The position numbers and the translations under genes are program-made. A stretch of DNA of 36,003 nt from Bacteroidota bacterium. Its GTDB lineage: Bacteria; Bacteroidota; Bacteroidia; Bacteroidales; JACABE01. Shown in pieces: positions 1-36,003 of the stretch (the first letter of the stretch is position 1; the number at the start of each line of letters is the position of its first letter). A model generated the notes under the pieces. It made no database searches. It was not told where the DNA came from and saw only the letters and a list, made by a program, of their open reading frames with translations. The stretch covers positions 1-36,003 of the forward strand of contig JACABE010000014.1 in the NCBI GenBank assembly GCA_013377005.1, read 5' to 3'.

Positions 1-382
1 CCTGCCCTGAAAAGGTGTAATTCATTGCTGGTATTAAGGTTAAAGAACCATAAATGCGTAAATCAAACGTTACAGGTGGTAATGTTCCGGTAAATGTGGG
101 GGAGTATAATGAACCGGTAAAATCAAGATCTGCACAGATGGCATTGGTATTTATGGTAATGGTTTGCCCTGCTGAAGTAAACGAATTCTGGTCAAAATAA
201 ACATTGTCAAAAGCACCGGGAACAGTAAAATGGGTAATTGTACTACCGGATGAGGTAGCCCAGTGGCTGATATTGGACCAATCGCCACTTCCTCCTATCC
301 AGTAATAATTAACGGCCCGTGCTGAATTAGCAGCAAAGAACTGAACAATTATACATAAAATAAGAATTTTAAAAATCCGCAT
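1..382 (-). CDS. Secreted protein, N-terminal part (3' end beyond window)
   Basis: An open frame reads leftwards from ATG at 382 and runs off the window after about 127 residues, so the C-terminus is not visible. The first 23 residues are a typical signal peptide: a positive start (MRIFK), a hydrophobic core and an alanine-rich exit (ANSARA). The mature part begins with a Trp/Gly-rich motif (YYWIGGSGDWSNISHW). From general knowledge this motif opens many large extracellular adhesin-like proteins of Bacteroidota that leave through T9SS; that route is inferred here because the C-terminal sorting domain is not in view. The rest is Thr/Asn/Phe-rich and beta-like. An IS element ends 18 bp upstream of the start codon and probably separates the gene from its original promoter. 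Confidence 0.8.
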   Translation of the reverse strand, partial: MRIFKILILCIIVQFFAANSARAVNYYWIGGSGDWSNISHWATSSGSTITHFTVPGAFDNVYFDQNSFTSAGQTITINTNAICADLDFTGSLYSPTFTGTLPPVTFDLRIYGSLTLIPAMNYTFSGQ

Positions 383-400
383 AAAATAAAATAGTTGTTT

Positions 401-420
401 ATAACCCGTTGTGCATTTAG
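401..420 (+). repeat. Left terminal inverted repeat of the IS
   Basis: ATAACCCGTTGTGCATTTAG is the exact reverse complement of 1374-1393. No mismatch in 20 bp. Confidence 0.95.
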
Positions 421-463
421 AAAAAAAAGTAAAAAAAGTTGTTCATTGAATTATAAAAATTCG

Positions 464-471
464 TATATTTG
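464..471 (+). promoter_or_regulatory. Transposase promoter, -7 box
   Basis: TATATTTG matches the Bacteroidota -7 consensus TAnnTTTG exactly. Candidate TTG -33 elements at 439-441 and 446-448 are 22 and 15 bp away, so spacing is imperfect. Because the box overlaps a possible TTG start at 469, it argues for translation starting at the downstream ATG. Confidence 0.55.
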
Positions 472-495
472 TTTAATAACCAGTTAAATAAATAT

Positions 496-1377
496 ATGAA
501 CAACTTTATACAAAATTACGAAATTATTTTAAAAAATCTTAGGAATCTTAATATAGATACTGAAATTTTTAATCAAATCCGAACACCAAAATTGAGCAAC
601 CTCGAAATTATTTCTATGAACATAACTGCTGAATATATGAGTATTGATAGTGAATGTCAGTTGTTTAGATTATTAAAAGGTACATATTTACAAGGTTTGA
701 TTGAAAGAAGTGTGTATAATCGGCGTAAAAGGAAGCTATTTGGTTTACTGGAGAATATTAGAATGACTCTATCAAACACTTTTAACGAATTTGAAGATTA
801 TTTTGTCGTTGATTCAATGCCTTTAGAGGTTTGTAAAAATTCCAGAGCATCAAGAAGTACGATTTGTAAAGAAAAAGATTTCTCTTTTCCCGATAAAGGC
901 TATTGTGCTTCTCAAGGTTGGTATTATTATGGATATAAACTTCATGGAATCTGTTCTATTAACGGGATTTTTCAAAGTATTGATATAACTCCTGCTTCGG
1001 TTCATGATATTCACTTTATTAAGGATATTCAGGAACAATTATCTGATTGTGTTATTATTGGCGATAAAGGTTATTTGTCTGCAGATATCCAACTTAATCT
1101 ATTTGAAACTTCTAATATAAGACTTGAAACTCCCATGCGAGCAAACCAGAAATCATTTAAACCTCAACCTTACATTTTCAGAAAAGCAAGAAAAAGAATT
1201 GAAACTTTATTCTCTCAATTATGTGATCAATTTCTGATTCGTAGAAATTATGCTAAAACTTTTGAAGGGTTTAAAACCAGAATTTTATCTAAAATAACTT
1301 CTATTACAATGATTCAGTTTCTTAATAAATTTGTCTTTTTTAGACCTTTAAACAATCTAAAAGTAAATCTTTCCTAA
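496..1377 (+). CDS. IS982-family DDE transposase
   Basis: A 293-residue transposase, the usual size for the family. The DDE triad is visible: the first Asp in FVVDSMPLEVCK, the second in IIGDKGYLS, and the Glu in RKRIETLFSQL. Other family-like stretches are YYYGYKLHG and the C-terminal region FEGFKTRILSKIT. The frame can be extended upstream to a TTG at 469, but a -7 promoter box overlaps that codon, so ATG at 496 is preferred. The stop codon overlaps the right inverted repeat. No frameshift or internal stop is seen, so the enzyme is probably functional. Family assignment rests on remembered motif resemblance; the wider DDE_Tnp_1/IS4-IS5 clan is the fallback. Confidence 0.9.
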   Translation: MNNFIQNYEIILKNLRNLNIDTEIFNQIRTPKLSNLEIISMNITAEYMSIDSECQLFRLLKGTYLQGLIERSVYNRRKRKLFGLLENIRMTLSNTFNEFEDYFVVDSMPLEVCKNSRASRSTICKEKDFSFPDKGYCASQGWYYYGYKLHGICSINGIFQSIDITPASVHDIHFIKDIQEQLSDCVIIGDKGYLSADIQLNLFETSNIRLETPMRANQKSFKPQPYIFRKARKRIETLFSQLCDQFLIRRNYAKTFEGFKTRILSKITSITMIQFLNKFVFFRPLNNLKVNLS

Positions 1378-1393
1378 ATGCACAACGGGTTAT
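1374..1393 (-). repeat. Right terminal inverted repeat of the IS
   Basis: Exact inverted copy of 401-420; the transposase stop codon lies at its inner edge. Confidence 0.95.
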
Positions 1394-1443
1394 TTTATAA
1401 TTATTTACTTTTTGAAAAGAAGTTTTTTCATCCGTAAGATAAG

Positions 1444-1566
1444 TATATTGTAAGAAAATGTTCTTACGGTGGGCGTAACGTCACTATATTGTAATATAGT
1501 TGCCTTACGGTGAGCATAACGTCACTATATTCTAATATAGTTGTCTTACGGTGAGCGTAACGTCAC
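1444..1566. repeat. Tandem array A, three 41-bp units
   Basis: Units start at 1444, 1485 and 1526. All share the half TTACGGTGAGCGTAACGTCA with small changes. Units 2 and 3 carry the palindrome ACTATATT-2nt-AATATAGT at their left junction (1483-1500 and 1524-1541). Unit 1 has a different palindrome, GTAAGAA-AATG-TTCTTAC (1450-1467). The variable half thus keeps a hairpin although its sequence changed. The period is not a multiple of three and no reading frame crosses the array. Confidence 0.9.
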
Positions 1567-1579
1567 TATATTGTCTCGA

Positions 1580-1784
1580 TATTGCCTCAACTTGAAGTTG
1601 AAGCCTTAATGAGTTCTCGATAGTATCTCAACTTCACGCTGAAGCCTTAACGAGTTTTCGATATGGTTCCAACTTCACGCCGAAGCCTTAATGAGTTCTC
1701 GATATGAGCTCAACTTCACGCCAAGGTCTTAACAAGTTCTCGATATAGTCTCAGCCTGACGCCGAAGCCTTAACGAGTTCTCGA
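1580..1784. repeat. Tandem array B, five 41-bp units plus a partial
   Basis: Units start at 1580, 1621, 1662, 1703 and 1744; a sixth degenerate piece begins at 1785. The consensus contains AACTTCACGCCGAAGCCTTA followed by GAGTTCTCGATA. The sequence is unrelated to array A but the period is also 41 bp. The arrays meet in a 13-bp hybrid (1567-1579) that starts like an A unit and ends like a B unit. Weak hairpins (CTTC-5nt-GAAG) occur in most units. The rest of the interval 1394-1863 holds no gene. Confidence 0.9.
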
Positions 1785-1863
1785 TATGAGCTCAAAGCGA
1801 GCTTGAACTCAAATAATTCTTTTGGGGTTTGAATTAGTTATAGAAAAGAAAATGATGCAGGAC

Positions 1864-2610
1864 TTAATTATATTCTATTTTGCGAACAATTAAGCTTTCG
1901 GGATTGCGTTCTTTAAAACTGATTTTGTTAATCCAGTTGTCGTTATTATCATATTTATATTCATAATAATAATTTGTTTTGCTACCATCATTATTGGTAG
2001 TTATTTCCTGAATGATGTTCTTTTTATCATCATAAATATAATTAATCTTTTTATTCAACTTGCCGTCTGCCGAATACCTGAGGTTTTCAACTCTGTTGCC
2101 TTTTATATCGTATGTATAGGTAAATCTTTTCTGTAATTTATTTTCAGCATTAAAACTCATGTCTTCCATAAGATTTCCTTCGGCATCGTACTTATAGGTG
2201 TATTTCTTTTCTAATTGCCCCTCCTGATTATAACTAATATCTTCCGAAACGTTACCCATTTCGTTGTATTGATATATTATTTTCCTGTTCAGCTTTCCAT
2301 CCGAAAAGTATTGGTCTTGCTCAGTCCTTTTGCCTTGTTCGTCGCAGATATAAACATATTTTTTATCTATTTTCCCCGCAGAATCGCACTTTAAATCTTC
2401 TATCTTATTGCCTCGTTTGTCGAATGTATTAAAATATGACAAATCAAGTATTTCACTCTGGGCTTTGTCTTTTTCCTGGGTAATCTGATAGTAAGATTCG
2501 TGAATACTCTTAATATTTCCTTTGAGATTGAGTTTTGTTAAATCATTTTTTTGCCCGTACAAATATGCAGATAAAAGAAATGCTAAAACGACAGCTAATT
2601 TTGTTTTCAT
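1864..2610 (-). CDS. Secreted protein of about seven 26-residue repeats
   Basis: A 248-residue protein with a signal peptide in the first 19 or so residues (MKTKLAVVLAFLLSAYLYG). From about residue 58 to the end it consists of near-perfect 26-residue repeats of the form YxYDxxGNxxEDxxYxxxGKLxKK. Each would form a beta-hairpin-like unit, resembling the WG/MORN/YD-type repeat proteins of Bacteroidota. No catalytic residues stand out and no T9SS sorting domain is present, so a periplasmic or outer-surface location is inferred. The start codon is only 3 bp after the stop codon of the upstream DUF5655 gene, so the two are almost certainly co-transcribed. The precise function is unknown. Confidence 0.8.
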   Translation of the reverse strand: MKTKLAVVLAFLLSAYLYGQKNDLTKLNLKGNIKSIHESYYQITQEKDKAQSEILDLSYFNTFDKRGNKIEDLKCDSAGKIDKKYVYICDEQGKRTEQDQYFSDGKLNRKIIYQYNEMGNVSEDISYNQEGQLEKKYTYKYDAEGNLMEDMSFNAENKLQKRFTYTYDIKGNRVENLRYSADGKLNKKINYIYDDKKNIIQEITTNNDGSKTNYYYEYKYDNNDNWINKISFKERNPESLIVRKIEYN

Positions 2611-2613
2611 GAG

Positions 2614-3525
2614 TTATTTTTTATTCTTTTTAATTGATTGTTTTATTAAACTTAAAATGTATTCTAAATTATCGTCATTGTCAATTTGCAACTCATAATC
2701 ACCATTTCCCCAATGTCCTGTTGCTGAAACATCTCTCGTTATGTTCTTTGAATCTTCAAGTTCCCCTTTGCTAAGATTTATCCACAATTTGATAGCTTTT
2801 TTTTGTGGATGAATATCTACAATATTTTTGCCTGAAACAAAAGCAATGTATTTTTTCTTTGGCTTAATTTCTATATTGTCAAAATTCAAAATCGCTCCTT
2901 TTAATTTCTCATAAAGTTCAACAATTTCATCACTAGCATTATCAAGATGTTCTTGTTCTGAATAAACAAAAATTTCTTTAGCCACAGTTTCAAAAGTTTC
3001 ATCTGTTTTTGAAATTGTCTTTATACTTTCTTGTGCACCTGCTTTTTGAATTTGGTCATAAGAAACAGTGTCATTATCAAATCGCTTTATTTCCCATAAT
3101 TCAATAGGTAAATCCTTGAAATTAATCGCTTCTCGTTGATAATTTGTAAAGCCAGGAGAAATAAACATTACACGTGATTGTGACCAATCAACATCTGCTC
3201 GTTTTAATAATTTCTCTTGTTTCTCATTATATTCTAAGATAAAATCTGCTTTGTTATTTAGCATTAGAGATAAATATGCATATCCTTGGTCAATAACACT
3301 AAAATTTTTATCCCTTTTATACTCAATAATTACAAAGGAGTTTGAATCATAATCAAATGCTAATGTGTCGATGCGAAAATTATTTAATGCAAACTCAGAT
3401 TTTACAAAGTCAAGACCAAAAATTAGTTTTAAATTATGTTCAGTTAATTCTTGTATTTCCTTTTCAAGCTTAAATGGTTTTTCCTTGATGTATTCAAGTT
3501 TTTTTTCAACTTTATATAGTGCCAT
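2614..3525 (-). CDS. PD-(D/E)XK-like protein with C-terminal DUF5655
   Basis: A 303-residue cytoplasmic protein without signal peptide or membrane segments. Residues 35-110 look like a restriction-nuclease fold: Asp53 in FRIDTLAFD, then Glu68 and Lys70 in IIEYKR, and Gln80, matching the D...ExK...Q arrangement of PD-(D/E)XK enzymes. Residues about 195-300 match my memory of DUF5655, including the GHWGNGDYE stretch. Proteins of this layout are annotated as uncharacterised or 'predicted transport' proteins; nuclease activity is inferred from the motif only. It is first in a two-gene unit with the secreted repeat protein, 3 bp apart. A possible -7 box lies at 3657-3664. The gene sits between two tandem repeat arrays. 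Confidence 0.75.
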   Translation of the reverse strand: MALYKVEKKLEYIKEKPFKLEKEIQELTEHNLKLIFGLDFVKSEFALNNFRIDTLAFDYDSNSFVIIEYKRDKNFSVIDQGYAYLSLMLNNKADFILEYNEKQEKLLKRADVDWSQSRVMFISPGFTNYQREAINFKDLPIELWEIKRFDNDTVSYDQIQKAGAQESIKTISKTDETFETVAKEIFVYSEQEHLDNASDEIVELYEKLKGAILNFDNIEIKPKKKYIAFVSGKNIVDIHPQKKAIKLWINLSKGELEDSKNITRDVSATGHWGNGDYELQIDNDDNLEYILSLIKQSIKKNKK

Positions 3526-3656
3526 AATTTATTTGTTTTGCTGTTAGTCAATTTTTTTATAATCAATATCAGCATTATTATACGACTGACAAAATCACCC
3601 TTTACCTATTATATTTGAGATTATAGTCCTAACAGATGTCATATTTATTTATCCGA

Positions 3657-3664
3657 CAAATGTA
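3657..3664 (-). promoter_or_regulatory. Possible -7 box for the DUF5655 gene
   Basis: The minus strand reads TACATTTG, an exact TAnnTTTG match about 130 bp before the start codon. No TTG at the expected -33 distance was seen, so support is moderate. Confidence 0.35.
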
Positions 3665-3797
3665 CAAATATTTTATTATCATGTAATTTATTTAACAAAA
3701 ACATATAGGGTTTAAGTAAGCACTATCATTACTTCGCAATTTAGGTTAAAGTATTATTAATAGTTGTATTAACAAATAGAGCATAGCGTAAAATATT

Positions 3798-3926
3798 TGC
3801 CGGATGACTACTCATGAGTGAGGAGTATATATCCGGCAAGTGCCGAATGACTATGCATGAGTTGGGAGTATATATCCGGCAACTGCCGGACGACTACTCA
3901 TGAGTCATGAGTACATATCCGGCAAA
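3798..3926. repeat. Three 43-bp tandem repeats forming hairpins
   Basis: Units start at 3798, 3841 and 3884; a fragment of a fourth follows at 3927. Each begins with GCCGGAT (or a one-base variant) and ends with its complement ATCCGGC, so each unit can fold on itself. Inside, unit 3 has a second inverted pair TACTCAT-5nt-ATGAGTA. The loop halves differ between units but the ends are kept. No frame crosses the array. It occupies the gap between the DUF5655 promoter region and the terminator of the TCA operon; the rest of 3526-4010 is AT-rich with nothing recognisable. Confidence 0.9.
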
Positions 3927-3942
3927 TGAAGGATGTATACCT

Positions 3943-3981
3943 ATAAAAAATCCTGTCAGCTTATTAAAAGCTAACAGGATT
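3943..3981 (-). terminator. Intrinsic terminator of the TCA-cycle operon
   Basis: The inverted pair AATCCTGTCAGCTT / AAGCTAACAGGATT (3949-3962 and 3968-3981, one mismatch) is followed on the minus strand by a run of T (3943-3948). It lies 30 bp past the stop codon of the TPR gene, the last gene of the operon. Confidence 0.85.
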
Positions 3982-4010
3982 TGTATTTTAATTTTTACTA
4001 TCGGATAGTT

Positions 4011-4685
4011 TTAGAAAGAATGATCGTCGCAAATATAATCATACATTTCCTGAGCATTGTTATTATAAGGATCCAGCTGAAGTACTTTTTTAAATTCTTC
4101 TTTTGCCAAATCGTATTTAAAAGTACGCATATAGGTACGTCCTAAATGGTAATGAGCCGAAACATGCGGATTGTTATCTTTAACCAGTTTTTCGAAATGA
4201 GGCAATGCTTCATCATATCTTCCGGTAGCTTTTAATGCAATTCCCATATAATAATTAGCCATTGTAGTATCAGGACATAACTCTAATAGTCTTCTGTAGC
4301 TTTCGATACTATCTTCTTCTTTTCCCATGTGATAATAACACAAGCCCATCCAGATATAGGTCATAGGCATATATTTTCCTGATTCAATTATTTTTGTAAA
4401 TGCCTCAATAGCTTGGGAAAAAAGAGTTGCACGATACATAGCAACACCCATTCTATAGTAAACAAAAATACTTTCAGGACGAAGTTTTAGTACTTTTTTA
4501 TAAGAACAAATACATTTATTCATTTCGCCAAGTATATAATATAAACTTGCTACTTCCATCAATAAATGTGTGCTGTCGGGAAACTCTTCCAGTTTAGCTT
4601 CAAAAACACTGACAGCTTCTCTAATATCGCCGTTTAATACATGCGTATAGGCTTCTTCCAAACGATAATCACCAAACTCTTTCAT
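4011..4685 (-). CDS. TPR-repeat protein, last gene of the TCA operon
   Basis: A 224-residue soluble protein built almost wholly of about six tetratricopeptide repeats; units such as AIEAFTKIIESGKYMPMTYI and YDLAKEEFKKVLQLDPYNNN show the helix-turn-helix pattern. No signal peptide, membrane segment or catalytic domain is present, so it probably acts as a cytoplasmic protein-interaction scaffold. It follows the citrate synthase gene by 42 bp on the same strand and precedes the operon terminator. A role in assembling or controlling the TCA enzymes is suggested only by position. Confidence 0.8.
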   Translation of the reverse strand: MKEFGDYRLEEAYTHVLNGDIREAVSVFEAKLEEFPDSTHLLMEVASLYYILGEMNKCICSYKKVLKLRPESIFVYYRMGVAMYRATLFSQAIEAFTKIIESGKYMPMTYIWMGLCYYHMGKEEDSIESYRRLLELCPDTTMANYYMGIALKATGRYDEALPHFEKLVKDNNPHVSAHYHLGRTYMRTFKYDLAKEEFKKVLQLDPYNNNAQEMYDYICDDHSF

Positions 4686-4727
4686 TTTATTAGTTTTTTA
4701 AATTTAACGCGGTAAAATTAATAAATA

Positions 4728-6092
4728 TTATTGTAAACGATCCATAATTGGAATATATTCTTGCAATGGATAAACATTTTTATACGATGGACGAATAATA
4801 CGTTTAGCAGAGAAAGTTAATTCCTCAATGCGATGCGTACACCATCCTGCAACTCTAGCCATTGCAAATAAAGGTGTAAATAATTCTTTAGGAATTGCAA
4901 TGCATGAATACACAAAACCTGAATAAAAATCTACATTGATACACACTTGTTTATCAGGACCACTCCCTTTAAATGCGGCAATTGCAAGAGGTGCTAATTT
5001 CTCAACTAATTCATACAATTCAAACTCTTCAGTTTTTCCTTTTTCAATAGCCAGATCTCTTGCTCTTTCTCTTAAGAGAATAGCTCTTGGATCGGAAATA
5101 GTATATACAGCATGACCAATACCATAGATTTTTCCACTATAGTCGTTCACTTTTTTGTTCAACATCTTGATGAGGTATTCTTCAACTTCTTTTTCGTCTT
5201 TCCAATCAGTAAGATTACGTTTCATATCTTCCATCATATCGAGTACTTTCAGGTTGGCACCACCATGCAAAGGACCTTTTAATGAACCAATGGCTGCAGT
5301 AATTGACGAATAAATATCGGTTTCGGTAGAACTTGTTACACGCATGGTAAAGGTTGAATTATTACCGCCACCATGTTCGGCATGCAAAACCAATGCAAGG
5401 TCAAGCAAATCGGTTTCAAGCTTTGTATATCTTCCATTTCCGCCTTTAACAAGGTAAAGGAAATTTTCGGCTGTACTCATTGTAGTACTCGGATAACGGA
5501 TAGATAAAGTTTTGCCCTGATAAGCATGACTCATAGCCTGATAAGCATACGCAATAATGGTTGGAAACTTAGCAATAATATTCAAAGTTTGCTCAATCAT
5601 GTTTTGTAAAGTTATCTCATCAGCACGTGGGTCTAAAGTATAAAGACCAAGTATTGAACGGGCAAGCATATTCAAAACATCCCTTCCTTTCATTGATAAA
5701 ATCATATTCTTTATAAAAGAATCGGGCAATTTTCTCAATTGTGCCATGTGTTCGGTAAACTTTTCCAACTCTTCTTTTGCAGGTTGCTTACCGGTAAGCA
5801 ATAAATAAACAGTTTCATCAAAACCATGACGCTGATCATTTTTAAAACCATTCGCCAAATCTTCAATTTCAATTCCCCTGTACAATAATCTACCGGGAAC
5901 AGCAACAACTTTGTCGTTTTCTTTTTTATAACCTACAACATCGCCAATATTAGTTAAACCAGCTAAAACTCCGGTTTTATCTTTATTTCGTAAACCCTTT
6001 TTAACATCAAACTTTTCATAAAATTCGTTGTCGATAACACAGGCTTTTTTAACTGATTCTTCTAATTTTACAATAAAACTATTGGTTTCCAT
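4728..6092 (-). CDS. gltA: Citrate synthase
   Basis: Condenses oxaloacetate and acetyl-CoA to citrate, the entry step of the TCA cycle. The 454-residue protein shows the full catalytic set: His276 in GPLHGGAN, His327 in GIGHAVYTISDPRA and Asp388 in NVDFYSGF. The substrate-binding stretch LHAEHGGGNNSTF is at 236-248. It carries an N-terminal extension of about 50 residues compared with short bacterial forms, as in other Bacteroidota enzymes I recall. Its start is 19 bp after the isocitrate dehydrogenase stop, so the genes share a transcript. Confidence in function is very high; 2-methylcitrate synthase is unlikely given the gene context. Confidence 0.95.
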   Translation of the reverse strand: METNSFIVKLEESVKKACVIDNEFYEKFDVKKGLRNKDKTGVLAGLTNIGDVVGYKKENDKVVAVPGRLLYRGIEIEDLANGFKNDQRHGFDETVYLLLTGKQPAKEELEKFTEHMAQLRKLPDSFIKNMILSMKGRDVLNMLARSILGLYTLDPRADEITLQNMIEQTLNIIAKFPTIIAYAYQAMSHAYQGKTLSIRYPSTTMSTAENFLYLVKGGNGRYTKLETDLLDLALVLHAEHGGGNNSTFTMRVTSSTETDIYSSITAAIGSLKGPLHGGANLKVLDMMEDMKRNLTDWKDEKEVEEYLIKMLNKKVNDYSGKIYGIGHAVYTISDPRAILLRERARDLAIEKGKTEEFELYELVEKLAPLAIAAFKGSGPDKQVCINVDFYSGFVYSCIAIPKELFTPLFAMARVAGWCTHRIEELTFSAKRIIRPSYKNVYPLQEYIPIMDRLQ

Positions 6093-6111
6093 AATAATCT
6101 TGTTTTTTAAT

Positions 6112-7377
6112 TTACATATTTGAAATTATCGCATCAGCAAATTCTGATGTCTTTAACAATATAGCAGCTTCCATCAAACGATGAAAATCATACGTTACTT
6201 TCTTTTGCTGAATCGTTTGTTCCATACCTGCATAAATAAGGTTAGCAACATCAAACCAGCCCATATATTCGAACATTAATGCACCCGATAGTATTACCGA
6301 ACCAGGATTTACTTTGTCTAAACCGGCATATTTTGGAGCTGTTCCATGTGTAGCTTCAAAAATAGCATGACCCGTTTCGTAATTAATATTTGCGCCCGGA
6401 GCAATACCTATGCCACCAACAATAGCAGCCAGGGCATCAGAAATATAATCACCATTCAGATTTAAAGTAGCAATTACTGAATATTCAGCAGGACGAGTAA
6501 GGATTTGTTGTAAGAAAGCATCGGCAATGCAGTCTTTTACAATTACCTTACCTGCTTTTTCTGCATCTGATTGAGCAGCATTAGCAGCATCTTCGCCTTT
6601 TTCTTTTTTAATGATATCATATTGTTTCCAGGTAAATACTTCGTTGGTAAATTCACGTTCAGCTAATTCGTAACCCCATTTCATAAATGCACCTTCGGTA
6701 AATTTCATGATATTACCCTTATGAACCAAGGTAACAGAAGGTAATTTTCTTTCAATTGCCAGTTTGATAGCTTGTCTGATTAATCTTTCAGAACCTTCTT
6801 TAGATACAGGTTTAATCCCTATAGATGCTGTAACAGGAAATCTGATAGATTTTACATTCATTTCATCAATTAAAAACCTTTTTATTTTTTCATCTTCAGG
6901 TGTACCATACATAAATTCGATACCAGCATAAATATCTTCAGTATTTTCTCTGAAGATAATCATGTTAACTTTTTCAGGTTGTTTTACAGGGCTGGGAACT
7001 CCTTTGAAATAACGCACCGGACGATAGCAGGTATAAAGATCTAATTCCTGACGCAATGCAACATTTAAAGAACGCATACCACCACCAATAGGTGTAGTTA
7101 ATGGACCTTTGATACCAACAAGATATTCTCTGAAATCAGACAATGTTTCTTCGGGCAACCAATTACCAAGTTTATTAAAAGCTTTTTCTCCTGCAAGAAC
7201 TTCTTTCCAGCTAATTTTCTTTTTGCCACCATACGCTTTTTCAACTGCATTATCAAACACCCTGATGGATGCTTTCCAGATATCAGTTCCAATTCCATCA
7301 CCCTCAATAAAAGGTATAATAGGAAAGTCAGGAACTGTTAATTTACCATCTTTAATTGTAATCTTTTCTGCTGTCAT
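6112..7377 (-). CDS. icd: Isocitrate dehydrogenase, NADP-type
   Basis: Oxidatively decarboxylates isocitrate to 2-oxoglutarate. The 421-residue protein aligns by eye with E. coli Icd throughout: [11 protein letters not shown] near the N-terminus, the substrate/phosphorylation loop [18 protein letters not shown] with Ser103, Tyr150 and Lys220 as catalytic pair, and metal-binding Asp310 and Asp314 in LNGDYISDA. Lys349 and Tyr350 in HGTAPKYAG are the residues that select NADP over NAD in E. coli Icd, so NADP use is predicted. It lies between the type-2 malate dehydrogenase gene (11-bp gap) and gltA (19-bp gap). No kinase/phosphatase gene (aceK) is visible nearby. Confidence 0.96.
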
Positions 7378-7388
7378 TGTTCGTTTTT

Positions 7389-8486
7389 TTAATTATTATT
7401 TAAAGCTTTTTCTATTGGAAAATTCACTCCTACTTTTTCTCCATCTTTTATTAAGTCATCTACAATAGGTTTAATAAGCGGCACACCATGAATATTGTTA
7501 TAAGCCTGATATTCGAATTCTTTTTGACCTGCAACTTTTATTTCATCACTTCCAACGGCTAAAGGGGAGTTTTTTAGTAAATGAATCATATCATCTAATT
7601 GCATTTTAAAATCAATTAATGGACGGAATGCTTCAATGTTTATTGCCATAAAAAAGTGTGCAACACCTGTTGGTTCAGGTTTTGAAGGAGAGCCTACCTG
7701 AGTAAGATAATTTCCACCCGAAAGAATAGAACAAAGAATTTCTACTAATAACGAAAGACCAAAACCTTTATAACCTGCAGTAATGTCCATACCACCCAGA
7801 GGTAGTAAAGCTCCATGACCACCCGGCCTTATTTTTGTAGGATCTTGAGTTACTTGACCATCTTCATCAATACCCCAACCAATTGGTATTTTTTCATTTT
7901 TCTTTTCATATAATTGTATTTTTCCATAAGCTACAGCACTTGTTGCCATATCCAATACATAAGGAAATTCTTTGTGCGAAGGAGCCGCAACACTTATAGG
8001 ATTTGTACCCATAACTGCTGTTCTTCCATAAGTTGGTGCTACCAAAGGCTGCGAATTGGTCATACATATACCTATCATTCCTTGTTCAAGAGCCATCATT
8101 GAGTAGAAGCCTGCAATACCAAAGTGATTACTGTTTTTAACTGTAATTGCAGCCAATCCAGACGCTTTAGCTTTTTCAATAGCCATTTGCATAGCTTTAT
8201 ATGAGACAACCTGACCACACCCATTACCTCCGTCAATTAATGCTGTGGTTGGTGTTTCTGAAATAATCTTATAAGGAGTAGTAGGATCAATAAAATTCTT
8301 GCTGATTCTATTTCCATAATAAGAGCCCAAACGCAATAATCCATGAGATTCAACACCACGTAAATCTGCAGATATCAAAACATCACCAACTATCTTTGCG
8401 TCTTTTTCGGGTACGCCTAATTTTGCCATGTAGCGAACTACAAAGTCCATTAAATCTTCCTTTTTAAATCTTAGTTCTTTTTCCAT
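7389..8486 (-). CDS. Type-2 malate/L-lactate dehydrogenase (Ldh_2 family)
   Basis: A 365-residue NAD(P)-dependent oxidoreductase of the malate/lactate/ureidoglycolate dehydrogenase superfamily, which is unrelated to classical Rossmann-fold Mdh. Signature residues are His48 in RGVESHG and His121 in [10 protein letters not shown]; the Gly/Lys motif [12 protein letters not shown] lies in the C-terminal half. Because it sits inside an operon of aconitase, isocitrate dehydrogenase and citrate synthase, malate to oxaloacetate is the most likely reaction, feeding citrate synthase directly. The family also contains lactate, ureidoglycolate and 2,3-diketogulonate reductases, so substrate is an inference. 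Gaps to its neighbours are 18 bp upstream and 11 bp downstream. Confidence 0.88.
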
Positions 8487-8504
8487 TACTGCAAATTTTG
8501 TTAG

Positions 8505-10775
8505 TTATTTTTTTTGATTTGATTTTCTAATTAAATTTAATGCACCACCTGCTTTAAACCATTCTATTTGAGCTGTATTATAAGTATGATTAGTCATAAT
8601 TTTTTCAGAAGTTCCGTTAGCATGATTTAATACAACTATAAGTTGCTTTCCTTCAGAAAAATCTTTAAGTCCTGTAACACTTATTTTATCGCCTTCCAAT
8701 ATCTTATTATAATCTTCTTTTTCAGAAAATGTCAGAGCAAGAATTCCTTGTTTTTTAAGATTTGTTTCATGTATGCGTGCAAATGATTTAACCAAAACAG
8801 TTTTTACATTCAAGTATCTGGGTTCCATTGCGGCATGCTCACGTGAAGAACCTTCTCCGAAATTTTCTTCTCCTATTACTATTGAACCGAAATTTGCATT
8901 TTTATATGCTTTTGCAACTTCGGGAACTGTATTATACTTAGTAGTTAATTGATTTATGATATTATTAGTTTCATTATTAAAGGCATTTACAGCACCAATC
9001 ATGTAATTGTTTGAAATATTTTCGAGATGACCTCGATATTTTAGCCATATACCAGCCATGGAAATATGGTCGGTTGTACATTTTCCTTTTGCCTTAATTA
9101 AAAGCTGAAGATTATTGAAATCATTTCCATCCCATTCTTCAAACGAAGTTAAATTTTGCAATCTGTCCGACTTTGGATTGATAACAACCGAAATATTTTT
9201 ACTATCACCCGAAGATTTCTGGTAGCCATTTTCAACTACACCAAATCCAGTTGGAGGTAAATCGTATCCTTTGGGTTCATTCAGCATCACCTCATCTCCA
9301 TCAGCATTGATTAATTTATCAGTTAACGGATTGAAGCGTAAATCACCGGCTATTGCCAATGCTGTTACTATTTCCGGAGAAGCCACAAATGCATAAGTAT
9401 TTGGATTTCCATCGGCACGTTTGGCAAAATTGCGGTTAAAGGAGTGTATTATCGTATTTACCTGTCCTTTTTCAGCACCTTCTCTGCTCCACTGTCCTAT
9501 GCATGAACCACAAGCATTGGCAAATATAGTCCCTCCTATTTTATTGAATATATCAAAGTAACCATCACGTTCTGATATGGCACGAATTTGTTCAGAACCA
9601 GGTGTAATAGTAAATTCAGATTTTGCTGTTAGTTTTTTTTCTACTGCATCTTTAACTACCGAAGCTGCTCTTGAAATATCTTCATAAGACGAATTGGTAC
9701 AAGACCCAATTAAGCCAACTTCTATTTTCAGTGGCCAACCGTTTTTAACAGCTTCTTCTTTCATTTTAGAAATAGGTGTAGCTAAATCCGGTGTAAAAGG
9801 TCCATTAATATATGGTTCCAGTTCCGATAAATTAATTTCAATAAGTTGGTCATAAAATTTGTCAGGATTAGCATAAACTTCAGAATCTGACTTTAAGTTT
9901 TCTTTGTTTTTTCCTGCAAGTATTGCTACTTCTTCTCTGCCTGTTGCTTTCAGGTATTTTTCCATAGCTTCGTCATAAGCAAATACAGAACAGGTTGCCC
10001 CAATTTCAGCACCCATATTACAGATAGTTGCTTTTCCTGTACAAGAAAGTGATTCAGCACCTTCACCAAAATACTCAACTATGCAACCAGTACCACCTTT
10101 TACCGTGAGTATGCCTGCAATTTTTAAAATAATATCTTTGGCAGAAGCCCATCCATTGAGCTTGCCACTTAGTTTTATACCAATAAGTTTGGGGAATTTT
10201 AGTTCCCAGCCCATACCCGACATTACATCCACGGCATCAGCACCACCAACACCAATAGCTATCATCCCCAATCCACCAGCATTTGGAGTATGTGAATCAG
10301 TGCCTATCATCATTCCACCAGGAAATGCATAGTTTTCTAATACAATCTGATGAATTATTCCTGCTCCGGGTTTCCAGAAACCAATATTATATTTATTACA
10401 AACAGAGCTCAAAAAGTCATACACTTCTTTGTTACTGATATTTGCAGTAGCTAAATCTTCATCATTGCCTGATTTTGCCATTATCAAATGATCACAATGA
10501 ACCGATGAAGGAACAGAAGTAGTATCTTTGCCTGCCATCATAAACTGCAATAATGCCATTTGTGCTGTAGCATCCTGCATGGCAACCCTGTCAGGTGTAA
10601 ATTCTACATAATCGATACCTCTTTGCAATGGGGCTTCAATTTTGTTAAAATACAAGTGACTGTATAGTAATTTTTCGCTCAATGTTAAAGGGCGATGAAG
10701 AATATTTTTTACATTGCCTATTTTGCTGGGTAATTCTTCGTAAAATTTTTTGATGATTTCGTAGTCAAATAGCAT
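8505..10775 (-). CDS. acn: Aconitate hydratase, mitochondrial type
   Basis: Interconverts citrate and isocitrate using a 4Fe-4S cluster. The 756-residue protein has the mitochondrial-type length and order rather than that of bacterial AcnA or AcnB. Cluster ligands are Cys359 ([12 protein letters not shown]), Cys422 and Cys425 (ACGSCIGQW). The active-site stretches [13 protein letters not shown] (156-168) and [14 protein letters not shown] (641-654, with the catalytic Ser) are intact. It is the first gene of the four-enzyme operon. No perfect -7 box was found in the AT-rich leader 10776-11018. Confidence 0.96.
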
Positions 10776-11018
10776 ATTCTTTGTTGTTTTTATAACATTA
10801 TAATAAATTTATATATTAATGTTATTTTATAACAATCGAATAGCTAAAATTGTTTTATGATTTTTATCAGTAAAAATTTGAGATTTAATCAATTTTGAAT
10901 ACAATGAAAAAATGTTTTTAATTCTCGAAAAAACAGATAAAACAGATACATAAATTTTTGTTGCATTAATACAAACAAACTAATCTTAAAAGGCTGTGTG
11001 ATAAATGTAAACCTTTAT

Positions 11019-12458
11019 TTACTTTGATTTCAGCAATAGTCTGTCGTATAAAAATAGCATCAATGCTGTAAACACACCGATGCCTGAAAATACCATCCAA
11101 ATGTTTGAAGGGTGATAAGTATTCCACAAATACTGAGTAAGTTCATGATTCGTCATTCCCATTGACTGCAATGCTTGTCTGATATAATCGTTCTGAGTAA
11201 AATTATCTGAAATTTCAGGAATATGCAAACCTCTTGCTGTAACTTCTGTTTTGAGTAAAGAAATTTTGTCAGACATATTGGTGTAAATATTTCCTGATAA
11301 AATTCCTGCAAAAAAGTTACCTCCCGCCAAAGGTAAAAAGGATGTCCCCATGTACAAAGCCGTTTTGTCTTTGGGTGCTATGCGTCCAATATATTCTGAT
11401 ATTTTTGGTGAACTTGCCATTTCACCAAAAGAAAATATCATTATTGATAGAAAAAGATACATTCCATTTTGTGTTACAAACCATAAACCCAATCCGATTG
11501 AGGCAATAAATATACCGCTTATCATCGAATTCAATGGTTTAAGTTTCATTACCAGCGATGAAACAATAATTTGAAATAAAATGATATACAAAGCATCAAG
11601 ATCGGTAATCATTTCTGGAGAAATACTCCCGGATGTATTGCCAATTATAGATGCAAGGGCAGGGGAGATGTTCGCAATTGAATTGTAAACAATACTTGTA
11701 TCTACCCATTGTTCTATAAATGTAGGTAAAGTAAAGAATAACTGCCAGTACATTGTCCAAAAGCCCACTATAATTAGTAAAAACAATACAAATTTAAAGT
11801 CTTTCATCACTTCAAATATGTTTTTAAAAACGGTAGCAATTATTTTAGTGAGAGATTCTGTTTTTTTTTCTCTATCAGGTTCTTTATAAAATATAAGTAA
11901 AATCATGTTAACTAAAATAATACCCGATGACATAATAAATACATAGTTCCAGCTATGAGCTCTTAATTTAGAAGCAAATGCAGGCCCCACAAAAGCGCCG
12001 ATATTTACTATCATATAAAATATTCCAAAGCCAACAGATGAATTGGTTTCATTTGTATTTCTGGCAATGGTTGCTGATATAACAGGTTTAAATAATGCTG
12101 CCCCTATAGCAACAAATAAAAAAACAATAAAAACAGTAGCATAATTAGTAACCATTCCCATCAGACAATAACCCGACGATAATATAATATAAGCCACAAA
12201 AAGCACTTTTTTATACCCAAATTTATCAGCAATAGATCCTGTAATGATAGGCAGAAAGTACAATATAAAGGTAACTGTGCCCATCAGATGTCCTTTTTGT
12301 ATTTGTGTAAAACCCAAAGCTCCTGTATCTTTAGAACCTGTTAAATATAGAGCCAGCACTGCAAACATTCCATAATAAGCCCAACGCTCGAATAGCTCCA
12401 TAGTGTTTGCCATCCAATAGTTTCTCGAAAATGTTTTGATTACTTTAATAATATTCAT
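11019..12458 (-). CDS. POT-family proton-coupled peptide transporter (MFS)
   Basis: A 479-residue integral membrane protein with about 12-14 hydrophobic segments. The N-terminal ELFERWAYYG matches the POT/PTR2 proton-coupling signature ExxERFxYYG in helix 1. A basic loop between helices 2 and 3 (ADKFGYKK) is typical of MFS proteins. Uptake of di- and tripeptides driven by the proton gradient is the expected role. The start MNIIKVIKTF precedes helix 1 by a normal short stretch. It is flanked upstream by a TPR protein gene 94 bp away and downstream by the acn leader. Substrate range cannot be read from sequence. Confidence 0.85.
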   Translation of the reverse strand: MNIIKVIKTFSRNYWMANTMELFERWAYYGMFAVLALYLTGSKDTGALGFTQIQKGHLMGTVTFILYFLPIITGSIADKFGYKKVLFVAYIILSSGYCLMGMVTNYATVFIVFLFVAIGAALFKPVISATIARNTNETNSSVGFGIFYMIVNIGAFVGPAFASKLRAHSWNYVFIMSSGIILVNMILLIFYKEPDREKKTESLTKIIATVFKNIFEVMKDFKFVLFLLIIVGFWTMYWQLFFTLPTFIEQWVDTSIVYNSIANISPALASIIGNTSGSISPEMITDLDALYIILFQIIVSSLVMKLKPLNSMISGIFIASIGLGLWFVTQNGMYLFLSIMIFSFGEMASSPKISEYIGRIAPKDKTALYMGTSFLPLAGGNFFAGILSGNIYTNMSDKISLLKTEVTARGLHIPEISDNFTQNDYIRQALQSMGMTNHELTQYLWNTYHPSNIWMVFSGIGVFTALMLFLYDRLLLKSK

Positions 12459-12552
12459 CTTTTCTATGCTTGTTAGTATTACGTTTTCTTATAAATGACT
12501 AACTGAATTTGTTGTTTATTTCTTTCAGCAGACAGTAGCAGTTTTTTACTTA

Positions 12553-13896
12553 TCAATTTGATCTTTTACGTTTTCTTTTATTTGTTAAGAAAAAAGTAAT
12601 TATTATAAATATTGAGAATGAAAATAAAGTTATGTTTCTATAAATAGTTGAGTATGAACTTGTGTTTTGATTTTTCTTATTTGCTTTGACGTTAGATTCT
12701 AACAACGTGCTATCAATCATTAAAACAGAATCGTAAATAGATTTATAAAGTAAAAAATATAGCTTTGAATCTGTTTTTTTATTTTCAATAGCATACGAAT
12801 AGGAAATGTCTTGATAGTTTTTAGCAATTTCTGGATAAGATTCAATTTCTTTAGCAATATTCAAACTCTGAAAATAATACTCTCTGGCTTTTTCAATCTC
12901 CCCTTCTTTTAAAACATTTGTACCGATACAATTCAATAATATGGCAATATTTCTATTGTCTTCAAGTTCTTCGGCTAGTTTCAAAGCCTCATGATATACT
13001 TCGTTTTCTTTATTATAATTTTTTAAGTTGTGATAAAGTTCTCCAACGTTTATAAGTGTTATTAATAATCCTGTTTTGTCTCCTAATTCATCTCGGATTG
13101 CCAAAGCACGATTAAGGAAGATTTCGGCAAAGTCGAAATCTTGTCTTTTTATAAGTATTTTGCCTATATTATTCAAGCTTTTACCTTGGTTTTGCAAGTC
13201 GTTAATTCCTTTAGAAATAATATAAGATTGAAAATGATAATACAATGCTTTCTGCGTTTGTTCTAACATTTCATAAACACTTCCAATATTATTAAATGCA
13301 TAAGCAATTCCTTCAATATCATTTCTTTGTTTATCTATTTTTAAGGATGTTTCAAAACAATCCAATGCTTTTTTAAAAAAACCTCTATAATAATGAATAA
13401 TACCAATATTGTTTTCGATGGTTGAAATTTGTTCTTCATTATTATTTTTAAGAGCGATATCAATGCATTTAGTGTACAAAGAAATTGCAGTATCGTATTC
13501 ACTCTTTTCGCGAAATAAAGATGCAAGATTGTTATAGCAACTAAAAATACCCTCATCATCTTTTATGTTATTATAAATACTAAGCGACTGTAAGTAAAGT
13601 TTTTCAGCAATATCACTCTCTCCAAAAAAGAAATGAATAATACCTATGTTGCGCAGGGCAAATGCTTTTCCTTGTTGATAATCGTATTTTTCTGCCAGTT
13701 TAAAAGCTTCCTGCGCATAAATTAATGATTGGTCACGATTATTGTTTCTTGTTTTTACCGATTGCTCATTTAATTGATTTACATTATCTTTTATCGCATT
13801 TGATTGAGCATTTGTCTGTAGCGAAAAAAATAAACCTAAAAACAAAAAAAAATTTCGTAGTAATGAGAATATATTTAATAAATATTTGTTTATCAT
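12553..13896 (-). CDS. Periplasmic TPR protein with C-terminal membrane anchor
   Basis: A 447-residue protein. Residues about 10-31 form a signal peptide ending in TNAQS. Residues about 50-375 contain seven to eight tetratricopeptide repeats, many of the Bacteroidota type with paired Asn-Ile-Gly (NNIGSVYE, NNIGKIL). A single membrane helix (NITLFSFSIFIIITFFL) is followed by only a short basic tail, KRKRKRSN. From family knowledge this layout normally continues into a cytoplasmic histidine kinase or LuxR-type output domain; here there is none, so it is either a naturally output-less receptor or a truncated one. Its ATG overlaps the stop codon of the upstream helix-hairpin-helix gene by one base (TAATG), implying translational coupling. 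Confidence 0.8.
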   Translation of the reverse strand: MINKYLLNIFSLLRNFFLFLGLFFSLQTNAQSNAIKDNVNQLNEQSVKTRNNNRDQSLIYAQEAFKLAEKYDYQQGKAFALRNIGIIHFFFGESDIAEKLYLQSLSIYNNIKDDEGIFSCYNNLASLFREKSEYDTAISLYTKCIDIALKNNNEEQISTIENNIGIIHYYRGFFKKALDCFETSLKIDKQRNDIEGIAYAFNNIGSVYEMLEQTQKALYYHFQSYIISKGINDLQNQGKSLNNIGKILIKRQDFDFAEIFLNRALAIRDELGDKTGLLITLINVGELYHNLKNYNKENEVYHEALKLAEELEDNRNIAILLNCIGTNVLKEGEIEKAREYYFQSLNIAKEIESYPEIAKNYQDISYSYAIENKKTDSKLYFLLYKSIYDSVLMIDSTLLESNVKANKKNQNTSSYSTIYRNITLFSFSIFIIITFFLTNKRKRKRSN

Positions 13897-14831
13897 TAGT
13901 TTACAGTTAAATAAGGTGACACTCTATCGTAAAAGTCATCATAAATCAGATTAGCTTTTTTTATGTCACTTACTGATTTATAATCGCCATTTTTTGTTCG
14001 GTATGTTACAATTGATTTAGCTAAATAATAATCAAAATAAGGATGCTTTTTCAAGTCCTGAATACTAGCTTTATTAATATTTATCTTTTGTACGTTTGAG
14101 GCATTAATAGTAAAGGAAGCTTGAATTTGATTATATCGTGTGCTATCCATTCCAAATACTTCCATCAATTGTTCTTTTTTTATAAAACCACCCAATAAAT
14201 CACGATATTTAGCAATGCGACGGGCAAAAGAAGGCCCGATGCCTTTTATTTCCTGCAAGTCATTAGTGTCGGCAGTATTTATTTCAACAACAAACAAAGG
14301 TTTTGCTTTAGTTTCATATTTTATGGTTGTTAGGTTTTTATTGTCTTTTTGGGGAATAATAATATAAGGCTCTAGTATATCGTATTCCTCGCTAGTTATA
14401 CAAAACATTTTCTTAAAATCTTCTTTTTTGTAAAACTTACCACCTTTTGTCCGATAATTTATGATTGTTTTGGCTTGTTTCTCAGTTAAGCCTATTTCTT
14501 TCCATTGTTCTAACTGCAAATCGTTGGGGTTAAAAGGGAATGGTTTTAGTTTAATTTCTGCAAACGATTTATCACTGTTATTATAATCGAAATGCTCGTT
14601 TTGTTTTTTATAAGCTTCTACTATTGATAACGAATCGGTATAATCTTCAAATTTTTGTATTTCTTTTGCGAAGTTTGTAAAGTCAACTTTTTGTGTTTTA
14701 ACTAAAAAAGGGAAGAGTAAAACACGTACTGCTATCAACATCATTAACAGGCTTATTAAAACAAATATACCTCTTCTTTCGCCTTTGGAGAAAGAAAAAT
14801 AATGTTTTATTTGATCCAATGCTTTTTTCAA
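13896..14831 (-). CDS. Membrane-anchored protein with three helix-hairpin-helix units (ComEA-like)
   Basis: A 311-residue protein. One membrane helix lies at about residues 22-44 (GIFVLISLLMMLIAVRVLLF), leaving most of the protein outside the cytoplasm. Three ComEA-type helix-hairpin-helix DNA-binding units follow: one around LTEKQAKTIINYRTKGGKF, a central canonical one starting VEINTADTNDLQEIKGIG, and a third starting ININKASIQDL. Each has the INxA...L..IPGIG-like pattern, degenerate in the first and third. ComEA proteins bind incoming DNA during natural transformation; whether this long Bacteroidota version does so is unproved. The stop codon shares one base with the start of the downstream TPR gene. 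Confidence 0.82.
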   Translation of the reverse strand: MKKALDQIKHYFSFSKGERRGIFVLISLLMMLIAVRVLLFPFLVKTQKVDFTNFAKEIQKFEDYTDSLSIVEAYKKQNEHFDYNNSDKSFAEIKLKPFPFNPNDLQLEQWKEIGLTEKQAKTIINYRTKGGKFYKKEDFKKMFCITSEEYDILEPYIIIPQKDNKNLTTIKYETKAKPLFVVEINTADTNDLQEIKGIGPSFARRIAKYRDLLGGFIKKEQLMEVFGMDSTRYNQIQASFTINASNVQKININKASIQDLKKHPYFDYYLAKSIVTYRTKNGDYKSVSDIKKANLIYDDFYDRVSPYLTVN

Positions 14832-15230
14832 AATAAATTTAGTTTTTTTTCTTTGTTTATTATGATTGAAAAAAATAATATAAACTACCTAACATGTTTA
14901 TTATTGATCGAATTATTATTTCTCAGGTTCCTTATATACATGTTTAATTTACAGTATTCTGCTTACAGATAAATAATGATTGCTTCTCTCAACAAAAGTG
15001 CAAAAAAAATCGAATAAGTCAATGGTTTTTTATAAATATATTTAGTTTTATTAATAACTTAAAATACTTCTTATTTTAAGCATTTTTGGATTTATGTATT
15101 TTGTTTTTATTCTTCAAACTATTAAATGTTTTATTTAGTAATCATAAATTATCATTATATAAGTTGTAATTATTTTAAATGGATGAACAAATGATGGTTT
15201 TAAAATGTTTTTTATAAAAATAATTTCATT
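14832..15230. other. AT-rich divergent intergenic region
   Basis: About 400 bp between the divergently transcribed helix-hairpin-helix gene and the DUF1338 gene. It must contain both promoters, but no exact TAnnTTTG box was found on either strand. No RNA gene, repeat or small reading frame was recognised. Confidence 0.5.
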
Positions 15231-16043
15231 ATGGATTACAAGAAAGTTTTTGAAAGACTTTGGTCTGATTATATAGATACTAACCCTCATGTAAAAAAAA
15301 TATATGATTTATTTACAGCTGAGGGCGAAGTTGTAATAAATGATCATATTGCGTTCAGAACGTTTAATGATGCCAGTATTAATGTGGATGTATTAGCCAA
15401 GGTGTTTTTAGCTAATGGTTATGAACATAAAGGTAGTTATACGTTTGAATCGAAACATTTATTTGCAAAACATTATGAACATAAAACTGATTTATTGGCA
15501 CCAAGGGTATTTATCAGCGAATTGATTTTAGAAAATTTTTCACGTGATTTTCAGCATGTTATTAAGAAAGAAATTGCAAGTATTGATAAAAAATTATTGT
15601 TTTCTGATGAATTAATTTATGCAGGAAATCTATGGAATAAACCTTCTTTTGCTGTGTACGAAAAACTTAAAAAAGAATCAGAATATGCAGCATGGGTTTA
15701 TGTGTTTGGTTTTAGGGCCAATCATTTTACGGTAAGTGTAACCGATCTGAAAAAATATGATAGTATTGAAAAAGTAAATAGCTTTTTGAAGCAAAACGGG
15801 TTTATTATCAACAATATTGATGGTGAAATAAAAGGAACTCCTGAAGAGTTGTTGGAACAATCCAGCATTAAATCTGGCTTTATTGATGTTAATTTTGAAG
15901 AAGGTGTTCGTGAAATTCCATCTTGCTATTATGAATTTGCAAAAAGATATAAGGATAAAGATGGGAAATTGTATTCGGGTTTTATTGCCAAATCAGCTGA
16001 TAAGATTTTTGAAAGTACCGACTTTTATGAAAAGCAAGGATAG
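15231..16043 (+). CDS. DUF1338 (HglS-like) VOC-superfamily metalloenzyme
   Basis: A 270-residue protein of the DUF1338 family, whose characterised member HglS (2-oxoadipate dioxygenase/decarboxylase) makes D-2-hydroxyglutarate in bacterial lysine breakdown. The putative Fe(II) ligands are conserved: His39 in INDHIAFRTF, His164 in RANHFTVSV and Glu234 in SCYYEFAKR. Arg43, spaced four residues after His39, corresponds to the substrate-carboxylate arginine of HglS. The protein is much shorter than HglS (about 460 residues), like other Bacteroidota homologues, so substrate may differ. No lysine-catabolism genes lie next to it. Function is inferred at family level. Confidence 0.82.
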   Translation: MDYKKVFERLWSDYIDTNPHVKKIYDLFTAEGEVVINDHIAFRTFNDASINVDVLAKVFLANGYEHKGSYTFESKHLFAKHYEHKTDLLAPRVFISELILENFSRDFQHVIKKEIASIDKKLLFSDELIYAGNLWNKPSFAVYEKLKKESEYAAWVYVFGFRANHFTVSVTDLKKYDSIEKVNSFLKQNGFIINNIDGEIKGTPEELLEQSSIKSGFIDVNFEEGVREIPSCYYEFAKRYKDKDGKLYSGFIAKSADKIFESTDFYEKQG

Positions 16044-16106
16044 CTTGTTTCTTTGGTTCATTTCTTTTAAATGCAACTTTATTGCTTAGGTTTACATAAA
16101 AATAAT

Positions 16107-16114
16107 TATTTTTG
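16107..16114 (+). promoter_or_regulatory. -7 box of the HEAT-repeat gene
   Basis: TATTTTTG fits TAnnTTTG. A TTG at 16082-16084 is 22 bp upstream, slightly longer than the usual spacing. Predicted leader about 78 nt. Confidence 0.45.
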
Positions 16115-16198
16115 AAGAGATATATTGCTGTTAATTTTAAGCGACAAAACAAATAAAGGAAAATATATACAAATCAGAATCTTTAAACAATATTTGCA

Positions 16199-16720
16199 AT
16201 GGATTTTAATCAATTACTCAACGACAAAAGCATAAAGCCAAAAGAAAAAACAGAAACAATCAGTAAATGGTTATCAGCTAATCCTGAAAAGCTAAATGTA
16301 TTGATTGATTTTGCACAAACTTCTAAAGATGCAGTAAAAGCCACTTGTATTGAAGCAATAGAATATGTTACCAATACTCAACCCGACATAGCTTCTTCAG
16401 CTTGTTTGAAATTTGTTTCAAAAACGCTTACCGAAAAAGCTCCAAGGGTGAAATGGGAATCGGCAAGAGTAATTGGGAATATTGCAAAGCTTTATCCCAA
16501 TCAATTAGACGAAGCAATTAAGAATTTACTTGTTAATTCGGAGCATGATGGAACCGTGGTAAGATGGAGTACAGCCTATGCATTAGGGCAAATCATAAAA
16601 CTTAAAACAAAACACAATAAAGATTTAATTCCTGCTATTGAATCTATTTGCCAACGTGAGGAAAAAAATAGTATTAAGAAAATATACTTTGATGCACTTA
16701 AAAAGCTGAAAGTTGTGTAA
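16199..16720 (+). CDS. HEAT-repeat protein
   Basis: A 173-residue soluble, all-helical protein. Two clear HEAT-like units occur in the second half: PRVKWESARVIGNIAKLYP and TVVRWSTAYALGQIIKL, each with the conserved Arg-Trp and Ala/Gly positions. No signal peptide, membrane helix or enzymatic motif is visible. Such proteins in Bacteroidota are usually annotated as HEAT-repeat or DNA-alkylation-repair-like proteins, but it is too short for the AlkC/AlkD enzymes and lacks recognisable active-site residues. A protein-interaction role is the cautious reading. It has its own promoter and is followed 250 bp later by rlmD on the same strand. Confidence 0.75.
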   Translation: MDFNQLLNDKSIKPKEKTETISKWLSANPEKLNVLIDFAQTSKDAVKATCIEAIEYVTNTQPDIASSACLKFVSKTLTEKAPRVKWESARVIGNIAKLYPNQLDEAIKNLLVNSEHDGTVVRWSTAYALGQIIKLKTKHNKDLIPAIESICQREEKNSIKKIYFDALKKLKVV

Positions 16721-16867
16721 AGCTGTTATTGTTTTGCATTTATCTTAATTAGTCTATATATTATATAATTCCATTATAGATATAAAAATCTTTTAATTAG
16801 GATGTATTTATTATATTTCAATTATTCCTCTGTTATTCTTTTTTTTGCTTAAACTGCGTTTTATTTA

Positions 16868-16897
16868 TTGTGCTTTACTATAAAAGGATTAATTTTG
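16868..16897 (+). promoter_or_regulatory. Promoter of rlmD
   Basis: TTG at 16868-16870 and TAATTTTG at 16890-16897, separated by 19 bp. This is a textbook match to the Bacteroidota housekeeping promoter. Predicted leader about 66 nt. Confidence 0.7.
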
Positions 16898-16970
16898 ATA
16901 AAAATTTAGTTTTAGACCTAATTAATTATTACAAATTATCAATAAAAAAAGCATATTCAATAACAACGCA

Positions 16971-18404
16971 ATGGAAAAAAAACACAGAGAACCGGAGATA
17001 ATAGAAAATATAGAAATTATAGATGCAGGAAGCGAAGGCAAAGCCATTGCAAAAGTGGATGATATGGTTATTTTTGTTCCATTTGTGGTACCTGGCGATG
17101 TAGTTGATTTACGTATTATTAAAAAGAAAAAAAACTTTGCTGAAGCCAAAGCCATTAAAATTCATAAATATTCCGACAAGAGAATAAAACCACTTTGTTC
17201 GCATTTTGGTGTATGTGGAGGCTGCAAATGGCAAGCTATGAAATATGAAGAACAATTATTTTATAAGCAAAAGCAAGCAGAAGATAATCTTCAACGCATT
17301 GGGAAAATAAATACATCATGTATTACTCCAATCTTAGCATCAGAAAATAAATATTTTTATCGTAACAAATTAGAATATACTTTTTCGAGCAAGCGTTGGT
17401 TACTGGATGGTGAAATTACTGAAGAAATTGATCGCGATTCGATAAATATGAACGCACTTGGTTTTCATATTCCTCAGCTATTCGATAGAGTGTTGGATGT
17501 AAAAAAATGCTATTTACAAAAAGACCCTTCCAACAGTATTCGGGATGCGGTTAAAGAATATGCACTGACTAACAATTTAACCTTTTTTGATGCCCGTAAA
17601 TGGGAAGGATTTTTACGTAATTTGATTATCAGAACTTCTACTACCGGTGATGTTATGGTAATTTTAATAATAAAAGACGACAGACCCAAAGTAATTACAC
17701 GTATCATGGACTATCTTAGCGAAAAATTCCCACAAATTACATCCTTAATGTATGTTGTCAATAACAAACGCAACGATACCATTGGTGACTTAGATATTCA
17801 GTTATACAAAGGCAACCCATATATTATTGAAATGATGAAGGCATATAAAACAGGGCAGGAGTTGCAGTTTATCATAGGACCTAAATCTTTTTACCAGACC
17901 AATTCGGAACAAGCGTATAATTTGTATAAAATTGCGGCTGAGTTTGCCGATTTAAAAGCTGATGAAGTAGTATATGATTTATATACCGGTACTGGTACTA
18001 TTGCAAATTTTATTGCAGGAAGTGTAAAGAAAGTTGTAGGTATTGAATATGTACCCGAAGCTATTGAAGATGCTTATCGCAATTCTGTGCATAATAATAT
18101 TAACAATGCATACTTTTATGCCGGAGATATGGTTAAAGTTTTGACGGATGATTTTGTAAAAGTTAACGGAACACCTGATACCATTATCACTGATCCGCCA
18201 AGAGCTGGTATGCACGAAAAAGTAGTAGAACAAATCCTGAAAGCAAATCCTAAAAAAATAGTTTATATTAGTTGTAATCCTGCTACTCAAGCACGTGATG
18301 TCGAATTAATGAGCGGGCAATACAAGGTTGAAAAGATACAACCTGTTGATATGTTTCCTCATACCCATCATGTCGAAAACGTGATTTTATTGGTTAGGAA
18401 ATAG
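16971..18404 (+). CDS. rlmD: 23S rRNA uracil-C5 methyltransferase (RlmD/RumA family)
   Basis: A SAM-dependent RNA (uracil-5-)methyltransferase of 477 residues. Residues about 10-65 form a TRAM RNA-binding domain. Cysteines 76, 82, 85 (LCSHFGVCGGC) and 180 (DVKKCYLQ) are the 4Fe-4S ligands that separate this group from TrmA. The SAM site is YDLYTGTGTIANF (about 335-347), the catalytic base region is TDPPRAGMHE, and the methyl-accepting nucleophile is Cys435 in YISCNPATQ. Target U1939 is expected from E. coli RlmD, but close relatives (RlmCD) also modify U747, so the exact site is inferred. It has a perfect promoter and a hairpin just after its stop codon. Confidence 0.9.
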   Translation: MEKKHREPEIIENIEIIDAGSEGKAIAKVDDMVIFVPFVVPGDVVDLRIIKKKKNFAEAKAIKIHKYSDKRIKPLCSHFGVCGGCKWQAMKYEEQLFYKQKQAEDNLQRIGKINTSCITPILASENKYFYRNKLEYTFSSKRWLLDGEITEEIDRDSINMNALGFHIPQLFDRVLDVKKCYLQKDPSNSIRDAVKEYALTNNLTFFDARKWEGFLRNLIIRTSTTGDVMVILIIKDDRPKVITRIMDYLSEKFPQITSLMYVVNNKRNDTIGDLDIQLYKGNPYIIEMMKAYKTGQELQFIIGPKSFYQTNSEQAYNLYKIAAEFADLKADEVVYDLYTGTGTIANFIAGSVKKVVGIEYVPEAIEDAYRNSVHNNINNAYFYAGDMVKVLTDDFVKVNGTPDTIITDPPRAGMHEKVVEQILKANPKKIVYISCNPATQARDVELMSGQYKVEKIQPVDMFPHTHHVENVILLVRK

Positions 18405-18432
18405 ATTAAAAAGTAATTAGTTGTTCGGTTAC

Positions 18433-18471
18433 TTTGGTGATAGCTTCACTTATAGTGAAACTATCACCAAA
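18433..18471 (+). other. Long stem-loop between rlmD and the YbaK-like gene
   Basis: TTTGGTGATAG (18433-18443) pairs with CTATCACCAAA (18461-18471), and inside it TTCAC (18445-18449) pairs with GTGAA (18455-18459) around a 5-nt loop. The 16-bp stem has one symmetric mismatch. It is 29 bp past the rlmD stop and 46 bp before the next start. There is no U-run after it, so it is not a canonical intrinsic terminator. Confidence 0.75.
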
Positions 18472-18516
18472 TATTTACCTTTCACTTACTACTTTTTAGT
18501 AATTCATAATTTTAAA

Positions 18517-19008
18517 ATGAGAGGCCAACCACAGGTATACATTATATTGGAAGAACTCGGTATTCAATTTGATTACTACGAGCATCCGCCTGTTCCTACA
18601 GTTAAGGAAGCTGCCATTTATTGGAAAGATATAGAAGCAGCTCATTGCAAGAATTTGTTTTTTCGTAATCACAAAGGCAATAAGCACTTCCTTGTTTTGT
18701 TGGAATTTTACCAGAATCTTGATATAAAAAGTTTAGAGGCAAAACTCAAACAAGGGAAAATCTCCTTTGCTTCCGATGAAAGAATGATGAAATATTTGGG
18801 TTTAACAGCAGGTTCAGTTTCTCCTTTTGGATTGATAAATGATGAAAAGCATGAGGTTCATGTTTTTATTGACGAGAATTTGCAAAAAGCTTCAAAAATT
18901 AGCTTTCACCCTAATATTAATACAGCTTCATTGGTAATAAGCTTCAAAGATTTTATGAAGTATATGAATATAATAGGAAATACCTATTCATTCCTAAATT
19001 TATACTAA
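18517..19008 (+). CDS. YbaK/ProX-type aminoacyl-tRNA deacylase
   Basis: A 163-residue protein of the YbaK/PrdX (ProXp) editing family, which hydrolyses mischarged tRNAs such as Ala-tRNA(Pro) in trans. The N-terminal YYEHPPVPTVKEA is the characteristic opening, followed by KNLFFRNHKGNKHFLVLLE, with the conserved Lys that contacts the tRNA end, and by GSVSPFGLIND. The frame extends upstream to a TTG at 18421, but that extension crosses the rlmD downstream hairpin and has no family resemblance; ATG at 18517 gives the normal PrdX length. It is convergent with lon. Which tRNA is edited cannot be read from sequence; Ala-tRNA(Pro) is most likely. Confidence 0.87.
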   Translation: MRGQPQVYIILEELGIQFDYYEHPPVPTVKEAAIYWKDIEAAHCKNLFFRNHKGNKHFLVLLEFYQNLDIKSLEAKLKQGKISFASDERMMKYLGLTAGSVSPFGLINDEKHEVHVFIDENLQKASKISFHPNINTASLVISFKDFMKYMNIIGNTYSFLNLY

Positions 19009-19026
19009 ATAAAAAGTTTTGTGGTA

Positions 19027-21480
19027 TTAAGCTTTCTTTTTTGGAGAGGACTTTGATAATGATTGTCCATTCACAAAAGCAATATCTATCACTTCTATCA
19101 ATTCATCAACATAATGAAATGTAAGCCCTTGAATATATTCAGCTTTGATTTCTTCAATGTCTCTTTTATTCTCAGAAGATAAAATAATGTCAGTAATTTT
19201 CGAACGTTTAGCAGCCAGTATTTTTTCTCTGATTCCTCCAACAGGCAATACTTTACCTCTTAGTGTAGTTTCTCCTGTCATTGCAATAGAAGCATTAATT
19301 GCTCTTTTAGTAAATGCTGAACAGATAGCTGTAAACATAGTAATCCCAGCAGAAGGGCCATCTTTAGGTGTAGCTCCTTCAGGAACATGAATATGTACAT
19401 TCCATTTTTCAAATACTTCAGCATCCAACTTTAATTGTTCTGAATGTGATTTCAGATATTCATAAGCAATAGCTGCAGATTCCTTCATTACATCTCCCAA
19501 ATTACCGGTAAGTGTGAGGTTTCCTTTGCCAGCACTCAAACTGGCTTCAACAAATAAGATTTCTCCACCTACAGCTGTCCAAGCAAGCCCTGTGGCAACA
19601 CCAACCAAACTCTTTTTAAGCAAAGTATCATGCTGAACTGTAGGGATTCCTAAGATAGTCTGTATTTCAGATAAAGATAATGTTTTATTATAAGCATCTT
19701 TATTGGCAATAAAACGGGCTCTATTTCGGATTACCTTGGCAATATTCTTTTCTAGCTGACGAACACCTGATTCTCTGGTATATTCGTCTATTATTTTTTC
19801 AATAACAGCATCTGTAAATTTAAGTTGTGTCTTTTTAACACCATGTTCCAGCAACTGTTTAGGAATGAGATGACGTTTTGCAATCTGTAGTTTTTCTTCC
19901 ATGATATAGCCACTAACATCAATTACTTCCATTCTGTCGCGAAGAGCAGGATGTATTGTACTCATAGTATTGGCTGTAGAAATAAACATTACCTTGGATA
20001 AATCAAAAGTTTCTTCAAGAAAATTATCGTAGAAAGCATTGTTTTGTTCAGGGTCAAGTACTTCAAGTAAAGCAGCTGAAGGATCTCCATTAATATTCAT
20101 ACCCAGTATTTTATCAATTTCATCCAACACAAATACAGGATTTGAAGATTTCGCTTTTTTTAGTTGTTGAATAATACGACCTGGCATAGCTCCGATATAT
20201 GTTTTGCGATGACCTCTGATTTCAGATTCATCTCTTAAACCACCCAGCGACATGCGAATATATTTACGATCTAAAGCACGGGCAATGGATTTTCCTAAAG
20301 ACGTTTTGCCAACTCCAGGAGGTCCTACCAAACAAAGAATTGGTGATTTCATATCACCTTTTAATTTTAAAACGGCAAGGTATTCAATAATTCTTTCTTT
20401 TACCTTTTCCAGACCAAAATGATCTTCATCCAGTATTTCTTGGGCTCTGCTAAGATCAAAGTTATCCTTGGTATATTCATTCCAAGGTAAATCGGTCAAT
20501 ACATTCAAGTAATTCATCTGAATAGAAAAATCAGGAGAGTTTGGATTTGTACGTTGAAGTTTCTTTAATTCTTTTTCAAATGTAGCAGCAACTTCTTTTG
20601 ACCATTTTTTTTGTTCGGCTTTTGCTTTTATCTCATTAATTTCCTGTTCACCAGGATTTCCGCCCAATTCTTCTTGAATAGTTTTTAACTGTTGGTTAAG
20701 GAAATATTCACGTTGCTGCTTGTCAATATCAACTTTGGCTTTGTTTTGTATCTGGTTTTTGAGCTCCAGCATCTGCAAGTCCTTGGTCAGAAATGAAAGT
20801 GCAAAATTAGCTCGTTCTTTAATATCAGAAACTTCTAATAACTTTTGTTTTTCAGTTATATCTGTATTAAGGTTAGAAGAAATGAAATTTACCAAAAAAT
20901 GTGGACTTTCAATGTTTTGAATTGCAAATCCTGCATCTGAAGGAATATTGGGTGACAACTTAATGATTTCTATGGATAAGTCTTTTAATGAAGAAATGAG
21001 GGCATTAAAATTCTTGTCTTTACTTATTTTTTCTGATGAACCAAATTGTTTAACTTCAGCAATAAAATATGGATCAGATTGCAACAGCATGCCCAACTCA
21101 AAACGTTTTTTTCCTTGAATGATAATAGTTGTACTACCATCAGGCATTTGTAGCGTTTTTAAAATCTGAGCAAGAGTACCTATTTTATATAAATCCTCAA
21201 ATTGAGGATCTTCTTGTTCTTTATCTTTTTGTGCAACTACACCAATTAGTTTATTTCCTTTATAAGCTTCTTTAATTAGTTTAATTGATTTATCACGACC
21301 AACAGTAATAGGAATAACAACTCCCGGAAATAAGACAGTGTTGCGAAGTGGTAAAATAGGTAAAGTATCCGGGATTTTTTCTGCATTCATAATTTCCTCA
21401 TCTTCAATAGAGAGTAAAGGTATAAATTCAGCATCATCATCCACTATATCAGCAAATTTGACAAAATCTCTGTTCATCAT
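19027..21480 (-). CDS. lon: ATP-dependent protease Lon
   Basis: Cytoplasmic AAA+ serine protease degrading misfolded and regulatory proteins. The 817-residue chain shows the N-terminal substrate-binding domain (LPILPLRNTVLFPGV), Walker A GPPGVGKTS (Lys about 392), Walker B FVLDEIDKI, and the catalytic dyad Ser710 in PKDGPSAGIT and Lys753 in VGGIREKI, spaced 43 residues apart as in E. coli Lon. A 45-residue acidic N-terminal extension precedes the first domain. The frame extends two codons further to a TTG, but ATG at 21480 is preferred. It lies 57 bp after the GlmU-like gene on the same strand. No HSP-type regulatory site was recognised. Confidence 0.96.
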   Translation of the reverse strand: MMNRDFVKFADIVDDDAEFIPLLSIEDEEIMNAEKIPDTLPILPLRNTVLFPGVVIPITVGRDKSIKLIKEAYKGNKLIGVVAQKDKEQEDPQFEDLYKIGTLAQILKTLQMPDGSTTIIIQGKKRFELGMLLQSDPYFIAEVKQFGSSEKISKDKNFNALISSLKDLSIEIIKLSPNIPSDAGFAIQNIESPHFLVNFISSNLNTDITEKQKLLEVSDIKERANFALSFLTKDLQMLELKNQIQNKAKVDIDKQQREYFLNQQLKTIQEELGGNPGEQEINEIKAKAEQKKWSKEVAATFEKELKKLQRTNPNSPDFSIQMNYLNVLTDLPWNEYTKDNFDLSRAQEILDEDHFGLEKVKERIIEYLAVLKLKGDMKSPILCLVGPPGVGKTSLGKSIARALDRKYIRMSLGGLRDESEIRGHRKTYIGAMPGRIIQQLKKAKSSNPVFVLDEIDKILGMNINGDPSAALLEVLDPEQNNAFYDNFLEETFDLSKVMFISTANTMSTIHPALRDRMEVIDVSGYIMEEKLQIAKRHLIPKQLLEHGVKKTQLKFTDAVIEKIIDEYTRESGVRQLEKNIAKVIRNRARFIANKDAYNKTLSLSEIQTILGIPTVQHDTLLKKSLVGVATGLAWTAVGGEILFVEASLSAGKGNLTLTGNLGDVMKESAAIAYEYLKSHSEQLKLDAEVFEKWNVHIHVPEGATPKDGPSAGITMFTAICSAFTKRAINASIAMTGETTLRGKVLPVGGIREKILAAKRSKITDIILSSENKRDIEEIKAEYIQGLTFHYVDELIEVIDIAFVNGQSLSKSSPKKKA

Positions 21481-21537
21481 CGGCAATAATATATTTTTCA
21501 GTAGTTAATTATGATTTTCTGTATTTAGAAAAAATCA

Positions 21538-22725
21538 TTATAACATTCTATTTTTATAAGTTAAATTAAAAACATGTTTTAAAATGTCTTTTTCTGTATT
21601 GTTAAAAGCTAAATTTCTTCTGTCAAATACTCTTTGAGCAACAATTACAGCTTTTTTAATATCGTAAGTAGAAATTCCACTTACACCACCCCAAGAAAAA
21701 GAGGGGATAAAGTTACGTTGAAAGCCAGAACCAAATACATTAGCATTTACACCCACCACAGTTCCTGTATTGAACATTGTGTTGATACCGCATTTAGAAT
21801 GGTCACCCATAATAAGTCCACAAAACTGTAGGCCAGTATTTATAAATGTTTCTAAAGGATAGTTCCACAATTTTACATCTTCATAAGTGTTTTTCAGATT
21901 TGATGTATTAGTATCAGCACCTATATTACACCATTCTCCAATAACAGAATTACCAATGAATCCTTCGTGAGCTTTGTTTGAATAACCTAATATAACAACA
22001 TTATTAATTTCACCACCAATTTTTGAGAAAGGGCCTATTGTTGTGCCACCATAGATTTTGGCTCCCATTTTTAAAATAGCATTTTCACATAAAGCAAAAG
22101 GACCTCTAATAAGACAACCTTCCATGATTTCAGCATCTTTACCTATGTAAATAGGACCTTCTGTAGCATTAAGGGTTGAAAACTCAATTTTAGCACCCTC
22201 TTCAATAAAAATTTGATTTTCTCCTGCTATCTTATTGGTATCTGAAATTGCTGCTGATTTTCTATCCTTAGTAAGCAATTCAAAATCTGCACTAATTTCT
22301 TGTCCATTCAATACAAAAATATCCCAAAGGTTATTTAATTTAGTATGCTGCGATTTAGATTCAATTTCTTCATAATTAGCTAGAGAATCATCTCCAATAT
22401 TCTCAAAATCTTCTTCTTTGATATTGTAAGCAATAACGTAATCACCAGCACTTAATGCCTGATTAGGTTTTAAGGCGTGAATTTCGTCAATAATTTGCTT
22501 ATTTGGGAAAATAGAACTATTAATCAGATAATTATTTGATTTGATAATAATAGGAAATTTTTCACTTAAATAACTTTCTGTTAAAGAGGATGTTGTGCAA
22601 TTTAAATACTTTTCCCATTTTTCGCGTATAGTTAATATTCCTACACGAATATCTGAAACAGGTCTGGTAAAAACTATTGGCAATAAATTACTGCGGGATG
22701 CATCATCAAATAGTATGTAATTCAT
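21538..22725 (-). CDS. GlmU-like sugar nucleotidyltransferase/acyltransferase
   Basis: A 395-residue protein of the Bacteroidota 'GlmU family' of putative sugar-nucleotide transferases. The N-terminal part (MNYILFDDASRSNLLPIVFT and SDIRVGILTIREKW) is a divergent nucleotidyltransferase-like domain. Residues about 175-340 have the hexapeptide rhythm of a left-handed beta-helix (EGPIYIGKDAEIMEGCLIRG, GAKIYGGTTIGPFSKIGG), ending in a segment resembling the acetyltransferase site of GlmU. Sugar-1-phosphate uridylyl- or acetyl-transfer is plausible; the true substrate is unknown. A -7 box lies at 22764-22771, after the rpmE2 terminator. Lon follows on the same strand. Confidence 0.8.
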   Translation of the reverse strand: MNYILFDDASRSNLLPIVFTRPVSDIRVGILTIREKWEKYLNCTTSSLTESYLSEKFPIIIKSNNYLINSSIFPNKQIIDEIHALKPNQALSAGDYVIAYNIKEEDFENIGDDSLANYEEIESKSQHTKLNNLWDIFVLNGQEISADFELLTKDRKSAAISDTNKIAGENQIFIEEGAKIEFSTLNATEGPIYIGKDAEIMEGCLIRGPFALCENAILKMGAKIYGGTTIGPFSKIGGEINNVVILGYSNKAHEGFIGNSVIGEWCNIGADTNTSNLKNTYEDVKLWNYPLETFINTGLQFCGLIMGDHSKCGINTMFNTGTVVGVNANVFGSGFQRNFIPSFSWGGVSGISTYDIKKAVIVAQRVFDRRNLAFNNTEKDILKHVFNLTYKNRML

Positions 22726-22763
22726 ATTGTTATGGTTTTTTGGTTTGATAATTAATTTGTTAT

Positions 22764-22771
22764 CAAAACTA
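22764..22771 (-). promoter_or_regulatory. -7 box of the GlmU-like gene
   Basis: The minus strand reads TAGTTTTG, an exact consensus match 38 bp before the start codon and downstream of the rpmE2 terminator. No good -33 TTG. Confidence 0.45.
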
Positions 22772-22786
22772 ATAAATTTTTTAGAA

Positions 22787-22813
22787 TAAAAAAAGCCCTT
22801 TGTAAAAAGAGCT
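22787..22813 (-). terminator. Intrinsic terminator after rpmE2
   Basis: Minus strand: AGCTCTTT-TTAC-AAAGGGCT (22813 to 22794, one wobble pair) followed by seven T. It is 32 bp past the L31 stop codon. Confidence 0.85.
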
Positions 22814-22844
22814 TTAAAATTTCTTTTAAATAAGATAACAAATA

Positions 22845-23111
22845 TTAATTGTTTCTGTTTTCAAAATGTTTTTGATATTTTGTTTTAAATTTATCAACAC
22901 GACCTGCTGTATCAATTAATTTTATCTTTCCAGTAAAGAAAGGATGCGATGTATTAGAGATTTCAAGTTTTACGAGCGGATATTCAATACCGTCAGTATA
23001 AACAATCTTTTCGTTAGTTTTAACAGTTGATCTTGTTATAAACATATAATCGTTGGAAATATCTTTAAACACAACGAATCTGTAATCTTTTGGATGAATA
23101 TCCTTTTTCAT
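22845..23111 (-). CDS. rpmE2: 50S ribosomal protein L31 type B
   Basis: An 88-residue ribosomal protein. [17 protein letters not shown] and SHPFFTGK are characteristic of L31 type B. The protein contains no cysteine at all, so it is the zinc-independent (C-minus) form, about 15 residues longer than the zinc-binding L31. In several bacteria the C-minus form is made under zinc limitation, but in many Bacteroidota it is the only L31; neither a Zur site nor a second copy is visible here. It has its own promoter and terminator, so it is a single-gene transcript. Confidence 0.94.
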
Positions 23112-23184
23112 CTTATTATAATTTTAAAATAATTGATAATCAGTTTATTGTAATTAATTTTGCTTTTAATCAAAATTTGGAGTG

Positions 23185-23214
23185 CAAAAGTAGAAAAATA
23201 ATGTTGAATAACAA
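23185..23214 (-). promoter_or_regulatory. Promoter of rpmE2
   Basis: Minus strand TTG (23214-23212), 19 bp, then TACTTTTG (23192-23185). A perfect fit to the Bacteroidota consensus; leader about 66 nt. Confidence 0.7.
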
Positions 23215-23264
23215 AATTTTATCTTAATATTTTTCAATACTGCTTAATATTTTGAGTTTTCTAT

Positions 23265-25952
23265 TTAATAGATAATTAATTTTCCTTTTTGTAAAGTATT
23301 TCCTGCTTTTAATATGTAAAAATAAAATCCAGAGCTCAGTTTTGAAGCATCTATCTCAATACTTTGATTCCCTTTGCTTTGATGTTGAGTGAATGGGTTT
23401 ATCAGTTCTTTTCCTGTTATATCAACAATCTTTAGTTCAATATTTTCATTTTCTAAAAGTGTATATGTAATGGTTGTTTTTTCTGTAAATGGATTAGGAT
23501 ATATATTTATATTTAAAGCGTTTGATTTATATTCGGAAATTTCAGCAAGATTGATAAATATACTATTTGATGGTGCTGATTGACAACCATTTTCTATAAC
23601 TACTACATAATAGTTTCCTGTTTGATTTGGATGGAAAGTATTTGTTGTAGCATCTGTCAATGGTCCACTAGTTTGAAGATACCATTGATTACCATTTGTA
23701 ATATCAGATTTAAGCAAATTACCTATTTGGGTAATGTTAGGGGTAGAGGGAATTGGATTTATAGTAACTGCTTTTGTTGCAGAGTCACCGCATCCAGTAG
23801 GATTACATCCTTTAACTGTAATATTTCCGGAAATGGCAGAACTTAAAAAATTAATATTTATGCTATTAGTTGAGCTATTTCCGCTTACTCCGGAGGGTAA
23901 TGTCCATACATAATATGTTGCATTAGCAATGGTAGGAACTGTATAATTTACATTGCTATAACCAATGCAAGCATTGTTTGCTCCAGATATGTTTCCTGCA
24001 GCCGCTGGCTGAAAATAATTTGTATTATGACTGCCTGTTAGTGCAGGTAGTAAATAACAGTTTTCTGAACTGTTATACTCATAGCAAGCAAAATGATAAA
24101 TAGTTCCTTGGGATAAACCTGTAATATTAACAGAGTCGGCTGTCCCGTTATAGACTACAAAGTTCCCTGTACCAATCTGCTGGCCAGAGCCAAATATAGG
24201 ATTTGCAGTATAAGAAGTTCCAAGAGATAAATTTACATTAACATATGAATTTGCTTTAGCAATAATTAAAAGTCTATTTCCATTACCTCTTGTACATTTA
24301 ATTGTCATTGAGTTTGTTGTAACAGAGTTAAATGTTAGATTAGATGCTTGTAAAGTTGTCAACGAGCAAGTATAACCGCCCATAAATGCAAAAGAAATAG
24401 TTTTATTGATAGTATTTTCTGTAATATTTGTAATAGGTTTGGCATTATTTACATTTGCCCATGACTTTGCATTTGGTGTTGTTAAATCTGTAAAAGAAGT
24501 TTTATATCCTGATCCCGGAAATGGGCATCCGGCTCCATTTATAGTTCCATAAGTAGTTGGTGGATTTCCTGTTGAATTGGCACAAACAGGGAACATACCT
24601 TGATGACTGCCTTTATTTATCCCATTAGAGGAACTAATATAATTTCCATCAACATGATAAATAATCATTCCATGACCGGGAATATAAGCATCAAAATTAA
24701 ATGGCTGACGATTTTCAATTAAATAATATTCATTTGAAGTAGCCGTATTAAATCGATAAAAGCTGTTGGAATATTGGAGTGCATTGTCCAAAGTTATTTG
24801 TGCAGGAGAATTTAGTACAGTTGGAGTAGCCCAATTGTAAACCATTGTTTTAGTATAAGCATTATGGTGAGCAGGTGTTTTACCTCCATTATTCCATGAT
24901 CCGTCAGCCATTAAGTCCCATTTTCCTGTTCCATCATATTGTCCATTGGTTGCATAATCAGTATCATAAAAATCGGGTGCACCTAATACATGTCCAAATT
25001 CATGACAAATTACTCCAATATAAGTAATATATTCACCATAATTAAATCTTAATTCCGGTGAGCAAGAGTATTTACTAATTGTTTTTCCATCAAGACTTAT
25101 AGATGGATAGATATTGGATGCATGCGACCATATTGCATCTGAAGAAGCACCAGCTTCTTGTCCATAACCAGCAAAGATAACATAAACTCCATCAACACTA
25201 CCATCGTTATCATTATCATAATCAGCATAATTAACATCTGGATTGGCTGCGTATATGGCTTCTTTTACCAGTGCAGCTGCATTTGGAGAATTATTTGTAC
25301 CATTGTCAGCACCATAGTATGCCATATTTTGGCTTGCAGTATATGGACCGGCAACTGTAATTGAAAGATTTAACTGGTTATAAGAATTTTCTAAGTAATA
25401 ATCTTTCACACTTCCAGTAGCTCCATCTGTTGTATAGTTTATTTGATTAAAAAGATTATTAAAATCAGCATTGGTTTTAATAAACGGAACATCTGCAAAT
25501 CCAATTAAAATACATATTAATTTTCTGGTTCCTGAAGTTGGAAATGATTTTTGAGCCTCTTTATCGTGAATAGTCCAGGCACTTTTCATCATTTGAATTT
25601 GTGATTGAGAATAACGTATTGTTTTTGGAATGGAATTTAAAAATTCAATTTCTTCACTACTTCTCAATGATTGGCTTTTTGCTTCTCTGCCAGAAGGAAT
25701 CATGTTTTTTTCGTTATCCAAAATGGCATATTCGTAAGTGCCTTTTTTGTTAAATAAAATAGAGTAGCCATCCATTGTTTCTGCCCACCTTACTTTTTCA
25801 TCACCTTTAAGCTGAATAGTGATTTTTGTTCCATCCGGTTGAGTAAACTCAATAGGGTGAGGGTAAGCTGGTACTGCATTAGCAACATTTTGAATAAAAG
25901 ACAGTTGAAAACTTAAAATTACGCATAAAAATAAAGAAGATGTTTTTTTCAT
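23265..25952 (-). CDS. Secreted M6-family metalloprotease with T9SS sorting domain
   Basis: An 895-residue extracellular zinc protease. Residues 1-27 are a signal peptide. Residues about 140-440 match peptidase family M6 (immune inhibitor A-like), with the zinc site HEFGHVLGAPDFYDTDY near residue 316 and the Asp-rich YADYDNDNDGSVDG calcium-like loop. Residues about 545-645 look like a fibronectin/Ig-type domain and 650-800 like PKD/Ig-type domains. The last 75 residues are a type-A T9SS sorting domain, starting NIYPNPFTEKTTITY and ending GFYFYILKAGNTLQKGKLII. Export to the outer surface or medium and digestion of external protein are expected; the substrate is unknown. Confidence 0.92.
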   Translation of the reverse strand: MKKTSSLFLCVILSFQLSFIQNVANAVPAYPHPIEFTQPDGTKITIQLKGDEKVRWAETMDGYSILFNKKGTYEYAILDNEKNMIPSGREAKSQSLRSSEEIEFLNSIPKTIRYSQSQIQMMKSAWTIHDKEAQKSFPTSGTRKLICILIGFADVPFIKTNADFNNLFNQINYTTDGATGSVKDYYLENSYNQLNLSITVAGPYTASQNMAYYGADNGTNNSPNAAALVKEAIYAANPDVNYADYDNDNDGSVDGVYVIFAGYGQEAGASSDAIWSHASNIYPSISLDGKTISKYSCSPELRFNYGEYITYIGVICHEFGHVLGAPDFYDTDYATNGQYDGTGKWDLMADGSWNNGGKTPAHHNAYTKTMVYNWATPTVLNSPAQITLDNALQYSNSFYRFNTATSNEYYLIENRQPFNFDAYIPGHGMIIYHVDGNYISSSNGINKGSHQGMFPVCANSTGNPPTTYGTINGAGCPFPGSGYKTSFTDLTTPNAKSWANVNNAKPITNITENTINKTISFAFMGGYTCSLTTLQASNLTFNSVTTNSMTIKCTRGNGNRLLIIAKANSYVNVNLSLGTSYTANPIFGSGQQIGTGNFVVYNGTADSVNITGLSQGTIYHFACYEYNSSENCYLLPALTGSHNTNYFQPAAAGNISGANNACIGYSNVNYTVPTIANATYYVWTLPSGVSGNSSTNSININFLSSAISGNITVKGCNPTGCGDSATKAVTINPIPSTPNITQIGNLLKSDITNGNQWYLQTSGPLTDATTNTFHPNQTGNYYVVVIENGCQSAPSNSIFINLAEISEYKSNALNINIYPNPFTEKTTITYTLLENENIELKIVDITGKELINPFTQHQSKGNQSIEIDASKLSSGFYFYILKAGNTLQKGKLIIY

Positions 25953-26025
25953 AAAAAATATGATACTGATATAAGATTGGTTAGATAGTTAAAAGAATGT
26001 CAGATACTTTTAATCTAAAGTCGGG

Positions 26026-26033
26026 CAAAAGTA
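26026..26033 (-). promoter_or_regulatory. -7 box of the M6 protease gene
   Basis: Minus strand TACTTTTG, exact consensus, about 74 bp before the start codon. No -33 TTG at standard spacing. Confidence 0.45.
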
Positions 26034-26195
26034 CAATAATAATAAATTTTGAAGAAGAGTTTAACAGTTATAAATCTGTTAATAGTGCGAAGGTTATAAA
26101 AATAATGATAATATGAATTGACAAAATTCAGCAAAAAAGAAATAACTCTAAGAATAGAAAATTATTATTCGATTCCCCAATAAAAGAATGTCAAT

Positions 26196-26639
26196 TTATC
26201 TTAATCTATCAGCTGCTTTAACTAACTTTTCATCTTTGCGAATAGCTTTGCTGGCAAGAATTAATAAAACCATTGAAATCAGAGGGAGTATTGCACCTAA
26301 TTTATATTGTGCCTCAACTTTTACCTGATTTTGCATATTATCGGCTGTAAAAAAGATAGCAATTATGAAGATAACATTAATTAAAAATCCTATCATTGTT
26401 AATCTAAACTGAAGCGGGCGATTTCCGTATAAACAAACAGAGATAAAACATAATAATGCCAGTGCTCCATTTAATAAGATAAGTGGTAAAATGTTTATAA
26501 CCTCATATTTACCCAAAATAATAAAAGGAATATCCCCTCCATTAGGAAATGGGAAAATAGCAATAGGAAGTTTCGTAAATAACAATGCTGAAGCTATAAA
26601 TGCAAGCATTAAATAAACGGTTTGAATACGTTGTAACAT
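26196..26639 (-). CDS. DUF4293 membrane protein
   Basis: A 147-residue inner-membrane protein with four hydrophobic helices (for example VYLMLAFIASALLF and ILPLILLNGALALLCFISVC). The opening MLQRIQTVYL is the hallmark of DUF4293, a Bacteroidota-specific family of unknown function. The C-terminus is short and charged (RKDEKLVKAADRLR). From memory this family often neighbours rho; here a secreted-protein gene lies between them. It has its own promoter. Confidence 0.85.
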   Translation of the reverse strand: MLQRIQTVYLMLAFIASALLFTKLPIAIFPFPNGGDIPFIILGKYEVINILPLILLNGALALLCFISVCLYGNRPLQFRLTMIGFLINVIFIIAIFFTADNMQNQVKVEAQYKLGAILPLISMVLLILASKAIRKDEKLVKAADRLR

Positions 26640-26667
26640 AACAATGAGAAGTTTTATTATTTTTTTG

Positions 26668-26698
26668 CAAAGATAATTACACCTTAGTTAAATAACAA
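26668..26698 (-). promoter_or_regulatory. Promoter of the DUF4293 gene
   Basis: Minus strand TTG (26698-26696), 20 bp, then TATCTTTG (26675-26668). Strong consensus match; predicted leader about 21 nt. Confidence 0.7.
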
Positions 26699-26717
26699 GA
26701 TGGTTTGATGAAAAAAA

Positions 26718-27590
26718 TTATTTTTTGATACATTTACTAATATATTGTTTTCCTTTACTTTCAATAATCAACTGATAAAAACCGCTTGGTAAATTTGAAG
26801 TTTCAATATAGTTGCTTTGATGATTATTAGAGCTTTGTATCGTGAGTCCCAAATTATTTATAAGTTTATAACTTATTGTAGAAGACTTTAAGTTATCAGG
26901 TAATTCAAATCTTAATTCGTCTTGTAATGGATTGGGGTATATTTTAATATTTCTTTTTGTAATATCGTTTTCTTTTATAGAAGTTCCAAAGCTAAAATCA
27001 AGGTTATCAATGTATAAATAACTGTTTGCGACTGCTGATGATAGTCCGCTTGCCGACAATACAATTAAACATGTATCAGGATTAGATGGGCTTGTAAAAG
27101 TAATAGGAATATTAAAACTTTCCCAACTCATAACCATACCTGGTAATGAATACATAGTAGTGCTAATAGTATCTCTGCTATTAGTAATTGTATTCCATTT
27201 TGTAAACGCAACGGCTATAAAACCCTGGTCATTTCCATAAGCCATGTACTGCCAGTTTCCTGTTAATGCAGTTGGTCTTTGATTGTAAGCAAAACCTGAT
27301 GTTGGTTGAAATGTAGTTTTATCTAACTTTCCACTAAGTGCTATACCCGGAACAATTCCAACTACGATTACAGATTTAGTAATTAATTTAAGATAGGAAG
27401 CTCCCGGATTTCCAGGTGTTCCTTTAGTACATGTGTATGTACCTGTTAATGATGTAAGCGAATTCAAATTATCCCATCCATTAGGATCGTTTCCAGTCCA
27501 TGTTTCAAAACCAGCGTTAGGTATTTGTGCCATTAAATTTAGAGATAATATGACTAATATGGCTAAAATCAGGATTTTAGTTTTTTTCAT
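26718..27590 (-). CDS. Secreted protein with T9SS sorting domain
   Basis: A 290-residue exported protein. Residues 1-21 are a signal peptide ending in NLMAQ. The mature protein begins IPNAGFETWTGNDPNGWDNL, a start common to Bacteroidota surface proteins with a carbohydrate-binding-like jelly-roll (PCMD-type) domain; residues about 22-200 fit this, including SYLYIDNLDFSF at its end. The last 75 residues are a type-A T9SS sorting domain (KIYPNPLQDELRFEL ... LPSGFYQLIIESKGKQYISK). Surface attachment and glycan binding are plausible, but no catalytic residues are seen. It is a separate transcript between DUF4293 and the divergent rho. Confidence 0.82.
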   Translation of the reverse strand: MKKTKILILAILVILSLNLMAQIPNAGFETWTGNDPNGWDNLNSLTSLTGTYTCTKGTPGNPGASYLKLITKSVIVVGIVPGIALSGKLDKTTFQPTSGFAYNQRPTALTGNWQYMAYGNDQGFIAVAFTKWNTITNSRDTISTTMYSLPGMVMSWESFNIPITFTSPSNPDTCLIVLSASGLSSAVANSYLYIDNLDFSFGTSIKENDITKRNIKIYPNPLQDELRFELPDNLKSSTISYKLINNLGLTIQSSNNHQSNYIETSNLPSGFYQLIIESKGKQYISKCIKK

Positions 27591-27651
27591 AAATTTGTTA
27601 TTATTAACGACGATTAATAAATAAAGTGTAATGAATGTTTAATATTCAACA

Positions 27652-27659
27652 CAAAATTA
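27652..27659 (-). promoter_or_regulatory. -7 box of the T9SS protein gene
   Basis: Minus strand TAATTTTG, exact consensus, 62 bp before the start codon. It lies about 65 bp from the divergent rho -7 box. Confidence 0.45.
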
Positions 27660-27723
27660 ATAAATTTTATGACTAAAAGGAATAATTTTTTTAGCAATTA
27701 TGTATTTTAAAAGATATTTGTAT

Positions 27724-27731
27724 TATATTTG
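27724..27731 (+). promoter_or_regulatory. -7 box of rho
   Basis: TATATTTG, exact consensus. It implies an unusually long leader of about 150 nt before the rho start. No TTG at -33. Confidence 0.5.
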
Positions 27732-27885
27732 CAAAAAAAATCAGGTTTTTATTCAAAAAACTTAAAAAAATCTCTTTTATTCCAACAATCATTTTTATTT
27801 ATCACTGGTTATTGTAATAATAAAACTTTTAAACCAAATATTATATTTCACCTACCTTTAAAAAATTAAAAAGAAATCTATTCTT

Positions 27886-29814
27886 ATGATGTACGACATT
27901 ATTGAACTAAACAACAAATTAGTAAACGAATTAAAAGACATTGCAAAAGCATTAAACATTCCAAAAATTGAAAAATTAACAAAACAGGATTTAGTTTACA
28001 AAATTCTTGACCACCAAGCTGCCAATCCTCCTAAAGAAGTATTGGACAAAGAACGTAAAATGGAGAAAAATGCTTTTCGTCCAAAGCGTCAAAGAGTTGA
28101 TATTTTAGACAAGAAGAAGCCTTTGAATCCGCAACAACCCATTGCTAAATCAAATATGACTGCCAATACTCAACTTGAGATAGAAACCCCTGCTATAGTT
28201 AATATTCCAGATCCAGCTAAAGAAATAGTTGTGGAAAAAACTATAGAAAATAAGCCAGCTTTTGTAAAACCTATTAAACAACCTATTCATAAAAATCAGC
28301 ATAATCCGAATCAGAATCCTAAACCTGTTCATCCGGTGAATGCTAATTTTAAAAAAGAACACAAACCAAAACCTGATAAACCTTTTATTACAGAAACAGT
28401 TGCAAAACCTGAAACTTTTTTACCAAAGGAGACTCCTATTGTTAGAAAATACATTGATGAAGATTTATATAAATTTGATGAAGTTAAAATTGATGAAGTT
28501 TTAGATATTATTCCAGAACAGGAAGCTGAAGTTAATGTGGATTTACCTCAAATGCAGGAGACTAAAGAAATAGAAAACAAAGCCACCGAAACCACAGAAA
28601 TTATTGGAGAAAGAAAAGTGTTTCAGGAAAGACCAAAGCGAGACAATTTTTCGAAAAATAAATTTCAGGAAAGAACCAGAGACGATAGCTTTGATTTTGA
28701 TTCTGTAATTGTAAGCGAAGGAGTGCTCGAAATTATGCAGGATGGTTATGGTTTCTTACGTTCTTCTGATTACAATTATCTGAATTCGCCTGATGATATT
28801 TATGTATCTCAATCTCAAATTAAATTATTTGGTTTGAAAACCGGTGATACTGTTAAAGGTAGTATTCGTCCACCAAAAGATGGTGAAAAATATTTTCCTT
28901 TGATAAAAGTTGAATTAATCAATGGTAGAAAACCCGAAGAAGTTAGAGATCGTATTCCTTTTGACTATTTAAAACCTTTATTTCCTCAAGAAAAATTTAT
29001 TTTAACAGGACATAATGAATCAACTATTTCAACTCGTATTATTGATTTATTTACACCTATTGGTAAAGGTCAACGTGGTTTAATTGTAGCTCAACCCAAA
29101 ACAGGTAAAACTGTTTTATTGAAAGAAGTTGCCAATGCCATTGCTGCTAATCATCCGGAAGTTTATCTTATCATCTTATTGATTGATGAACGTCCTGAGG
29201 AAGTTACCGATATGGAACGCAGTGTAAATGCAGAAGTTATTTCATCTACTTTTGATGAACCTGCAGAACGACATGTAAAGATTGCTAACATCGTATTGGA
29301 AAAAGCCAAAAGATTAACAGAATGCGGGCACGATGTTGTTATTTTACTCGATTCCATTACTCGTTTGGCCAGGGCATATAATACTGTTTCTCCAGCATCG
29401 GGCAAAGTTCTTTCGGGTGGGGTAGAAGCTAACGCTTTGCAAAAACCGAAACGTTTTTTTGGTGCTGCCCGTAAAATTGAAAATGGTGGCTCACTTACCA
29501 TTATTGCCACAGCTTTAATTGATACTGGTTCAAAAATGGATGAAGTTATTTTTGAAGAATTTAAAGGAACCGGTAATATGGAATTGCAATTGGATAGAAA
29601 ATTATCCAATAAACGTATATTTCCTGCAATTGATATTGTATCTTCAAGCACTCGACGTGATGATTTATTGTTAGATAAAGATGTTTTGCAACGCCTTTGG
29701 GTATTGCGTAACCATTTAGCCGATATGAATCCGCTGGAAGCTATGGAATTTCTGAAAGACAGAATGCGTTTTACGCAAACCAACGAAGAATTTTTAATTT
29801 CAATGAATGGATAA
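27886..29814 (+). CDS. rho: Transcription termination factor Rho with long N-terminal insertion
   Basis: Hexameric RNA helicase that ends transcription. The 642-residue chain is over 200 residues longer than E. coli Rho (419). Residues 1-50 are the Rho N-terminal helical domain ([20 protein letters not shown]). Residues about 55-275 are a Lys/Pro/Glu-rich low-complexity insertion, predicted disordered. The RNA-binding cold-shock fold follows ([15 protein letters not shown]). Walker A is AQPKTGKT at about 402-409 and the Q-loop region is [11 protein letters not shown]. Two ATG codons in tandem could start it (27886 or 27889). Disordered insertions in Bacteroides Rho have been reported to promote phase separation; that role is extrapolated here. 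Confidence 0.95.
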
Positions 29815-29821
29815 AACCAGG

Positions 29822-29844
29822 AGATTTCTTAATTTAAGAAATCT
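29822..29844. other. Small palindrome after rho
   Basis: AGATTTCTT-5nt-AAGAAATCT begins 8 bp after the rho stop codon. It is AT-rich with a short T-rich tail and may be an accessory terminator or 3'-end stabiliser ahead of the main terminator. Confidence 0.5.
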
Positions 29845-29866
29845 ATTCTAATAATTATAAAACAGA

Positions 29867-29894
29867 AGAGCCGGATGCAAGTCCGGCTCTTTTT
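29867..29894 (+). terminator. Intrinsic terminator of rho
   Basis: AGAGCCGGA-6nt-TCCGGCTCT, perfect and GC-rich, then TTTT. It lies 53 bp after the rho stop. The minus strand also has an A/T-rich exit, so it may serve the convergent YgjV-like gene as well. Confidence 0.92.
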
Positions 29895-29946
29895 GTTTGG
29901 TTAAAATCAATAATACAAAAAATCTATGCAATTTCTGCTTTGTAAA

Positions 29947-30570
29947 TTAATACACTAATCTTTTTACCAGTAGTTTAGAATTGTCTGATAATTTACTGAT
30001 AAATCCCATTTTATACAGGTATTTATTATGTTTTTTCGATTGTGATTCAGCATAAAGCTTTTCATAACCTAATTTAGAAAAATAATATAAGTTTTCTGTG
30101 TAAACGAATTTTCCGGGTTTTTGGTCGCGGTACTCGGGAATTACATAATCCAAGCCAATCATCAAAGATTTTTCATCGTATTGATGTGCAAGAATTACAC
30201 CCGCAACCGACATGTTTTTTAAAATCAAAATACTGAGCTTGTTCATTTCGGGTTTAAAGCTAAATTCAGGGAAAAAGCGAACAATATCTTTGTGATGAAA
30301 TTCTAAAAAAGCTTCTAAATATTTATTGTCATTTCTTACCTCGAGTAGTCGGAAAAAATCTTTACCTGAATACATTCCGATAAGATAATAAATATCAATA
30401 CCCACAATAAAACCATTGAGAATTCCAACAGGTAAAGCACCAATAATAAATCCATATACCGAGAACAAACATGCTCCTGCCAGATTTATCCATCTTAGTT
30501 TTTGTATGGAATTCATTAACATTGAAGTAGCTATTACTATAGAAGCTATATATCCAATCCATTCAAACAT
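29947..30570 (-). CDS. YgjV-like membrane protein with C-terminal soluble domain
   Basis: A 207-residue protein. Residues 1-80 have three to four membrane helices (GYIASIVIATSMLMNSI, INLAGACLFSVYGFIIGALP, GILNGFIVGIDIYYLIGMY) matching the bacterial inner-membrane family YgjV. Residues about 90-205 form a soluble domain (HKDIVRFFPEF ... KYLYKMGFISKL) whose end resembles the tail of GNAT acetyltransferases (YFSKLGYEKLYAES...YLYKMGF). The YgjV family has no established function. It follows arginine deiminase by 61 bp on the same strand and may share its transcript. Confidence 0.75.
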   Translation of the reverse strand: MFEWIGYIASIVIATSMLMNSIQKLRWINLAGACLFSVYGFIIGALPVGILNGFIVGIDIYYLIGMYSGKDFFRLLEVRNDNKYLEAFLEFHHKDIVRFFPEFSFKPEMNKLSILILKNMSVAGVILAHQYDEKSLMIGLDYVIPEYRDQKPGKFVYTENLYYFSKLGYEKLYAESQSKKHNKYLYKMGFISKLSDNSKLLVKRLVY

Positions 30571-30631
30571 AACAATAAGTTTAAAGTTTTTTTCGTCAGC
30601 AATCAGAAGCGATTTTCTGATTTTTGTTTTA

Positions 30632-31888
30632 TTACCAATCCATTTTCTCTCTCAGTACGGGCATTGTCATACACCTGGCACCACCACCGCCTCTTGGTAA
30701 TTCAGAACCATCAATGGTAACTACAAATTTTGAATAGTTATTCATATCTTTTCTACCTTTAATAATATCGCGGGCTTTTAAAACTTCATATCCATTGTTG
30801 CATAATTCTTCAATGGTATAGCTATTACGTGCATAACCCATTATTTTTCCGGGCCCTAATGCAAAAAAGTTGGCTCCACTGTGCCATTGTTCACGTTGTT
30901 GTATCCACAAATCATCAGCAACGCCGCATGTTAAAGGTTTTAAGTCAAATTTTAGTTCTTTTAGGGCTTCCATCATGGTATTGCGGAAACGGATAAATTC
31001 AACTTTGCCGTTTTCAATTTTAATATGAACCGTTTGATATTTATTATGACGTGCAATCAGAGGCTCATAAATCATACAGTTATCTTTATCTAAAAAGGTA
31101 AAAACCATATCGAGGTGGATAAAGGATTCCGGTTTGTAAGGCAATTCCTGCACTACAATATTCATGCTTGTTTTGCTTTCTTTAAAACGGTCAATTAAAA
31201 AGTCAACGGCTTTTGTATTGGAACGACTCCCTAAACCTATCAATATTACATCTTCGCGGGCAATCAAAACATCACCACCTTCAATGGTTATTTCCGGATC
31301 AAAATCCTTATAATTAATCGGGTTAATAGTTTTAGCACTCACAGTATCGCTATGATCGAAAATGGTTTCCATAATAATGGCTTCTCTTGAACGAACAATG
31401 TTTGCCATACGACTTATTAATACTTCGTTATACATAGAAATAGAAGCATCTCTCATATAAAAGAAATTATGCAAAGAACGCAATGCATATCTTTCCTGAC
31501 TCAGGAAATTGGTTAAAGTGTCTTGTTTCATTTCAACACCTTCAATCATTGCTTTTGTAAAATCATCAATACTAAGATCCAACAAGTCTTTGTAAACGTG
31601 CATGGCTTTTTCGTTTGCACATACTTTGTGTGCAAGTTCGCGTCTTACATTTTCGCTTTGTAATGCTTCTTTTAATAATTCTTTTACTTCGTATACTTTG
31701 GTGTATTTTCGTAAAACACTTTCAAATTCACAGTATTCTTTAGTAGCAACAGTAAGATTTAAAATGTCGCTATACAATGCTCTTTCAGCATTTTGTGGCG
31801 TCATGTTTTCAATTTCGCTACCCGGATGGTGTATAATAACACCTTGTAGATTTCCTATTTCTGAGCTAACATTAACCTTCATATTCAA
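30632..31888 (-). CDS. arcA: Arginine deiminase
   Basis: Hydrolyses L-arginine to L-citrulline and ammonia. The 418-residue protein shows the guanidino-group-modifying signature throughout: the arginine-binding start IGNLQGVIIHHPGSE, the FYMRDASISM segment, EGGDVLIAREDV, the catalytic His and Asp in SFIHLDMVFTFLD, and the nucleophile Cys406 in RGGGGARCMTMPV. ATG at 31888 and a second ATG two codons later are both possible starts. No arcB, arcC or arcD lies in the window, so the classical ATP-yielding pathway cannot be assumed. A -7 box sits only 9 bp upstream, implying a very short leader. Confidence 0.94.
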   Translation of the reverse strand: MNMKVNVSSEIGNLQGVIIHHPGSEIENMTPQNAERALYSDILNLTVATKEYCEFESVLRKYTKVYEVKELLKEALQSENVRRELAHKVCANEKAMHVYKDLLDLSIDDFTKAMIEGVEMKQDTLTNFLSQERYALRSLHNFFYMRDASISMYNEVLISRMANIVRSREAIIMETIFDHSDTVSAKTINPINYKDFDPEITIEGGDVLIAREDVILIGLGSRSNTKAVDFLIDRFKESKTSMNIVVQELPYKPESFIHLDMVFTFLDKDNCMIYEPLIARHNKYQTVHIKIENGKVEFIRFRNTMMEALKELKFDLKPLTCGVADDLWIQQREQWHSGANFFALGPGKIMGYARNSYTIEELCNNGYEVLKARDIIKGRKDMNNYSKFVVTIDGSELPRGGGGARCMTMPVLREKMDW

Positions 31889-31896
31889 TTTTTTTG

Positions 31897-31904
31897 CAAA
31901 GGTA
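31897..31904 (-). promoter_or_regulatory. -7 box of arcA, near-leaderless
   Basis: Minus strand TACCTTTG, exact consensus, ending 9 bases before the ATG. Transcription would begin within about 5 nt of the start codon. A -33 TTG is not evident, which lowers confidence. Confidence 0.45.
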
Positions 31905-32017
31905 CGAAAACTTTGTAAAGTTAAAAAGTTTAGGAAAACAGCCTATAATGCTAATAAGCACCTAGCATTATTTCTTGTTATTTTCAAATTATCGTATTAT
32001 TTCTTCTGATTTTTTTT

Positions 32018-32144
32018 GAACGCGGATAACACCGATACCTAAAGGAAAACACTGATTTAAACCAATTTTAAACTTGAAATCTGATTCATATATAAAATTT
32101 GCGAATATCCACGATTATTGAACGCATCCGTTTCATCCGCGTTC
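32018..32144 (-). repeat. Dispersed 127-bp element, diverged inverted copy
   Basis: Begins GAACGCGGATAACACCGAT and ends CATCCGCGTTC. Read on the minus strand it lines up with the elements at 35518-35646 and 35740-35867. Its flanks are unrelated to theirs, so the 127-129-bp core is the dispersed unit. It lies between the divergent arcA and pyrK promoters; nothing else was seen in 31905-32230. Confidence 0.8.
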
Positions 32145-32230
32145 TAATGTTTTTTAATCATGATTTCTAAAATTTAAAAGACACATAATAACTTTTTACT
32201 ACTTAAATTTAAAAACCCAAAAATCTTTAT

Positions 32231-32238
32231 TACTTTTG
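32231..32238 (+). promoter_or_regulatory. -7 box of the pyrK-pyrD unit
   Basis: TACTTTTG, exact consensus, 38 bp before the pyrK start codon. Confidence 0.5.
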
Positions 32239-32276
32239 CTTTCAACGGAAATTTCCTTCCTTTTTTATACAATTAT

Positions 32277-33059
32277 ATGAAAAAGAAATTTATACATGAT
32301 ATGTTAGTGCTCGAAAATAAGATTTTGAGCGATAAATACTTCCTGCTTAGTATACAGCCCCCAATAGCAATGCCGGCAATAGCTGCCGGTCAGTTTGCTC
32401 AGCTTGAAATTAATGACTCAAAAAACACTTTTTTACGTCGTCCGATAAGTATTCATGATGTTGACTATAAAAATAATATCGTGAAACTGCTTGTTCAGGT
32501 TGTGGGTGAAGGGACTAAGAAACTTTCTACAATAAAGGCTGGAGAAACGCTAAATTTAGTTTATCCATTGGGTAATACATTTTCGTTGCCAAAGCATGAT
32601 AAAGATAATGTATTATTGGTTGGTGGAGGCTGTGGTATTGCACCTTTGCTTTATTTAGCAAGAACTTTATCCGAAAAAGGAATCAAAGTAACAACATTGG
32701 TAGGCGGTGCTACTCAATGCGACATTCTCGAAGCTGCTGAATACCGCAAATATGGAGAATTACTTATTACTACCATGGATGCATCTGTAGGCGAAAAGGG
32801 CTTGGTTACCCAACACAGTATTTTTAAAGCGGAAAAGTTTAATTATTCAAAAATATATACCTGCGGACCTGAACCTATGATGAAAGCATTGGCAACTATT
32901 GCCCGTGAAAAAGAGATTGATTGTGAAGTTTCTCTCGAAAATATGATGGCTTGCGGTGTTGGAGCTTGTTTGTGTTGTGTAGTTGATACCATAGATGGTA
33001 ATAAATGTACTTGCATCGAAGGTCCTGTTTTTGATTACAAAGAAATAAAAGGATGGTGA
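32277..33059 (+). CDS. pyrK: Dihydroorotate dehydrogenase B, electron-transfer subunit
   Basis: FAD/2Fe-2S subunit that passes electrons from dihydroorotate oxidation in PyrD to NAD+, in de novo pyrimidine synthesis. The 260-residue protein shows the FAD-binding RRPISIHD (54-61), the nucleotide-binding VGGGCGIAPLLYL (115-127) and the 2Fe-2S ligands Cys226, Cys231, Cys234 and Cys246 in the ACGVGACLCC ... CTCIEGPVF region. PyrD follows 141 bp later on the same strand, separated by a short-repeat tract. Together they form the class 1B heterotetramer. Confidence 0.94.
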   Translation: MKKKFIHDMLVLENKILSDKYFLLSIQPPIAMPAIAAGQFAQLEINDSKNTFLRRPISIHDVDYKNNIVKLLVQVVGEGTKKLSTIKAGETLNLVYPLGNTFSLPKHDKDNVLLVGGGCGIAPLLYLARTLSEKGIKVTTLVGGATQCDILEAAEYRKYGELLITTMDASVGEKGLVTQHSIFKAEKFNYSKIYTCGPEPMMKALATIAREKEIDCEVSLENMMACGVGACLCCVVDTIDGNKCTCIEGPVFDYKEIKGW

Positions 33060-33060
33060 T

Positions 33061-33114
33061 TAAAGGATAAAGGATAAAGGATAAAGGATAAAAGGATAAA
33101 GGATAAAGGTTAAA
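33061..33114. repeat. 7-bp microsatellite after pyrK
   Basis: About seven copies of TAAAGGA, one with an extra A and the last ending in T, starting directly after the pyrK stop codon. Its length would be prone to slippage. Confidence 0.9.
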
Positions 33115-33147
33115 GTAGAAAAATAAGCTATACTAAGTTTTTCTTTT

Positions 33148-33173
33148 GTCATTCCGAGTGAGAGAGGAATCTC
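33148..33173. repeat. Short dispersed-type repeat upstream of pyrD
   Basis: A 26-bp stretch opening GTCATTCCGAGTGAGAGAGG and closing AATCTC. It resembles a short intergenic repeat I remember as frequent in Bacteroidota genomes; only one copy is seen here. It ends 27 bp before the preferred pyrD start. Confidence 0.45.
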
Positions 33174-33200
33174 AAAAAAATGAGTTTAAACATTGAAATT

Positions 33201-34106
33201 ATGCCAAATTTAAGTGTAAAAATAAAGGATTTAATATTAAAAAATCCTGTAATGACAGCATCGGGAACTTTCGGTTATGGTGAAGAGTTTGCTGATTTTT
33301 TTGATATTTCTGATTTAGGGGGAATTATCGTAAAAGGAACTACAGGTTCAAAGAGAGAAGGAAATGCTTATCCGCGCATGGTCGAAACTCCTTCGGGCAT
33401 GTTAAATGCAGTTGGCTTGCAAAACAAAGGTGTTGACGCATTTATTAGTGATATTTATCCACGTATTAAAGATATTGATACTCATATCATAGTTAATGTT
33501 TCGGGTTCAACTATTGATGAGTATGTAATGGTTGCTTCAAAACTCAACGAATTAGATGCAATTCCTGCAATTGAGCTTAATATTTCATGCCCTAATGTAA
33601 AAGAAGGCGGAATGGCATTTGGTACCAGTTGTCCTTCGGCTATTGCCGTTTGCGAAGCTGTTAGAAAAGCTTATCACAAAACATTAATCGTAAAACTATC
33701 GCCCAATGTTACCAATATTACCGAAATGGCATTGGCTGTGGAAAGTGCGGGTGCTGATGCGGTATCATTGATTAATACATTATTAGGCATGGCTGTTGAT
33801 GCTGAAAAAAGGAAACCGGTACTTTCAACTATAACCGGTGGTTTGTCAGGACCTGCCATAAAACCGGTGGCTTTAAGAATGGTTTGGCAGGTAGCCAAAG
33901 CCGTTAAGATTCCTGTAATAGGATTGGGAGGTATTATGACGGCTACCGACGCCATTGAATTTATGCTTGCCGGAGCCACAGCCGTTCAAATTGGAACTGC
34001 AAACTTTATTGACCCTGCGGTATGTGCTAAAATTATTAAAGGCATGGAAGATTATTTAATTCGCCACAAAATAGATGATGTTAATGAATTGATTGGGGTG
34101 ATTTAA
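33201..34106 (+). CDS. pyrD: Dihydroorotate dehydrogenase B, catalytic subunit
   Basis: Oxidises dihydroorotate to orotate using FMN. From ATG at 33201 the protein has 301 residues and begins [20 protein letters not shown], the usual class 1B opening; an in-frame ATG at 33180 would add seven residues without family resemblance. FMN-site stretches are [12 protein letters not shown] and PVIGLGGI. The active-site base is Cys130 in [10 protein letters not shown], the cysteine being diagnostic of class 1 enzymes rather than the serine of class 2. It pairs with PyrK just upstream. Confidence 0.94.
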
Positions 34107-34380
34107 TTTGTTATAACTTATTTCAAAAAAAATAAATCCGTATTTATTACATAAGCTTTCAGCTTCTTTTGAACATGCTCTTTTTACTTTCCTAATATGG
34201 GTATGAGCCATAAAATCAACTAAAATGTTGATATCTTTTTTTCAGATTATTCAGATTCAATTTTTTAATATTTTAAAGTGGTTGATATTTTTATTACTTC
34301 TTAACAAAAAAACATTGTTTTTTATACTACATTTGTTGCATCATTTTTTTACTGAATTTAAAAATTTGTAAAGAAAAATT

Positions 34381-34407
34381 GAAAAAGCCCCGCTAAAAGC
34401 AGGGCTT
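34381..34407 (-). terminator. Intrinsic terminator of the 234-residue orphan gene
   Basis: Minus strand: AAGCCCTGCT-TTT-AGCGGGGCTT (one mismatch), then TTTTCAATTTTT. It is 90 bp past the stop codon of the orphan gene. Confidence 0.8.
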
Positions 34408-34414
34408 GAGAATT

Positions 34415-34471
34415 AAGAAACAATCATTTCAACTACTGTTAGCTACACAGGAAATGATTGTTTCTTTTTTT
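34415..34471 (+). terminator. Large hairpin with U-tail, plus strand
   Basis: AAGAAACAATCATTTC (34415-34430) pairs perfectly with 34451-34466 across a 20-nt loop that holds a further CTGT/ACAG pair. It is followed by seven T. It could terminate pyrD transcription 300 bp downstream of the gene, or a small RNA in that gap. The gap 34107-34380 is AT-rich and holds no recognisable gene. Confidence 0.7.
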
Positions 34472-34497
34472 AATGAGTTTTACAATTACATACACTG

Positions 34498-35202
34498 TTA
34501 TGCCGCAGCTGCATTGGGATCCTGTACAATTGGTTTCGGCTTTTTGTTTTTACCCCTGGTCTTGTTCTTGCTTCGTATTGCATAATATTTATCTACAAAG
34601 TCAGGAACATCTTTCCCCATTAAGTTAATCAGTTTATCCAGTTGATTTTTCAATAGCAGTTGAATATCTTTATTAGTTATCATCAACTGTTGATTGTTTG
34701 CCTTGTTGGTTTTAATAACTGTTTTGGGCAAACTAACCGAATTACTGAAGTTTTTCAAGACTTGATCAGCAGTTTTCAACGTATCCTGGGTAATACCATA
34801 ATCCAGCAAAGCTGTTTTGTAAGTAGTAGCCAGCGCATACATATAATTACATACATCGAAAACATCCATTCCTCTCTTCGATTTTTTCAATCGCTTTCCC
34901 TGTGCTTCCACCTGAAATTTAAGTGTATCATTCTTACTTAAATTTGAATAGGCCGTTAACGCACTGTGGAAAAGATTAGCATCTTTAATCATTTGGAGCA
35001 GTATGCTGTTTTTCGACTTAGTTACACTTCTGGATTTCACACCGGTAAGTGTTCGCAGTTTTTCCGACTGGTCTATTAATAAGTCCAGTCTCTTTTTGGT
35101 TTCTACCATTGGCGGCATATTTTGCCAATGCGATTCGTACTCTTGCAGTAAATTGTCAATAGTTTTATAAACTATTGCATTTTCATGAATTGTTTTTTTC
35201 AT
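34498..35202 (-). CDS. Unrecognised helical protein, 234 residues
   Basis: I do not recognise a family. The sequence is mostly alpha-helical and rich in Lys, Leu and Asn; it has no signal peptide, membrane helix or cysteine cluster (one Cys only). The N-terminal half has a conserved-looking core (PPMVETKKRLDLLIDQSEKL), the middle a segment ending KRGMDVFDVCNYMYALA, and the C-terminal half a region LLKNQLDKLINLMGKDVPDF. It ends in a basic tail (SKNKTRGKNKKPKPIV) and four alanines, as might suit nucleic-acid binding. Promoter and terminator are both clear, so it is expressed alone. It adjoins large repeats, and I suspect it belongs to a multicopy family. Confidence 0.75.
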   Translation of the reverse strand: MKKTIHENAIVYKTIDNLLQEYESHWQNMPPMVETKKRLDLLIDQSEKLRTLTGVKSRSVTKSKNSILLQMIKDANLFHSALTAYSNLSKNDTLKFQVEAQGKRLKKSKRGMDVFDVCNYMYALATTYKTALLDYGITQDTLKTADQVLKNFSNSVSLPKTVIKTNKANNQQLMITNKDIQLLLKNQLDKLINLMGKDVPDFVDKYYAIRSKNKTRGKNKKPKPIVQDPNAAAA

Positions 35203-35280
35203 GTTTTTAAAATTTTAAAAATTAATAAAGAAAAAAATTATTATACCATCAGATAATAGCTACTTATCTAATGATGAATA

Positions 35281-35312
35281 CAAAGATACAATTGTCTGAT
35301 TAGAAATAGCAA
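35281..35312 (-). promoter_or_regulatory. Promoter of the orphan gene
   Basis: Minus strand TTG (35312-35310), 21 bp, then TATCTTTG (35288-35281). The predicted 70-nt leader contains an imperfect hairpin at 35247-35276 (CATCA-GATAA / TTATC-TAA-TGATG). Confidence 0.65.
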
Positions 35313-35517
35313 AAAGAGTAATTAACAAAATATGACAGATATGAGTTATAACGTTGAATTACTATACGATTACTATGTTAATAAATATCTAACTAATAGA
35401 TTTTTCAATTAAAAAAATGACTATATTCAAAGATAAATTACTTCTATCGGAAAACTTAAGTAGCAAACAGTATTTACGTATATTTTTAGTTTCGGTAATT
35501 AAAGTATAAAAAATTTA

Positions 35518-35646
35518 GAACGCTGATTAAACGGATACGTTCCGTAAACGCGGATTTTCACGAATTATTCAGAATGTTTTGATTTTCAAATATTAATAAT
35601 CTGATTTATCAGCGTTTCCCTTTAAGGATCTGCATCATCCGCGTTC
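35518..35646 (+). repeat. Dispersed 129-bp element, copy 1
   Basis: Starts GAACGCTGATTAAACGGAT and ends CATCCGCGTTC. The ends form an imperfect inverted repeat, and two further inverted pairs lie inside (AACGCTGAT with ATCAGCGTT, AACGCGGAT with ATCCGCGTT). Confidence 0.85.
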
Positions 35647-35739
35647 AAATAAACAAACCACAACACTATTTTTAGCAACTTAATTAGTAAACAGTACATA
35701 CGTATATTTTTAGTTTTGGTAATTAATTTAAAAACATTA

Positions 35740-35867
35740 GAACGCTGATTAAACGGATACGTTCCGTAAACGCGGATTTTCACAAATTTTTCAGAATTTT
35801 TTGATTTTCATATATTAATAATCTGTTTTATCAGCGTTTCCCTGAGGGATCTGCGTCAACCGCGTTC
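35740..35867 (+). repeat. Dispersed 128-bp element, copy 2
   Basis: Nearly identical to copy 1, differing mainly in the AT-rich centre and near the right end (GTCAACCGCGTTC). Same orientation. Confidence 0.85.
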
Positions 35868-35981
35868 AAATAAACAAATCAGAGGGTTCAATACTTTAGT
35901 TTACACTATTTTTAGCAACTTAATTAGTAAACAGTACATACGTATATATTTAGTTTCGGTAATTAAAGTATAAAAAATTTA

Positions 35982-36003
35982 GAACGCTGATTAAACGGAT
36001 ACG
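35982..36003 (+). repeat. Dispersed element, copy 3, cut by the window edge
   Basis: The first 22 bases repeat the start of copies 1 and 2 exactly (GAACGCTGATTAAACGGAT), then the window ends. Confidence 0.8.

What the first reader, a model, noticed from the sequence alone, without database searches (positions are those of the whole stretch)
1444..1784. Two unrelated tandem arrays share one exact 41-bp period and meet in a hybrid unit
Array A (3 units) and array B (5 units) have different sequences but both repeat every 41 bp, and they join through a 13-bp piece that starts like A and ends like B. Array A units keep a palindrome although its sequence differs between unit 1 and units 2-3, which hints that structure is selected. 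Forty-one bp is close to four helical turns, so regularly phased protein binding is one idea; a replication-slippage origin is the null model.
Basis: partly seen in the sequence, partly recalled or inferred. Interest (0 to 1): 0.58.

Follow-up and report, generated by a model that had tools for sequence, protein, structure and literature searches.

The report
Fixed-length repeats with changing sequence
The stretch is one patchwork array of repeats, each about 41 letters long, in an uncultured bacterium whose relatives carry many such arrays with the same unit length (21 or about 42) but unrelated sequences, so something other than the sequence seems to set the length.

Summary
The repeats are real: a 41-bp lattice runs from about 1444 to 1801 (130 of 164 lag-41 matches in the best stretch; 300 shuffles reach at most 70). 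"Two unrelated arrays" is wrong: a second array in the genome (contig C22) matches both parts in one register, so A and B are diverged ends of one composite array.

The length is no local coincidence. In 1.76 Mb from six related Bacteroidales-type draft genomes, 21 of 31 non-coding arrays with periods of 25-60 bp have 41-43 bp units; among 34 arrays, 1 of 561 pairs matches in sequence. A 21-bp class also occurs. In 1.50 Mb of other bacteria: 1 of 8. One same-genus genome shows none in 362 kb.

Palindromes are commoner than in shuffles, but compensatory changes are nearly absent (2 of 138 departures), so selection on structure is not supported.

The kind is known: constant-size, variable-sequence bacterial tandem repeats (PMC8161180), reported at 20-21 and 52 nt. 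A 41-43 bp class beside 21 bp looks like a new variant. Mechanism is open; I favour, as inference, tandem duplication in about 21-bp steps; phased protein binding is the main rival.

The parts
1444..1566 (.). Array A: three 41-bp units (1444, 1485, 1526)
   Evidence: TRF 1463-1574 period 41, 2.7 copies, 91% matches; frame view
1567..1607 (.). Transition unit: first 8 bases as in A, then B-like; keeps the 41-bp register
   Evidence: 22/41 to A unit 2 and 30/41 to the B unit at 1608, each best of 41 shifts; only 16/41 to A unit 3
1608..1801 (.). Array B in the same lattice (units at 1608, 1649, 1690, 1731, part unit at 1772). TRF frames it as 1574-1795, 5.4 copies
3798..3926. Second array in the window, 43-bp period, 3 units, outer palindrome TTGCCGGAT...ATCCGGCAA; begins about 20 bp after a hairpin with a T-run (read by eye; the scanner does not list it) downstream of the TPR gene
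   Evidence: TRF period 43, 3.0 copies; palindrome p 0.015; the corresponding site in L096 holds a 42-bp array of other sequence
401..1393 (+). IS982-family insertion sequence next to the array (transposase 469-1377; 20-bp terminal inverted repeats 401-420 and 1374-1393); neighbour, not part of the array
   Evidence: NF033520 transpos_IS982, 239 bits against cut-off 130; ends read
1864..2610 (-). Neighbouring gene with weak RHS-repeat similarity; its stop codon lies about 63 bp beyond the array end
   Evidence: Pfam PF05593 29.6 bits; ORF list

Best explanation
Shown: 1444-1801 is one composite intergenic minisatellite with a 41-bp lattice, present in a second diverged copy on contig C22. It belongs to a set of intergenic arrays, spread over several related genomes, whose unit length is 21 or 41-43 bp whatever the sequence. 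Inferred: the length is imposed by how the arrays are made. A process in this lineage duplicates non-coding DNA in steps of about 21 or 42 bp (two or four helical turns). Once a unit is doubled, ordinary slippage or unequal exchange adds copies and spreads variants. A later step of the same length at an array's edge takes in flanking sequence, so a new sequence joins in register; this gives transition units such as 1567-1607. Point mutation then blurs the parts until A and B look unrelated. Palindromic, relatively GC-rich intergenic DNA may be where it starts, for instance by hairpin stalling. The agent that measures 21 bp is unknown.
For: Period concentration: 21 of 31 non-coding arrays (25-60 bp) in six related genomes at 41-43 bp, against 1 of 8 in other bacteria, Fisher p 0.013. 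The lag spectrum has peaks at 21 (14 loci), 41-43 (28), 63 (11), 84 (14) and 126 (12), with 0 at 20, 22 and 31; part of these are harmonics of the same arrays; the other bacteria show no such peaks. Sequence independence: of 561 pairs among 34 arrays only window B/L053 match at E<=0.001; no 5-7-mer is shared beyond the 95th percentile of shuffled maxima, 31 arrays. Composites in register: L053 unit 6, L066, L201, L214 and the tail unit of L069 rank 1 of their shifts. Gain at a site: after one gene the own genome has a 43-bp and L096 a 42-bp array of different sequence; L095, L097 and L099 have none in the roughly 750 bp shown.
Against: No enzyme or protein was found. Cas1 occurs in 1 of 4 array-bearing genomes, and Y1 transposase and reverse transcriptase also occur in G001 and G002, whose samples show no 41-43 bp arrays. 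Composites in L067 (ranks 3, 7, 24), L095b (ranks 2 and 4) and L053 unit 7 (rank 2) do not pass the register test. Support from inside genes is thin: the repeat in a PstC gene (L071 12343-13530, TIGR02138 over its cut-off), which TRF bp, has one 39-bp and one 42-bp unit when read, and other in-gene arrays have other periods. I lowered this confidence from 0.42 to 0.40 for that reason. A helix-based ruler would also allow 31-32 and 52-53 bp, which are nearly absent. Arrays are GC-richer than their 60-bp flanks (0.39 against 0.29), which plain copying of random intergenic DNA does not predict.
Confidence: 0.4

Rival explanations
1. Phased protein scaffold: a nucleoid-type protein polymerises along DNA with 21-bp or 42-bp spacing; arrays are selected because repeating any weak site in phase with the helix makes a stable complex, for instance for nucleoid organisation. 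Subirana and Messeguer propose such a protein for their 20-21 and 52 nt arrays.
For: The lengths are close to 2 and 4 turns. The period is kept while sequence changes. Palindromes exceed shuffles in 7 of 29 unit families at p<=0.05, as expected of dimer sites. GC is higher than the flanks. The authors propose it in PMC8161180.
Against: No short sequence is shared between arrays beyond shuffles, unlike the Bacillus species in that paper. No A/T phasing at 10.5 bp (mean power 1.06). Almost no compensatory change in palindromes. A same-genus genome shows no array in 362 kb.
Confidence: 0.28
2. Structured RNA: arrays are transcribed from neighbouring genes and act as hairpin-rich RNAs or transcript-end structures.
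For: Folding of 1444-1801 minus strand z -4.3 and plus strand -2.4; 3798-3926 minus strand z -7.3. Published RNA-seq hits for 52-nt arrays in B. coagulans (PMC8625621, passages).
Against: Tandem palindromes fold well by construction. Departures in the arms show more A-C (40) than G-U (19) pairs on the strand as given and 2 compensatory changes of 138. No Rfam match. The scanner lists no terminator-like site in either array; promoter-like sites in 1380-4020 number 18 against 13.5 +- 3.7 in shuffles, one just before array A (1412-1440) and one inside the 43-bp array.
Confidence: 0.1
3. Plain replication slippage: each array is an accident of local sequence and the shared 41 bp is chance.
For: Slippage explains growth of any single array. 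Copy numbers are low and units diverged.
Against: Periods of unrelated arrays would scatter; they do not (21 of 31 at 41-43 bp, binomial p 4e-16 against a uniform 25-60). The uniform null is crude.
Confidence: 0.06
4. Mobile array: a MITE-like or other element carries pre-formed arrays to new sites.
For: The window array and L053 are two diverged copies of one composite array in different gene contexts. L067 and L069 share a 71-bp tail. An IS982 lies 50 bp away.
Against: No flank homology between window and L053 was found. Of 34 arrays no other two match. The IS ends do not coincide with the array.
Confidence: 0.14

Closest known systems
Constant-size, variable-sequence bacterial tandem repeats (Subirana and Messeguer; PMC8161180 parts 1-4 of 5 read; the 2020 J. 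Bacteriol. paper PMC7549362 not held)
   Same: Many short non-coding arrays per genome, one unit length, unrelated sequences, patchy between related species, partial turnover; 21-bp units also found here
   Different: Reported sizes are 20-21 and 52 nt; here 41-43 dominates together with 21. Bacillus arrays share short species-specific sequences; none found here beyond shuffles. The host is an uncultured Bacteroidales-type bacterium
BrickBuilt minisatellite/MITE of Porphyromonas gingivalis (PMC4596501, abstract and outline read)
   Same: Intergenic tandem arrays in Bacteroidales, many per genome
   Different: 23-nt unit of one sequence with leader and tail inverted ends; here sequences differ between loci and no shared ends were found
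F-plasmid sopC centromere (details recalled; only a search listing seen)
   Same: Tandem units of 43 bp each with an inverted repeat, as recalled
   Different: One site per replicon with its own partner protein, as recalled; here many loci of different sequence and no partition gene among the 7 window proteins scanned
Intergenic tandem repeats of freshwater Planctomycetota (PMC9426551, two passages read, one of them a reference list)
   Same: Intergenic tandem repeats in lake bacteria
   Different: The passage read gives no constant unit length

Membership tests
Constant-size, variable-sequence tandem repeats | Several arrays per genome with the same unit length | tested here: met
   10 arrays at 41-43 bp in 832 kb of the own genome
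Constant-size, variable-sequence tandem repeats | Unit sequences unrelated between arrays | tested here: met
   1 of 561 pairs among 34 arrays matches; no shared 5-7-mers beyond shuffles
Constant-size, variable-sequence tandem repeats | Non-coding | tested here: met
   Window arrays lie between ORFs; in-gene repeats exist elsewhere
Constant-size, variable-sequence tandem repeats | Unit size 20-21 or 52 nt as published | tested here: not met
   41 and 43 bp in the window; 21 bp in other arrays, of the own genome and of relatives. Hence filed as a variant of the kind, not a member of a published size class
Constant-size, variable-sequence tandem repeats | Short species-specific sequences common to most arrays of a species | tested here: not met
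   10 arrays of the own genome and 31 in all: best shared k-mers do not exceed the 95th percentile of shuffled maxima; closest is AGTCAT in 4 of 10 own arrays (0.3 expected for that word, but shuffled maximum 3.7 on average)
Constant-size, variable-sequence tandem repeats | Transcription (reported for one species) | not testable with these tools
   No RNA data
MITE-type minisatellite (BrickBuilt) | Same unit and same inverted ends at many loci | tested here: not met
   Whole-genome search finds 2 loci for the window array at E<=0.001; no shared ends between window and L053
CRISPR array | Constant repeat with unrelated spacers, beside cas genes | tested here: not met
   No spacer pattern in 1444-1801; Cas1 absent from 3 of 4 array-bearing genomes searched
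Plasmid-type centromere (sopC-like) | Adjacent partition genes | tested here: not met
   None among the 7 window proteins scanned
REP elements made by RAYT transposases | Presence of Y1 transposase follows presence of arrays | tested here: not met
   Y1_Tnp in 7 of 7 genomes, including G001 and G002, whose samples show no 41-43 bp arrays

The most novel reading that the evidence does not exclude
A length-quantised DNA duplication process with a 21-bp ruler works in this lineage. An unknown nucleoprotein or enzyme duplicates non-coding DNA in 21- or 42-bp steps regardless of sequence, and the arrays are its footprint. The published 20-21 and 52 nt classes would then be other settings of the same kind of ruler (two, four and five helical turns).
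Probability: 0.25. Interest if true: 0.85.

Novelty: new variant of a known kind. Interest (0 to 1): 0.52.

Why it matters
Why some bacteria hold many tandem arrays of one length and no common sequence is an open question raised in print (PMC8161180). These genomes add a length class around 42 bp, twice one of the two published ones, and give material for a test: array-rich and array-poor genomes within one genus, composite arrays that change sequence without losing register, and one site with arrays of different sequence in two genomes. Comparing the gene content of such neighbours could point to the agent.

Tried and rejected
Shared motif: 5-, 6- and 7-mers over 31 arrays, none beyond the 95th percentile of shuffled maxima. 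Intrinsic curvature: A/T power at 10.5 bp is 1.06, no excess. Hidden 21-bp halves inside 42-bp units: lag-21 similarity stands out only in L067a, L095a and L208. RNA pairing: more A-C than G-U departures, 2 compensatory of 138 (24 of the 40 unit families had a qualifying arm pair, and some rows run past an array edge, which inflates the departures). CRISPR origin, suggested by an array next to a Cas12a CRISPR (L071): Cas1 missing in three array-bearing genomes. Y1 transposase and reverse transcriptase: no pattern. Collection scan for paired B-type cores: 0 hits, with the own or near genomes possibly left out of that collection. Rfam: none. Paper searches: '42-bp tandem repeats' with intergenic and bacteria, 0; '42 nt' with tandem repeats and Subirana, one satellite-DNA review, listing only. 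Against novelty: a table in PMC6749651 lists a small 42-nt family in Bacillus (Fam_65_42_3, 3 members) among families its authors mostly take for coding repeats (passages), and the 2020 survey of 1241 genomes could not be read. So a printed 42-bp non-coding class cannot be excluded.

Rows dropped or pooled: L040 (42/21 bp) left out of the non-coding counts as probably a gene; L255 left out because it overlaps L099; CRISPR periods (62, 128) are in the histogram but outside the 25-60 counts; L071 and L208 were called 84 by TRF and are not in the 21 of 31 but are in the 23 arrays. L239 (1.9 copies) is weak but counted. L095 was pooled with G004 because size and first-look counts agree, an inference; G003/L099 and G002/L097 share contig lengths (28,179 and 125,622). 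No kinship is told for G060, the genome of L096; I treat it as a relative because its aconitase is 85% identical to the window's, as against 84% for same-genus G002. The 29 unit families are not independent (parts of one composite count apart). One search tested the first 21 arrays against 106 loci; one search tested 34 arrays against each other.

Full report
What is there. The window is contig C6 (1-36003) of a 3.69-Mb draft genome in 92 contigs. Its closest named relatives by aconitase are metagenome genomes titled uncultured bacterium, Bacteroidetes bacterium and Bacteroidales bacterium; I call the group Bacteroidales-type on that basis. Between an IS982 element (transposase 469-1377, NF033520) and a reverse-strand gene ending at 1864 lies a 41-bp lattice: three A units, one transition unit and B units to about 1801. 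It is far beyond chance.

A and B are one composite array. Compared directly they are not alike in register. But a second array in the same genome, L053 15652-15980 on contig C22, found at E 8e-26, bridges them. With its register fixed on the B core alone, the three A units, the transition unit and the four full B units tested each have their best matches in register, rank 1 of 41 shifts. The best of 600 ungapped offsets places the arrays end to end with A-like units facing A and B-like facing B, 208 of 358 matches; a shift by one unit gives 203, so exact unit-to-unit pairing is not proved. The arrays share no flanking sequence that I could find.

The period is a property of the lineage. Tandem Repeats Finder on 832 kb of the own genome and on samples of five relatives (1.76 Mb in all; kinship of G060 inferred), with gene-like arrays removed, gave 31 non-coding arrays of period 25-60, of which 21 are 41-43 bp. 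By genome, counting two arrays that TRF called 84: own genome 10 in 832 kb, G060 5 in 191 kb, G003 3 in 103 kb, G004 with L095 5 in 109 kb, G001 0 in 168 kb, G002 0 in 362 kb. Zero in G002 is unlikely at the own genome's rate (p 0.013); zero in G001 is not (p 0.13). In 1.50 Mb of other bacteria, mostly Bacteroidota with some Marinimicrobia and others, 1 of 8 arrays falls at 41-43. A lag count without TRF gives the same picture and adds a 21-bp class (14 loci at 21; none at 20 or 22), with multiples at 63, 84 and 126, partly harmonics. The 21-bp arrays, mainly in G060 and G004 with a few in the own genome and G001, also differ in sequence.

Sequence is free, length is not. Of 561 pairs among 34 arrays only window B and L053 match at E<=0.001. 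With flanks included, L067 and L069 share a 71-bp tail, and the 21-bp part of L067 matches a place in L068. No short word is shared beyond shuffles. Several arrays are composites: part of the unit changes while the register holds (L053 unit 6, L066, L201, L214, L069 tail rank 1); L067, L095b and L053 unit 7 do not meet this test. Downstream of the TPR gene that ends at 4011, the window has a 43-bp array just after a hairpin with a T-run (by eye); the corresponding site in L096 has a 42-bp array of different sequence, while L095, L097 and L099 show none in the stretch printed. These look like independent gains, though fast turnover of one old array is not excluded.

Palindromes. In 29 unit families the best inverted repeat beats dinucleotide shuffles at p<=0.05 in 7 (1.5 expected; combined p 2e-6, families not fully independent); 8 of 29 have p above 0.4, array B among them. 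Within arrays, arm pairs depart from the common pair in 138 of 675 cells and only 2 departures are compensatory. So palindromes are enriched but not maintained. In array A the palindromes of unit 1 and units 2-3 are at different places. Folding scores add little, since tandem palindromes fold well by construction.

Mechanism. I favour a duplication process with a 21-bp step, because length is quantised, sequence is arbitrary and the trait is patchy within a genus. This is inference; no agent is identified. A repeat inside a PstC gene (L071 12343-13530, TIGR02138) looked like in-gene support, but on reading it has a 39-bp and a 42-bp unit, so it counts for little. Selection for phased protein binding is the main rival. 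It explains GC enrichment (arrays 0.39, flanks 0.29) and palindromes better, but would lead one to expect a shared motif. Cas1, Y1 transposase and reverse transcriptase do not track the arrays.

Known or new. [quoted passage not shown] they suggest a polymerising protein, nucleoid stabilisation or small RNAs, and note that 20-21 nt is two helical turns (PMC8161180, parts 1-4 of 5 read). The 41-43 bp class, its coexistence with 21 bp in related genomes, and composites in register are additions, as far as the searches named in Tried and rejected show. The earlier survey paper could not be read, so a 42-nt class there cannot be excluded.

Noticed in passing
L071 7254-8556 (own genome C12): A Cas12a gene (TIGR04330, 1592 bits) and its CRISPR array (repeat type recognised from memory) are followed within about 30 bp by a five-unit 42-bp array of the class described here.
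   Followed up: partly
window 401-1393: IS982-family insertion sequence with 20-bp terminal inverted repeats; a 28-bp piece matching its right end lies at L049 34-61 (93%).
   Followed up: partly
window 3632-3704: A stretch of about 55-70 bp before the 43-bp array has relatives (78-88% identical) at several places of the own genome (L070 twice, L069, L053, L048): an unidentified dispersed element.
   Followed up: no
window 35453-36003: A 222-bp tandem repeat (2.4 copies) runs to the end of the window and may be why the contig stops there.
   Followed up: no
window 33045-33122: Heptamer array (TAAAGGA); similar 7-bp-based arrays with periods 28 and 49 occur in G001 (L177), a different type from the 21/42 class.
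   Followed up: no
L040 7284-7607: Small cysteine-rich ORF (107 aa) with seven-residue CKGDAKS repeats, that is a 21-bp period inside a probable gene; no NCBIfam match.
   Followed up: partly
L067 12929-12999 and L069 12879-12949: Two different arrays end in one shared 71-bp element (76% identical); one further partial match lies at C1:321017-321072, and one inside the L067 array itself.
   Followed up: partly
G000 C12, C23, C36, C56: Five Y1 transposase copies with identical scores and frame lengths, suggesting a recently active element.
   Followed up: no
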